Source of the DNA: an uncultured Mediterraneibacter sp. | GTDB taxonomy: Bacteria; Bacillota; Clostridia; Lachnospirales; Lachnospiraceae | Reading direction: 5' to 3' | Assembly: GCA_944381935.1 (NCBI GenBank) | Contig: CALWMN010000019.1 | Coordinates: 1-51,730 of the forward strand | DNA length: 51,730 bases | Notes under the pieces: generated by a model | Seen by the model: the letters and a program-made list of their open reading frames with translations, nothing else | Database searches by the model: none | What the model was told of the DNA's origin: nothing | Position numbers and translations under genes: made by a program | Shown here: positions 1-51,730 of the stretch, in pieces | Layout: every line of letters begins with the position of its first letter | Position numbering within the stretch: position 1 is the stretch's first letter

Positions 1-68
1 TGTCAGTGGTATGAAGAAAAAAGATTATTTTGTTCGTTCCTGTATTTATAATCGTGTGTGCGTGGTAG

Positions 69-227
69 GAAAGAAAGCCGGAGATTACTTCCGAAGAAAT
101 CCGGGAACTTCATACGGCTTATGAGGATATGTTAAAAGCAGTTCTCTGGATGTTGGACGGAGCAAAATATCTGTGGGAGGGAACTGGTAAAAAATGCCGC
201 GACAGCGGCAACTGTCAGGGCGTGTGA
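69..227 (+). pseudogene. Remnant reading frame, 3' end of an unrecognised small gene
   Basis: An open stretch of about 52 codons, with a plausible protein-like composition (EEIRELHTAYEDMLKAVLWM, then a Cys-containing tail), ends at a TGA at 225-227. A TAG closes the frame just upstream (66-68) and a TGA lies at 12-14, and no start codon with a ribosome binding site is seen. I read it as the tail of a gene from the mobile element that follows. The family is not recognised. A small stem-loop (TGCCGC/GCGGCA, 195-210) lies inside the tail. Confidence 0.3.
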
Positions 228-232
228 TAACG

Positions 233-279
233 GAAACCTCTGTTATTGGTAATCACAATACGAGTATAGCAGAGGTTTC
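233..279. repeat. 14-bp inverted repeat upstream of the ATPase gene
   Basis: GAAACCTCTGTTAT at 233-246 faces ATAGCAGAGGTTTC at 266-279, a 14-bp stem with a single G.T pair and a 19-nt loop. There is no clear T-run, so it is not a convincing terminator. It may be a transcript leader structure or a replication/transfer site of the element. Function is unknown. Confidence 0.5.
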
Positions 280-344
280 TTTCGTTGACAATGAGATTTT
301 CAGAAACGGAGGTTATATGGAAAGAAACGAGAACAGAATTGCAG

Positions 345-1300
345 ATGATTAAAATGTCGGAAATACAGTCAAAATAAGTGGCATGGCTGTGGTATCCATT
401 TATTCCATATGGAAAGCTGACAATTATACAAGGCGATCCGGGAGACGGAAAAACGACGCTTGTACTTAATATAGCGGAAAAACTCTCAAAGGGTGAGGGC
501 TTAGACAGTGACATGAAGCTGACAGAGCCATTGGCGGTAATCTACCAGAGTGCTGAGGATGGACTCGCCGATACGGTAAAACCTCACTTGAAAGCAGCGG
601 GCGCAGATTGTGAGAATATTTCTGTTATTGATGAAAGCAAAAAATCACTTTCCATGATAGACGAACGTCTGGAGGAAGCAATTATAAAGACAAAAGCAAA
701 ACTTCTGATTTTAGACCCGATACAAGCCTATCTTGGAGGCAATATGGATATGAACCGTGCAAACGAAGCAAGGGACATGACAAAGAAACTTTCGGCTCTG
801 GCAGAAAAATATCAATGTTCCATTGTGCTTGTAGGACACATGAACAAAGCGGCAGGGAATAAAGCAGCATACAGAGGAATGGGTTCAATTGACTTTTTCG
901 CAGTCTCAAGGAGTGTATTGCTAGTCGGCAGAGTAGAGGGGGAAGAGAATATAAGAGCGGTTGTCCAGATAAAAAATAACCTTGCAGGATTCGGTCATCC
1001 GAAAGCATTTCAACTATCAGAGGACGGCTTCCTTTGGCTCGGAGACTATGAGATTACAGTGGATGAAGTTTTAGGCGGCATAGCTCCAAAAATGAATAAA
1101 TTGGAACAGGCAAAGCGTCTGCTCTGGAAACTTGCAGAAACAAATAATGCCGTGCAGAGCAATGAGATTTTTAATTTTGCGGAGGAACAGAATATATATC
1201 CAGACGGATGCTCGAAAATGCAAAAAAGGAATTGGGGATCAGAGCGGAAAGGATAAATAATTCTTGGTATTGGGAACTGGACAAAGTAAGATCGGAATAA
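345..1300 (+). pseudogene. RepA-like AAA ATPase/helicase of a mobile element, broken twice
   Basis: The protein matches RecA-fold ATPases (RepA/DnaB-like loaders) carried by mobilisable elements of gut Clostridia. The Walker A motif GDPGDGKTT is near the start, the Walker B-like LLILDPIQAYLGG follows, then SIVLVGHMNKA. Two lesions are visible. First, the frame runs from ATG 345 through an MIKMSEIQSK-like stretch into a TAA at 375-377 where homologues continue; translation could restart only at GTG 378. Second, a run of AT dinucleotides at 1191-1199 (AATATATATC) shifts the frame. Removing two bases restores a sensible C terminus (ISRRMLENAKKELGIRAE and onward) that ends at TAA 1298-1300, instead of the frameshifted end at 1256. 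The gene is very likely non-functional. It sits upstream of an oriT-like region and a MobV relaxase, as in related mobilisable elements. Confidence 0.8.
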
Positions 1301-1661
1301 GGCAACAGCGCAACAATGCAGAGTATATGGAATTTGCGGACTTAGGAATTGTAAGATTGCAACAGATATAGACCTTGCATTGTTGCGGTCTTGGAGAGGA
1401 GCGTGGAATATGATACGGAAGCAGAAATGCGGCAGGAACTACCGCTCCGCCCATAGGACGGAAAAGGTCTACGCTCCGCTTCGGTCGGTGCAGAGCAGAC
1501 GTCCACCGGACGTCTTGCACCCCCAGCAGGGCGCAAAGGCAGCTTTTGATAGACGGAACGGCTGTCAAAAGTGCTTTTTGCGTTACTTTCGGCGAAAGTA
1601 ACAAAGCCTGTGTGCCGTATCCGGCGCTGATTACCCGAAAAATCGGAGAAAGGACAGCTTA
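1301..1661 (+). other. Putative oriT/iteron region of the mobilisable element
   Basis: No convincing gene is seen in this 360-nt stretch, but it is rich in structure. GCAACA occurs at 1302, 1310 and 1359. An exact 12-bp inverted repeat, CGCAACAATGCA, spans 1309-1320 and 1376-1387. A compound hairpin has GGTGCA/TGCACC outside and AGACGTCC-ACC-GGACGTCT inside (1487-1521). CTTTTGATAG faces CTGTCAAAAG (1543-1571), and GTTACTTTC-GGC-GAAAGTAAC forms a tight hairpin (1582-1602). In MobV-type systems the transfer origin normally lies just upstream of the relaxase gene, so an oriT is inferred here. The position of a nick site cannot be fixed from this sequence alone. Confidence 0.55.
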
Positions 1662-2975
1662 TTGAAAAGAACAATCAGTGCGATGGTAGGAAAGGGAATT
1701 GTAAATCACAACAGCAGAAAATTTCATGCAAAGAACACAGACCCGGAGCGAAGCCATTTGAATGTGGAATACTGCAACGAAAATATTAAAGACGTCTATC
1801 ATGAATTATTTGATGAAGCCCTTGCCCGATACAATGAAAAGCAGACCAGAAAAGACCGCCGGATAGACAATTACTATGAGAAAATTGATGCCAGTAAGCA
1901 GGAGAAAACCTTCCATGAAATCATTTTACAAGTGGGAAATAAGGACGATATGAATGCGACAACAGAAAACGGACGTCTGGCGGCAAAGGTACTGGATGAA
2001 TATATGAGAGATTTCCGGCAGAGAAATCCAACGCTGCGTGTGTTTTCCGCTTATCTGCACATGGATGAAGCAACGCCTCATCTCCACATTGATTTTGTGC
2101 CATTTACAACGGGAAGCAAGAGGGGACTGGAGACACGGGTTTCCTTGAAGCAGGCGTTGGCGGCGCTTGGTTTTAAGGGAGGTACGAGAAGTGATACAGA
2201 ATGGAACCAATGGGTTGCGTCTGAAAAAAGGCAGCTTGCCGCAGTTATGGAACGAAATGGTATGGAGTGGGAGCAGAAAGGGACACATGAAAAACATTTA
2301 TCCGTTCTGGACTTTGAAAAGAAGGAACGGGCAAAGGAAGTGGCGGCTCTGGAGGCCAGAAAAGCAGATTTGCAGGAGGAGAACGTTGCTTTTGAGGATA
2401 TCAATGAAAATCTCCACGAACAATTACAGCAGATTGATGATGAAATCCAATCTCTGCAAGATGATTTGAAGCAGTCCCAGCAAAAAGCAGATAAGGCAAA
2501 AAAGCAGGCTGATAAATATCAGAAGCGTATGAACGAACTTCCTCCTATGGTAAAAAATATGGAGCGTCTGGCGGCTGAATTTTCAGCAAATCCAGATGAA
2601 ACACTTCCAGAAGTGGCAGTTATGGAATCTGCAAAGTCGTATCAAGAGAAGAAAGCTAAGCCGCTGGTTGAAAAAATGGTAAAGATACTGAGGTCTGTCT
2701 ATTCTGCCTTTTTGGATATTTCCCGCAAATACGAACGATTAGAAGAAGCATACGACAGGGAGAAAGCTGGAAAGAAGAGATTAAATGAACGACTTCAAGA
2801 AGTGTTGGATGAGAATCGGGAATTACGGGAAGTATCGGCAGATATGGAGCGTGTGAAGGCTGCATTTGGCTCTCATCAAGTGGAGATGGCCATTAGTCGT
2901 GTAAAGCAGCAGGAACAGATAGAGAAAGAGCAGAAACAGGCTTTAAGAAGAAAACACAATCGGGAAGCCCGCTGA
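1662..2975 (+). CDS. MobV-family relaxase (Pre/Mob plasmid mobilisation protein)
   Basis: A DNA relaxase expected to nick oriT and initiate transfer of the element when a helper conjugation system is present. The N-terminal half (residues 1-200) is the Mob_Pre domain. The metal-binding signature HMDEATPHLHIDFVP is at residues 133-147, with the three-histidine cluster intact. Residues from about 215 to 430 are a long charged coiled coil with many KAKKQADK-type segments, as is usual for the family. Its 437 residues are close to the family norm, so it looks complete. The start is TTG 1662 behind GGAGAAAGGA; ATG 1683 is an alternative, but it would lose the conserved KRTISAM N terminus. Unlike the ATPase upstream, this gene shows no lesion. 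Confidence 0.9.
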   Translation: MKRTISAMVGKGIVNHNSRKFHAKNTDPERSHLNVEYCNENIKDVYHELFDEALARYNEKQTRKDRRIDNYYEKIDASKQEKTFHEIILQVGNKDDMNATTENGRLAAKVLDEYMRDFRQRNPTLRVFSAYLHMDEATPHLHIDFVPFTTGSKRGLETRVSLKQALAALGFKGGTRSDTEWNQWVASEKRQLAAVMERNGMEWEQKGTHEKHLSVLDFEKKERAKEVAALEARKADLQEENVAFEDINENLHEQLQQIDDEIQSLQDDLKQSQQKADKAKKQADKYQKRMNELPPMVKNMERLAAEFSANPDETLPEVAVMESAKSYQEKKAKPLVEKMVKILRSVYSAFLDISRKYERLEEAYDREKAGKKRLNERLQEVLDENRELREVSADMERVKAAFGSHQVEMAISRVKQQEQIEKEQKQALRRKHNREAR

Positions 2976-2981
2976 TGAGGG

Positions 2982-3001
2982 GAGGGCTGCTTACAGCCCT
3001 C
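2982..3001 (+). terminator. Stem-loop after the relaxase gene
   Basis: GAGGGCTG-CTTA-CAGCCCTC is a perfect 8-bp stem starting 7 nt after the mob stop codon. The following tract (TTGATTGTAG) has few T residues, so termination may be weak. Confidence 0.5.
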
Positions 3002-3162
3002 TTGATTGTAGCGATTTTTGTTATTTGATTATCACCTTTAATGTGAGTAACAGTTAATTTTTTTGAAGAATACTTAACAGATATTCAGTTGTTTGCTATG
3101 TGTTTATTTGATATGCTTGTATTAGCAAAGGTCAATGCAAAATAATATTAGGAGACGAAAAT

Positions 3163-4203
3163 ATGTCAATAGGGAAAGTGATTAGAAAATACAGGAAAAT
3201 CAGAAATTTAACACAGGAAGAAATGGCAGTTCGGCTGGGAGTAACTGCTCCGGCAGTGAATAAATGGGAAAATGAAAATTCTTATCCCGATATTTCCCTG
3301 TTAGCGCCAATAGCCAGATTACTGAATATTTCATTGGATACGCTGCTGTCTTTCCGCGAAAATCTGACAGCAGAGGAAATTAACGAGATTGTTGGCGAAG
3401 CCAATCAGAAATTGAAAGAAATATCATATAATGAGGCATTTCAGTGGGCAAAGAAACAGTTGGAACAGTATCCTAATTGTGAGAAACTGATTTTGAATAT
3501 AGCAATCTGTTTAGAAGCGTATCTTGTAGTGCATGATGTTCCAGATAAAACGGAATACGAAGAATATTTATGCTCTTTATATATTCGCCTATTAAATAGT
3601 GAGAAGGAAGCAATACGCATAAGCGCAGCGGGTTCTCTGGTTGAATTTTACAGCAGGAAAAAGGATTATGAGAAAGCAGAAAAATACCTGGAGTATTATT
3701 CTATAAAAAACCCGGAACGAAAAAGAAAACAAGCGCAAATATATGCGGACACCGGACGGATACAGGAAGCCTATAAGGCCTATGAAGAACTTTTGTTTAC
3801 CGATTACCAGAGAACAAGCGCTGAATTTCATGGCATGTATTTGCTTGCACTGCGAAATCATGACATGGAAAGGGCGCACAAATTAGTAAAAAAACAGGAA
3901 GAACTGGCAAGATGCTTTGAAATGGGAAAATATCATGAAGTTGTGTGTGGACTTGAAATTGCAACAGTGGAACAAAATGCTGATGTGGTAATTGAAATCA
4001 TGAAAGAAATGCTTTCTGACATCGAAAGCATTGAAAGTTTCAGGCATTCCTGGCTTTATGAACACATGGAATTTAAGGAAATGAAAAAAGACTCTTTGGA
4101 AGAATTTAAAGATAATCTTCTAAAATGTTTTCGGGATGAAGAAAGCTATGGCTTTTTGAAAAGAGATGAGCGCTGGGAAAAATTGGTTGAACAACGGCAG
4201 TAA
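3163..4203 (+). CDS. XRE-family transcriptional regulator with TPR-like C-terminal domain
   Basis: Residues 5-60 form a lambda-repressor-like helix-turn-helix (LTQEEMAVRLGVTAPAVNKWE). The remaining ~285 residues are helical with TPR-like spacing (for example YEKAEKYLEYY and IQEAYKAYEELL), as in regulators that bind a peptide or partner through a helical-repeat domain. It starts at ATG 3163 behind AGGAGA. It stands alone between the mobilisation module and the toxin-antitoxin loci, so a role in this accessory region is possible but its target is not evident. Such HTH plus helical-repeat proteins are abundant in Lachnospiraceae. Confidence 0.8.
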   Translation: MSIGKVIRKYRKIRNLTQEEMAVRLGVTAPAVNKWENENSYPDISLLAPIARLLNISLDTLLSFRENLTAEEINEIVGEANQKLKEISYNEAFQWAKKQLEQYPNCEKLILNIAICLEAYLVVHDVPDKTEYEEYLCSLYIRLLNSEKEAIRISAAGSLVEFYSRKKDYEKAEKYLEYYSIKNPERKRKQAQIYADTGRIQEAYKAYEELLFTDYQRTSAEFHGMYLLALRNHDMERAHKLVKKQEELARCFEMGKYHEVVCGLEIATVEQNADVVIEIMKEMLSDIESIESFRHSWLYEHMEFKEMKKDSLEEFKDNLLKCFRDEESYGFLKRDERWEKLVEQRQ

Positions 4204-4498
4204 GGTTCCCTTTGCGTTACGCAGCAGTAAAAAGTATTGATTTTATAAGCGAAAAGCAGATTGCGTAGTTCTATGTTTTCGGCTATAATATTCACGTGAT
4301 TACAAGTGGTTTGCCTGATACTATTTTGATACTAAAAAATTCGCAAACGCTGTGTAATGGGAAAAAAGCATAGAAAATGAGCAAAGATATAGAAAAATAC
4401 TAAACGTACATGTTTAGTATTTGAAATAACTTGCCGAGTTTGAGTGATTATATAAATAATTTGAAGATTTTGACATATAATTTTAGAGGGAAGTTCTA
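4204..4498. other. Gene-free stretch with an 11-bp inverted repeat
   Basis: No coding region is supported here. The stretch is A+T-rich. It contains AAATACTAAAC-GTACAT-GTTTAGTATTT (4395-4422), a perfect 11-bp dyad resembling operators bound by dimeric repressors (TetR-family sites often look like this). No matching regulator gene is adjacent. Confidence 0.5.
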
Positions 4499-4527
4499 TT
4501 GACTTTCCGGTTTGTGCTTGCTAGAAT
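4499..4527 (+). promoter_or_regulatory. Promoter of the CptI antitoxin RNA
   Basis: TTGACT (4499-4504), a 17-nt spacer and TAGAAT (4522-4527). Transcription would start near 4534, only a few bases before the first antitoxin repeat at 4539. That placement fits a dedicated antitoxin RNA promoter. Confidence 0.75.
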
Positions 4528-4538
4528 ATAAGCATAAA

Positions 4539-4666
4539 GAAAGTTTACCACTGACCGATATGTGGTATATAAATGGTCGGGTTGAAAGTTTACCGCTGAC
4601 CAATATGCGGTATATAAGTGGTTGGGTCGAAAGTATAGTCCTTCGCCGCAAGGCGAGGGACTTTTT
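4539..4666 (+). ncRNA. cptI: CptI-type antitoxin RNA: 2.1 tandem 45-nt pseudoknot repeats plus terminator
   Basis: Repeat 1 is 4539-4583, repeat 2 is 4584-4628, and a third copy stops after GAAAGT (4629-4634). Each unit holds two interleaved stems. Stem 1 is TACCAC/GTGGTA (4546-4551 with 4562-4567) in unit 1 and TACCGC/GCGGTA (4591-4596 with 4607-4612) in unit 2. Stem 2 is CCGA/TCGG (4555-4558 with 4577-4580) and CCAA/TTGG (4600-4603 with 4622-4625). The order stem1-stem2-stem1-stem2 is an H-type pseudoknot. The units differ at six positions, and four of these are two compensatory pair changes. Known type III antitoxins are tandem repeats cut by their toxin into pseudoknots that inhibit it. 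The ~45-nt, about two-repeat layout is that described for CptI. Confidence 0.85.
4638..4666 (+). terminator. Terminator between antitoxin RNA and toxin gene
   Basis: The stem runs from GTCC-TTCGCC through loop GCAA to GGCGA-GGGAC (4638-4661) and is followed by TTTTT. In type III toxin-antitoxin loci a terminator here lets most transcripts stop after the antitoxin, with limited read-through into the toxin gene. Confidence 0.85.
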
Positions 4667-4685
4667 CCATAATGAGGACAAGTAA

Positions 4686-5159
4686 ATGAAGAAAACAGGA
4701 TTTTATATTATCAAAGATAAATTTTTTGAAGATATGCCAGATCCGTATCTTAAAGGAAATAAGGCGGGGAACAGACCGCATTATTACTGCTTTGAGGATA
4801 CAAGTACCGGGATATACTGGATGATACCATTGTCTAGCCGCATTGATAAATATAGACGGCTTATAGAGAAAAAGGAAAAAGCCGGGAGACCTTGCGACAT
4901 TATCCATATTGTCAAACTGGATGACAGCCGGGAAAGCGCATTTCTGATACAAGATATGTTTCCGATAACAGAAGAATACATAGAACGGGAATACACGATT
5001 GCCGGAAATCATTTGATGCTGACCAGTGAGCATACCGCCAGAGAGATTGAGCGAAAAGCGAGAAAAGTTATGGGGATGTTGAAACGTGGCATTAAATTTA
5101 CTCCAACGCAGCCAGACGTTATGTCGATATTGAAGAAACTGAAGGGGTGCAGCCAGTGA
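4686..5159 (+). CDS. cptN: Type III toxin-antitoxin system toxin, CptN/ToxN-like endoribonuclease
   Basis: A 157-residue protein of the size and sequence type of CptN toxins, endoribonucleases of the ToxN/AbiQ superfamily that cleave cellular mRNA and process their own antitoxin RNA. The N-terminal segment MKKTGFYIIKDKFFEDMPDP and the internal YWMIPLSSRIDKYRRLIEKK are characteristic. Basic patches (EIERKARKVMGMLKRGIKF) fit RNA binding. It starts at ATG 4686 with GAGGAC upstream and follows the antitoxin terminator by about 20 nt. The context (repeats, terminator, toxin) is strong independent support. The family assignment is from memory of related sequences and gene order. Such loci can act in plasmid/element maintenance or as abortive-infection phage defence; which applies here is unknown. 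Confidence 0.85.
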   Translation: MKKTGFYIIKDKFFEDMPDPYLKGNKAGNRPHYYCFEDTSTGIYWMIPLSSRIDKYRRLIEKKEKAGRPCDIIHIVKLDDSRESAFLIQDMFPITEEYIEREYTIAGNHLMLTSEHTAREIERKARKVMGMLKRGIKFTPTQPDVMSILKKLKGCSQ

Positions 5160-5461
5160 TTCCAACTTGGCTCTGTTTTGGCTCTAAAAATTTGGATCGG
5201 TACAAATACAAGAAGAAATTTTGAGTAATGAGAATAATAAAATCATTAAAAAGTATAGAAAAGTAGCCAGTTCAATCTATCCGCCGAGGAGTTCGAGTAA
5301 CTCAGGGATTTGGTTAATCAATGCTAAATTGCTATAACAAAAAAATTCATATTGAAAACTCCTTCCTGGAAGCTGTAAAAATCTACGTTGAATTTTACAG
5401 CTTTCTGTGTATAATAAAAGTAGCAGAAATGATATGAAATCAGGGAAGGAGCTGAAAGAAT
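5160..5461. promoter_or_regulatory. Intergenic region with operator-like dyad and promoter of the Phd/ParE pair
   Basis: No gene is seen between the CptN-like toxin and the next pair. AAGCTGTAAAAAT (5370-5382) faces AATTTTACAGCTT (5391-5403), a 13-bp dyad with one mismatch. A promoter overlaps its right arm: TTGAAT (5388-5393), 16 nt, TATAAT (5410-5415). Antitoxins of the Phd type usually repress their own operon through such overlapping dyads, so this is the probable autoregulatory site. Confidence 0.65.
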
Positions 5462-5710
5462 ATGCCCAATATTTTACCAGTATCTGATTTGAGAAATTAT
5501 AATGAAGTCCTGAAGAACTGCCGCAAAGGAGAACCAGTGTATCTGACGAAGAATGGCAGAGGACGTTTTGTAGTTATGGATATTGAAGATTACGAACGTG
5601 ACCGTGCAGAGAAAAAACTTCTGATAAAGCTGCAAGAAGCTGAAGACGCAGTGAAAGACGGCGAAGGTTGGCTGGATCTGGATGAATTGAAAGCACTTGT
5701 GGGGGAATAG
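5462..5710 (+). CDS. Phd/YefM-family antitoxin
   Basis: An 82-residue protein with the Phd/YefM N-terminal DNA-binding fold (SDLRNYNEVLKNCRKGEPVY, then LTKNGRGRFVVMDIEDYER) and an acidic C-terminal tail that would wrap the toxin. It starts at ATG 5462 behind GGAAGGAG. The toxin gene follows after one base, the usual antitoxin-first order. It probably both neutralises the toxin and represses the operon through the dyad at 5370-5403. Confidence 0.85.
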   Translation: MPNILPVSDLRNYNEVLKNCRKGEPVYLTKNGRGRFVVMDIEDYERDRAEKKLLIKLQEAEDAVKDGEGWLDLDELKALVGE

Positions 5711-5711
5711 G

Positions 5712-6011
5712 ATGTTAAAATTGCGGATTAATCCGATTGTTGCAAAGGATTTAAAGAATATCCGGGATTACATTGCAGAAGATAACGAGGAATATGCAGC
5801 AAAGACCATAAAGGAAATTTACGGTAAATTTGAATATCTCCGGATGTTTCCGGGAATGGGTTCAGATCTTTCTATGCGAGTCAGCTTTCGGACAGACTAT
5901 AAATATGCGATATGGGAAGAGTATACGATTATCTACAAAGCAGGCGACAAGTATTTAGAGATTTACCGTGTGATCAACCGGTATCAGGAAATTACAAGAA
6001 TTTTTGAGTGA
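5712..6011 (+). CDS. RelE/ParE-family toxin
   Basis: A 99-residue RelE/ParE superfamily protein. It has the N-terminal helix pair (AKDLKNIRDYIAEDNEEYAA), then LRMFPGMGSDLS and the C-terminal strands (YAIWEEYTIIYKAGDKYLEIYRVINR). RelE members cleave mRNA on the ribosome and ParE members poison gyrase; the sequence alone does not decide between them. I use ATG 5712, whose ribosome binding site (GGGGGAATAGG) lies in the end of the antitoxin gene. An upstream TTG start at 5697 would overlap the antitoxin and lacks support. Its 3' end converges with the acetyltransferase gene, leaving 17 nt. Confidence 0.85.
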   Translation: MLKLRINPIVAKDLKNIRDYIAEDNEEYAAKTIKEIYGKFEYLRMFPGMGSDLSMRVSFRTDYKYAIWEEYTIIYKAGDKYLEIYRVINRYQEITRIFE

Positions 6012-6028
6012 TAACACGAACATGTCTT

Positions 6029-6796
6029 TTAATAATCCCATATCTCGATCGCTGTGTAAGTATGGCTGTAATGGTATCCTAATTTTTCCGCCAGAGCAAC
6101 AGAGCCTTCGTTATGTGCATCCCAACTTGGATATAGATTTCGATTTAAACATTCTAATATCAGTTTTGCTGCACACACATAAGCGAGACCTTTTCGGCGG
6201 TATTCCTTTTTTGTATCGATCTCAATTTCTATGCCTTCCCGGTATCTGGAATAAGAAGAAGCGCCAGATACAATGACATTCCCTTGGCAAATTACAACAC
6301 CTATTCCGAGTTTATGGTATTTTTCATAGCTTGAAAACTGTGATACTAGATCGGCACTCCATCCTTCGGCTTTACACATGTGATAAAGTCGTCTGTCAAT
6401 CATGGAGAGGGTGTATTGCCCTGGCAGGGAAGCAACCGCAGTTTCCAATTTATCTCTGTCAAAAATGTGTGGTTCTTTCTTTGTAGCGTAGCGAGAAACA
6501 ATTTTTGCTTTTTTACCGTAAACTTGCTTAATTATGGTTTCCCAGTGTTCATTTTGCGGAACCATAATCATGAAATTTTGGGTACACCAGACAGGTTTAT
6601 AAGATACTAACTCAATGCAGGGTTTTCCTGCAAAAAAGGTAAAATCTCCAATAATAGCCATTGCGGATGCAGGGGTATCCAAATCATCCGCATAGATGTT
6701 TCCCATAATTCCCTGTAAGCAAGACCAGATAAGGGTTTCTTCCCACTTTCCAAACAATGATGAAACGTTGGTTGTGTCCATGATTTCGTAGATCAT
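6029..6796 (-). CDS. GNAT-family acetyltransferase (two-domain type)
   Basis: A 255-residue protein of the longer GNAT type, in which an N-terminal domain (residues 1-125) precedes the acetyl-CoA-binding fold. The C-terminal half shows EIEIDTKKEYRRKGLAYVCA, with the pyrophosphate-binding R-R-K-G-L-A loop, and NLYPSWDAHNEGSVALAEKL, the usual final helix. The substrate is unknown; small-molecule or peptide amine acetylation is the family norm. The start codon at 6796 is preceded by GGTGGGAAACT. It is transcribed away from the gene at 6870-7682 on the same strand, with a 73-nt gap. Confidence 0.75.
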   Translation of the reverse strand: MIYEIMDTTNVSSLFGKWEETLIWSCLQGIMGNIYADDLDTPASAMAIIGDFTFFAGKPCIELVSYKPVWCTQNFMIMVPQNEHWETIIKQVYGKKAKIVSRYATKKEPHIFDRDKLETAVASLPGQYTLSMIDRRLYHMCKAEGWSADLVSQFSSYEKYHKLGIGVVICQGNVIVSGASSYSRYREGIEIEIDTKKEYRRKGLAYVCAAKLILECLNRNLYPSWDAHNEGSVALAEKLGYHYSHTYTAIEIWDY

Positions 6797-6869
6797 AGTT
6801 TCCCACCATAATGAATCAAGGGTAAATTTTTTGGCTAAATACGAGTCGTTAAATATAATTATAAAGCCT

Positions 6870-7682
6870 TTATTTATTCAGGGCTTTATATAATTTGTCT
6901 CTTAAATCTCCGGCATGGCTATATTCCAGGTATTCGATACTTCCCAAGTCGCTTATGGTGCCGGTATTTTCATCTTTGATTATAATTACAGGTTTTCCTA
7001 AACCATACACCAAACCTTGTTCCAACATAACATTAGGATTAAGTCCGGATATGTTTATGATTGCCATAGTGCAGCTTTGTATCTGATAACAAATTTTACA
7101 CATTATATCTTTATTCGTGATTTCGTTATCTGCCTTATAATGCTCATAACCTAAAGCATCCAGCGCAGGAACAATACCATAGTTATAACTGTCTAAATAT
7201 TCCGCAGAAAATGGCATGGCGATAAAAATTTTGTTGCGTTGATATTGAGGATTCATAGGACAACCGTCGATGTCTAACTTAAAGCATTTGCGCATCTGGT
7301 GCGGTGCAATTTTTCCTTCTGCCATTTTTAAATGATTAGTTTCCATATCTGATTCGATTTTACTGATTAAATTAGTTAAATTGTTTAAAAAGAATTTAAC
7401 AGTGGCATTTCGTACAGTTTTTTGTGTAGATGATAAATCATAAATATTGTACGATATATGTGCAAGATTAAGATTGGTGAGAGTGTTATATTTATCCAGT
7501 AAACGATTATACTGTTTGATCCACGTTTTATAAACTTCTGTATGTACATATTCATTGTCCTTTGAATAAATTTCTGCTTTATCATGTAGAGTTTTGATTT
7601 CAAATGCTAATGCGCCCATATCCTTAAAATCCATTTTACTATCCCCCAGACGTATTTTAATAAATTTGTTTATTTTCTCCAT
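6870..7682 (-). CDS. Coiled-coil protein with nucleoside deoxyribosyltransferase/TIR-like C-terminal domain
   Basis: Residues 20-125 are helical and charged, probably a coiled coil or oligomerisation region. Residues 150-270 form a Rossmann-like domain: KIFIAMPF (151-158), then GIVPALDALGYEHYKAD, then MAIINISGLNPNVMLEQG with a candidate catalytic Glu221, then LGKPVIIIKDE. These motifs are those of the nucleoside 2-deoxyribosyltransferase-like group that is structurally related to TIR domains. Proteins with such domains may act on nucleotides or NAD and are often found near defence genes, but no activity can be assigned here. The start at 7682 is 13 bases inside the end of an upstream remnant. 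ATG 7634, with GGGGGA six bases upstream, is an equally good start. Confidence 0.6.
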   Translation of the reverse strand: MEKINKFIKIRLGDSKMDFKDMGALAFEIKTLHDKAEIYSKDNEYVHTEVYKTWIKQYNRLLDKYNTLTNLNLAHISYNIYDLSSTQKTVRNATVKFFLNNLTNLISKIESDMETNHLKMAEGKIAPHQMRKCFKLDIDGCPMNPQYQRNKIFIAMPFSAEYLDSYNYGIVPALDALGYEHYKADNEITNKDIMCKICYQIQSCTMAIINISGLNPNVMLEQGLVYGLGKPVIIIKDENTGTISDLGSIEYLEYSHAGDLRDKLYKALNK

Positions 7683-7780
7683 TGGTAGTTGTTAATTTCC
7701 TCGTGATTTCCTTTTTCATCAATATCACTGCTGATATCAAACCAGTTGACCTTCCATCCCCGATATTTGTCCGCCTGATA
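7670..7780 (-). pseudogene. Short C-terminal gene remnant
   Basis: On the minus strand 36 codons encode a protein-like segment (KYRGWKVNWFDISSDIDEKG, then a charged end) that stops at TAA 7672-7670, overlapping the start of the next gene. The frame is closed upstream by TGA (7780-7778) and no start is visible. It looks like the tail of a deleted gene that once preceded the deoxyribosyltransferase-like gene. The family is not recognised. Confidence 0.3.
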
Positions 7781-7991
7781 TCATATTCAGTATTCTCTCA
7801 CCCCCTATAGTCTACCAAGTATTGGATAATACGACAACATAAATTTATCGAAAATGATAAGCAAAATTTTATACCGCAGAGATTCTGTGTTCGTTTAAAT
7901 ATAAATTGCTATTGCCGCAAGGAAAGGTATAATAGATGTAAGTTGTAAATATAAAATGGGTCGTTATATTTTAGAACAGGAGATAAGGCAT
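7781..7991. other. Intergenic region with probable promoter of the DUF1643 gene
   Basis: No gene is seen. An A+T-rich stretch ends with GGTATAATAG near 7926-7935, a good -10 element. TTGCTATTGCC upstream is an imperfect -35. Confidence 0.4.
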
Positions 7992-8591
7992 ATGATGAAA
8001 AAAGAAGAACTTAAGATAGTACCATTTCAAGCAGCAATGGATATGCAAAGTGAAAGAGAAAAATACGATCGGGCAAAATGGATTTATGTTCCCGATTTTT
8101 ACACGGAATACAGATATATCCTGGGAACGGCAGGGAACAGTCCGCTTATTACTATTGGAATCAATCCATCAACTGCAGAGCCGGAAAAGCTGGACAATAC
8201 ATTAAAGTCAGTTGAAAGGATAGCAAAGGGGAATGGATTTGACTCATTTATTATGTTTAATGTCTATGCGCAGCGGTCAACAAATCCAAAACAGATGGAC
8301 AAAAAACCAGATTGGGTGCTTCACAGAGAGAATATGCAGGCTTTTAAATGGATATTGGAAAACAGGGTTAAGAAACCGGTGATATGGGCAGCCTGGGGGA
8401 TAAATATTGAAACAAGAAAATATTTAAAGGAATGTCTCAGAGAGATGATTGGCATTTCTGATCAGTATAGAGCTGTTTGGTGTAAAGTTGGAAAATGTTC
8501 TGTAAAAGGACATCCTCATCACCCGTTGTATTTGAAAAAAGATTCCAGGATAGAAGAGTTTGATGTCAAAACATATTTGACTTCACTATGA
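7992..8591 (+). CDS. DUF1643 domain-containing protein
   Basis: A protein of about 199 residues that matches the DUF1643 family: PLITIGINPSTAEPEKLDNT near the N-terminal third, NGFDSFIMFNVYAQRSTNP, and a C-terminal GHPHHPLYLKKDS segment. The family has no established biochemical role. It often occurs as a stand-alone gene in accessory DNA. I choose ATG 7992 because AGGAG (7978-7982) lies at normal spacing. A longer frame from 7956 exists but lacks a ribosome binding site. It is followed after about 24 nt by the DUF1697 gene on the same strand. Confidence 0.8.
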   Translation: MMKKEELKIVPFQAAMDMQSEREKYDRAKWIYVPDFYTEYRYILGTAGNSPLITIGINPSTAEPEKLDNTLKSVERIAKGNGFDSFIMFNVYAQRSTNPKQMDKKPDWVLHRENMQAFKWILENRVKKPVIWAAWGINIETRKYLKECLREMIGISDQYRAVWCKVGKCSVKGHPHHPLYLKKDSRIEEFDVKTYLTSL

Positions 8592-8615
8592 GAAAAAAAA
8601 TGGGAGAAGGTGGAA

Positions 8616-9161
8616 ATGAGTATGAAAAGATATATTGCATTTTTACGAGGTGTCAACATAAGTGGCAAAAATAAAGTGCCAATGGCAGAATTGAGGGACA
8701 TCTTTAAACAACTCAATTTTGGAGAGGTTAAGACATACCTGAACAGCGGCAATGTTATTTTTTCGAGTGATGAAGATAATACAGAAAAGATGGCAGCGCA
8801 GATCGGGAAAATGATAAAGAATCGGTTTGATTTGGAGATTCCTGTTTTTGTTATACCAAGGGAAGAACTTGCAGATATTTTGTGTAATGCGCCCGACTGG
8901 TGGGGAAATGAAAATAGGGAAATATATGACAATTTAATCTTTATCATGCCGCCGACCACATTCTCAGAAGTATATCGTGAGATCGGAGCGCCTAAAGAGG
9001 GATTAGAAAAGATAAAAGGCTATAAAGAGGTAATATTCTGGTCTTTCACTCGAAAAGATTATCAGAAAACAAATTGGTGGCCTAAGACAGCGAAGGCAAA
9101 TATCAGCGGCAAATTAACGATAAGAACGGCGAACACCATCAGAAAGATAGTTGGAATGTGA
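8616..9161 (+). CDS. DUF1697 domain-containing protein
   Basis: A protein of about 181 residues of the DUF1697 family. The family start (KRYIAFLRGVNISGKNKVPM) and the internal VKTYLNSGNVIFSS are present. The C-terminal segment KTAKANISGKLTIRTANTIR is also typical. The family is small, cytosolic and of unknown function. GGGAGAAGG lies directly upstream; ATG 8616 and ATG 8622 are both possible, and a GTG at 8610 overlaps the ribosome binding site. Confidence 0.85.
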   Translation: MSMKRYIAFLRGVNISGKNKVPMAELRDIFKQLNFGEVKTYLNSGNVIFSSDEDNTEKMAAQIGKMIKNRFDLEIPVFVIPREELADILCNAPDWWGNENREIYDNLIFIMPPTTFSEVYREIGAPKEGLEKIKGYKEVIFWSFTRKDYQKTNWWPKTAKANISGKLTIRTANTIRKIVGM

Positions 9162-9200
9162 TTTTTAATTTACGCTTCTAGAAGAAATGGAGAAAAGGAA

Positions 9201-9713
9201 ATGACTTGTAAGATAAGAAAATGGGAATTATCGGATGCAGCAGATTTAGCGGCGGCTCTTTCAAATAAAAAAGTCCAGGATAATCTTCGTGATGGATTAC
9301 CTTATCCTTATACAAAACAGGATGGAAATGATTTTATCACTGCCATGCTTTCAGCAGATAAAAATGATACATTTGCTTTTGCAGTCACAATAGATGATAA
9401 AGCGATTGGAAGCATTGGAGTTTTCCGGCAGGACAATATTCATCGCCTGACTGCAGAGTTAGGATATTATATTGCTGAAGAATATTGGGGAAAAGGGATT
9501 ATGACGGAAGCTGTTAAACAAATTTGTGAATATGTTTTTAGCAAAAGCGATATCATCCGCATCTATGCAGAACCGTTTGCCTATAATGCAGCGTCTTGCA
9601 GAGTGCTTGAAAAAGCAGGGTTTCAATATGAGGGGACGTTGAGGAAAAATGCGGTAAAGAATGGGAAAGTGCTCGATATGAAAATATATTCTTTGGTAAA
9701 AGAGGGAAGATAG
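9201..9713 (+). CDS. GNAT-family N-acetyltransferase (RimJ/RimL-like)
   Basis: A 170-residue acetyltransferase of the Acetyltransf_3 kind. It has LRDGLPYPYTKQDGNDFI in the N-terminal half, then the acetyl-CoA-binding region ELGYYIAEEYWGKGIMTEAV, then AEPFAYNAASCRVLEKAGFQ in the final helix-strand. The whole fold is present. The substrate is unknown; RimJ/RimL relatives acetylate protein N termini or small molecules. It starts at ATG 9201 with GGAGAAAAGG upstream. Confidence 0.85.
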   Translation: MTCKIRKWELSDAADLAAALSNKKVQDNLRDGLPYPYTKQDGNDFITAMLSADKNDTFAFAVTIDDKAIGSIGVFRQDNIHRLTAELGYYIAEEYWGKGIMTEAVKQICEYVFSKSDIIRIYAEPFAYNAASCRVLEKAGFQYEGTLRKNAVKNGKVLDMKIYSLVKEGR

Positions 9714-9824
9714 TTTTTGGCGTGTTCCATAGATAGATCTGAAGAGGCAGCGATATGGTGACAAGATTAAGAAATGGAAATACAAATACATATTTTGTGT
9801 GATAATGGTTAAACGGAGAAAAAC

Positions 9825-10154
9825 ATGTGTTATAAAATACGAGAAATCAAAGAAAGTGAATATCCGATCTTGTGTGACTTTTTGTATGAAGCAATTTTTG
9901 TTCCGGAAGGGATGGAGAAACTGCCGAAGTCTATTATCAAACAGCCAGAATTACAGGTATATATCGCTGATTTCGGAAAAGCAGATGATTGGTGCTTCGT
10001 TGCAGAGATAAAAGGGAAGATTGTTGGTGCAATATGGGCGCGTATTATGGATGATTACGGACATATTGATGATGAGATACCATCGCTCGCCATATCGCTT
10101 TATGAGGAATATAGAAATTTGGGGATTGGCACAGCGCTTATGAGGACTATGTGA
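9825..10154 (+). pseudogene. Truncated GNAT acetyltransferase
   Basis: The first 109 residues of a GNAT protein: YKIREIKESEYPILCDFLYE, then the strand KGKIVGAIWARIMD. It stops at EYRNLGIGTALMRTM, inside the acetyl-CoA-binding motif. A complete enzyme needs roughly 40 more residues (the last helix and strands). No matching continuation is visible in the other frames downstream, so the 3' part seems lost. It starts at ATG 9825 behind CGGAGAAAAAC. Confidence 0.7.
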
Positions 10155-10193
10155 GACGCCAGGAATATTATTGGAGGAAACATAAAATATTAA

Positions 10194-10396
10194 GTGGCAA
10201 CTTCTGAGATGGCAGATGAGATTTTCCATGTTTTGCAGACGACTATTAAAACAATTTTTCCCGGATATTATCCGCAAGAGGTGGTGGATTTCTTCTGCCG
10301 TCATCACAGCAAGGAACATATTTTAGAAGGGATCGCATCTGGAAATATGGGCGTGGTGCGAAACCGGCCTATGAAATCATGGAAAAGGAATTATGA
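10194..10396 (+). pseudogene. GNAT acetyltransferase with internal deletion
   Basis: The N-terminal ~50 residues (MADEIFHVLQTTIKTIFPGY, then EVVDFFCRHHSKEHILEGI) match a common small GNAT family that normally continues through an acetyl-CoA-binding core. After GNMGV the core is missing. In another frame the DNA reads AYEIMEKEL followed by TGA at 10394-10396, the typical end of this family. The gene therefore appears to have lost its middle ~90 codons, joining start and end out of frame. The start is also decayed: a good GGAGGAAA is followed by ATATTAAGTG rather than an ATG. Confidence 0.6.
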
Positions 10397-10397
10397 A

Positions 10398-10426
10398 TTG
10401 ACATAAAATCTTACATATGTAATAAT
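10398..10426 (+). promoter_or_regulatory. Promoter with BlaI/MecI-type operator
   Basis: TTGACA (10398-10403), a 17-nt spacer and AATAAT (10421-10426). The perfect palindrome TTACATATGTAA occupies 10411-10422, over the spacer and the -10. The BlaI/MecI family recognises TACA/TGTA dyads with this two-base centre, and a blaI gene lies 2.4 kb away. It would control the small genes at 10439-11010. Confidence 0.65.
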
Positions 10427-10438
10427 TAGAGGGCAGAG

Positions 10439-10540
10439 ATGTATCTTCCCGCCAAAGCAGAGGAGATTCGCAAAGGGGCGGTAAATGATGATGGTATTCT
10501 CAGTACACCGGAGTATAGATACAGAATTGGGTATAATTGA
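10439..10540 (+). CDS. Small hypothetical protein, 33 residues
   Basis: An ATG at 10439 with GAGGGCAGAG upstream opens a 33-codon frame (MYLPAKAEEIRKGAVNDDGI, then a Tyr/Arg-rich end) that stops at TGA 10538-10540. It is the first frame after the operator-bearing promoter and lies 23 nt before the membrane protein gene. It may be a real small gene or the remnant of a larger one. The family is not recognised. Confidence 0.35.
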   Translation: MYLPAKAEEIRKGAVNDDGILSTPEYRYRIGYN

Positions 10541-10563
10541 CGTATGACAGGAGATCAGGAGAA

Positions 10564-11010
10564 ATGGGAAAAAGGGTTTTGGTGATCGTATTTGGCATAG
10601 CTGTGTTGGCGATACTGTTTTTTGTAGCGTTCATTCCGCTGGCGAACGATTTTTATGCGAGACAGGTTAAGGAGGAACTGCTCGGGACGCCGTTGCCGGA
10701 AAATACGGAAATAATAGATTCTGTATCGCGGGCAGGGAAATTGGTTGGGAATGGAAACGGCATACAATATTTTGGGGCGATTTTGCTGAAAAGTGACTTG
10801 TCACTGCAAGAGCTGGAGGACTATTATGCTGACTTTCGGGAAAATGAGTGGTCGTATGTGGTTGAGAGGCAAAAAGATCAGTCTGTGGAGGTGATTGAAC
10901 ACGGGAGCGTCCGTTTCTCCAAAAAAGCGGAGGAGAACGGCTGCTATATTGTTTATTCCTGGGGGGACGGTCCGAATCTCCTGGAAGAGCTGGATTTACG
11001 CGGGCGCTGA
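10564..11010 (+). CDS. Small membrane-anchored protein of unknown function
   Basis: A 148-residue protein with one N-terminal membrane segment (VLVIVFGIAVLAILFFVAFI, residues 5-25) and a soluble domain of about 120 residues, probably outside the cell. The domain has SLQELEDYYADFRENEWSYV, resembling small envelope proteins, but I do not recognise a named family. The start is ATG 10564, with AGGAG ten bases upstream. An in-frame TTG at 10537 would add a non-hydrophobic extension. It converges with blaR1, overlapping its 3' end by 15 bases. Control by BlaI is inferred from the upstream operator. Confidence 0.65.
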   Translation: MGKRVLVIVFGIAVLAILFFVAFIPLANDFYARQVKEELLGTPLPENTEIIDSVSRAGKLVGNGNGIQYFGAILLKSDLSLQELEDYYADFRENEWSYVVERQKDQSVEVIEHGSVRFSKKAEENGCYIVYSWGDGPNLLEELDLRGR

Positions 11011-12795
11011 GCCAGGCACCAGGTCGGAAAGGACAGAGAAGGTGATCTCTGCCGCACTGCTCCCGGTGGCGCTGCTCTCAGACTGAATATTTGTGGCGAA
11101 GAAATAAGTGTTTTCCGAGGTTTCAAGAAAGCCGATAAACCAGCCGTTGATATCCTTCCCCTCTACCTGGCCGGTTCCTGTCTTGCCGTAAAGTGTCCCG
11201 GAAGAGGAGGAAGAAAGGCGCATACTGTCCTTCACAGCCTGGATGTTTTCCGGGGCGAAGCCAAAGGTGTTCCGGTAAAGTGCATCCAGCAATTCTACCT
11301 GTTCCACAGGAGATATTTTCAGGCTGGATTCCATCCAGTAAGAGGACAGATCGCTCCCAACGGTCCCATTTCCGTATCCGATTTCCCGGATATAGGCTTC
11401 CAGCACGTCTCTGCCAAGTGTATTGTCCAGTGTCTGGAAATACCAGTTGACAGAAGAAGCCATTGCCGACTGTAAAGTCTGATCCCGGTTCCAGGCTTCA
11501 AAGGGATAGGTTTCCCGGTTCCACGTAAGCATGGATTCTTCCGGTGTGATGACCTTTTCTTCAAGGGCGAACAATGCATCGTATATTTTATAGGTGGAAT
11601 CCGGCGAGACGCGCGCGGCAGCCATATCCGCGTTGTACACGCTCCATCTGTCGGCATCCTGGTCATACAGGACGAAACTTCCGCCATACTGTCCGAAATA
11701 GCCGGCCAGATCCAGGTATGACACCTCCTTCCCGGAGACATCCCAATGATATGCATCATGAGTGTATGCATGGGAAGCCAGGGCAGGGGTGATTCCGGCG
11801 AACAGCACGGCAGCGGCAGCAAAAAGGGCGGCACTTCGCACCCGTTTCAGAAAAGAAGGTTTATGGTAGGCGGCGATGTTAAGGATCCGCTGTTCCATCT
11901 GCTTTGCGGTTCCGCCAAGACTGCTTGAAACAGAGGACGATGAAAGGGAATTTTTCTCTGCAAAGTTAATCAGCGTATGTCCGTATTCCCGATAAGAACT
12001 AGGCTCCAGCATATCCAGTACAGCGGCGTCGCAGGCAATCTCACAGTCGCTTCTCATAGCTTTTCCGGCAAGCTGGATGACAGGGTTAAACCAGTAAAAG
12101 ATTTTTGCCAGTAATAACAGATAATTGGAAATATTATCCCTATGGCGGTAATGCTGCAATTCGTGGAGCAGCATGTAGCGTATGCTGTCAGGATTACAGT
12201 CTAAAATCAGATGGACAGGCAGATAGATGCGGGGTGCAAGCAGCCCGGCGATGGCAGGCGACTTTAAAAAGGCAGTGCTGTATATCGGAATCCTTCTCTT
12301 TATGTGCATTTCCTCCAGACATTTTTCATAAAGGGCCTGCACTTCTCTGTTGTGCAGAGGCAGGGCGGATTTCCGCATTCTGTGCAGGCGGATTGATGAC
12401 TTCAGCACGAACAGAAGCATTGCCAGAATACCCAGGACCCAGATGGCGAAGAGTGCCGCCCCGATCAGGGAAGGGGTCCTGGCGGCGACAGATACAGCGA
12501 AATCATCCATCCAGCCGGCAGCAGGCGAAGGACCTGGCAGATTCCCTGCGGCAGCATTGCTGACTGATAAGTCTCTCTGGTGAAGGCCTGCAAACAATGA
12601 AAAGAAAGAAAATATCCGGTCTGAGCGGACCGGCAGGAAAGGAACTGCCATCAGGCACAGGGGAAGAAACCACAGATTATACTGGGCTCTGCCGGTGAGA
12701 TGGCGCTTCCATAGCTTCTTTATGGCAAACAGAATACCGACCATGCCGCTGATCAGTACATTGCATATCAGGAAATGCACGATAAAGCCAGTCAT
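10996..12795 (-). CDS. blaR1: BlaR1/MecR1-family sensor-protease with penicillin-binding domain
   Basis: A membrane sensor of beta-lactams or wall damage. The N-terminal half (residues 1-345) has several membrane helices and an M56 zinc-protease domain: HELQH at 211-215 and the second metal-site region SDCEIACDAAVL near 249-260. The C-terminal 240 residues are a class-D-like penicillin-binding domain with STYK (Ser400-Lys403), SVN (448-450) and KTG (538-540). In the family, acylation of the serine triggers the protease domain, which inactivates the repressor BlaI. All key residues are present. The start at 12795 follows blaI by 12 nt. No beta-lactamase gene lies alongside, so its output may be envelope genes. 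Confidence 0.9.
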   Translation of the reverse strand: MTGFIVHFLICNVLISGMVGILFAIKKLWKRHLTGRAQYNLWFLPLCLMAVPFLPVRSDRIFSFFSLFAGLHQRDLSVSNAAAGNLPGPSPAAGWMDDFAVSVAARTPSLIGAALFAIWVLGILAMLLFVLKSSIRLHRMRKSALPLHNREVQALYEKCLEEMHIKRRIPIYSTAFLKSPAIAGLLAPRIYLPVHLILDCNPDSIRYMLLHELQHYRHRDNISNYLLLLAKIFYWFNPVIQLAGKAMRSDCEIACDAAVLDMLEPSSYREYGHTLINFAEKNSLSSSSVSSSLGGTAKQMEQRILNIAAYHKPSFLKRVRSAALFAAAAVLFAGITPALASHAYTHDAYHWDVSGKEVSYLDLAGYFGQYGGSFVLYDQDADRWSVYNADMAAARVSPDSTYKIYDALFALEEKVITPEESMLTWNRETYPFEAWNRDQTLQSAMASSVNWYFQTLDNTLGRDVLEAYIREIGYGNGTVGSDLSSYWMESSLKISPVEQVELLDALYRNTFGFAPENIQAVKDSMRLSSSSSGTLYGKTGTGQVEGKDINGWFIGFLETSENTYFFATNIQSESSATGSSAAEITFSVLSDLVPGSAPA

Positions 12796-12807
12796 AGAAC
12801 CTGCCTC

Positions 12808-13182
12808 CTATTTTGAATCTCTCGAAAGAATAGAACGCAAATTACGGATTTCTGATTCTGACAGATCGTTGTTTTCCAAATATGACGAGAGCATGGCGCT
12901 GATGTCCCCGTCATAGAACCGCTTCAGGAAGGAGCTGCTCTCGTGGCTGATATATTCGTTCTCGTCCACGAGCGGGGTATAGACAAATACGCGCCCCTGT
13001 TTTTCATAGGTTAGCGCGCCCTTTGTCACAAGACGTTTTATGAGCGTCTGGATCGTTTTTGCGCTCCATGAAGTGGTTTGCAGCAATCGCTGTGTGATTT
13101 CATTTGTGTTGATCGGGGCGGATTTCCACACGATCTTCATGACTTCATATTCCGCTTCTGAAATCTGAGGTAAAGCAGACAT
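12808..13182 (-). CDS. blaI: BlaI/MecI/CopY-family transcriptional repressor
   Basis: A 124-residue winged-helix repressor. ISEAEYEVMKIVWKSAPINT at the N terminus and WSAKTIQTLIKRLVTKGALT (recognition helix and wing) are diagnostic. The C-terminal ~45 residues form the dimerisation helices. It is co-transcribed with blaR1 and starts behind AGGAGGAGG. In the family, dimers bind TACA/TGTA dyads and are released after BlaR1 signalling. Matching dyads occur at 10411-10422 and 17238-17249. Confidence 0.92.
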   Translation of the reverse strand: MSALPQISEAEYEVMKIVWKSAPINTNEITQRLLQTTSWSAKTIQTLIKRLVTKGALTYEKQGRVFVYTPLVDENEYISHESSSFLKRFYDGDISAMLSSYLENNDLSESEIRNLRSILSRDSK

Positions 13183-13206
13183 AATCCTCCTCCTGCTTTT
13201 TTCTGC

Positions 13207-13224
13207 TTATAGTTTACAGTATAA
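13207..13224 (-). promoter_or_regulatory. Promoter/operator region of blaI-blaR1
   Basis: Upstream of blaI on the minus strand, TATACTGTAA (from 13223) combines a -10-like TATACT with a TGTA half-site. The whole 18 bp has TTATA/TATAA ends. It is not a perfect TTACA-N2-TGTAA site, so autoregulation is likely but not demonstrated. The same TATACTGTA string occurs at the promoter of the DUF975 gene (15306-15314). Confidence 0.45.
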
Positions 13225-13248
13225 CCATTCTTTCGGGATAAACGCCAG

Positions 13249-14157
13249 TCAGAGCTTATCCTCCGGCCTGTTCACGCGTCTCATGACGATGATCCCTATT
13301 ATAACGACGACAATGCAGATCGCGATGAAAAAGGGGACTATCTTAAGAATGGAGAAGCCTGTTTCGCTGCCGGTGTGCATGATATTGTCAGCAGTCTGCC
13401 GGAACGTCTGTCCGATAAATTCTGCGATACTCAGATCCAGGTTGTTGTAGTTCATGTCAAAGTAGCTCCAGAATATAGTCTCCGCCTCATCGTCCATGAT
13501 CGAATAAGCGGCGGACCCATAATAGAAGTAGAAGGTGCCGTCCATGTCCTCAGAATCATTTTCACATGCAAAGTAAGCGAAAATGAGATGCCCGTTATCT
13601 GAGAAGGTATCGTCATAAACCTGTGCCAGATAGTTTTCGGCAGCAGTCTCACTCCACTTTCCGTCTGTCCACAGGGCCGGGTCGTATTCAAGGAGCATGA
13701 CATAGGGTTGGATTCCGGTCTGGGAATAGAAATATTTCAAACCGTCCGTCAGATCTGTGTCATGGTCAATGAAGTTCAGTTCATCCACATACCAGTCTCC
13801 ATACGTAGAGGTACCTGTAACCGCAGTCCGTTCCGTTCGGGATATCGTGATCTCCCGGGGACTCTGCCATGAATCCCAATCCCGGGAAAAGTACTGCGAA
13901 AACAGAATCAGGATGATGATCACCACGAACACCATCGAGCAGCCGCCGCCTCTTCTGGGACCGCCCCAGCCGCCGGGAAAGACGGGGCCTCCCCAGCTTC
14001 TGCGGGGTCCTCCGAAAAAAGGCCCTCCGAATCCGGGACCGCCTCCGTGGCTGCCCCCGCCTCCGAATCCACCTCCGAATCCGCCGCCGGAACGCCCGCC
14101 AAATGATCTGCCTCCGGAATGGCCTCCGCCTCCGTGTGAACCTCCGCCTCTGCCCAT
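13249..14157 (-). CDS. Membrane protein with Gly-rich N terminus and extracytoplasmic domain
   Basis: A 302-residue protein. Residues 1-72 are almost entirely Gly, with Ser, His, Arg, Phe and Pro (GGGGSHGGGPGFGGPFFGGP is representative). A first membrane helix (MVFVVIIILILFSQYF, about 75-90) leads to a soluble domain of about 180 residues rich in aromatic and acidic residues. A second helix (IVPFFIAICIVVVIIGIIVM, about 273-293) ends with a short Arg-rich tail. The soluble part is faintly like TPM-type domains of membrane proteins, but that is uncertain. The low-complexity segment precedes the first membrane helix, so it is probably cytoplasmic. It is unusually long for a cytoplasmic segment. 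Confidence 0.7.
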   Translation of the reverse strand: MGRGGGSHGGGGHSGGRSFGGRSGGGFGGGFGGGGSHGGGPGFGGPFFGGPRRSWGGPVFPGGWGGPRRGGGCSMVFVVIIILILFSQYFSRDWDSWQSPREITISRTERTAVTGTSTYGDWYVDELNFIDHDTDLTDGLKYFYSQTGIQPYVMLLEYDPALWTDGKWSETAAENYLAQVYDDTFSDNGHLIFAYFACENDSEDMDGTFYFYYGSAAYSIMDDEAETIFWSYFDMNYNNLDLSIAEFIGQTFRQTADNIMHTGSETGFSILKIVPFFIAICIVVVIIGIIVMRRVNRPEDKL

Positions 14158-14283
14158 GTTGCTCCTCCCTTTCTTTAAAATGTGATGTGGGTGTGGATCG
14201 TCTCCTGTGAAACAATTCCGATTATGACCCTATTATATAGAAATCGGAGAGAAATAACAACGGAGAAAAAAGAAATGCCGCTT

Positions 14284-14769
14284 TTAAAAATTCACCAGCA
14301 TCATCGGGAGGAACGATAAAACCGCCAAAGCGAGCATGATGAGCATTAGTACGCCTCCAATGCAGCTTATCACATACCCGGCATAGCCGATGCCGTACAG
14401 CCGGTGTTTTTTCTTATATTTCCTCAGCATGAAATAAGAAATCACGATGAAAAACAGTCCGATAAAAAATGTTCCTGCTCCATGTTTCGTAAGCCACAGT
14501 TCTGTCTCGAAATCGTTCCTGCTGTTTGCAATCAGAAGGTAAATAAAGAACAGAAAGCCGATTCCCTCTACGACAAGAGCTTTTGTCGGCTGCTCTGACG
14601 GGACGGGCCTGTCGGTATATCTGTCCCTGCCATACGGCTCCCGAGGTTGGCTGTTTTGCATCTGCCCATGACCTGGCTGCCTGATATATGGTGTGCCTGC
14701 GGGTTCTCCGCAGGCACTGCAGAACCGCTCGTTTTCCCCCAGCTTTTTCCCGCACTTTTTACAATACAT
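14284..14769 (-). CDS. Zinc-ribbon membrane protein
   Basis: A 161-residue protein starting MYCKKCGKKLGENERFCSAC, a zinc-ribbon with paired CxxC motifs. A polar Pro/Gln/Arg-rich linker follows, then three or four membrane helices (VEGIGFLFFIYLLIA, FFIGLFFIVISYFML and two near the C terminus). Proteins of this build are common in Firmicutes and of unknown function. I choose ATG 14769, which follows GAGGAGACG at normal spacing and begins exactly at the zinc-ribbon; 14790 gives a seven-residue extension. It is divergent from the XRE gene at 14893 and shares its operator-rich spacer. Confidence 0.75.
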   Translation of the reverse strand: MYCKKCGKKLGENERFCSACGEPAGTPYIRQPGHGQMQNSQPREPYGRDRYTDRPVPSEQPTKALVVEGIGFLFFIYLLIANSRNDFETELWLTKHGAGTFFIGLFFIVISYFMLRKYKKKHRLYGIGYAGYVISCIGGVLMLIMLALAVLSFLPMMLVNF

Positions 14770-14797
14770 AATGCAATCGTCTCCTCTCATTTTTAAC

Positions 14798-14858
14798 TAT
14801 ATAGGCGTATTATAGCCTATATAATTTATTAAAATATAGCATAACCGCCTATATAATT
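14798..14858. promoter_or_regulatory. Divergent promoter region with repeated TATATAGGC operators
   Basis: TATATAGGC (14798-14806) faces GCCTATATA (14815-14823) across 8 nt, a perfect 9-bp dyad. The string GCCTATATAATT occurs at 14815-14826 and again at 14847-14858, 32 bp apart (three helical turns). The second copy includes TATAAT (14852-14857), the likely -10 of the XRE gene. The XRE protein at 14893 is the obvious candidate ligand. Confidence 0.65.
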
Positions 14859-14892
14859 CAATATAACATGAAGTGTAGAGGCGGCGGTGAAT

Positions 14893-15225
14893 ATGGATTA
14901 TTATGCGATCGGACAGAGAATACGTAAATTCAGAAAGATCAATGCCCTGTCCCAGGAAGCTCTTGCAGAAAAAACAGGGATTTCAACCACTCACATGAGC
15001 CACATTGAAACCGGGAACACGAAATTAAGCCTGGCTGTGCTTGTGAGGATTTCCCTTGAACTGGGAGTGGGCACGGATGATCTTCTTTTTGCCCAGGTCC
15101 CTGTCAGCAAAAATACTCTGATGGATAAAACAGTTGAATTATTGGAAAATTGCAGTCCGCAGGAGCTTACAATCATCCTGGATATTGTAAAAGCTGCAAA
15201 GATCAGCCTGTCTAAAAACCTGTAA
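14893..15225 (+). CDS. XRE-family transcriptional regulator
   Basis: A protein of about 110 residues. Residues 5-65 are a helix-turn-helix of the XRE type (RIRKFRKINALSQEALAEKT and ISTTHMSHIETGNTKLSLAV). The C terminus is a short helical segment. GTG 14887 and ATG 14893 are both possible; AGAGGCGG is placed better for 14893. It is divergent from the zinc-ribbon membrane gene, and the repeated dyads between them suggest that it regulates both genes. Confidence 0.85.
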   Translation: MDYYAIGQRIRKFRKINALSQEALAEKTGISTTHMSHIETGNTKLSLAVLVRISLELGVGTDDLLFAQVPVSKNTLMDKTVELLENCSPQELTIILDIVKAAKISLSKNL

Positions 15226-15282
15226 TCCCTTTAAAGCAAAGCGTGTGGAAAGCCTGTGCAGCGCAGCCGGGATGATATCCGC

Positions 15283-15311
15283 TTGTCATGTTCCGGTATT
15301 CAACGTATACT
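15283..15311 (+). promoter_or_regulatory. Promoter of the DUF975 gene
   Basis: TTGTCA (15283-15288), a 17-nt spacer and TATACT (15306-15311), followed at once by GTATGTA. The TATACTGTA string is shared with the blaI promoter. Confidence 0.6.
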
Positions 15312-15373
15312 GTATGTATTAAGTGAGAAGGAGAACGCGGCGGGACGGGAGCGTGCGCCGCATACAAAAGAGG

Positions 15374-17332
15374 ATGGAGACAAGAAAGCAAATGAAACGC
15401 CTGGGAAGGCGTTCTCTGAAAAAGCACTATGTGATATTTGCCGCGGCATGCCTGACAGCGGCATTTTTATCTTCGGAGTTCAGAAGCTCCCTGAACTTCT
15501 CATCGGCACAGTTGTCCCAGCAGCCAGAAGACGAGGTGGAAAGCACGCTGAACGCGGATGGCACTTACACCGTAGAGACGCGGCTGAGCAGCATCAGATG
15601 GGAGGATGCGCTCAGGGTGATCGCGGAGGATGATGCGCAGGCGGGACAGGAAATGGCTGACGAGATCAAAGAAAATGCGATCCAACGCTCAGAAGAGGGA
15701 AATCCCATGTTTGGACGCACAAGAGGCGTGCTCTCAGACGTCGTAAATCAGATCAGCTCCGGTTCGATTATCGTGACAGCCGTCACTGCCATTGGTTCGA
15801 TCACGGGTTCAGAAAATTTCGGGATACTGATACTTATCCTGCTTGGAGCGGCGGGGCTTTTTCTGTTCTGGTTCCTGGTTCAGAATACCTTTCCTGTCGT
15901 GATCCGGAGAGTGTTCCTGGAGGGGATGATCTATGACCGGGTCACGATGCAGAGATTTGTATTCCTGCTGCGGGTCAAGAAGTGGCTCAGGGCATCATGG
16001 ATCATGTTCGTGAAATATATCTTCTATTCCCTCTGGTGCATTACCGTAGTCGGCATTGTGGTGAAGCGGTACTCCTATTATCTGGTTCCGTATATTGCAG
16101 CGGAGAACCCGGATATGAAGGCGAGGCAGGCGGTCACGCTGTCCCGGAAGATGATGAAGGGGCATAAATGGCAGTGCTTTGTGTTTGAGCTTTCCTTCAT
16201 CGGGTGGGAGATCCTTGGAGCGCTCACAATGGGAATTTTTAATATTTTTTATACCAATCCTTACAAGATGGCGGCTTTTACCAGATATTATGCCGGGCTG
16301 AGAGCCGAGGCGGTCAGGAACCAGATTCCGGGAGCAGAGCTGCTGTATGACACCTACCTCTATGAAAAGGCAGATCCCGACCTGATTTCTGAAAGATATG
16401 CAGATATCATCAGGGTGATGGAAGAGCCGGAATGTGAGGCTGGGAAGCTTGCGGGATGGCGAGGGGTCCTGGCCCGCAATTTCGGGATCCTTCTTTTCCG
16501 GCGAGAACAGGAAAGGCAGTTTGAAAAGCAGCAGGCTGAGTTTGTGCGCATCCAGGCGATGATTGACGACGTCCAGGGGGAGGCTTATCCGGTCAGGCTT
16601 TATCCGATCCCGGAGGAGGAGAGGAGAAAGCTGGTCCAGTCGCTGAACTATATGCGGCACTATTCGGTCTGGTCGCTGATCGCCATCTTTCTTAGCATGT
16701 CCTTTTTCGGCTGGCTCTGGGAGGTTGGGATGCATCTGGTATCTTACGGTGAATTTGTCAACCGGGGAGCGCTGCACGGGCCGTGGCTGCCCATTTACGG
16801 ATCCGGGTCAGTCCTCATGCTGACGCTCCTGAACCGTTTTCGGAAGAATCCGGCCCTGGAATTTACGGCGACGGTCATCCTCTGCGGCTTTCTGGAGTAC
16901 ATGACATCCCTCGTGATGGAAATTATGACAGGCGGCATGAAATGGTGGGATTACAGCGGGTATTTCCTCAATCTGAACGGCAGGATCTGTGCGGAAGGAC
17001 TGCTCGTGTTCGGGATAGGAGGGCTGGCGATCGTCTATGTCATTGCCCCGGTGATCGATATTTTGATAGGCGGATTGAGGGAAAAGAACGTGGCGGCAGT
17101 ATGTTCCCTGCTGATGGTGGTCTTTGCCGCGGATGTATTCTATTCTCAGATTCATCCGAATGAGGGGAAAGGAGTCACGGATATAGAGGCGAAAAGACAT
17201 CATCTTGACATTTCATATTCCGGGCAATATAATAATCTTACAAATGTAAGATTTATAGGAGCAGGAAATGAAAAAGAAGAGGATCTTGATGGCAGCAGCC
17301 CTGGGGCTTCTGCTGTGCGGGTGCAGTCCTGA
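15374..17332 (+). CDS. DUF975 / CmpB-like (PF06541-type) fused membrane protein
   Basis: About 652 residues in two membrane modules. The N-terminal part is DUF975-like, with a first helix after LKKHYVIFAAACLTAAFLSS and four or five more, including NFGILILILLGAAGLFLFWF. The C-terminal ~230 residues (from HYSVWSLIAIFLSMSFFGWL) resemble the putative ABC-transporter permease family ABC_trans_CmpB. The substrate is unknown. ATG 15374 begins METRKQMKRLGRRSLKKHY, the usual DUF975 opening, although its ribosome binding site is weak; GTG 15323 and ATG 15392 are alternatives. The last ~45 residues are hydrophilic and run through the next gene's promoter and 65 nt into its coding sequence, which suggests loss of an earlier stop codon. 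Confidence 0.75.
   Translation: METRKQMKRLGRRSLKKHYVIFAAACLTAAFLSSEFRSSLNFSSAQLSQQPEDEVESTLNADGTYTVETRLSSIRWEDALRVIAEDDAQAGQEMADEIKENAIQRSEEGNPMFGRTRGVLSDVVNQISSGSIIVTAVTAIGSITGSENFGILILILLGAAGLFLFWFLVQNTFPVVIRRVFLEGMIYDRVTMQRFVFLLRVKKWLRASWIMFVKYIFYSLWCITVVGIVVKRYSYYLVPYIAAENPDMKARQAVTLSRKMMKGHKWQCFVFELSFIGWEILGALTMGIFNIFYTNPYKMAAFTRYYAGLRAEAVRNQIPGAELLYDTYLYEKADPDLISERYADIIRVMEEPECEAGKLAGWRGVLARNFGILLFRREQERQFEKQQAEFVRIQAMIDDVQGEAYPVRLYPIPEEERRKLVQSLNYMRHYSVWSLIAIFLSMSFFGWLWEVGMHLVSYGEFVNRGALHGPWLPIYGSGSVLMLTLLNRFRKNPALEFTATVILCGFLEYMTSLVMEIMTGGMKWWDYSGYFLNLNGRICAEGLLVFGIGGLAIVYVIAPVIDILIGGLREKNVAAVCSLLMVVFAADVFYSQIHPNEGKGVTDIEAKRHHLDISYSGQYNNLTNVRFIGAGNEKEEDLDGSSPGASAVRVQS
17205..17250 (+). 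promoter_or_regulatory. Consensus promoter with BlaI-type operator for the lipoprotein gene
   Basis: TTGACA (17205-17210), exactly 17 nt, TATAAT (17228-17233): a perfect consensus promoter lying inside the 3' end of the preceding gene. Just after the -10, CTTACAAATGTAAG (17237-17250) is a perfect 6+2+6 palindrome containing TTACA-AA-TGTAA, the BlaI/MecI recognition pattern. A strong promoter held by a repressor at the start site fits inducible expression. Confidence 0.75.
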
Positions 17333-18422
17333 TACGGACTCCTCCGGCGGGGCCGGCACCCTTTCGGAGTCAGAGCAGCTTGCCCGAGGATACATTGAAA
17401 TTTACGCAGAAGCAAGGAAGGCGGGCACACTTGGCAGCCTGGATACGATAGAGGATATCGTGGACGCCCTGGGAGAAGCCGGATATCCGGCTGTAGATAC
17501 GGAGAACCAGGTCAATATGGTCCGCCCGGAGGTGATCCGTGGATTTTATGATTCTGTGGAGGAAGGCGAGGCGGCAGAGACCTCGCTTTTCCTGGTGACA
17601 GATGACGGAGGCTTCGTCCGGTACGATCTGACGTCGGAGGACGGGACGGTCCATGTGGAGAGGAGCAGGCTTGGATGGGAGGATGGAAAACCCGGGGCGG
17701 AGAAAGTGGACTCCTATGAGGCGCATACATGGAAAATGGATGAGGAGAGCGGATATCTCTATGTCGAAAAGGCACAGCCTGCAGGGTACGACGGCTCGAT
17801 CGGATATACGGCGGTCCGGGTCGAGCCTCTTGACGGGGAGCTGCGGGAACTGAACCGGAAATATATCCTTCCCGTGGGATACAGGCATACCAACCTGTTC
17901 CTGACAGACTGGGAGGAATCGGATTATGGGGAAATTGATTTCTATGATCTGTTTGAGGAATTTTATGAGGAGGAGTACGACAAGAGTATCCCATATGCGT
18001 CGGATTTTGAAAAGAGGACATACGAAGTCCCTGCAAGGGTATTTGAGGCGGCGGTTACAAGGCATTTTCAGATTGATACGGACACGCTGCGGGCTCACGC
18101 AGATTATGACAGCGATACGTCCGCTTATCTGTATGTTACCCGATGCCGCGAGGACTGGGGGCATCCCTGCTTTGTCACGCCGGAGGTCAGAGGGTATGAA
18201 GAGCTGGAGGACGGGGCTTTAAAGCTTAAGGTGTGTTCCGTGTCACAGCAGGATAATCCTGCCCACACATTCTCCCACGAGGTTGTCGTGCGGACGTTTC
18301 CGGGCGGGGAGTATCAGTATGTGTCAAACCGGGTTCTTCCGGCGGACCATGAGCTGGATATGGACTGGTATGCAGAGAGGATGACAGAGCAGGAGTGGGA
18401 GGAGCAGTACGGCGGTGAGTGA
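17268..18422 (+). CDS. Lipoprotein of unknown function, probable BlaI-regulon member
   Basis: A 384-residue exported lipoprotein. The signal peptide MKKKRILMAAALGLLLCGC has a lipobox LLCGC, with the lipidated Cys at about residue 19. The mature part is acidic, with many Asp, Glu and Tyr residues, and shows no catalytic motif I recognise. It resembles uncharacterised Lachnospiraceae lipoproteins. ATG 17268 follows AGGAGCAGG at good spacing. It overlaps the end of the DUF975 gene but has its own consensus promoter and a BlaI-type operator, so it is likely induced by wall stress through BlaR1-BlaI. Confidence 0.75.
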   Translation: MKKKRILMAAALGLLLCGCSPDTDSSGGAGTLSESEQLARGYIEIYAEARKAGTLGSLDTIEDIVDALGEAGYPAVDTENQVNMVRPEVIRGFYDSVEEGEAAETSLFLVTDDGGFVRYDLTSEDGTVHVERSRLGWEDGKPGAEKVDSYEAHTWKMDEESGYLYVEKAQPAGYDGSIGYTAVRVEPLDGELRELNRKYILPVGYRHTNLFLTDWEESDYGEIDFYDLFEEFYEEEYDKSIPYASDFEKRTYEVPARVFEAAVTRHFQIDTDTLRAHADYDSDTSAYLYVTRCREDWGHPCFVTPEVRGYEELEDGALKLKVCSVSQQDNPAHTFSHEVVVRTFPGGEYQYVSNRVLPADHELDMDWYAERMTEQEWEEQYGGE

Positions 18423-18466
18423 GGAGCGCAGGGGATAAAGGAAATCAGATAAATAACAGGAAGTGT

Positions 18467-18495
18467 TTGACTCTGACAGATCATGGGCGTATTAT
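18467..18495 (+). promoter_or_regulatory. Promoter of the malic enzyme gene
   Basis: TTGACT (18467-18472), a 17-nt spacer and TATTAT (18490-18495). It is followed by an 80-nt leader with no clear structure. Confidence 0.65.
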
Positions 18496-18577
18496 AGGTG
18501 TGTACGCAAAAATGTACCTGCGTAGTGCAGAACCAATTATAAATGAGATCTTTTCAAGAAGGAGGAGCAAAAAGACG

Positions 18578-19750
18578 ATGGATTACGGAAAAGAATCTTT
18601 AAAAATGCATTATGATCTAAAGGGTAAAATTGAAATTGCCGCCAGGGCGGCGGTAGATTCCAAGGAGGCGTTAAGCCTTGCCTATACACCGGGAGTTGCG
18701 GCCCCATGCCTGGAGATACAGAAGGACATTTCCAAAAGCTTTGACCTGACAAGACGCTGGAATACAGTGGCAGTTATCACAGACGGCACAGCGGTGCTGG
18801 GACTCGGAGATATCGGACCGGAGGCGGGCATGCCGGTTATGGAAGGGAAATGTGTGCTGTTTAAAGCCTTTGGTGATGTGGATGCGATTCCGCTCTGCGT
18901 GCGCTCAAAAGATGTGGATGAGATCGTGAAAGCGGTAAGCCTGTTCGCAGGAAGCTTCGGCGGGATCAATCTGGAGGATATTTCGGCGCCTAGGTGTTTC
19001 GAGATTGAGAAGAGACTGAAGGAGTGCTGCGATATTCCGATCTTCCACGATGACCAGCACGGTACGGCAGTCATCACTCTGGCAGGCCTGATCAATGCGC
19101 TGAAGCTGGTAGGGAAGAAGATCGAGGATGTGAAGATTGTAACATCCGGCGCCGGAGCGGCAGGAATCGCGATCATCCGGCTCCTGATGTCCATGGGACT
19201 GAAAAATGTGATCATGACCGACCGCAAGGGCGCCATCTATGAGGGAAGAGAGGGGCTCAACCCGATCAAGGAAGAGATGGCGAAGATCACGAACTTCAGC
19301 CACGAAAAGGGGACGCTGGAAGAAGTGATCAAAGGCGCAGACGTATTCATCGGGGTTTCCGCTCCGGGCACTCTGACAGGCGACATGGTCCGCACGATGG
19401 CGGATAAGCCGATTATCTTCGCATGTGCCAACCCGACGCCGGAGATCTTCCCCGACGAGGCGAAAGCGGCAGGCGCAGCGGTTGTGTCTACGGGGCGGTC
19501 GGACTATCCGAACCAGGTGAACAACGTACTGTGCTTTCCCGGTATCTTCCGCGGCGCCCTGGATGTGCGCGCGTCCGAAATCAACGATGAGATGAAAGTT
19601 GCCGCAGCTTATGCTATCGCAGGCCTGGTAAGCGAGGAAGAGCTGAACGCGGATTATATTCTGCCGGCGGCATTTGACCCGCGCGTAAAAGATGCAGTGG
19701 CAAAGGCAACTGCCGAAGCGGCAGTCAAGAGCGGCGTGGCAAGAATCTAG
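18578..19750 (+). CDS. NAD(P)-dependent malic enzyme
   Basis: Oxidative decarboxylation of malate to pyruvate in the cytosol. The 390-residue protein has the short bacterial form without a phosphotransacetylase-like domain. Visible motifs are AYTPGVAAPCLEIQ at the substrate site, FHDDQHGTAVITLAGLINAL for metal/malate binding, the nucleotide-binding loop VTSGAGAAGIAII and FACANPTPEI. I choose ATG 18578, preceded by AAGGAGGAG. The longer frame from 18419 includes promoter sequence and should not be used. It is a single gene with its own promoter. Confidence 0.93.
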   Translation: MDYGKESLKMHYDLKGKIEIAARAAVDSKEALSLAYTPGVAAPCLEIQKDISKSFDLTRRWNTVAVITDGTAVLGLGDIGPEAGMPVMEGKCVLFKAFGDVDAIPLCVRSKDVDEIVKAVSLFAGSFGGINLEDISAPRCFEIEKRLKECCDIPIFHDDQHGTAVITLAGLINALKLVGKKIEDVKIVTSGAGAAGIAIIRLLMSMGLKNVIMTDRKGAIYEGREGLNPIKEEMAKITNFSHEKGTLEEVIKGADVFIGVSAPGTLTGDMVRTMADKPIIFACANPTPEIFPDEAKAAGAAVVSTGRSDYPNQVNNVLCFPGIFRGALDVRASEINDEMKVAAAYAIAGLVSEEELNADYILPAAFDPRVKDAVAKATAEAAVKSGVARI

Positions 19751-19823
19751 CTGCTTTGGTCCGCCGAAGATGCAGGCTGCCGGCCAAAAGACGGTTGGAA
19801 ATACAGACAGTGAGGATTTCAAC

Positions 19824-20723
19824 ATGAACCGCAGATTTTTCAATTCGCTGCTTCTCGCTTTGACAGCCTTCATATGGGGCAGCGCGTTTGTTGCACAGAG
19901 TGTCGGGATGGACTATCTTGGACCATTCACATTTAATTCTATTAGAAGCTTAATGGGCGGAATTGTACTTCTGCCCGTTATTTTCATTCTGCGAAAAAAT
20001 ACGGCAGGAGAAAAGACGGCAGAAAGATATGGGAAGGGCGGCAGGAAAACGCTTCTGGCAGGCGGGATATGCTGCGGGGCGGCGCTTGCGGCGGCAAGCT
20101 CCCTCCAGCAGATCGGACTGATGTATACAAGCGCGGGAAAGGCAGGATTCATAACGGCGCTCTACATTTTGATCGTGCCGGTTATGGGACTGTTCCTGGG
20201 AAGGCGCGCGGGCGCGAAAGTGTGGATCGGTGCGGCCCTTGCGGCGGCAGGAATGTATTTTCTCTGTATCACAGAGGGATTCTCTGTGTCCAGGGGGGAT
20301 TTCCTGGTTTTTCTGTGCGCGGCCATCTTCTCCGTACACATTCTGGTGATCGACTATTTTTCGCCAAGAGTGGACGGCGTATGCCTCTCCTGCATCCAGT
20401 TCTTTGTCTGCGGCGTCCTCTGTGCCGTTCCCATGCTTATTCTGGAGCGGCCGGATCTGCGGGCAGTCCTGTCCGCATGGCAGCCTCTTGCATACGCAGG
20501 GGTCTTATCCTGCGGGGTCGCCTATACCCTTCAGATTGTCGCACAGAAAAACACGGACCCGACAGTGGCATCTCTGATCCTGAGCCTGGAGTCCGTCTTT
20601 TCTGTACTCACAGGCTGGGTGGTATTAGGAGAGCGCCTGTCGGGCAGGGAGCTGTTCGGCTGTGTATTGATGTTTGCCGCGGTGATCCTGGCGCAGATTC
20701 CAAAGCGCAGGATCAGCGCATAA
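19824..20723 (+). CDS. EamA/DMT-superfamily transporter
   Basis: A 299-residue integral membrane protein with ten predicted helices in two EamA repeats. Repeat 1 starts LLLALTAFIWGSAFVAQSVG and has the conserved SSLQQIGLMYTSAGKAGFIT. Repeat 2 ends SLILSLESVFSVLTGWVVLG-ERLS. Such proteins export amino acids or other small metabolites; the substrate is not predictable. ATG 19824 starts right before the first helix. The extended frame from 19692 overlaps the malic enzyme gene. The 3' end overlaps the convergent HAD gene by 11 nt. Confidence 0.85.
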   Translation: MNRRFFNSLLLALTAFIWGSAFVAQSVGMDYLGPFTFNSIRSLMGGIVLLPVIFILRKNTAGEKTAERYGKGGRKTLLAGGICCGAALAAASSLQQIGLMYTSAGKAGFITALYILIVPVMGLFLGRRAGAKVWIGAALAAAGMYFLCITEGFSVSRGDFLVFLCAAIFSVHILVIDYFSPRVDGVCLSCIQFFVCGVLCAVPMLILERPDLRAVLSAWQPLAYAGVLSCGVAYTLQIVAQKNTDPTVASLILSLESVFSVLTGWVVLGERLSGRELFGCVLMFAAVILAQIPKRRISA

Positions 20724-21522
20724 AGAGGTCAATGACATGGAGCACGCCGTCTTCATCATTGGAACGGGTAATGAAGTCAGCGGCATCCTTGACGGCAGGC
20801 TGGGCGTTCGCCATTGCCACGCCAAGACCGGCATATTCGATCATGGTAACGTCATTATACCCATCCCCGCAGCAGATCATCTGGTCTGCCGTAAGCCGCA
20901 GCGTGTCCAGCAGCTTCTTAAGCGAATAAGCCTTGTCTATATTCTGCGGCATAATTTCAAGGAAATAAGGCTCTGATTTGTATATGTTGAGCAGACCGTG
21001 ATACTGCTCCTTCAGCCGTTCCATCAGGACGTCCAGCACATCCGGCTCCCCGGGCACAAGCAGCTTGTTTACAGGGAAAGTCAGGACAGAGGGGAAGTTG
21101 TGGACTGTCCGGACGGGCATCCGGTTAATGGCGGATTCTTTTTCGGTATACTGGTTTGGCGCGATCCCGGAAAGAATGTCGGTGTCAGTATATGTGATGA
21201 TATCGACGCCGGGAAAGGAGCGGACCGTCTCGAAGACCGGGCGGATAAGCTCTGCGGGCAGGGCGCGGTCATAGATGATCTTCCCGGTGGAACACTGGGT
21301 GATGCGAGCCCCGTTAAAGGAGAGCATGTATCCGCCGTACAGGTCCATATTGAGATGCCTGGCAAGAGGAACCACGCCGTTGATCGGACGGCCGCTGGCA
21401 AGGACGACAATGGCGCCTGCCTCCTGTATTTCAATGAGGGCCTTTCTTGTAGGCTCTGTTATTTCCTTCTGTGAATTAGTCAAAGTTCCGTCCAGATCAA
21501 GGACAAGTATCTGATATTTCAT
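20713..21522 (-). CDS. Cof-type HAD-IIB family phosphatase
   Basis: A 269-residue hydrolase. Motif I is LVLDLDGTLTNS near the N terminus with the nucleophile Asp, motif II is VVLASGRP, and motif IV is CCGDGYNDVTMIEYAG. A IIB cap domain occupies the middle. Family members dephosphorylate sugar phosphates, FMN or pyridoxal phosphate; the substrate here is unknown. It is upstream of EamA in convergent orientation and 19 nt downstream of murF on the same strand. Confidence 0.9.
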   Translation of the reverse strand: MKYQILVLDLDGTLTNSQKEITEPTRKALIEIQEAGAIVVLASGRPINGVVPLARHLNMDLYGGYMLSFNGARITQCSTGKIIYDRALPAELIRPVFETVRSFPGVDIITYTDTDILSGIAPNQYTEKESAINRMPVRTVHNFPSVLTFPVNKLLVPGEPDVLDVLMERLKEQYHGLLNIYKSEPYFLEIMPQNIDKAYSLKKLLDTLRLTADQMICCGDGYNDVTMIEYAGLGVAMANAQPAVKDAADFITRSNDEDGVLHVIDLFMR

Positions 21523-21541
21523 GCTATGCCTCCAGCCTGAG

Positions 21542-22933
21542 TCATTCCTGCAGTTCTTCTACAATTTCGGAAAATCCCATCCCATGTGACGCTTTCACAA
21601 GAATGGTATCGCCCGTTTTCAATACCTGGTCCATCTCCGCAAAGAAAGCGTCCTTTGTCTGATAATGGAAGAGCGCTGCTGCGTGAGAGCCTTTCCCGGA
21701 AAGAGCGGCGTTGGCAGCTTCGGCTCCCCGCATGATTTCGGCAGAGATCCCGCCTATGCAGACCAGTACATCGATCCCTTTCTTGACGGCATAGGTGCCG
21801 ATATCATAATGCATCCTTTTATATTCTGCGCCGAGTTCAAACATATCGCCCAGGACTGCGACGGTCCGGGTATCCGCCTTTGCAAGCACGTCGAGTGAAG
21901 CCTGCATGGAAGCCGGGTTGGCATTGTAGCAGTCGTCCAGGATGCAGAACCGGTCTGTCCGGATGAGATGGTTCCTTCCGGCTATGGGGACGAGAGCTTC
22001 TATGCCGCGCCGGATCTCGTCCGGCGTCATGCCAAATTCGATCCCGACGGCGACCCCGGCAAGTGCATTATAGACCATGTGGCCTCCCGGAATCGGGATG
22101 TGTGCATGGAATACCCCGGAGGGTGTGGCGAAGTCCGCGTCGGTTCCCGCCAACCCCAGATTTTCGATCCGTTCTGCATGGAAAGGGCAGGAGGGATCAA
22201 GCCCGAAATAAACCGGGCGGAGACCGTTGGAGGGCGTGTAGGCGCGGAGCTTGTCATCGTCTCCGTTCAGGATGATACTTCCGTCCGGGTTCATATAGCC
22301 GATCATCTCGGCCTTTGCTTTGAGGATGCCGTCGCGGGAGCCGAGGCTCTCGATATGGGCGACTCCGATGTTCGTGATGACGCACACATCGGGGCGGGCA
22401 ACTTTGGCAAGCCTTGACATTTCGCCGAAATCACTGATCCCCATTTCCAGGACTGCGATCTCATGTTCTTCGCGGAGGCGGAAGACGGTGAGCGGAAGTC
22501 CGATCTCATTGTTGAAGTTCCCCTCTGTTTTCAGGACATGATATTTCTGTCCGAGGACAGAGGCGATCATTTCCTTAGTGCTTGTCTTTCCTACGCTTCC
22601 CGAGATGCCGACGACTTTGATGTCGAGAGAGCGCCGGTAGTGCTCTGCGATATCCTTTAGGGCGCGCTCGCAGGAACCCACCCGGATGTAAGGGTAAGGG
22701 ACGTCCCCCAAATCCTGCTCAGATACCGCACAGAGAGCGCCGTTTTCCATGACCTGGGGTATGAAGCTGTGCCCGTCTACGCGCGCGCCTTTGATCGCCA
22801 CGAACAGATTGTCTTTCTGGATTTTCCGGCTGTCGATGGCCACGCCGGACACTTCCCGGCAGGACAGGACAGTGTCACCGTGATATGTTCCGCCGCAGGC
22901 GGCGGCTATTTTCTCTAAAGACATATTTTTCAT
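21542..22933 (-). CDS. murF: UDP-N-acetylmuramoyl-tripeptide--D-alanyl-D-alanine ligase
   Basis: Adds D-Ala-D-Ala to the UDP-MurNAc-tripeptide, the last cytosolic step of the peptidoglycan precursor. The 463-residue protein is full length for MurF. Visible are the N-terminal substrate domain (VAIDSRKIQKDNLFVAIKGA), the ATP loop GISGSVGKTSTKEM (about 109-122), EMGISDFGEMSRL, and ILDDCYNANPASMQASL of the C-terminal domain. It lies 28 nt downstream of ddl, the enzyme that makes its D-Ala-D-Ala substrate, so the two steps are genetically paired. Confidence 0.95.
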   Translation of the reverse strand: MKNMSLEKIAAACGGTYHGDTVLSCREVSGVAIDSRKIQKDNLFVAIKGARVDGHSFIPQVMENGALCAVSEQDLGDVPYPYIRVGSCERALKDIAEHYRRSLDIKVVGISGSVGKTSTKEMIASVLGQKYHVLKTEGNFNNEIGLPLTVFRLREEHEIAVLEMGISDFGEMSRLAKVARPDVCVITNIGVAHIESLGSRDGILKAKAEMIGYMNPDGSIILNGDDDKLRAYTPSNGLRPVYFGLDPSCPFHAERIENLGLAGTDADFATPSGVFHAHIPIPGGHMVYNALAGVAVGIEFGMTPDEIRRGIEALVPIAGRNHLIRTDRFCILDDCYNANPASMQASLDVLAKADTRTVAVLGDMFELGAEYKRMHYDIGTYAVKKGIDVLVCIGGISAEIMRGAEAANAALSGKGSHAAALFHYQTKDAFFAEMDQVLKTGDTILVKASHGMGFSEIVEELQE

Positions 22934-22961
22934 GAGAAATGGATTCCTTTCCTGTAGTGCA

Positions 22962-24017
22962 TTACTGGTATCTTGCTTCCAGAGATTTACGGATGATCAG
23001 TTCACACAGATCGCCGTATTCGATCCCTGCGGCCTGCGCTTCTTTGGGCAGCAGGCTGGCGGCTGTCATGCCGGGGAGCGTGTTCATTTCCAGGCAGTAA
23101 AGATTCCCTTCTGCATCCAGAAGGAAATCTGCACGGCTGTACACATTGAGCTTCAGGGCATGGTAAGCCCTGGCGGTAAGCTCTTTCATCCGGGTGGAAA
23201 TCTCCTCGCTGATGTCAGCCGGGCAGACCTCGTCTGTCGCTCCCGCCTGGTATTTATTCGCATAGTCGAAAAAGCCGGTTTTTGGGATGATCTCAATGGG
23301 CGGAAGTGCCTCCCCGTCTATGATGCCGCAGGCAAATTCCCGCCCCTTTATGTAAGTCTCGATGACGACCTCGTCCTCATAGCGGAAAGACTTTTCCAGG
23401 GCAGACGCATATTCCTCTTCTGTGTTTACGATATATACGCCGATGCTGGAGCCGCCGGAGCAGGGTTTGACAACGACCGGAAGGGTCAGGCCCAGTGCGC
23501 GCAGAGATTGCTCCGCGTCGTTTTTGTGCAGGCATACGCCGGGCGGTGTAGAGACGCCGGACTGGAGGAAGACTTGCTTGGTGAAGCCTTTATCCATAGC
23601 CACCGCGCACCCCAGGGAGTCAGGGCCGGTATAGCGGATGCCGAGCAGGTCGAACGTTGCCTGCAGTTTTCCGTTCTCGCCCTCGCCGCCGTGCAACCCG
23701 ATAAAGGTGATGTCTGCCAGCCGGCAAAGCTCGATGACATTGGGCCCGAGGAAGCAGTCGGACTGGTCGGCGCGGGAGGCTTTTACTGCCGCAAGATCAG
23801 GCTCCTCCGTACCGATGTTTCTCGCGATTCCAAGACCGTGTCCCGGAAGGGCAAAGACATCTTCAAGATGTTCCGGGGGATTTTCCAGGCCTAAAAAGAC
23901 GTCCAGCAGATACGCGTCATGCCCTTTTTCAAGCAGTGTGCGGCAGATGCCGGCAGCGGAAGAGAGGGACACGTCCCGTTCTGTGCTCAGCCCTCCGGCC
24001 AATACGATAATTTTCAT
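22962..24017 (-). CDS. ddl: D-alanine--D-alanine ligase
   Basis: Joins two D-alanines for peptidoglycan synthesis in the cytosol. The protein is 351 residues with the ATP-grasp fold: LAGGLSTERDVSLSSAAG at the N terminus, FIGLHGGEGENGKLQ, VVVKPCSGGSSIGVYIV for ATP binding and CLEMNTLPGMTAASLLP at the metal site. ATG 24017 follows AAGGAGTATAAATATT. The longer frame to 24050 starts inside a hairpin and is not supported. It pairs with murF downstream. Confidence 0.94.
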   Translation of the reverse strand: MKIIVLAGGLSTERDVSLSSAAGICRTLLEKGHDAYLLDVFLGLENPPEHLEDVFALPGHGLGIARNIGTEEPDLAAVKASRADQSDCFLGPNVIELCRLADITFIGLHGGEGENGKLQATFDLLGIRYTGPDSLGCAVAMDKGFTKQVFLQSGVSTPPGVCLHKNDAEQSLRALGLTLPVVVKPCSGGSSIGVYIVNTEEEYASALEKSFRYEDEVVIETYIKGREFACGIIDGEALPPIEIIPKTGFFDYANKYQAGATDEVCPADISEEISTRMKELTARAYHALKLNVYSRADFLLDAEGNLYCLEMNTLPGMTAASLLPKEAQAAGIEYGDLCELIIRKSLEARYQ

Positions 24018-24247
24018 AATATTTATACTCCTTTTCATAATGCCGGGCATCTGTTTTCAGATGCCCGGTGCAGTTTTTGTGCGATACGCCCGGAGGGCGA
24101 CCGCCGTGCTTGCACGAACGGGCATCCGACGGGCAACGGTCATCGAACGGCAATGCCGCGAGATGAGCGGGGTATCGCGGTGAGCGGGTAGGGGAAGGGA
24201 ATATTCCCCTATCCGATTTGTCCGATATGATTTTAAGCAGGCTGCTG
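24018..24247. other. Intergenic spacer with a strong hairpin between pncB-like gene and ddl
   Basis: GCCGGGCATCTG (24042-24053), loop TTTT and CAGATGCCCGGT (24058-24069) make a stem of about 11 bp just upstream of the ddl ribosome binding site. A T-run follows only on the plus strand (CAGTTTTTG), so it is not a good terminator for the minus-strand gene that enters it. The rest of the spacer is G+C-rich with short inverted repeats, and no gene is seen. Confidence 0.5.
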
Positions 24248-25696
24248 TCAGACGTTTGCGGCGTTGAGCAGTTCTGCCTTGGTATCGTAGAGCTTTTGTG
24301 AGAGGTCTACGTATACCTTGTGCGGGTTGAAAAGACGCTTTGTCTCGTCCCAGAGCGTCTCCTTTTCCTGCCTGCATAATTCTGCGATTTCCTTTACGGA
24401 AGGAGACGTATATTTACATTCTCCGCGGATAAAGACCGGCTTTAAGATTTCCTTCATCGTGTAAGTGCCGCCCTCAAGGCGCGTCTTCTTCCACGTCGCA
24501 TTCGGGTCAAAGAGGAGGAGATCCTCGGAAGTGTCGTATTCCTCACCGACGAAACAGATCAGGTCAGCACGCATCTTTCCCGTTTCTCTGTCGTAGATGC
24601 GGTAGATGGTCTTGTTCCCCGGGTTCGTGATCTTTTCCACGTTTTCGGAGATCTTGATCTTGGGGACAAACACGCCTTCCTCGTTCTGGATCGCAGCGAG
24701 CTTGTACACGCCTCCGAAGGACGGGCAGTCCTTGGAGGTGATCAGGTTGGTGCCCACACCCCATGAGGTGATGGCAGCGCCCTGAATCTTCAGGTCATTG
24801 ATCAGAAATTCATCCAGGTCATTGGATGCGGCGATGACCGCATCGGGAAACCCAGCTTCGTCGAGCATCTTCCGGGCCTTTTTCGAGAGGTAGGCAAGGT
24901 CGCCGGAATCCAGGCGTATGCCGTAGCTTTTCGGATGGATCCCCTCGTCCCGCATTTCCTGAAATACGCGGATCGCGTTGGGGACGCCGGATTTCAGAGT
25001 ATCATAGGTGTCTACCAGGAGGGTGCACGCATCCGGGTAGAGACGGGCATACTCTTTAAAAGCTGTGTATTCATCCTTAAAGCTCATGATCCAGCTGTGG
25101 GCGTGGGTTCCCAATACGGGAACGTCGAACATTTCTCCGGCAAGGACATTGGAAGTGCCGACACAGCCGCCGATGATTGCGGCACGGGCGCCATACAGCC
25201 CGGCGTCCGGCCCCTGGGCGCGCCGGAGCCCGAACTCCATGACCCCGTTTCCCTGAGCCGCATGGACGACGCGGGATGCCTTTGTCGCGATGAGGCACTG
25301 GTGATTGATGATAGTCAGGATCGCGGTCTCCACAAGCTGCGCTTCCATGATCGGCGCAACGACTTTAATAAGCGGTTCCCGCGGGAAGATCACGGTCCCC
25401 TCGGGGATGGCATAAATGTCGCCGCTGAAGTGGAAGCCGCTCAGATAATGAAGAAAATCCTCGCTGAAGATGCCAAGGCTCCTTAGATAATCGACATCTT
25501 CATAAGAAAAATTCAGATTTTTGATATATTGAATGACCTGATCCAGTCCCGCCATGACCGAATAGCCGCCCTTATTCGGATTCTCACGGAAGAACATATC
25601 AAAGATGACCGTTTCATTTGCCTGGGTCTCAAAATAACCCTGCATCATGGTCAGTTCGTAGAGATCGGTCAGAAGAGTGAGATTCTGTGGACTCAT
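24248..25696 (-). CDS. pncB: Nicotinate phosphoribosyltransferase
   Basis: Converts nicotinate and PRPP to nicotinate mononucleotide in the NAD salvage pathway. The protein is 482 residues, the length usual in Firmicutes. Motifs are LLTDLYELTMMQGYF at the N terminus, FGLRRAQGPDAG, VPVLGTHAHSWIMSF, GIRLDSGDLAYLSKKAR and WGVGTNLITSKDCPSFGGVYKL. The start at 25696 follows AAAAGAGGGAAAATATT. Confidence 0.93.
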   Translation of the reverse strand: MSPQNLTLLTDLYELTMMQGYFETQANETVIFDMFFRENPNKGGYSVMAGLDQVIQYIKNLNFSYEDVDYLRSLGIFSEDFLHYLSGFHFSGDIYAIPEGTVIFPREPLIKVVAPIMEAQLVETAILTIINHQCLIATKASRVVHAAQGNGVMEFGLRRAQGPDAGLYGARAAIIGGCVGTSNVLAGEMFDVPVLGTHAHSWIMSFKDEYTAFKEYARLYPDACTLLVDTYDTLKSGVPNAIRVFQEMRDEGIHPKSYGIRLDSGDLAYLSKKARKMLDEAGFPDAVIAASNDLDEFLINDLKIQGAAITSWGVGTNLITSKDCPSFGGVYKLAAIQNEEGVFVPKIKISENVEKITNPGNKTIYRIYDRETGKMRADLICFVGEEYDTSEDLLLFDPNATWKKTRLEGGTYTMKEILKPVFIRGECKYTSPSVKEIAELCRQEKETLWDETKRLFNPHKVYVDLSQKLYDTKAELLNAANV

Positions 25697-25900
25697 AATA
25701 TTTTCCCTCTTTTCCTTCGTCCGGCAAGGCAGATAAACAGCCGGAATTTCTGATTTTCTTTTGAATTATAGCATATGTTGGCTCGAGATGACAGAAAAAG
25801 TGAAAAACAATGAGATTTATTTTACCGCGCAGGACCAGGCGGGGTTTTGTTTGTATTTATAAAGGAAATATGGCATAATATTTCTACAACGGCAAAAGCA

Positions 25901-25925
25901 GCCGTCTGTCCTCTGTACAGACGGC
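25901..25925 (+). promoter_or_regulatory. Hairpin in the deoB leader, next to the ribosome binding site
   Basis: GCCGTCTGT and ACAGACGGC form a perfect 9-bp stem with a 7-nt loop, ending 1-2 bases before GGAAAGGAAG. Upstream, GGCATAATATT near 25872-25882 looks like the -10. The stem may influence translation start or transcript stability. Confidence 0.45.
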
Positions 25926-25943
25926 GGAAAGGAAGCGTATTTT

Positions 25944-27110
25944 ATGGCAAAACGTGTATTTCTCATTGTACTTGACAGCGCAGGAGTGGGTTATGAGCCG
26001 GATGCGGACCGGTTCGGCGATGTGGGGAGCGATACCTTCGGCACATGTATCCGAAGCGGCAGGCTCTCTGTGCCGAACATGGAGCGTATGGGGCTGTATC
26101 AGATAGAGGGTACCTCGTTTGAAAAGAAGGGCGTGCCTGCTCTTGGATGCTGCGGGAAGCTTCAGGAGCAGTCGGCAGGCAAGGATACGACGATGGGGCA
26201 CTGGGAGATCGGAGGCATTATTTCGCCAAAACCCATGCCGACGTATCCCGACGGATTTCCAAGGGAGCTTCTCGATGAATTTGCAGAGAAGACCGGGCGC
26301 GGCGTGATCTGTAATGAGGTCGGTTCGGGAACAGAGATCATCAAAAAATATGGCGCAGAGCAGATGGCAACCGGGAAATGGATCGTCTATACTTCTGCGG
26401 ACAGTGTGTTCCAGATCGCGGCGCATGAAGAGGTCATCCCGCTTGAAGAACTGTACAGAGGATGCCGGATCGCCAGGGAGATACTGGCCGGTGAAAATGC
26501 GGTGGGACGGGTGATCGCCAGGCCTTACGTGGGGAAGGCGCCGGACTTCACACGGACGGTAAACCGGCATGATTTCTCTCTGGAGCCGCCAAAAGACACG
26601 ATCCTTGATATGCTAAAAAGCGCGGGCAGGGATGTGATCGGAGTCGGGAAGATCTACGACATCTTTGCGGGACGGGGACTGACACGGACGTTCCCGAATG
26701 AGGGAAATGAGAGAAACATGGATGTGACCCTCTCTCTTATGGATGAGGAGTTTGAGGGACTCTGCTTTGTGAATCTTGTGGATTTTGACATGATGTACGG
26801 GCACCGGAACGATGTGAAGGGGTATACGGACGCCCTGAATACATTTGACAGGAGGCTGGATGAATTTCTTCCGAAGATGCGGGAGGAGGATATCCTTATG
26901 ATCACGGCGGACCACGGATGTGATCCGGGATTTCCGGGGACGGACCATACCAGGGAGTATGTCCCGTTTCTTAGCTGCGGCAAAAAAGTGAAGAACGGAG
27001 TAAACCTTGGGACAAGGAGAAGCTATGCGGATATTTCCGCTACTGTCGCGGAATTGTTCGGACTTGAGTATACAGGGGACGGGGAGAGCTTTCTGGACAG
27101 AATGATGTGA
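25944..27110 (+). CDS. deoB: Phosphopentomutase
   Basis: Interconverts ribose-1-phosphate (or the deoxy form) and the 5-phosphate, linking nucleoside breakdown to the pentose pathway. The 388-residue protein is of the alkaline phosphatase superfamily type: LIVLDSAGVGYEPDAD with metal-binding Asp, GCCGKLQEQSAGKDTTMGHW with the active-site Thr, and MITADHGCDPGFPGTDHTRE with the C-terminal metal ligands. It starts at ATG 25944 behind GGAAAGGAAG. It is a single gene ending at a terminator shared with plsC. Confidence 0.95.
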   Translation: MAKRVFLIVLDSAGVGYEPDADRFGDVGSDTFGTCIRSGRLSVPNMERMGLYQIEGTSFEKKGVPALGCCGKLQEQSAGKDTTMGHWEIGGIISPKPMPTYPDGFPRELLDEFAEKTGRGVICNEVGSGTEIIKKYGAEQMATGKWIVYTSADSVFQIAAHEEVIPLEELYRGCRIAREILAGENAVGRVIARPYVGKAPDFTRTVNRHDFSLEPPKDTILDMLKSAGRDVIGVGKIYDIFAGRGLTRTFPNEGNERNMDVTLSLMDEEFEGLCFVNLVDFDMMYGHRNDVKGYTDALNTFDRRLDEFLPKMREEDILMITADHGCDPGFPGTDHTREYVPFLSCGKKVKNGVNLGTRRSYADISATVAELFGLEYTGDGESFLDRMM

Positions 27111-27135
27111 CCGGGATGCTTTCAACCGGAAGAAA

Positions 27136-27170
27136 CGGAGCTGGCATTATACCAGCTCCGCATTTTTTTT
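27136..27170 (+). terminator. deoB terminator overlapping the end of plsC
   Basis: CGGAGCTGG-CATTATA-CCAGCTCCG is followed by CATTTTTTTT. The left arm and loop lie at the last codons of the convergent plsC gene, whose stop is at 27147-27149. One structure therefore serves as terminator on one strand and as coding sequence on the other. Confidence 0.85.
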
Positions 27171-27881
27171 GATCGTTTCTTTTATAATGTTCTCTACATA
27201 ATCGCCGATGTGGCGTTTTGTCTCTTTGTCCAGCTCATTCGGATAGATCGGCTTGCCGTATTCGATGACCACATGTGTCTTTTTGATCCGCGGGAAATGA
27301 TTCTCAAAGATTTCCGCTGTGTTGTTCAGGGAGATCGGAATGATGGCGCAGCCTGTCTTGGTGGCGATCTTAAACGCCCCGTCCCGGAAGGGGAGCATGC
27401 TCAGCTCTTTGCCCGGATTCCTCGTGCCCTCCGGGAAAATACAGATGGAAATCCCGTTTTTGATATAGTCCACTGCCTGAAGGATGGTCTTGAGTCCTTC
27501 TTTGGGATCAGAGCGGTCCAGGAAGAGGCAGTACAGGCGCTTCATCCAGGATGTGAGCGTCAGATAGCGGAGCATCTCTTTCTTGGCGATATAGCCGGTC
27601 AGCCTTTTGCATCTGCTGTAGGTCAGCAGGATATCGAAATAGCTCCGGTGGTTGCCGATAAAGAGGACCGGTTCGTCGGGAACATTTTCTTCCCCGATTA
27701 CCGTAGTCTTTACGCCGGTTATTTTCAGTATAAATTTGAACGCCCACTGTACGATGCGCAGCGAACTGATATCACGTGCATAAGGATTGAATTTTCCGAT
27801 GACCCATTCCGCAATCAGAACCGGAATAGTGAGAATCAGAAACAAGATCAGAAAAAATACGATACATATAAAGCGAAACAT
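27147..27881 (-). CDS. plsC: 1-acyl-sn-glycerol-3-phosphate acyltransferase
   Basis: Acylates lysophosphatidic acid to phosphatidic acid at the membrane. The 244-residue protein has an N-terminal membrane helix (FICIVFFLILFLILTIPVLI), then the catalytic FIGNHRSYFDILL (NHxxxxD), CIFPEGTRNPGKELSMLPF and AIIPISL, all PlsC-family blocks. ATG 27881 gives the membrane anchor directly. A GTG start at 28055 would add 58 non-conserved residues and is rejected. Confidence 0.9.
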   Translation of the reverse strand: MFRFICIVFFLILFLILTIPVLIAEWVIGKFNPYARDISSLRIVQWAFKFILKITGVKTTVIGEENVPDEPVLFIGNHRSYFDILLTYSRCKRLTGYIAKKEMLRYLTLTSWMKRLYCLFLDRSDPKEGLKTILQAVDYIKNGISICIFPEGTRNPGKELSMLPFRDGAFKIATKTGCAIIPISLNNTAEIFENHFPRIKKTHVVIEYGKPIYPNELDKETKRHIGDYVENIIKETIKKNAELV

Positions 27882-28093
27882 CGGATAACCCTCTTTTTCT
27901 GTTGAAATCAGCGCCGGTACATCGCAAAAGCAGGCGCTTCCAGGGCGATACGGCGCATCTTTTATTATTATACAGCAGAGAAGTCGAAAAGACAAGACAG
28001 TCGGCCGAATAATCGCGGCAGCGTCTGCGCAATGAATAATCGCCGGAAATGGCACATATGTTTATATGGAAACAGACCGCGGGGGAATTGCAG

Positions 28094-28513
28094 GTGGCAC
28101 TGTTATATAAAATTTGTGCGGGTGTCTGCATGGGGTGCGTTCTCTGCTGCATACTGTCAGGCTGCATTACAAGGCCTCAGAAGACACAGAAGCTGCGGGA
28201 TCTGGAATTTGCCGTGCTGGATAAGGAAGAAGTGCCCCCACAGCTGAAATCACAGATTGAGGAAAAGAAAGACGCGCCGTTTAAGATGACATATGCGGAT
28301 CAGGGATCCCTCTATATCGCGGAAGGATACGGAGCGCAGCTTACGACAGGATACAGCGTTGAGGTGAACGGACTGTATGAGACGGAAGATGCGGTCTATG
28401 TGCACACGAACCTGCTGGGACCGGAAAAGGGAGAGGAGACGAAAGAGATCACAACATTTCCTTATGTGGTGATACAGCTTGAGGATGTCGGGAAGAATGT
28501 CATATTTGATTGA
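28094..28513 (+). CDS. Putative lipoprotein with PrcB-like domain
   Basis: An exported lipoprotein of about 139 residues. The leader ALLYKICAGVCMGCVLCCIL is followed by the lipobox LSGC. The mature part (LEFAVLDKEEVPPQLKSQIE to YVVIQLEDVGKNVIFD) fits the PrcB_C-like domain found in small secreted Firmicute proteins. The start is uncertain: GTG 28094 places a Lys before the hydrophobic core and has GGGGG upstream, whereas 28049, 28058 and 28130 are alternatives. It is 11 nt upstream of the SipL-like gene, so the two are probably co-transcribed. Confidence 0.6.
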   Translation: MALLYKICAGVCMGCVLCCILSGCITRPQKTQKLRDLEFAVLDKEEVPPQLKSQIEEKKDAPFKMTYADQGSLYIAEGYGAQLTTGYSVEVNGLYETEDAVYVHTNLLGPEKGEETKEITTFPYVVIQLEDVGKNVIFD

Positions 28514-28524
28514 GGAGGAGCAGG

Positions 28525-30084
28525 ATGGATTTAGTAAAAAAACAGATTCATTATACAAAGGAAGGAAGGCGCACGTTTGACCAGTTCTATCTGGATGAAG
28601 ACTATAATGTGCCGGATGCGAAGGATGACGTACAGAGAATTATAGAGGGGAGCGCTGAAGTAAAGGCGGAGGATATCCGCCTTGTGGAGAACTATGTCCG
28701 TATTACGGGGAAGGTGTTTTTCCAGATTCTCTATATCACTGCCTCGGCAGACCCGAAACCCGCGGTTCTGGAAGGCAAGCTTCCCTTTGAGGAAATGGTC
28801 TATATGGAAAATGCGGGGGAAGATGATTATTTCATCCAGAATGTGCGCACAGAGTTTACCTCGTCACTCATACACTCAAGAAAAATCAGCATCCGCGTGA
28901 TGATCGAGCTGGAGCTTGGGAGAGAGAGGCTGGAAGATGAGGAGACGACGGTGGATATTGTGAGCGATATTCCGGTTTACAAAAAAATGAAAAAGGTAAA
29001 CCTCCTGAAGATTGCGGTCACGAAAAAGGATACATACCGGATCAAGGAGGAGATCACGCTTCCCGGCACGAAGGAAAGCATTGGGCAGATCCTTCTTACG
29101 GATGTGGAGAACAGGAAGCTGGATATCAGGCCCGGTCAGGGGGAACTGCTCCTGCGCGGTGAGCTGCTCGTCTTCTGCATGTATCTCTCAGGGGAAGAAA
29201 AAACAGACTGGATCTCGCAGACGGTTCCGTATGAGGGGCGCATCGGCTGCGAGGGGGTTGAGGAAGGCATGTATTATTATGTGCATCCGACCCTGGAGGA
29301 TACGCTCATTGATATCCGAATGGATGAAGACGGCGAGATGAGGAACTTGGGAATAGAGGGGACGCTGAACCTGAGAATGAATATTTATGAGGAAGAAGAG
29401 ATGGAGCTTCTCGAAGACGTCTACTCCCTGGAACAGCAATGCGTCTTAAAGACGAGGGAGGCAGTCTATGAAGAGCTGATGATGCAGAACCAGTCCAAAT
29501 GCAAAGTCTCAGAAAGACTGGCTCTGCCGGAGCTCAAGGACGATGTGCTGCAGATCCTTCACAGCAGGGGAAGCATCCAGGCGGAGCATGTGGAGAACAC
29601 GGCGGAAGGGGTTTTGGTGGAAGGAATCCTTCATGTCTCCTTCTTGTATATGAGGGCAGATGATGAAGAACCATACGGAAGCTGGCAGGGCATGGTGCCG
29701 TTCTCCTATTTGATCGAATACCCGGATATGCCGGAAGGGGTGCAGAGTAATCTGGCATATCATGTCGAACAGCTCCTGGTCACACTGGCAGGGAGCGAGG
29801 CTGTGGAGATCAAGGCTGTTCTGGCGTTTGATATTTTCATGAGAAAGGCCGTTCCGGTGGAGGTGATCACAGAGGTTGAGACGGAACCCCTTGATATGGA
29901 AGAACTGGAACAAAAGCCGGGGATAGTCGGGCACATTGTACAGGCAGGAGAAGACCTGTGGGGGCTGGCAAAAAAATACATGACAACAGTGGAGGGGATT
30001 ATGGAGGTCAACAATCTTGAGAATGATACGGTAAAAACAGGAGATAAACTGTTGATTTTTAGAGAAAATATCAGTATACTATAA
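28525..30084 (+). CDS. sipL: SipL-like spore protein: DUF3794 repeats plus LysM
   Basis: A 519-residue protein with repeated DUF3794 (SPOCS) domains. The recurring VPDAKDDVQRIIEGSAEV-type motif near residue 30 and LPELKDDVLQILHSRGSI near 335 mark the first and the last unit. The C-terminal ~45 residues are a LysM domain (IVQAGEDLWGLAKKYMTTVE and NNLENDTVKTGDKLLIF). In Clostridioides difficile a protein of this build, SipL, binds SpoIVA through LysM and is needed for spore coat assembly. ATG 28525 follows GAGGAGGAGCAGG. Confidence 0.8.
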   Translation: MDLVKKQIHYTKEGRRTFDQFYLDEDYNVPDAKDDVQRIIEGSAEVKAEDIRLVENYVRITGKVFFQILYITASADPKPAVLEGKLPFEEMVYMENAGEDDYFIQNVRTEFTSSLIHSRKISIRVMIELELGRERLEDEETTVDIVSDIPVYKKMKKVNLLKIAVTKKDTYRIKEEITLPGTKESIGQILLTDVENRKLDIRPGQGELLLRGELLVFCMYLSGEEKTDWISQTVPYEGRIGCEGVEEGMYYYVHPTLEDTLIDIRMDEDGEMRNLGIEGTLNLRMNIYEEEEMELLEDVYSLEQQCVLKTREAVYEELMMQNQSKCKVSERLALPELKDDVLQILHSRGSIQAEHVENTAEGVLVEGILHVSFLYMRADDEEPYGSWQGMVPFSYLIEYPDMPEGVQSNLAYHVEQLLVTLAGSEAVEIKAVLAFDIFMRKAVPVEVITEVETEPLDMEELEQKPGIVGHIVQAGEDLWGLAKKYMTTVEGIMEVNNLENDTVKTGDKLLIFRENISIL

Positions 30085-30145
30085 GTATAATGTATACAAG
30101 ATACAAAATATCAATTCATATAAAGTCGGAGGGACTAAAATCAGG

Positions 30146-31021
30146 ATGAAACAGATCGAGTTGAAGGCGCTTGCCAAGATTAATCTGGGGCTGGATGTAC
30201 TGGGAAGAAGAGAGGACGGATACCATGACGTGCGTATGGTAATGCAGTCCATTTATCTGTATGATGAAGTGAAGATCACAAGGCGGAGGGAACCTGGAAT
30301 CGGATTGGGGACGAATCTGGGGTTCCTTCCTGCCGGAGAGAATAATATTGCATATAAAGCGGCAAAACTGCTTATAGATGAATTTCATATAGAAGAGGGA
30401 GTCAATATCTATCTGCATAAGCATATCCCCGTTGCAGCGGGGCTGGCAGGAGGGAGTTCCAACGCGGCAGCCGTTCTGTTTGGCATGAACCGCCTGTTTG
30501 GACTTCGCCTGTCCCAGAAGGAGCTTATGCGCCGGGGCGTCAGCCTGGGTGCGGATGTGCCGTATTGTATCATAAGAGGAACGGTTCTGGCAGAAGGGAT
30601 CGGGGAGGAACTGAGCGTGCTGCCTCCCATGCCGAAGTGTACTGTCCTCGTTGCAAAGCCTCCGGTCAGTGTGTCTACAAAGACTGTGTATGAGGCGCTG
30701 GATGCAAAGGTGATTGCAGAGCACCCGGATATAGACGGTATCCTGGAGGGCCTGGAGGAAGGGGATTTGAGAAAGGTTGCAGGCAGTATGGGGAATGTCC
30801 TGGAGGATGTGACGATCCCGCTGCATCCGGTGATCGCGGATATCAAGGAAGAGATGCTGGAAGGCGGAGCCGTCGGAGCGATGATGAGCGGCAGCGGACC
30901 AACTGTCTTCGGTCTGTTTGAGAGCCGGACGGATGCAAAGAATGTACAGAAGAAGATCAGGGAGAAAGGATTTACAAAGCAGGTGTATGTGACAGGCATA
31001 CACAGTGTCAGGAGGAATTAA
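30146..31021 (+). CDS. ispE: 4-diphosphocytidyl-2-C-methyl-D-erythritol kinase
   Basis: ATP-dependent phosphorylation of CDP-methylerythritol in the non-mevalonate isoprenoid pathway. The 291-residue GHMP kinase has KALAKINLGLDVLGRREDGYH at the N terminus (in two adjoining parts), PVAAGLAGGSSNAAAV for ATP binding, LGADVPYCIIRGTVLAEGIG and GAMMSGSGPTVFGLF. It starts at ATG 30146 behind CGGAGGG and is followed after one base by the GntR regulator. Confidence 0.94.
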   Translation: MKQIELKALAKINLGLDVLGRREDGYHDVRMVMQSIYLYDEVKITRRREPGIGLGTNLGFLPAGENNIAYKAAKLLIDEFHIEEGVNIYLHKHIPVAAGLAGGSSNAAAVLFGMNRLFGLRLSQKELMRRGVSLGADVPYCIIRGTVLAEGIGEELSVLPPMPKCTVLVAKPPVSVSTKTVYEALDAKVIAEHPDIDGILEGLEEGDLRKVAGSMGNVLEDVTIPLHPVIADIKEEMLEGGAVGAMMSGSGPTVFGLFESRTDAKNVQKKIREKGFTKQVYVTGIHSVRRN

Positions 31022-31022
31022 G

Positions 31023-31697
31023 ATGGGAACGGACTTTGAGGTGAAAATGGACGAGTATCTGCCGCTTCGGGATGTGGTGTTCAACACTCTGCGGCAGGCA
31101 ATTCTGAGAGGGGAACTAAAACCGGGAGAGCGCCTGATGGAGATACAGCTTGCCAACAAGCTGGGGGTAAGCCGTACGCCTATCCGCGAGGCGATCCGTA
31201 AGCTGGAGCTGGAAGGGCTGGTGCTGATGATCCCCCGCAAGGGAGCGGAAGTGGCGGAGATCACAGAAAAAAATCTCAGAGATGTGCTGGAGGTGCGCTG
31301 CGCGTTGGAAGAGCTTGCCGTACAGCTCGCATGTGACAGGATAGATGAGGAAGGAATACAGGAATTGCACAGGGCATCAGAAGAGTTTTGCAATGTTCTG
31401 GACAGCGATGATATCACGAGGATCGCAGAGGCGGACGTGGCGTTCCACGACGTGATCTTTGCGGCGACGGACAACCGCAGGCTCATACAGCTTCTGAATA
31501 ATCTTCGGGAGCAGATGTACCGGTACCGGATTGAATATCTGAAGAAAAAAGAGTGTTATCCGCAGCTTTTGGAGGAACACAAGGCAATTATAGAAGCGAT
31601 AGAAAGCAGGGATAAGGAAAAGGCAACCGGCATCACGGGACAGCATATCAACAATCAGGTTGATACGGTTGTGGGAACTTTGAGAAATAAGGAATAA
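31023..31697 (+). CDS. GntR-family regulator, FadR-type with FCD domain
   Basis: A 224-residue regulator. The N-terminal winged helix (PLRDVVFNTLRQAILRGELK, then LGVSRTPIREAIRKLELEGL) is typical. The C-terminal FCD ligand domain shows LRDVLEVRCALEELAVQLAC and DVAFHDVIFAATDNRRLIQL, with the metal/ligand-binding Asp and His residues. The effector is unknown; FCD members often sense organic acids. ATG 31023 follows AGGAGG, which lies in the end of ispE. Confidence 0.88.
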   Translation: MGTDFEVKMDEYLPLRDVVFNTLRQAILRGELKPGERLMEIQLANKLGVSRTPIREAIRKLELEGLVLMIPRKGAEVAEITEKNLRDVLEVRCALEELAVQLACDRIDEEGIQELHRASEEFCNVLDSDDITRIAEADVAFHDVIFAATDNRRLIQLLNNLREQMYRYRIEYLKKKECYPQLLEEHKAIIEAIESRDKEKATGITGQHINNQVDTVVGTLRNKE

Positions 31698-31760
31698 ATT
31701 GCCGGGAACTGTCCATACTCCATGTATCGAGCAGAATATAAAGATCATGGAGGAATACAT

Positions 31761-32405
31761 ATGGACAGAGAAAAGAAAGAGAACTATATGGACAGGCTGG
31801 TCCTTCTCACGGCGCTTCTGGCTGCACTGCTTTCGGTGTGCCTGATTCTGTGGCAGACGGATCTGCTGGTTCAGGCGAGGATGCAGAAAAAAGTGGCCCA
31901 GGAGATCCTGAGATTCCACGTGATTGCCAACAGCGACAGCGAAAGAGACCAGGCAGTCAAGCTTGAAGTCAGAAACGCGGTTCTGGAATACCTGGGGGAT
32001 GAGATGCCGCAGGATATGGAACTGGAAGAGACCCTGCAGTGGATGCGGGGGCACACCCCGGATATAGAGAAGGTAAGCCGGGATACCCTGGAGGAAGAAG
32101 GGGCAGATTATCCGGTAAATGTGGCGGTGGCTACATGCTATTTCCCGGATAAGATGTATGAGGACATGGTTTTCCCGGCAGGCAATTACGAAGCGCTGCG
32201 AATCGAGATCGGAGCGGCACAGGGGCATAACTGGTGGTGTGTGCTTTATCCGGGACTTTGTTTCGGGGATGCGGTGCAGGTATCTGTCCCGGAAAAGGCG
32301 GAAGAAAAAGAGAAGCTGAAAAATATTGTGACGGAAGAGGAATATTCCAGTGTCACGGCAACATCTGATTTCAAGATAAGCTGGTATTTCTGGAAGGGAA
32401 GATAG
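31761..32405 (+). CDS. spoIIR: Stage II sporulation protein R
   Basis: A secreted signalling protein made in the forespore that triggers processing of pro-sigma-E in the mother cell. The 214-residue protein has one N-terminal membrane/signal segment (LVLLTALLAALLSVCLILW). The SpoIIR signature follows: ILRFHVIANSDSERDQAVKL, then VNVAVATCYFPDKMYEDMVF, then GHNWWCVLYPGLCF. ATG 31761 follows TGGAGGAATACAT. I could not find a convincing sigma-F promoter upstream. Confidence 0.9.
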   Translation: MDREKKENYMDRLVLLTALLAALLSVCLILWQTDLLVQARMQKKVAQEILRFHVIANSDSERDQAVKLEVRNAVLEYLGDEMPQDMELEETLQWMRGHTPDIEKVSRDTLEEEGADYPVNVAVATCYFPDKMYEDMVFPAGNYEALRIEIGAAQGHNWWCVLYPGLCFGDAVQVSVPEKAEEKEKLKNIVTEEEYSSVTATSDFKISWYFWKGR

Positions 32406-32409
32406 GAGA

Positions 32410-33594
32410 ATGACAGAATTTCTTGTAAAACATTTTATAAAAGACTATCAGGACGTGGAGAAGGTGTCTGTGAGGACGGCGTACGGCGTACTCGCCAGCA
32501 TTGTGGGCATCTTCTGCAATGTCTTTTTGTTTGCAGTAAAATTTGCAGTAGGTCTTATCCTGCACAGTGTTTCGGTCACGGCGGATGCGTTCAATAACCT
32601 GTCGGATGCAGGTTCCTCCATTATAGGCTTTGTGGGGGTGAAGATGGCGGAGAAACCGGCAGATGCGGACCATCCATTCGGACATGGCAGAATGGAATAC
32701 ATTGCAGCGCTGGTTGTTTCCTTTCTGGTCATAGAAGTGGGATTTACTTTCCTGAAGGACTCTGTCGCTAAGATCCGTACGCCGGAAGAGATCAACTTCC
32801 GGCTGGCATCGGTCGTCATCCTGATTCTGTCAGTCACGGTTAAGCTCTGGCTGGGGTTCTTTAACAGGAAGCTGGGGGAGAAAATTGATTCCAAGGTGAT
32901 GAAAGCGGTATTTACAGACTCTATGGGGGATGTAATTACTACAGGTGCTACAATTCTCTCGCTTCTCTTTTTTGGTGTGACCGGAATCAATATCGACGGT
33001 TTTGTCGGGGTGGGCGTCGCGCTCGTTGTAATGTGGGCGGGGATCGGTATTGCCAGGGATACTTTAGAGCCGCTGATCGGGGAGGCGATTGACCCGGAAG
33101 TGTCTGAGAGGATTAAGAAATTTGTGGAGAGCTATGACGGAATTGAGGGAACCCATGACCTGATTGTACATAATTACGGACCGGGAAGAAGCATGGCGTC
33201 CATCCATGCGGAAGTCCCCAACGATGTAGATATTGAGAAGTCGCATGAGGTCATCGACAGAATCGAACGCGATGCAGGCAGGACACTGGGGATATTCCTG
33301 GTCATCCACATGGATCCGGTGGAGATGAAGGATGAGAGAGTCCTGAAGATACGCCAAGAGGCAGAAAAGATGATAAAGGAGCTGGACCCGGCATGTACCT
33401 TCCATGACTTCCGGGTTGTCCTCGGGGATGAACAGATCAACCTGATCTTTGATATGGTCATACCGATGGAGTATGATGAAAAGACGAGAAATGAACTGCC
33501 GAGGCGCTTTTCGGAGAAGATGAAAGAGATAGATCCGAGATATGAATGTGTGATAACCGTGGATTATGACTATGTCGCGAAACAGGATGAATAA
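32410..33594 (+). CDS. Cation diffusion facilitator family transporter
   Basis: A 394-residue metal efflux protein. HSVSVTADAFNNLSDAGSSI with metal-binding Asp residues of helix 2, DHPFGHGRMEYIAALVVSF, and FTDSMGDVITTGATILSLLF of helix 5 are CDF landmarks. The cytosolic C-terminal domain (about residues 210-300) is extended by an additional ~90 residues with a second ferredoxin-like segment (EYDEKTRNELPRRFSEKMKE), longer than typical CDFs. The metal is probably zinc, manganese or iron, but the sequence does not decide. It starts 4 nt after spoIIR. Confidence 0.9.
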   Translation: MTEFLVKHFIKDYQDVEKVSVRTAYGVLASIVGIFCNVFLFAVKFAVGLILHSVSVTADAFNNLSDAGSSIIGFVGVKMAEKPADADHPFGHGRMEYIAALVVSFLVIEVGFTFLKDSVAKIRTPEEINFRLASVVILILSVTVKLWLGFFNRKLGEKIDSKVMKAVFTDSMGDVITTGATILSLLFFGVTGINIDGFVGVGVALVVMWAGIGIARDTLEPLIGEAIDPEVSERIKKFVESYDGIEGTHDLIVHNYGPGRSMASIHAEVPNDVDIEKSHEVIDRIERDAGRTLGIFLVIHMDPVEMKDERVLKIRQEAEKMIKELDPACTFHDFRVVLGDEQINLIFDMVIPMEYDEKTRNELPRRFSEKMKEIDPRYECVITVDYDYVAKQDE

Positions 33595-33610
33595 GAAAGA
33601 GGGAAAAACA

Positions 33611-34315
33611 ATGTACGAATTTAGCAGCAGAGTGCGCTACAGCGAAATCGACCATAGAGGGACTATGACGCTTCCGGCGCTGATCAATTATTTTCAGGAC
33701 GCCAGCACCTTTCACTCGGAAGAAGTAGGGATGGGGATGAAGATATTAAAAGAGCATAAAAAGGCATGGGTGCTGACCTATTGGCAGGTGATTGTGGAGC
33801 GGTATCCGGCGTTGGGAGAGAGTATTGTCATCGGGACCTTTCCGACGGAGTTCAAGGGGCTATACGGAACGAGAAACTTTTACATGAAAGATTCTCAAGG
33901 GAAATTCGCGGCATACGCGAATTCCATATGGGCGTTCATGGATCTGGAAAAAGGACGTCCGACCCGGCCGGACAGTGAGCACATCAGCGCGTATAAAACA
34001 GAACCGCCGCTGGACATGCCCTATGAAGGACGCAAGATCCGGATGCCGGAAAGCTGTAAGAAGGCAGAGCCCTTTCCGGTGCGCAAATACCATATTGACA
34101 CCAATGAGCATGTAAATAACTGCCAGTACGTACAGATGGCGCTGGAAGTCATCCCGAGGGAGATAAGAGTCAGACAGCTCAGGGTGGACTATAAAAAGTC
34201 TGCGGTCCTGGGGGATATGATCTGTCCGAATCTCTCCTGCGAGACGGACCGCACCGTTGTAGAGCTTTGCGATGCCGGGGGGAATATGTACGCTCTGGTT
34301 GAGTTTAAAGAATAA
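33611..34315 (+). CDS. Acyl-ACP thioesterase
   Basis: Hydrolyses acyl-ACP to release free fatty acids. The 234-residue double hot-dog protein shows VRYSEIDHRGTMTLPALINY with the family's first block, VLTYWQVIVERYPALGESIV, and the catalytic-region YHIDTNEHVNNCQYVQMALE (Asn/His in DTNEHVNN). ATG 33611 follows AGAAAGAGGG. The frame from 33566 would overlap the CDF gene and is not needed. Confidence 0.88.
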   Translation: MYEFSSRVRYSEIDHRGTMTLPALINYFQDASTFHSEEVGMGMKILKEHKKAWVLTYWQVIVERYPALGESIVIGTFPTEFKGLYGTRNFYMKDSQGKFAAYANSIWAFMDLEKGRPTRPDSEHISAYKTEPPLDMPYEGRKIRMPESCKKAEPFPVRKYHIDTNEHVNNCQYVQMALEVIPREIRVRQLRVDYKKSAVLGDMICPNLSCETDRTVVELCDAGGNMYALVEFKE

Positions 34316-34344
34316 GGGGCGGATTCGGGGAAAGCGGGCAAGGA

Positions 34345-35151
34345 TCAGAGGGGACTGCCGGATATTCCCCTGAGGATCTCTTCCAGCACGTCATCTACCG
34401 AGTCCGTGACATGGGTGCAGTGGCGCAGGACGCCCGGCGCCGCATTGGACATGCCATAACTGGTCCCTGCCAGGTCCAGCATCTCAAGATCATTGTACTG
34501 ATCCCCGAATACAATACATTCTTCCGGCGCGACCTGAAAAAGCTCTAAAAACTTTCCAAGAGCCGTGCCCTTATTGGCTCCGGGAAGGATAAAATCGATC
34601 CAGATATTCCCGGATGTCACGACCCTGATCTCAGAGCCGAACATGTTCTGGAGGTGGCGCAGATATGCGGTGATAGCCTCGGGGCCGTCAACCATATTTG
34701 CCACAGCGATTTTCAGGATCGGACCGTCGATTTTAGTGAGGTCATCGACTACTTTTGTCGTATTCTTTATGACATTTAGGATGTGATCGACAAATGCCGA
34801 GTCATGCCCTTCGATGAGGCAGGCGTCCTCCCGGGAGACTGCAATCTCGAAGTTTTTCTCCTTTTTGATTTCCCGGATGATCCGAAATGCCAGGTCATCT
34901 TCAAGAATCCCGCGAAAGAGGACGTCTCCCCTGTGGACGCAGAGGGATCCATTTTCCGCGATGTAGGAAATTTCATCCCTGATGGGGGCGAACATGCGTC
35001 TCTCGCTATCGTACTGCCGGCCGCTCGCCGCAATGAAAATAATCCCTTTCTGCGTCAGCTCGTGTATGAGCCGGATGGAGCGGGGAGTAAGCTCCTGGGC
35101 GCCGTTTTGCAGCAGTGTCCCGTCAAGATCGCTTGCAATCAGTTTAACCAT
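34345..35151 (-). CDS. Cof-type HAD-IIB family phosphatase
   Basis: A 268-residue hydrolase: LIASDLDGTLLQNGAQ with the nucleophile, FIAASGRQYDSERR, the cap domain in the middle, then NKGTALGKFLEL with the motif III Lys and CIVFGDQYNDLEMLDLAG for motif IV. The substrate is unknown. It is the second HAD-IIB protein in the window, and the two are not close copies. It is a monocistronic minus-strand gene between convergent and divergent neighbours. Confidence 0.9.
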   Translation of the reverse strand: MVKLIASDLDGTLLQNGAQELTPRSIRLIHELTQKGIIFIAASGRQYDSERRMFAPIRDEISYIAENGSLCVHRGDVLFRGILEDDLAFRIIREIKKEKNFEIAVSREDACLIEGHDSAFVDHILNVIKNTTKVVDDLTKIDGPILKIAVANMVDGPEAITAYLRHLQNMFGSEIRVVTSGNIWIDFILPGANKGTALGKFLELFQVAPEECIVFGDQYNDLEMLDLAGTSYGMSNAAPGVLRHCTHVTDSVDDVLEEILRGISGSPL

Positions 35152-35326
35152 AGTGAATCCTCCGTTTTATCGATTGTGAAATAGAACAGTGACTTTTCAG
35201 TTTCAATAACATAATGAGTATACACGAAAAATAAGGATGCGTAAACTATTGTTGCGCCGGCTTTCGTGTGATAATATGTTAAAGTATTTACAGGCGGGAT
35301 ATGTTCTGCCGGGAAAGGTGAATAAG

Positions 35327-36727
35327 ATGAGTAAGAAATACGACGTAATTATTATAGGAGCAGGACCTTCCGGGATTTTCTGTGCATATGAGCTGAAAAG
35401 GCTGCGCCCTGGCATCAATATCCTGATGATTGAAAAGGGGCGCAGCATTGAAGAGAGGAACTGCCCGAAGAGGAAGACGAAGGTGTGCGTCGGCTGTAAA
35501 CCCTGTTCGATCACGACAGGATTTGCCGGGGCAGGGGCGTTTTCAGACGGGAAGCTGTCGCTCTCGCCGGACGTGGGAGGCACGCTCCCGGATATTCTCG
35601 GGTATGGCGAGGCGACAGAGCTGATCCGTGAAGCAGACCAGATTTACCTGAAATTCGGAGCTGACACGAAAGTATATGGGGTGGACGATGAAGAGGCGAT
35701 CACGGAGATCAGGACCAAAGCCATAAGGGCGAACTTAAAGCTGATCGAATGTCCGATCCGCCATCTCGGGACAGAGGAAGGGTATAAGATCTATACCAGG
35801 CTTCAGCATCATCTGGCGGATGCCGGGGTGGATATTCTGTTCCACACAATGGTGACGGAGATCCTGATCGAGGACGGAGCGGTAAAAGGAGTCACGACAG
35901 ATAAGGGAGATACATGGTATGCCCCGGAAGTCGTCTCAGGAGTGGGGCGCGAAGGGGCAGAATGGTTTGCCGGGATCTGCGATGAGCATGGGATCGAGAC
36001 AAAGAGCGGGACGGTTGACGTGGGAGTCCGGGTGGAAGTGCGCGATGAGATCATGAAAGAGCTCAACGAAAAGCTCTATGAGGCAAAGCTCATCTATTAT
36101 ACGCCGACATTCGACGACAAGGTACGGGTATTCTGTACAAATCCGTCGGGAGAGGTGGCTACGGAGTACTATGAGAACGGACTGGCAGTCGTCAACGGAC
36201 ACGCGTATAAATCCAAAGACATGAAGACAAACAATACAAACTTTGCACTTCTTGTATCCAAGAATTTTACGGAACCCTTCCGTTCCCCGATCGAGTATGG
36301 AAAACGGATTGCGGAGCTGGGAAATATGCTCTGTGACGGGAAGATTCTGATCCAGAGGTACGGGGATTTCAGGAGAGGGCGAAGGACGACGGGAGAGAGG
36401 CTGCAGAGAAACAACATTGTCCCGACCCTTAAGGACGCCGTGCCGGGTGATCTGTCCCTTGTGTTCCCTCACCGGATCATGGTGGCGATCGATGAGATGA
36501 TCCAGGCGCTGGACAAGGTAACGCCGGGGATCGCCAGTGATGAGACGCTCTTGTATGGCGTGGAGGTGAAATTCTATTCCAACAAAGTCCTTGTGGACCA
36601 AGAGTTCGAGACGAATATAAAGGGACTCAGGGCAATGGGGGACGGAGCCTCTATCACGAGGGGGCTCCAGCAGGCTTCCGCCAACGGACTGAAGGTGGCA
36701 AGAGTCATCGCGGGAAAAACGGTGTAA
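35327..36727 (+). CDS. FAD-dependent oxidoreductase
   Basis: A 466-residue flavoprotein with the N-terminal dinucleotide-binding motif VIIIGAGPSGIFCAYELKRL and a C-terminal GDGASITRGLQQASANGLKV, in which the FAD is closed by a Gly-Asp pair. A Cys-rich insertion (KTKVCVGCKPCSITTGFAGA) follows the first motif and may hold a metal or a redox-active pair. The family is annotated as uncharacterised FAD-dependent dehydrogenases, and the substrate is unknown. ATG 35327 follows GGGAAAGGTG. The longer frame from 35237 covers the leader. Confidence 0.85.
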   Translation: MSKKYDVIIIGAGPSGIFCAYELKRLRPGINILMIEKGRSIEERNCPKRKTKVCVGCKPCSITTGFAGAGAFSDGKLSLSPDVGGTLPDILGYGEATELIREADQIYLKFGADTKVYGVDDEEAITEIRTKAIRANLKLIECPIRHLGTEEGYKIYTRLQHHLADAGVDILFHTMVTEILIEDGAVKGVTTDKGDTWYAPEVVSGVGREGAEWFAGICDEHGIETKSGTVDVGVRVEVRDEIMKELNEKLYEAKLIYYTPTFDDKVRVFCTNPSGEVATEYYENGLAVVNGHAYKSKDMKTNNTNFALLVSKNFTEPFRSPIEYGKRIAELGNMLCDGKILIQRYGDFRRGRRTTGERLQRNNIVPTLKDAVPGDLSLVFPHRIMVAIDEMIQALDKVTPGIASDETLLYGVEVKFYSNKVLVDQEFETNIKGLRAMGDGASITRGLQQASANGLKVARVIAGKTV

Positions 36728-36741
36728 CAAAAAAGAAACAC

Positions 36742-36797
36742 TTGTAACTATTTTGTAATAGTAATATAATGATGCCAGGGCAAAATTTTTTGCCCTG
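36742..36797 (+). promoter_or_regulatory. glmM promoter followed by a hairpin at the transcript start
   Basis: TTGTAA (36742-36747), 17 nt, TATAAT (36765-36770). Transcription would begin near 36777, and CAGGGCAAAA-TT-TTTTGCCCTG (36776-36797) is a perfect 10-bp hairpin right there. Such 5'-terminal stems often protect mRNA from decay. Confidence 0.6.
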
Positions 36798-36840
36798 AAG
36801 TCATATAATATAAAAAGTAAGAATAAAGAGGATGGCAATT

Positions 36841-38184
36841 ATGGGAAAATATTTTGGGACCGACGGTTTCCGCGGCGAAGCGAACGTAGTGCTGACAGTA
36901 GAACATGCATTCAAGGTCGGGCGTTACCTCGGATGGTATTTCGGGCAGGATCACAAGGCGAGGGTCGTGATCGGAAAGGACACAAGAAGGAGCAGTTATA
37001 TGTTTGAGTATGCCCTGGCAGCAGGCCTGACGGCCTCGGGGGCGGACGCGTATCTTCTTCATGTGACGACAACGCCCAGTGTGTCCTACGTGGTAAGGAC
37101 AGAGGACTTTGACTGCGGACTCATGATCTCTGCGAGCCATAACCCGTTCTATGATAACGGGATCAAGGTGATCAACAGCGCCGGACATAAGATGGAGGCG
37201 GAAGTAGAGGACAAGATCGAAGCTTACATTGACGGTGAGACGCAGGAGCTGCCTCTGGCGACAAAGGAGAATATCGGACGCACGATCGACTATGCGGCAG
37301 GAAGGAACCGCTACATCGGACACCTGATCTCGCTGGCGACAAGATCCTTCCGGGATATGCGGGTCGGACTTGACTGTGCCAACGGAAGCTCCTTTATGAT
37401 TGCCAAGAGCGTATTTGACGCGCTCGGGGCAAAGACATACGTCATCAACAATGAACCCAACGGAGTGAATATCAATACGAACTGCGGCTCCACCCATATT
37501 GAAGTCCTTCAGGAATTTGTGAAAGAGAAAAAGCTGGATGTGGGATTTGCGTATGACGGGGATGCGGACAGGTGCATCGCGGTGGATGAGAACGGGAACG
37601 TCGTGGACGGCGACCGTATCATGTATATCTGCGGGAAATATCTGATGGAGCAGGGAAGGCTTAAGGACAATACGATCGTGACGACGGTCATGTCAAACCT
37701 AGGGCTGTACAAAGCGTGCGACAAGGCGGGCATGAAGTATGAGCAGACTGCAGTAGGGGACAAATATGTCTATGAGAATATGATGAAGAACGGGTTTGTC
37801 CTCGGAGGGGAGCAGTCAGGGCATATCATTTTCAGCAAGCATGCAAGAACCGGGGACGGTATCCTGACATCCCTGATGGTCATGGAGGTGATTCTGGAGA
37901 AGAAGATGAGCCTTGGCAAACTGTGTGAGGAAGTGAAGATCTACCCGCAGCTTCTCAAGAATGTGCGCGTCAAGGATAAGAAGACGGCGCGTGAGAACCC
38001 GGCAGTCCAGGAAGCGGTCCAGAAGGCGGCGGACGCTCTTGGAAGCGATGGGCGCATCCTGGTGCGGGAGAGCGGTACGGAGCCTGTGATCCGTGTCATG
38101 GTGGAAGCGGTATCGGATGAAATCTGCCAGAAATATGTGGACGGCGTGATCGAAGTGATTCAGGAGCAGGGACTGACAGAGTAA
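36841..38184 (+). CDS. glmM: Phosphoglucosamine mutase
   Basis: Converts glucosamine-6-phosphate to the 1-phosphate, feeding UDP-GlcNAc for cell-wall synthesis. The 447-residue protein has the GlmM start KYFGTDGFRGEAN, the catalytic phosphoserine loop MISASHNPFYDNGIKV, the metal loop AYDGDADRCIAVD, GGEQSGHIIFSKHARTGDG, and the sugar-phosphate loop RESGTEPVIRVMVE. ATG 36841 lies nine bases after GAGG. ATG 36832 would add three residues. Confidence 0.95.
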   Translation: MGKYFGTDGFRGEANVVLTVEHAFKVGRYLGWYFGQDHKARVVIGKDTRRSSYMFEYALAAGLTASGADAYLLHVTTTPSVSYVVRTEDFDCGLMISASHNPFYDNGIKVINSAGHKMEAEVEDKIEAYIDGETQELPLATKENIGRTIDYAAGRNRYIGHLISLATRSFRDMRVGLDCANGSSFMIAKSVFDALGAKTYVINNEPNGVNINTNCGSTHIEVLQEFVKEKKLDVGFAYDGDADRCIAVDENGNVVDGDRIMYICGKYLMEQGRLKDNTIVTTVMSNLGLYKACDKAGMKYEQTAVGDKYVYENMMKNGFVLGGEQSGHIIFSKHARTGDGILTSLMVMEVILEKKMSLGKLCEEVKIYPQLLKNVRVKDKKTARENPAVQEAVQKAADALGSDGRILVRESGTEPVIRVMVEAVSDEICQKYVDGVIEVIQEQGLTE

Positions 38185-38191
38185 GAAAAAT

Positions 38192-38234
38192 CCCGGTATC
38201 AGCGGAGAAAATATCTCCCTGATACCGGGGTTTT
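38192..38234. terminator. Bidirectional terminator between glmM and ilvE
   Basis: CCCGGTATCAG (38192-38202) pairs with CTGATACCGGG (38219-38229), with an inner GGAG/CTCC stem. A's precede it and GTTTTGTTTT follows, so it can serve both convergent genes. Confidence 0.85.
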
Positions 38235-38237
38235 GTT

Positions 38238-39263
38238 TTACTCGATTACTTTCAGCCAGCCTTCCGGAGCTTCGATGTTCCCCATCTGGATACCGGTCAG
38301 CGTGTCATAAAGTTTCTGGATGGTCGGCCCCATCTTCTCCATGCCGCTCGGGAAACAGATCTCCTCGCCGTGGTTTACGACTTTCCCAACCGGGGAGATG
38401 ACGGCGGCGGTACCGCACAGACCGCACTCTGCAAAGTCTTTCACCTCGTCGAAGTATACATCCCGTTCCTCCACTTCCAGTCCGAGATAGTGCTCTGCGA
38501 CATACATCAGGGACCTTCTTGTGATGGAGGGAAGAATCGTTGACGAGTGTGGCGTTACAACTTTATTGTCCTTTGTGACAAAGAGGAAATTGGCTCCGCC
38601 TGTCTCCTCTACCTTTGTCCTTGTAGCGGAATCCAGATACATATTTTCATCAAAGCCGTTTGCGTGGGCAGTGACGATCGCGTGAAGGCTCATGGCATAA
38701 TTTAATCCCGCTTTGATATGCCCTGTTCCATGCGGCGCGGCACGGTCAAAATCAGAGACACAGATGGTAATTGGCTTTACGCCGCCTTTGAAATACGGCC
38801 CTACCGGTGTGGTGAATACGCGGAACTGATATTCATCGGCAGGCTTTACCCCGATCACCGGGTTAATGCCGAACATATAGGGCCTTACATAAAGAGTGGC
38901 GCCTGACCCGTAGGGCGGAACGTAAGCAGCGTTCGCCTTGATCGTCTGGACGACCGCATCCACGAAGCGCTCCTCAGGGAATACCGGCATCTCAAGCCGC
39001 TTTGCCGAATCTACCATACGGGAAGCGTTGAGGTCAGGACGGAACGTAACAATGCGGCCGTCCGCTGTCGTGTACGCCTTCATTCCTTCAAAAACGGTCT
39101 GGGCATACTGCAGTACTCCTGCACACTCATTCATCACGATGTTCGGGTCGTCGATCAGTGCTCCGGCGTCCCATTTTCCATCCTTGTAATTCGATACATA
39201 TCTTTTGTCTGTGGGCAGATAGGTGAATCCAAGATTCTCCCAGTCAATGTTTTTTTTCTCCAT
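38238..39263 (-). CDS. ilvE: Branched-chain amino acid aminotransferase
   Basis: PLP-dependent final step of Ile, Leu and Val synthesis. The 341-residue fold-type IV enzyme has VLQYAQTVFEGMKAYTTADG, RPYMFGINPVIGVKPADEYQ, the PLP-Lys region YLDSATRTKVEETGGANFLF, and a C-terminal CGLCGTAAVISPVGKV. ATG 39263 follows GGAGGATGTACG. Its own promoter lies upstream. Confidence 0.93.
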   Translation of the reverse strand: MEKKNIDWENLGFTYLPTDKRYVSNYKDGKWDAGALIDDPNIVMNECAGVLQYAQTVFEGMKAYTTADGRIVTFRPDLNASRMVDSAKRLEMPVFPEERFVDAVVQTIKANAAYVPPYGSGATLYVRPYMFGINPVIGVKPADEYQFRVFTTPVGPYFKGGVKPITICVSDFDRAAPHGTGHIKAGLNYAMSLHAIVTAHANGFDENMYLDSATRTKVEETGGANFLFVTKDNKVVTPHSSTILPSITRRSLMYVAEHYLGLEVEERDVYFDEVKDFAECGLCGTAAVISPVGKVVNHGEEICFPSGMEKMGPTIQKLYDTLTGIQMGNIEAPEGWLKVIE

Positions 39264-39315
39264 CGTACATCCTCCATTCCTCTGCGCAAAGCAGTCCATC
39301 AACTATCTACCCGCA

Positions 39316-39344
39316 ATTATAATACGATACATAAAAAAAATCAA
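39316..39344 (-). promoter_or_regulatory. ilvE promoter
   Basis: On the minus strand TTGATT (39344-39339), a 17-nt spacer and TATAAT (39321-39316). No T-box or leader peptide is seen in the ~50-nt leader, so amino acid control by attenuation is not supported. Confidence 0.65.
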
Positions 39345-39358
39345 GAGTGCGCTCTGTT

Positions 39359-40129
39359 TTATCTGCTGACCACCAGTGTCTGATACCCGGCCCTGCGAAG
39401 CTTCTGCTCCATTGCCGCCGCCTCATCCAGCGTGGGGTATGCGCCTACGGTTACTCGGAAGAACCCGTCTCCCTCCGCGATCCCGGCAGGAAAATCCTGC
39501 TCCTTGAGCTCTGCCGTAAGACGTTCGGCGTTTTGCGGGTTGCGGAAGGAACCGGTCTGTACCGTGTAACCGGAGGACATGGAGGAGATTTCCCCGCTCA
39601 TTTGAAGGGTGTCAAGGATTCCTTCCGCAATGGCGAGGGCGATATCCTCAAAATTATCATCGAAGAGCCGGTTGTCTGTATCAGAATTGATAAAACCGAC
39701 CTCGACGAGCACTGCCGGCATCTTTGTGCGGCGCAGCACGACAAGTCCGGGGCGTTCCTTGACTCCCAGGTTGACGAAACCGATGGATTCTAACTGTTCG
39801 TTTATATTCTCTGCCATCTTAAGCTTGAGGCCTGATTTGTCATAGACAAGAGATTCCACACCGGACACCGTGTTGTCGGTGGGATAGGAGTTGCGATGGA
39901 TTGAGATAAAGAAATCCACGCCTGCATTGTTGGCTTCCATAGCTTTCTGATAAGGGGACTCGTAGACGTCCGTGGTTCTTGTGTACTCTACATTGACTCC
40001 CCGGTCCTGCAGGATTTCTCCGATAGCCAGCGTAAGGGCCAGCGCGTCGTCCTTTTCCTGTCTTCCGTTGTAGACGGCGCCGGGATCGCGGCCTCCGTGA
40101 CCGGCGTCGAGCATGATTGAATAGGGCAT
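39359..40129 (-). CDS. N-acetylmuramoyl-L-alanine amidase with SPOR domain
   Basis: A 256-residue zinc amidase (Amidase_3) that would cleave the amide between MurNAc and the stem peptide. SIMLDAGHGGRDPGAVYNGR with the first His, SIHRNSYPTDNTVSGVES with the second His, and VLVEVGFINSDTDNRL with the catalytic Glu are all intact. The last ~75 residues are a SPOR domain (GYTVQTGSFRNPQNAERLTA), which binds glycan devoid of stem peptides. The protein begins directly at the catalytic domain without a signal peptide. Upstream in-frame extension to 40339 is basic and Cys-rich and is not a signal peptide either. Release may be by lysis or an unconventional route. Confidence 0.88.
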   Translation of the reverse strand: MPYSIMLDAGHGGRDPGAVYNGRQEKDDALALTLAIGEILQDRGVNVEYTRTTDVYESPYQKAMEANNAGVDFFISIHRNSYPTDNTVSGVESLVYDKSGLKLKMAENINEQLESIGFVNLGVKERPGLVVLRRTKMPAVLVEVGFINSDTDNRLFDDNFEDIALAIAEGILDTLQMSGEISSMSSGYTVQTGSFRNPQNAERLTAELKEQDFPAGIAEGDGFFRVTVGAYPTLDEAAAMEQKLRRAGYQTLVVSR

Positions 40130-40176
40130 GGTTACATTTCCCTTCGGATTTACTCTATAACAGGATATGCAGAAAG

Positions 40177-40218
40177 CAAAAAAAGGTGACTGCCCCGCCG
40201 CATATGCGGGACAGCCAC
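40177..40218 (-). terminator. Terminator of the CorC-family gene
   Basis: Reading the minus strand, GTGGCTGTCCCGC and its partner GCGGGGCAGTCAC enclose a short ATATGCG loop with one bulge and are followed by TTTTTTT. Confidence 0.75.
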
Positions 40219-40229
40219 GCTGTAATACA

Positions 40230-41573
40230 TCATTTCTCTTTTCCGTTTTCGTGATTCGGAGGGGATTCCTCCGATTCGTCCTTTGCCGCTTCCGATTCCC
40301 CATCCGGATTTTCTTCTTTTGGCTCAGGCAGGTAGACATGGACGGTCTCTACACGGTTTTTCTCTATTCTTTCCACAACAAGCCGGATGCCGTCGTCGGT
40401 ACAGACTTCATCGCCCGCTTCGGGAAGCCGGTCCAGATGCTCGATGATGAATCCTCCGAGAGAGTCATAGTCCTCGGAGTCAAGTTCGATTCCAAGCCGG
40501 TCATTCACATCATCCAGGCTCTTGGAGCCGTCAATAATGTACTCGCGGTCTGAGAGCTGGCGGAACATCTCGTCCTCCTTCTCATCATATTCATCGTGAA
40601 TTTCGCCCACGATCTCTTCCAGAATATCCTCCAGCGTGATAAGGCCTGCCATATCGCCATACTCATCGAGGACGATCGCGATATTGAAGGTTGCCTGACG
40701 CATCTCGACGAGAAGCTCGGAGATGCTTTTGTATTCGTATGTGAAATGCGGCTCACGCAGAAAGTCCCGCATATTAAAAGGCTCGTTCCGGTCATAGAGC
40801 AGAAGATCCTTCATGTTGATGATTCCCACAATATTATCGGACGTATCCTCATAGACCGGAAGCCTGGTAAATCGGTCCTCCCGGAAAATTTCGATCAGTT
40901 CCTCATAAGTATTCTCCACATTGGCAAATGTGACATGTACGCGAGGGACCATGATATCCTTTGCGTTGGCGTCGCCAAGGTCGAATACGTTGTAGATCAT
41001 TTCCTTTTCATCGGATTCAATGACTCCGTTTTCATGGCTCACATCGACGATCGTGCGAAGCTCATCTTCTGTCATGCCCTTTTTCCTTGCGTCCGGGTCT
41101 ACCCGCAGAAGGAACATGATTCCGCGGGAAAATGTGTTGATAATGAAAATGACAGGCGTCATCACTGTCATGAATATCCAGATAACACGGATGTAACGCA
41201 GGGCAACCTTCTCTGCATTGATTGTGGCATAATTCTTAGGCGTGATCTCGCCGAATACCAGAATGGCGACGGTAAGTATTGCGGTTGCGATACTGACCAT
41301 ATATCCGCCGAAAGCATATGCAAGTGTCGCTGACAGGGAAGATGCAGAAATGTTGACAATATTGTTACCTATTAAAATGGCGCTCAGCATCTTGGATGTG
41401 TGATTTGTCGTTACATCGAGGACGAGAGCCGCCCGCTTATCCCCCGCATCGGCCAGGGAACGAAGCCGGATCTTATTGACTGTTGTAAGCGCTGTCTCGT
41501 TCGATGAGAAAAATGCTGAGAGCATCAGAAGAATGACCAATATGATCAATTGAAAAGTGTCACCAGAGTCCAC
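40230..41573 (-). CDS. HlyC/CorC (CNNM)-family membrane protein with CBS domains
   Basis: A 447-residue protein: a DUF21 membrane domain (residues 1-190, with about four helices and SAFFSSNETALTTVNKIRLR at the start), then paired CBS domains (about 205-335, with DIMVPRVHVTFANVENTYEE), then a C-terminal CorC_HlyC domain (from about 350, with YIIDGSKSLDDVNDRLGIEL). The last ~35 residues are acidic. Relatives move or sense magnesium or other divalent ions, though transport is not proven for all. The start at 41573 gives the first membrane helix after nine residues. Confidence 0.88.
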   Translation of the reverse strand: MDSGDTFQLIILVILLMLSAFFSSNETALTTVNKIRLRSLADAGDKRAALVLDVTTNHTSKMLSAILIGNNIVNISASSLSATLAYAFGGYMVSIATAILTVAILVFGEITPKNYATINAEKVALRYIRVIWIFMTVMTPVIFIINTFSRGIMFLLRVDPDARKKGMTEDELRTIVDVSHENGVIESDEKEMIYNVFDLGDANAKDIMVPRVHVTFANVENTYEELIEIFREDRFTRLPVYEDTSDNIVGIINMKDLLLYDRNEPFNMRDFLREPHFTYEYKSISELLVEMRQATFNIAIVLDEYGDMAGLITLEDILEEIVGEIHDEYDEKEDEMFRQLSDREYIIDGSKSLDDVNDRLGIELDSEDYDSLGGFIIEHLDRLPEAGDEVCTDDGIRLVVERIEKNRVETVHVYLPEPKEENPDGESEAAKDESEESPPNHENGKEK

Positions 41574-41782
41574 TGTGTTTTCTTCACTCCTTTATTACTG
41601 AAATACGCCTGAACTTTGGCGCTGAAAATATAGAGATACTGGTACATTATACACTGGTTTCAGGGATTTGGCAAGATTGCCGCCTTTACTTTGCAGTATT
41701 GTTGGATTATAATAGGAACAGTTCACGCGCCTGAAGACAGGCTGTCACAGCCGCGAATGTATAAGAGAAACGGAGTATATTG

Positions 41783-42688
41783 ATGAATTTATTTGAAGAG
41801 CTTTGCGCGATCAGCGGAAAAGAAAACGTTCTGGAGCATGAGAGGATGGAAAGACATACCACCTTTCGCATAGGCGGTCCGGCGGATTATTTTGTCATGC
41901 CGTCAGAAGCAGAGGAGATCCGGCAGATTACGGGTCTGTGCAGGAGCAGGTCCATACCGTACTATATTATAGGAAACGGGAGTAATCTCCTGGTGGGGGA
42001 CAAAGGATACAGAGGGGTGATCATCCAGGTGTTTCGGAATATGAACAGGATCCGGGTGGAAGGAGATGAGCTTCATGCCCAGGCAGGCGCTCTTCTTTCT
42101 AAGGTCGCTGCCGCCGCGTATGAGGCAGGGCTTACCGGAGTCGAATTTGCATCGGGCATACCGGGGACGCTGGGGGGCGCGGTGCGGATGAATGCAGGGG
42201 CATACGGCGGAGAGATGAAGCAGGTCCTCAAAAATGCATCCGTGCTCACGCCGTCGGGCGAGCTGCTTACGATCCCGGTCGAAGAGATGGGGATGGGGTA
42301 CCGCACAAGCATTGTCTCTAAAAATGATTATGTCGTGCTGGAAGCGGTATTGTCACTGAAACCCGGTAAAAAAGAAGAAATCCGTGCGGCAATGGATGAC
42401 TTAAAGGAGAGAAGGGTGACAAAACAGCCCCTTGAATATGGAAGCGCGGGCAGTACGTTTAAGAGGCCGGAGGGATATTTTGCAGGCAAACTGATAGAGG
42501 ACGCAGGACTTAGAGGTCGCCGGATCGGCGATGCGCAGGTGTCGGAAAAGCACTGTGGATTCGTGATAAACCGGGGAAAGGCAACCGCGTCAGAGGTTGC
42601 GGAGCTGATGGATGAAGTTGTGCGGCGTGTGCAGGAGACGTCCGGCGTCCGCCTGCAGCCGGAAGTGAAGAGGATAGGAGAGTTTTAG
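41783..42688 (+). CDS. murB: UDP-N-acetylenolpyruvoylglucosamine reductase
   Basis: FAD-dependent reduction that completes UDP-MurNAc. The 301-residue protein is a type II MurB: HTTFRIGGPADYFVMPS, IIGNGSNLLVGDKGYRGVII, EFASGIPGTLGGAVRMNAGA and the C-terminal SAGSTFKRPEGYFAGKLIED with catalytic Ser. ATG 41783 is behind CGGAG. It is the first gene of a run (murB-rapZ-whiA-crh-like) with 3-nt or 24-nt gaps or overlaps. A candidate promoter is TTTACT-N17-TATAAT near 41689-41717. Confidence 0.95.
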   Translation: MNLFEELCAISGKENVLEHERMERHTTFRIGGPADYFVMPSEAEEIRQITGLCRSRSIPYYIIGNGSNLLVGDKGYRGVIIQVFRNMNRIRVEGDELHAQAGALLSKVAAAAYEAGLTGVEFASGIPGTLGGAVRMNAGAYGGEMKQVLKNASVLTPSGELLTIPVEEMGMGYRTSIVSKNDYVVLEAVLSLKPGKKEEIRAAMDDLKERRVTKQPLEYGSAGSTFKRPEGYFAGKLIEDAGLRGRRIGDAQVSEKHCGFVINRGKATASEVAELMDEVVRRVQETSGVRLQPEVKRIGEF

Positions 42689-42691
42689 GAG

Positions 42692-43570
42692 ATGCGTTTT
42701 GTAATCGTGACCGGGATGTCCGGGGCGGGGAAATCAACTGCGTTGAAAATGCTGGAAGATATGGGGTATTTTTGTGTGGATAATCTTCCGATTCCCCTTC
42801 TTCCCGGATTTGCAAACATGCTGGGGACGCCAAAGACACATATGAAGAAAGTGGCTCTGGGACTTGATGTGCGCAGCGGGCAGGACTTTTCGGGGCTGGA
42901 GGAGAGCTTAAAGGAACTGGACGAAAAGGGCGTCGGTTATGAGATCCTTTTCCTTGATGCGAATGACGACGTGCTGGTGAAGCGATATAAAGAGACACGG
43001 CGCCAGCATCCGCTGAGCGGATCGGGCAGGGTGGACACAGGTATCGCGAAGGAACGCGAGAGAATTGCATTCCTTAAAATGAAGGCGACCTATATACTGG
43101 ATACAAGCAAGATGCTGACAAGGGAGCTGAGGCTGGAACTGGAAAAAATATTTGTTGAGGGACAGGGCTTTTGCAACCTGTTCATAACAGTGATGTCATT
43201 TGGGTTTAAGTACGGGATCCCCCAGGATGCAGATCTTGTCTTTGATGTGCGTTTTCTCCCGAATCCCTACTATATAGAAGAATTAAGAGAAAAAACGGGA
43301 AACGATGCAGAGGTGCAGGATTATGTCATGGAAAATGACAAAGGGAGAATCTTTCTTGAGAAGCTGAAAGACCTGATGGAATTTCTCATACCGAATTATA
43401 TTTTGGAGGGAAAGAACCAGCTTGTCATTGCGATTGGCTGTACCGGCGGGAAGCACCGGTCTGTGACGCTTGCCAATGCCCTGTACCATATTCTGGACGC
43501 AGTGGAAAGCTATGGTGTGCGGATTGAACACCGGGATATCGGGAAAGATAGTATTACGAAACGGAAATAG
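42692..43570 (+). CDS. rapZ: RNase adapter / nucleotide-binding protein RapZ (YvcJ)
   Basis: A P-loop protein of 292 residues: GMSGAGKS at residues 8-15, then MGYFCVDNLPIPLLPGFANM, ETRRQHPLSGSGRVDTGIAK, and the C-terminal VIAIGCTGGKHRSVTLANAL. In Enterobacteria RapZ controls glmS mRNA decay; in Bacillus the YvcJ protein is a GTPase linked to competence. Here the Firmicute role is more likely. It starts 3 nt after murB. Confidence 0.93.
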   Translation: MRFVIVTGMSGAGKSTALKMLEDMGYFCVDNLPIPLLPGFANMLGTPKTHMKKVALGLDVRSGQDFSGLEESLKELDEKGVGYEILFLDANDDVLVKRYKETRRQHPLSGSGRVDTGIAKERERIAFLKMKATYILDTSKMLTRELRLELEKIFVEGQGFCNLFITVMSFGFKYGIPQDADLVFDVRFLPNPYYIEELREKTGNDAEVQDYVMENDKGRIFLEKLKDLMEFLIPNYILEGKNQLVIAIGCTGGKHRSVTLANALYHILDAVESYGVRIEHRDIGKDSITKRK

Positions 43571-43594
43571 CAATAGTCTGGGAAGGTGAAAACA

Positions 43595-44554
43595 GTGTCA
43601 TTTTCTGGAAATGTGAAGGAAGAACTGGCAAAAAATATCAGTCCTGCCAGACACTGCAGAATAGCGGAGCTGGCGGCATTTATTATAATGTGCGGTTCAG
43701 TAGTGTCCCGCAGGTCTGATGATATCAGCCTGCGAATCCATACGGAAAATTTTCTTGTTGCGAGAAAAGTCTTTACATTAATAGAAAAAACATTTAATAT
43801 AAAGACTGATATCTCTGTGAGAAGAAATATTAAAAAACAGACGGTGTCTTATGCGGTTATCGTCAGACAGCATGAAGACGCACTGCGGATTCTGCAGGCA
43901 GTCAAAATGTTTGATGGACATCGGGGGAATACGGAAAAGCTTCACGCCGTGAACCCGCTGATTATCCAGCAGACATGCTGCCGGAGGGCATTCTTAAGGG
44001 GGGCATTCCAGGCTTCAGGTTCTATGAGTGACCCGAATAAGTCGTATCATTTTGAGATCGTATGTGCATCAGAGCCGACGGCGGAGCAGATTCGCGATCT
44101 CATATGCGGTTTTTCTATGGATGCCAAGATCGTCCCGCGGAAAAAATCTTTCATTGTTTATTTGAAAGAAGGTTCTCAGATAGTAGATATCCTGAATATT
44201 ATGGAAGCACATGTATCTCTTATGGCATTGGAAAATGTCAGAATCCTCAAAGAGATGCGTAATTCCGTAAACAGAAAAGTGAACTGTGAGACGGCTAATA
44301 TAAATAAGACGGTGTCTGCAGCGGTAAAACAGGTTGAGGATATTACATATCTCAGAGACAGGATCGGCTTTGAGAACATGCCGGAAGGACTGGTCGAGGC
44401 GGCGATGGCACGCCTTGAGAATCCGGATGCGACTCTGAAGGAGCTGGGAGAGTCCCTGACACCTCCGGTGGGGAAATCGGGGATTAACCACAGATTGAGA
44501 AAGTTAAGCGAATTGGCGGACAAGGTGAGGCGAGAACAAGGAGGAATATTATGA
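43595..44554 (+). CDS. whiA: DNA-binding protein WhiA
   Basis: A 319-residue protein with a degenerate LAGLIDADG-like N-terminal domain (SFSGNVKEELAKNISPARHC and CCRRAFLRGAFQASGSMSDP) and a C-terminal helix-turn-helix (ATLKELGESLTPPVGKSGIN followed by HRLRKLSELA). WhiA affects cell division and sporulation in Gram-positive bacteria. I choose GTG 43595 because it matches the family's MSFSG start and is well spaced from GGGAAGG; GTG 43586 adds three residues. The stop overlaps the next start (ATGA). Confidence 0.94.
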   Translation: MSFSGNVKEELAKNISPARHCRIAELAAFIIMCGSVVSRRSDDISLRIHTENFLVARKVFTLIEKTFNIKTDISVRRNIKKQTVSYAVIVRQHEDALRILQAVKMFDGHRGNTEKLHAVNPLIIQQTCCRRAFLRGAFQASGSMSDPNKSYHFEIVCASEPTAEQIRDLICGFSMDAKIVPRKKSFIVYLKEGSQIVDILNIMEAHVSLMALENVRILKEMRNSVNRKVNCETANINKTVSAAVKQVEDITYLRDRIGFENMPEGLVEAAMARLENPDATLKELGESLTPPVGKSGINHRLRKLSELADKVRREQGGIL

Positions 44555-44811
44555 TTAGAACATCTGTTGAAGTGAAAGCAGACAAGGGCCTTGACGGAAG
44601 ACCTATCGCATTGTTGGTCCAGGAAGCGAGCCAGTATGCCAGCAAGGTATACATCCAGGTCGGAGAGAAGAACATTAATGCCAAGAGCATTATGGGAATG
44701 ATGAGCCTGAACCTGTCAGGCGGAGATAGGATCACTGTTGTGACGGACGGTGAAGATGAGAAGAAAGCGGCGGAGGGGATCAAGACCTTTTTCGCAGAGA
44801 CAAGGAGATAG
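44551..44811 (+). CDS. crh: HPr-like phosphocarrier lacking His15 (Crh-like)
   Basis: An 86-residue HPr-fold protein. The PTS phosphorylation site, normally GLHARP with His15, reads GLDGRP with Asp15. The regulatory site is kept: NAKSIMGMMSL with Ser46. In Bacillus, Crh has Gln15 and is phosphorylated only on Ser46 by HPr kinase, to act with CcpA in catabolite repression. The same site pattern and the gene order rapZ-whiA-crh (Bacillus yvcJ-yvcK-yvcL-crh, here without yvcK) point to a Crh-type regulator rather than a sugar phosphocarrier. It overlaps whiA by four bases behind AGGAGGAATATT. Confidence 0.85.
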   Translation: MIRTSVEVKADKGLDGRPIALLVQEASQYASKVYIQVGEKNINAKSIMGMMSLNLSGGDRITVVTDGEDEKKAAEGIKTFFAETRR

Positions 44812-44862
44812 GGAATAATTCTACAGGTTGAAATGACCGGATTGAGATAAAACAGGTATTAC

Positions 44863-44891
44863 AGGGGCTGTGCATTCGTACAGCCTCTTTT
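44863..44891 (+). terminator. Terminator of the murB-crh operon
   Basis: AGGGGCTGT pairs with ACAGCCTCT (one G.T) across an 8-nt loop and is followed by TTT. Confidence 0.75.
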
Positions 44892-44935
44892 GGCACATTG
44901 AATATCAGAATATCGGGATATTGGGAGGAAGTATG

Positions 44936-45844
44936 ATGAAAAAAATGCTGTTTGTTTATAATCCAAATTCGGGAAGAGGACTGCTCAAGCCAAAGCTGTC
45001 AGATGTTTTAGATATATTTGTGAAAAGCGGATATGAGGTGACAGTGTATCCGACGCAGAAATACCATGATGCTGTCGAGAAGATACAGAACGATAAAGAG
45101 GATTATGACCTGGTTGTCTGCAGCGGGGGCGACGGTACGCTGGACGAGGTGGTCACAGGGATGCAGCTTCGCAAAAAACAGGTTCCGGTCGGATATATCC
45201 CGGCAGGGACAACGAATGATTTTGCAACAAGCCTGAATATTTCAAAAGATATTCTGGAAGCGGCGGATGCGGCAGTGAACGGCGTGCCGTTCCCGTGCGA
45301 TGTGGGAATGTTTAACACAGATTATTTTATTTATATTGCCGCTTTTGGGGTTTTTACGGATGTCTCTTATGAGACAAAGCAGAGTATGAAAAATATTCTC
45401 GGTCATCTGGCATACGTGCTGGAGGGGGCGAAGAGAATCTTCAACATTCCTTCCTACAGGCTGAAGATCACTTACAACGGCAATCACGTGATTGAAGACG
45501 AGTTTATTTTCGGTATGGTGACCAATTCCCGTTCCGTAGGGGGGTTCAAAGGGATCATCGGCAGAGATGTGGTCTTTGACGACGGGGAGTTTGAGGTGAC
45601 GCTGGTGAAGACCCCCAAAAATGCGATGGAACTCAATGAGCTGCTCGGCGCGATTGTGATGGGGCAGATTAATTCCGACCGGATGTACTCCTTCCGGTCA
45701 GGAGCCATAAAATTTGAATCAGCGGAGGAGATACCATGGACGCTGGACGGAGAATTTGGCGGTGCGTATGATGAGGTCGTCATAAGAAATAAGAAGCAGT
45801 CTCTCAGGATCATGGTGAAAAAGGAAACTCCTGAAAAAAAATAA
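44936..45844 (+). CDS. YegS/BmrU-family lipid kinase (diacylglycerol kinase-like)
   Basis: A 302-residue cytosolic or peripheral kinase. The N-terminal domain has LFVYNPNSGRG and VVCSGGDGTLDEVVTGM, the ATP-binding GGDGT motif, then GYIPAGTTNDFATSLN. The C-terminal beta-sandwich domain (IEDEFIFGMVTNSRSVGGFK onward) binds lipid, and WTLDGEFGG supplies the metal-coordinating acidic residues. The substrate is probably diacylglycerol or a related lipid. GGGAGGAAGT precedes two adjacent ATGs (44933 and 44936). Confidence 0.88.
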   Translation: MKKMLFVYNPNSGRGLLKPKLSDVLDIFVKSGYEVTVYPTQKYHDAVEKIQNDKEDYDLVVCSGGDGTLDEVVTGMQLRKKQVPVGYIPAGTTNDFATSLNISKDILEAADAAVNGVPFPCDVGMFNTDYFIYIAAFGVFTDVSYETKQSMKNILGHLAYVLEGAKRIFNIPSYRLKITYNGNHVIEDEFIFGMVTNSRSVGGFKGIIGRDVVFDDGEFEVTLVKTPKNAMELNELLGAIVMGQINSDRMYSFRSGAIKFESAEEIPWTLDGEFGGAYDEVVIRNKKQSLRIMVKKETPEKK

Positions 45845-45922
45845 AAAAATACTTGCATTATACACAGGCATATGTTATATTTATATTCGCTGTGAGGGAC
45901 AGCCGAGCAGTGAATATAATAT

Positions 45923-45994
45923 GGCTCCGTGGTCAAGCGGTCAAGACGCTAGCCTCTCACGCTGGAATCAGGGGTTCGATTCCCCTCGGAGTCA
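45923..45994 (+). tRNA. tRNA-Glu (anticodon CTC)
   Basis: The full cloverleaf can be drawn. Acceptor GGCTCCG pairs with CGGAGTC (one G.T). The D stem is GTC/GAC. The anticodon stem is CTAGC/GCTGG with loop CTCTCAC, giving anticodon CTC. The T stem is GGGG/CCCC with loop TTCGATT, and the discriminator base is A. The CCA end is not encoded. The 3' half is the probable attachment site of the adjacent prophage. Confidence 0.95.
45971..45994 (+). other. Putative attL core in the 3' end of tRNA-Glu
   Basis: Inferred because an integrase gene lies 92 nt downstream, pointing at the tRNA, and tRNA 3' ends are favoured by such integrases. The partner site (attR) would lie beyond the window, so the exact core cannot be defined. 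Confidence 0.45.
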
Positions 45995-46005
45995 CTGAAC
46001 GGATT

Positions 46006-46044
46006 CCCGGAAGTGCTTGAAAATCAAGCTTTTCCGGGTTTTTT
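46006..46044 (+). terminator. Terminator after tRNA-Glu
   Basis: The outer stem CCCGGAA/TTCCGGG and inner stem GCTTGA/TCAAGC are followed by TTTTTT. Confidence 0.85.
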
Positions 46045-46085
46045 CATGCCTGACTTTGGAAAAACGAGGGCATAAAAGGGGCAAA

Positions 46086-47189
46086 TTATAAAATTTTTAT
46101 TTCTCTGATTCGATCGCGCTCCTTCTCTTTTAGTTTATTCGTCACGTGCAAGTAGATCTCTTTCGTCACCTTGCTGTCCGAATGTCCCAATCTCCGGGAT
46201 ATGGCATCAATGTCGATTCCCTGTTCCATCAGCAGGGATGCGTGAGTGTGCCTGAGGATATGAGGCGTAACATCCCTTCTGATCAGCCTGATCGCGTTTT
46301 CTCGGAAGTATTTACGGTATGAATAGTAATTTATATGCTCTCCGTCTTGATCAGTCAGGAACAGGCGAGAAACACGTCCTGTGGCTATCTGTTGAGAAAG
46401 CATGGCAGCTTTTGCATGCCGGATTACGCTCACAAGCTCGTCCTGCATGTACACATCCCTGGAAGACTCTGCCGTCTTAGGCGTGGTTTCCAGCTTATTG
46501 TTCGCGTCGTAAGTGGATCGAACATGGATTATACGGTCTTTCGTGTCCACGTCCTCTCTCTTCAGCGCAGCAAGTTCCCCAAATCTTAATCCAGAAAGGA
46601 CAAGAATTTTCGTGACTGACTTCCAAAGAGGATGGGTCATGCCCTGTATGAGTGCTGTCACTTCTTCAGCTTCAAGGAACTTATCTTCAATCTTAGATCG
46701 ATGTGATTCCGTTTTGAATCTCTCGATTTTATCCAGATATGATATGTCCCAAACATAATCATGGGTATATCCCCACCGGAGAATTGATTTCAGACGCTTC
46801 AGAAGTTCATTTTTTTGTTCTGGAGTTTTATTGACCAATATTATCATCTCGCGGATATAGTTCGCCGTAAGAGCCTCAACGCGGCTGTCGGAGCCGAAAG
46901 TCTTCTTGACCGACTCGCCGAAAAAATAATTTCGGCGATATGTGGAGGTCTTCACTGTTTTCTTCTGCTCTTCACGGTATTTTTCTACCAGCTCCCCCAG
47001 TGTGATTGTCTCGGGTTGTGGATCTATTGCAGTCCTGATCTTCTCTGCAAGGGTTTTCTGAGCCTGTTTTCTGGCTTGTGCGGTATTTTTATCCAGCACA
47101 ATAGAAACACGGCGGTATTTGCCCGTCAGAGGGTCTGTGAAGCGCTCGATGTACTTGTACTTTCCGTTTTTGGTTTCTTCTACCCACAT
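46086..47189 (-). CDS. int: Tyrosine-type site-specific integrase
   Basis: A 367-residue phage integrase. An N-terminal arm-binding domain (WVEETKNGKYKYIERF) is followed by a SAM-like core-binding domain, then a catalytic domain with SGLRFGELAALK (first catalytic Arg), HILRHTHASLLMEQ (HxxR) and KEIYLHVT (catalytic Tyr). All catalytic residues are present. The gene ends next to tRNA-Glu, in the orientation usual for tRNA-integrating prophages and ICEs. ATG 47189 follows AAAGGAAG at good spacing; 47195 is too close to it. Confidence 0.93.
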   Translation of the reverse strand: MWVEETKNGKYKYIERFTDPLTGKYRRVSIVLDKNTAQARKQAQKTLAEKIRTAIDPQPETITLGELVEKYREEQKKTVKTSTYRRNYFFGESVKKTFGSDSRVEALTANYIREMIILVNKTPEQKNELLKRLKSILRWGYTHDYVWDISYLDKIERFKTESHRSKIEDKFLEAEEVTALIQGMTHPLWKSVTKILVLSGLRFGELAALKREDVDTKDRIIHVRSTYDANNKLETTPKTAESSRDVYMQDELVSVIRHAKAAMLSQQIATGRVSRLFLTDQDGEHINYYSYRKYFRENAIRLIRRDVTPHILRHTHASLLMEQGIDIDAISRRLGHSDSKVTKEIYLHVTNKLKEKERDRIREIKIL

Positions 47190-47319
47190 AATCATCTTCC
47201 TTTCATAAAATAAGTATAAAAATAACAGCCAGCACGAACTTTTGTTCTGCTTGCGCGGCTGCCCCGAAGATGATACAATATTTTTGGAACGAATCGTAGT
47301 TTCTTCGGAGCTATAGTTT

Positions 47320-47354
47320 AAAACCGTTCGGTATTACCAGTACCGGGCGGTTTT
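47320..47354 (-). terminator. Terminator of the RhuM gene
   Basis: AAAACCG/CGGTTTT outside and TCGGTA/TACCGG inside form a near-perfect hairpin just after the RhuM stop codon. On the minus strand it ends in TTTTAAAC. Confidence 0.7.
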
Positions 47355-47355
47355 G

Positions 47356-48447
47356 CTATTTTCTAAAATATTTTTTTGTAGCCTTGTCAAAATCAGAAAT
47401 AAATGTTTTATCTTGGTATACACGATATTTTTTGTACTCACTTAAGGCAAGTTTTTCTGCCACTTCTCTAGAAACAGTTCCAAGATTTTCTAAAAGATCA
47501 TACTCATTAAATTGGAGAAATGAATCTAATTTATCGACCCAATCCTGCATGGACATCAGTTTTTGTCTTTTGGCCTGATTTTCCGCATAATCAAGATACA
47601 TTGATACAATATCATTTAAGTCAGACATTTCTTTCTGATCCAAATAATTTTTAGAAACAGTAACATCACTTTTTAATATTTTTCCATCTGGGGCATTTTT
47701 CCAAGTAGTAAGGCCCATGTGATCCAGAGAACTGTCTGCTCTATTGTGTATAATTTCGGGAGCGGTGTGCCCGGTAATAGCAAATAATAGCTTGTTTTGA
47801 ACTGCTTTAAAAAAGGTTTGAGTTATAAGGCTTTTTGGATCATAGTCATAACTGCACTGGGCATAAATATCAGTAATTTTCTGGTAAAATCTTCTTTCAC
47901 TAGCTCTGATTTCTTTTATGCGTTCCAGAAGTTCATCAAAATAATCTTTTCCAAATTTAGGACCGTTTTTTAGAAATTCATCGTTTATAACAAATCCTTT
48001 GACAATATATTCCTTTAATGTATTTGTTGCCCATTGGCGGAAACGTGTAGCCTGCAGGGAATTAATCCGATAGCCTACAGAAATAACAGCATCCAAATTG
48101 TAATATAGCGTCTTATATTTTTTCCCATCAGCGGCAGTCGTCAAAAATTCTTTGACAACTGAATTTTTGTTTAATTCACCATCTGAAAAAATATTCTGTA
48201 GATGGTAACTTATATTTTGTTTACTTGTATCAAACAGCTCTGCTAGTGACTTTTGTGTCAGCCAGAAAGTTTCGTTGTAGAAAAATACTGAGACGCTTAC
48301 ATTATTATTTTCTGTTTCGTAAATTAGAACTTCTTTTTCTGATCCATTAGTAACTACAGTATCAGAATTAGAATCATCATTTTTGGAAACCTGATTTTGC
48401 GTTACTCGTTGCGATAAAGCCTGCAATTTAGCTTGAAAATCATCCAT
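47356..48447 (-). CDS. RhuM-family protein
   Basis: A 363-residue protein of the Virulence_RhuM family. After an ~55-residue polar N terminus the conserved region begins with FFYNETFWLTQKSLAELFDT (HTH-like), then YYNLDAVISVGYRINSLQAT with RFRQWATNTLKEYIVKGFVI. The C-terminal 150 residues include FAITGHTAPEIIHNRAD, the Fic/DOC-like signature of the family, and MSDLNDIVSMYLDYAE. RhuM was named from a pathogenicity island; its role is unclear, and it is frequent on prophages. ATG 48447 follows GGGAGAAGG; GTG 48456 is less likely. Confidence 0.85.
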   Translation of the reverse strand: MDDFQAKLQALSQRVTQNQVSKNDDSNSDTVVTNGSEKEVLIYETENNNVSVSVFFYNETFWLTQKSLAELFDTSKQNISYHLQNIFSDGELNKNSVVKEFLTTAADGKKYKTLYYNLDAVISVGYRINSLQATRFRQWATNTLKEYIVKGFVINDEFLKNGPKFGKDYFDELLERIKEIRASERRFYQKITDIYAQCSYDYDPKSLITQTFFKAVQNKLLFAITGHTAPEIIHNRADSSLDHMGLTTWKNAPDGKILKSDVTVSKNYLDQKEMSDLNDIVSMYLDYAENQAKRQKLMSMQDWVDKLDSFLQFNEYDLLENLGTVSREVAEKLALSEYKKYRVYQDKTFISDFDKATKKYFRK

Positions 48448-48538
48448 ATAGTTCACCTTCTCCCTTTTTCTAAATTCTCTGGCCGCTCTATTGCTTCTTG
48501 ATATTACATCGACTTTACGCTCTGATTTTTGACATATT

Positions 48539-48871
48539 CTAATACTCGCGTTGAGATTTCATTATATTAAGAATTTCCTCGTAAATGGGATCAAGTTCTT
48601 CGTTTTTCCCGACAATACAATTAGGGTACTGCTTTATATCGCCAGTGTTAAAAATTTTAAAGTCACTTGGAGATGGAAAACCAGATGCGAAAACCATCAA
48701 ATAATCGTCGTAAAACACAGCTCCTGTTATTGCAGATGTACGAATAACCGTTTCGCCGCTTGTTCGACCGGCAAAAAGAGTTTTCATAGCGCTTTTCCCG
48801 CTTGTACGAATGATTTCGATGCGACTTTTCGTGATAATGACATCAGTTCCAGATTTTAATTCATATTTCAT
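48539..48871 (-). CDS. Small protein with PH-like fold features, prophage lysogeny region
   Basis: A 110-residue protein of beta-rich composition (SGTDVIITKSRIEIIRTSGK, then GETVIRTSAITGAVFYDDYL). This resembles PH-like domains of the bacterial short type, where a strand-rich barrel is followed by a single C-terminal helix (ELDPIYEEILNIMKSQREY). No catalytic residues are seen. ATG 48871 follows GAGAGGAAATATTT. An in-frame ATG at 48907 would add 12 residues encoded by a leader duplicated upstream of the next gene. Confidence 0.5.
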   Translation of the reverse strand: MKYELKSGTDVIITKSRIEIIRTSGKSAMKTLFAGRTSGETVIRTSAITGAVFYDDYLMVFASGFPSPSDFKIFNTGDIKQYPNCIVGKNEELDPIYEEILNIMKSQREY

Positions 48872-48877
48872 AAATAT

Positions 48878-48907
48878 TTCCTCTCTTTCCTTCGAGAAAC
48901 ACCACAT
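48878..48907 (-). repeat. Duplicated 30-bp leader, copy 1
   Basis: On the minus strand it starts ATGTGGTGTTTCTCG and ends with the ribosome binding site AGAGAGGAA. It differs from copy 2 (50051-50080) only in the middle few bases. Confidence 0.7.
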
Positions 48908-48979
48908 ATCCCTTACGGGGTTATAATTATCTCATACCCCGATGGCTCTGGTGGTTGGCGCACCGGGGCGGTTTTCATT

Positions 48980-50044
48980 TTAGTAACATTTTTTACATGG
49001 TTCGTACCCCATGCTTTGCGCTTCTGAAATGGTTACTTGTGTAGGATTATTCATACCGCTGCAAGATGGATTTCTATGGTATTTGTTACCAGACTGTGGA
49101 ATCCAAACCATCTGTTCTTGCGGCTCCTGCTGAGTCTCTTCCTGTGATGCAATAGCGGCTTGCTCAGCAGCTTTCTGCTCGGCTTCTGCCTGTTCCGCAG
49201 CCGCTTTTTCTGCGGATTCTTTTTCTGCCAATGCTTTAGCTTCTTCTTCTGCTTTTTTGGCGGCAGCTTCCTTAGCTTCCTTTTGTGCCTGCTCAGCAGC
49301 CTGATCCGTTACTGTAATAGTCGTTGTATTACTGTCAATATCACCATTTGCCGTGAAAAATACAGATGCTTCACCAGATTCTTTAAAAGTGATTACGGCT
49401 TTCCCATCTGAATAATCCAATTTGGCAACATTATTTTCAGAAATTTCAAGGGAGGTAATGTCAGCATCGGATGGGGTAGGAGTTATTTTTACTTCCGTAG
49501 TTTCCGACACGTCGTATGTAGTTTTCCCCCATTCAGCAGTAATCCCAGTTAAGGATTCCTCAGAAGTTGATAATCCCAGGAAAACAATAAACGATGTAAC
49601 CAATACAGCAATAGAAATTCCTATATTTCGCCGCTTTGTTCCGTTATAATCTTTTTTTATGGCAAAATATATAATGAATCCAATGGCGGGAATCCAGGCT
49701 AAAGCATATAGGGAAATCGCAAAACATACAGCAAAAAATGCCAATAAGTAGAATAAACATCCTCTCTTTTTACGCCCATCATTATTCCACGAATTTAAAT
49801 TACTATTTTGTATTGGCGGTTGCGGAGGGGGAGGTGGTGTAGAATTATTTTGTTTTCCACCTCCGGTAGTTTCCGTATAATACAAACCACTTCCGGGGAT
49901 TCCAGCAGTCTTAGTTTTTTTACCGTTTGAATTAACCGTATAATGGAATCCCTTTCCCCCAAAAGTTACGCTTGTACTTTTTTTGTTGAGATTCAGCTTG
50001 ATACCTGGAGCTATTTTGAAACTTTTCCTAAATCTCCATCCCAT
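48980..50044 (-). CDS. DUF4236 protein with two membrane helices, Ig-like domain and Cys motif
   Basis: A 354-residue protein. Residues 1-55 are the DUF4236 domain (MGWRFRKSFKIAPGIKLNLN and GIPGSGLYYTET). A Pro-rich linker leads to two or three membrane helices (about 85-150). An Ig-like domain follows (about 155-240), then an Ala/Glu/Lys coiled coil (about 240-300). The C terminus has GNKYHRNPSCSGMNNPTQVT and EAQSMGYEPCKKCY, a His/Cys motif that looks able to bind a metal. Small variants of this layout occur on phages and in Firmicutes; function is unknown. ATG 50044 follows GAGAGGAACAAAGG. Confidence 0.7.
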   Translation of the reverse strand: MGWRFRKSFKIAPGIKLNLNKKSTSVTFGGKGFHYTVNSNGKKTKTAGIPGSGLYYTETTGGGKQNNSTPPPPPQPPIQNSNLNSWNNDGRKKRGCLFYLLAFFAVCFAISLYALAWIPAIGFIIYFAIKKDYNGTKRRNIGISIAVLVTSFIVFLGLSTSEESLTGITAEWGKTTYDVSETTEVKITPTPSDADITSLEISENNVAKLDYSDGKAVITFKESGEASVFFTANGDIDSNTTTITVTDQAAEQAQKEAKEAAAKKAEEEAKALAEKESAEKAAAEQAEAEQKAAEQAAIASQEETQQEPQEQMVWIPQSGNKYHRNPSCSGMNNPTQVTISEAQSMGYEPCKKCY

Positions 50045-50050
50045 CCTTTG

Positions 50051-50080
50051 TTCCTCTCTTTCCCCGAGAAAACACCACAT
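50051..50080 (-). repeat. Duplicated 30-bp leader, copy 2
   Basis: It begins ATGTGGTGTTTTCTCG and ends AGAGAGGAA on the minus strand, nearly identical to copy 1. In both copies the leader ATG is in frame with the gene that follows. Confidence 0.7.
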
Positions 50081-50100
50081 TTTAATAATCGCCGTGGCGG

Positions 50101-50559
50101 TTATACCTTTTCCATGACTGCCAGATTCGGTATAAAGTAAATTATGTAATTGTCCACTACAGCGTATACTCCGTACTTATCTCGATAGCAGTCAATACAT
50201 TCCTGCAAATATTCTTCTGTCACATCCAAAAACTCTGCGATTTCATGTCGGCTATGACATCCGGCACAGAATGCATTAATGATGCCGGACAACCCGATCA
50301 GCTTATTGTATCCCCACAGACGAGCCTGTCTTTCCTGCTTTCGATTGCGGACATCATTCATATCAAGGATATTACCGACTGATGTATGATGATGCCCAAG
50401 CTCTTCTGCAAGGACACAGGTCTTTTCTGTATTTGTCTCAATATCTTGCCGGATGGCAATTCGTCTTCCTTTGATTCTTCCGTTATTGTATTTCAGGGGC
50501 TTTTCCTTTACGATAAGCCCCTCCTGATAGGCTTCATCCAAAAGTGCTTCGTAATTCAT
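50101..50559 (-). CDS. ImmA/IrrE-family metallopeptidase-like protein
   Basis: A 152-residue protein of the type that pairs with a phage repressor. The metal site reads AEELGHHHTS (residues 51-60): the usual HExxH has Glu in place of the first His, a variation common in phage members. In ICEBs1, ImmA cleaves the repressor ImmR to induce the element. The adjacent CI-like gene (50614-51135) is the obvious partner. The C-terminal ~60 residues are an HTH-like helical extension (HSRHEIAEFLDVTEEYLQEC). Confidence 0.8.
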   Translation of the reverse strand: MNYEALLDEAYQEGLIVKEKPLKYNNGRIKGRRIAIRQDIETNTEKTCVLAEELGHHHTSVGNILDMNDVRNRKQERQARLWGYNKLIGLSGIINAFCAGCHSRHEIAEFLDVTEEYLQECIDCYRDKYGVYAVVDNYIIYFIPNLAVMEKV

Positions 50560-50613
50560 AAGTCAACACCTCCAGTCTATAGTGTAGTGCAAAGCCTGTC
50601 CTATAAACTGGAC

Positions 50614-51135
50614 TTAGAAGTTCTCATCGTCCATGATATCATTGTCGGACGTGTCCACGCCCTCTGGTACGTCTATGTCAGTACGAGCGTGAGCAGCATT
50701 AAGTTCTTCGTCAGCAACTTCCAGATCTAATAAATTAGTGACGTATGAGAATACCTTCTTTTTACCTATATCAGAGAGACACTGTACTTTTTCAGCTATG
50801 ATAAAATCGATATACTGTTTAGAATTGCTATCTGTAATTAATTGTTTTTCTCTCATATATAGATAATCTGCATATCTGTTAAGATTCTCAGAATCGCAAG
50901 AAGATAATGTGCTATATTTGATTTCTATTGTCTCATCATTCCATCCCATAAGGTAAGCGGGGGTCGTTTCAAGTGCTTTGGCAAATATAACAATTTTATT
51001 TTGCGGAAGCCCTCTTCCGTCGATTTCTATTTTATTAACGGAAGAACGAGATTTATATCCCACCTTCTTTGCAAGTTCTTCCTGTGACATTCCAAGCTCT
51101 TCACGTCTTTTCTTTATTCTATCTCCAATATCCAT
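50614..51135 (-). CDS. CI-like prophage repressor (XRE family)
   Basis: A 173-residue protein. Residues 5-60 form the XRE helix-turn-helix (KRREELGMSQEELAKKVGYK and SSVNKIEIDGRGLP), then TTPAYLMGWNDETIE. The C-terminal part is helical and acidic with no LexA-like peptidase residues. Inactivation therefore probably depends on the neighbouring ImmA-like protein. It is divergent from the cro-like gene across an operator-rich spacer. Confidence 0.85.
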   Translation of the reverse strand: MDIGDRIKKRREELGMSQEELAKKVGYKSRSSVNKIEIDGRGLPQNKIVIFAKALETTPAYLMGWNDETIEIKYSTLSSCDSENLNRYADYLYMREKQLITDSNSKQYIDFIIAEKVQCLSDIGKKKVFSYVTNLLDLEVADEELNAAHARTDIDVPEGVDTSDNDIMDDENF

Positions 51136-51279
51136 TTATTTCACCTCCGTCTTAATTGGATATTATCACATTGTAGAAAAAATTTCAACAAAAATTGAAA
51201 AATAGTGTTGACAAAATTGAAACACAATGTTAGCATATGGATGTAGACAAAATGCCAACACAAATAAGGAGGTGATATA
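51136..51279. promoter_or_regulatory. Divergent cI/cro control region
   Basis: It contains the rightward promoter TTGACA (51208-51213), 17 nt, TAGCAT (51231-51236). Dyads are TTTCAA/TTGAAA (51183-51200) and TGTTAGCAT (51228-51236) facing ATGCCAACA (51252-51260). GTAGACAAAATGCCAACA (51243-51260) recurs exactly at 51490-51507. Confidence 0.7.
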
Positions 51280-51513
51280 GTGACAGATACGAAGGAACTG
51301 AATAGACTTATCCATGAATCAGGACTTACGAAAAGCTATATAGCTAATAAACTTGGAATATCGCTCTATTCTTTTCAGTTAAAAAGAGAAAACAAAAGGC
51401 AGTTTACAGCGGAACAGATAAAAATTCTTTGCGAATTACTTGATATAAGATCGCTCAAAGAAAAGGAAAGGATTTTTTTTGCCACGGAAGTAGACAAAAT
51501 GCCAACATTTTAA
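51280..51513 (+). CDS. Cro-like HTH protein
   Basis: A 77-residue protein that is essentially one helix-turn-helix (LNRLIHESGLTKSYIANKLG and YSFQLKRENKRQFTAEQIKI). It starts at GTG 51280 behind AAGGAGGTGATATA. Its position opposite the CI-like repressor and before an antirepressor is that of a phage Cro. The last codons contain the second copy of the operator-like 18-mer. Confidence 0.8.
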   Translation: MTDTKELNRLIHESGLTKSYIANKLGISLYSFQLKRENKRQFTAEQIKILCELLDIRSLKEKERIFFATEVDKMPTF

Positions 51514-51527
51514 TGAAAGGAGAACGG

Positions 51528-51730
51528 ATGCAGGAATTAATCAAGATCAACTACGACACAGAGCAGCCGACAGTATCAGCGAGAGAGTTGCATGAAAAAT
51601 TGAATATTGGAACTGCGTTTAAGGATTGGTTTCCGAGAATGTGTGAATATGGCTTCGAGGAGGGAAAGGACTTTTGCTCAAAAATGAGCGAAACCTCTGC
51701 AAAGGGAGGAAGACCCGCAAAAGATGCTGA
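51528..51730 (+). CDS. Phage antirepressor (AntA/AntB type), truncated by the window edge
   Basis: The first 67 codons of an antirepressor: MQELIKINYDTEQPTVSARE and LHEKLNIGTAFKDWFPRMCE are the AntA-type N-terminal domain, with GFEEGKDFCSKMSE. It starts at ATG 51528 behind AAAGGAGAACGG. The gene runs off the right end of the window, so its C-terminal domain is not seen. Confidence 0.85.
   Translation, partial: MQELIKINYDTEQPTVSARELHEKLNIGTAFKDWFPRMCEYGFEEGKDFCSKMSETSAKGGRPAKDA

Follow-up and report, generated by a model that had tools for sequence, protein, structure and literature searches.

The closest described relative of the locus analysed here is CptIN of Eubacterium rectale, a type III toxin-antitoxin system with a solved structure (PDB 4RMO; PMC4627078). 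Passages of PMC4627078 describe CptI_Er RNA as an H-type pseudoknot, report that CptN_Er cuts its RNA and assembles with it into a two-plus-two ring, and state that a single CptI_Er repeat alone neutralises CptN_Er. The ToxIN systems of Pectobacterium and Bacillus and the TenpIN systems share the type III logic of repeats, terminator and RNase toxin, but their toxins belong to families different from CptN. The present locus lies on the + strand of a window of 51,730 nucleotides, the whole stretch of DNA that we analysed, from an uncultured Mediterraneibacter sp. (contig CALWMN010000019.1 of assembly GCA_944381935.1). It resembles the E. rectale system, as presented in those passages, in its repeat-terminator-toxin layout, its 45-nt unit and its H-type pseudoknot, in contrast to ToxIN, for which passages of PMC5086642 give units of 34–36 nt and hexameric rings. 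With this locus, a family of known structure gains a further member, probably from a gut Lachnospiraceae.

The toxin gene, cptN (4686–5159), encodes an endoribonuclease of 157 amino acids, identified by a family profile and by a solved homologue. Its product matched NCBIfam NF047359 (CptIN) at 186.4 bits, against a cut-off of 90, and 4RMO_A, the solved CptN of E. rectale, at E=2.4e-79. An earlier note, made from the letters alone, had proposed a CptN-like toxin in a type III locus of the CptIN kind and had staked this on CptN/ToxN similarity in a profile search; both scores bear it out. Like E. rectale CptN, the window toxin has the active-site residues named in the passages of PMC4627078, those of the adenine site mapping to D80, S84 and Y103, and we read a Ser-Ser-Arg motif at residues 50–52 as the triad of that paper. 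Among the pocket and contact residues named there, I73, I74, L88, I106, V129, M132 and F139 are kept and I60 is replaced by Leu. Judged by L009, a relative whose toxin agrees with 4RMO_A in 149 of 152 aligned residues, the window toxin is ∼76–77% identical to E. rectale CptN. That the locus is TenpIN or ToxIN instead of CptIN can be dismissed with near certainty: the TenpIN profile does match the toxin, but at 15.6 bits, far under the 90-bit cut-off, and no ToxIN profile match was reported at E up to 0.1. Searches of the toxin against Pfam and PADLOC, and of the CptI RNA against Rfam at gathering scores, gave no match, which we interpret as gaps in those libraries. Within the window's draft genome, no second CptN was found at E up to 0.01. 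One extra match to the CptI pattern, with 3 mismatches, lay inside a long frame that, judged by eye, encodes a von Willebrand-type protein; we took it as chance, not as a second CptI copy. An intact-looking CptIN type III toxin-antitoxin module is the best explanation of the whole locus, and we put its probability at about 95%. The module itself is ordinary.

Tandem Repeats Finder reported an array of period 45 and 2.1 copies at 4539–4634. Using the published E. rectale cut site, GA^AAG, we set the borders of the two 45-nt CptI antitoxin units at 4541–4585 (unit 1) and 4586–4630 (unit 2). The earlier note had correctly seen two 45-nt tandem copies, in a frame (4539–4628) that is two bases out of register; its third partial copy exists as a remnant of just ∼6 nt (AAGTAT, 4631–4636), not a third unit, which by its sequence supplies the last GA^AAG cut context. 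An intrinsic terminator follows at 4637–4662, recognised by sequence match as a stem-loop of 11 pairs and then TTTT, and the region 4634–4670 folds at z −6.2. This terminator stands between the array and the toxin gene, giving the family order of repeats, terminator and toxin that had been claimed, and a ribosome-binding site (GAGGAC, 4674–4679) was located by eye. The consensus promoter that had also been claimed is present at 4499–4527 and ends 13 nt upstream of unit 1. It consists of TTGACT, a 17-nt spacer and TAGAAT with an extended −10, matches 10 of 12 consensus positions, and is paralleled by a similar motif at the corresponding position in many relatives. Because promoter matches in 4200–5300 were near the chance level (5 observed, 3.9 expected), we base its standing on this position and on its recurrence in relatives. 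An inverted repeat at 4488–4508 overlaps the −35 box and is a possible operator. Among 75 loci with units, 11 had no TTGAC in range, leaving 64 readable; at one fixed spacing, at least 5 of 6 arm positions matched in 43 of these 64, with a mean match of 4.7 against 1.8 at six other spacings, and in 5 loci both arms depart from the commonest sequence yet still match. This inverted repeat is absent from L009, the E. rectale-like locus.

Unit 1 is identical to the published CptI_Er single repeat in 45 of 45 letters, the single-repeat primer in Table 2 of PMC4627078 being its exact reverse complement (45/45); at position 6 a text passage of that paper gives C, and its own primer, like the window, gives U. 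Because of this identity, the H-type pseudoknot of unit 1 is already known. Unit 2 differs at unit positions 10, 17, 23, 33, 38 and 43 (window 4550/4595, 4557/4602, 4563/4608, 4573/4618, 4578/4623 and 4583/4628). Four of these six differences are compensatory, as the earlier note had stated: pair 10-23 changes from A-U in unit 1 to G-C in unit 2, and pair 17-38 from G-C to A-U. Six random changes on unit 1 give at least two compensated pairs with P 0.0009, or 0.0036 when only transitions are allowed.

Covariation over 44 distinct units agrees with the same fold. The ten pseudoknot pairs were formed in 98.6% of 440 cells, and changes on both sides of a pair numbered 37, compared with 10.2 in shuffles and no more than 3 when the pairing was slid. 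Pairs 10-23 and 17-38 account for 34 of the 37; most of the other pairs hardly vary and therefore say little. Further pair types (11) were not above shuffles (mean 10.3; 163 of 500 shuffles reach 11). The H-type pseudoknot claimed from the two window repeats is thus upheld by the identity of unit 1 with the published repeat and by this covariation, and the 45-nt unit has the one-base L1 and A-rich L2, as indicated by unit 1 identity and the pair counts. Ordinary nested folding did not recover the pseudoknot from either unit; it gave another hairpin for unit 1 (−9.6 kcal/mol, z −0.7) and a hairpin for unit 2 (z 0.06).

We collected 96 loci, the window included, whose toxins share 50% identity or more across the best match; removing duplicates left 83. 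They were drawn partly from the best 80 of 153 matches and partly from loci at 30 places, so the sample is skewed to near kin and its rows are not independent. Upstream of the toxin, two units were present in 67 of the 83 loci, one in 8 and none in 8. Two single-unit loci (L006 and L065) lie at contig ends; six no-unit loci have less than 100 nt upstream, and the other two, L011 and L099, carry other sequence. L011 may be decayed, its toxin match beginning at residue 17 with no CptI unit in 350 nt upstream, as may L075, L083, L089 and L104, which have stops within the matched toxin stretch.

We read unit type from pair 10-23, with A-U as type 1 and G-C as type 2. Across the 67 two-unit loci, window included, the order was 1-2 in 59, 2-1 in 0, 1-1 in 2 and 2-2 in 6. 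The two unit versions are not peculiar to the window; they recur in the same order among the sampled relatives. The second compensated pair is less regular, because 17-38 gave mixed readings over the same loci (unit 1/unit 2: G-C/A-U 42, G-C/G-U 14, A-U/A-U 5, G-C/G-C 4, G-U/G-U 2). In the 59 heterotypic loci the units differ on average by 5.07 positions within a locus; between loci, unit 1 differs by 0.93 and unit 2 by 1.99, and unit 1 is therefore the more tightly conserved. Letters at two of the six differing positions recur as well: G33, which the window's unit 2 has where the solved RNA places an A of its A-minor twist, occurs in 26 of 59 second units (window included) against 2 of 59 first units, and C43 in 22 of 59 against 0 of 59. 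The CptIN locus of Clostridium sp. Marseille-P3244 (L034) is closely similar, with a toxin 95% identical, an identical unit 1, a unit 2 with one difference (A33 in place of G33), and the same promoter hexamers and terminator stem. We found no description of ordered unlike units in the literature searched, which comprised passages of PMC5086642, PMC8860590, PMC6315513 and PMC5772629, with the Blower 2012 survey lying outside it.

As a reason why the units differ, we give about an even chance to inherited drift, in which an old duplicate pair diverged once and compensation kept the fold, leaving a difference without a role. One ordered pair of types in 59 of 67 loci fits such a single origin, two-of-a-kind arrays exist, as in L009 with its two identical type-1 units where the window has type 1 and type 2, and one type-1 repeat is enough under laboratory conditions (passages of PMC4627078); set against this, the first unit equals the published sequence in 45 of the 67 loci, yet the toxins of heterotypic loci range down to 72% identity with that of the window. 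On a quick toxin tree, moreover, the 8 two-of-a-kind loci require 8 label changes, as if each had arisen separately, and even so the mixed state predominates. Branch support in this tree is weak, below 80 on 50 of 74 inner branches; it holds 78 rows (5 dropped, one short and four with stops), five of them flagged long, namely the two-of-a-kind loci L009, L010, L013 and L111, and L012, which is not.

A guard against deletion is conceivable though doubtful: unlike repeats would recombine less, so that loci with differing units keep two units longer. Six of the 8 single-unit loci are not explained by a contig end, and L055 and L101, each with one type-1 unit, have C43 in it, as expected of a between-unit recombinant, since in heterotypic loci this letter is seen in second units and in no first unit; however, 5 of 67 loci retain a pair of identical units. 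Very improbable is the proposal that the difference stops each unit from pairing with its neighbour during RNA folding. Exchanging strands between the units does create an A-C mismatch in one stem, whichever way the exchange is made, and for all 31 distinct pairs the native precursor was less stable than unit 1 in duplicate, but the natural swaps do not stand out: of the 45 two-pair swaps that the window's unit 1 allows (natural included), 16 weaken the fold more and 40 yield fewer inter-unit pairs. Compared with unit 2 in duplicate, the native precursor was weaker for only 24 of the 31 pairs, and compared with the reversed order for 18; its inter-unit pairs were fewer than those of the 1-1 precursor for 20 pairs, of the 2-2 precursor for 16 and of the 2-1 precursor for 5, all in nested models that cannot represent the pseudoknot. 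Insulated folding is therefore not supported as an explanation of why the units differ.

It also seems unlikely, if less so than insulated folding, that the units have distinct functions and are conserved as an ordered pair, the transcript giving one of each and the natural ring being asymmetric and holding unit 1 and unit 2. Mixed toxin-RNA assembly, the idea raised in the earlier note, is as such possible. The locus raises the question of whether type III rings mix unit types and whether mixing matters, the solved complex having one unit type. The recurring ordered unlike units also offer natural, structure-preserving variants for probing the importance of individual parts of CptI.

Unlike units with swapped stems also occur in some other CptIN branches, and some other remote loci have identical stems. 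In L134, four of five stem-2 pairs are compensated. Automated detection of units gave noisy results for 47 remote loci, and a gapped comparison found pairs in 31 of them; changed stem pairs in this noisy set comprised 33 both-side, 16 one-side, 22 broken and 3 gapped, some of the broken ones reflecting, in our reading, a wrong register or a terminator match (L015, L017 and L020). By eye, the remote loci L015, L017, L137 and L138 have three units each, seemingly with different stem-2 sequences that still pair.

Taking the anatomy, homology and covariation of the CptIN module together with its recurring ordered pair, we propose how it may work. One promoter would give a short RNA of two pseudoknot units, mostly stopping at the terminator, and read-through would give CptN, the terminator presumably attenuating toxin transcription. 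By analogy with E. rectale, CptN would cut the RNA after GA at 4540, 4585 and 4630, and the two 45-nt products would keep it inactive, most probably within a ring built from two toxins and two RNAs, in which case a single transcript could provide enough RNA for one ring. Both units are predicted to keep the same fold despite the two swapped base pairs, and both are expected to neutralise CptN. Toxicity, and maintenance of the carrying DNA, are likewise extrapolated from E. rectale. We favour a role in DNA maintenance over phage defence because, according to passages of PMC4627078, CptIN_Er stabilised a plasmid and gave no resistance to more than 200 coliphages in E. coli.

The distribution of cptIN is patchy. 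Matches were found in 7 of 58 genomes of the genus, the window's own included, two of them (G801 and G824) only through remote or broken relatives; Candidatus Mediterraneibacter pullicola (L032) is among the loci collected. At order level, 49 of 392 genomes matched at E up to 1e-8 (own included, many remotely), and a profile search at phylum level matched 6 of 398, 5 over the cut-off, own included. CptN relatives were absent from the phage records, present in 6 of 72,556 plasmid records, all below 60% identity, and represented in IMG/VR by one locus, L111. Within the fetched DNA (at least 8 kb in 38 of 82 loci, with neighbours further out falling beyond it), a shared mobile element as carrier was rejected, each of nine window neighbours occurring in just 0–4 of 82 relatives and 0 of 9 in the 8.5 kb of L034. 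Because neighbours are so rarely shared over this range, cptIN may move as a cassette.

Upstream of cptIN, an AAA_25 ATPase and a Mob_Pre relaxase (378–2975, + strand; MobV model below cut-off) suggest a mobilisable element. A helix-turn-helix protein with tetratricopeptide similarity below cut-off (3163–4203, + strand) lies upstream of the promoter and has relatives in 3 of 82 cptIN loci. Directly downstream of cptN are genes for a Phd antitoxin and a RelE/ParE-type toxin, a type II pair (5462–6011, + strand; the RelE match falls short of its NCBIfam cut-off and the ParE match exceeds that of Pfam); within the fetched DNA, both occur in 1 of 82 relatives (L104). Further on, a protein with weak similarity to nucleoside deoxyribosyltransferases (below cut-off) and to TIR effectors (6870–7682, − strand) is possibly a defence gene.
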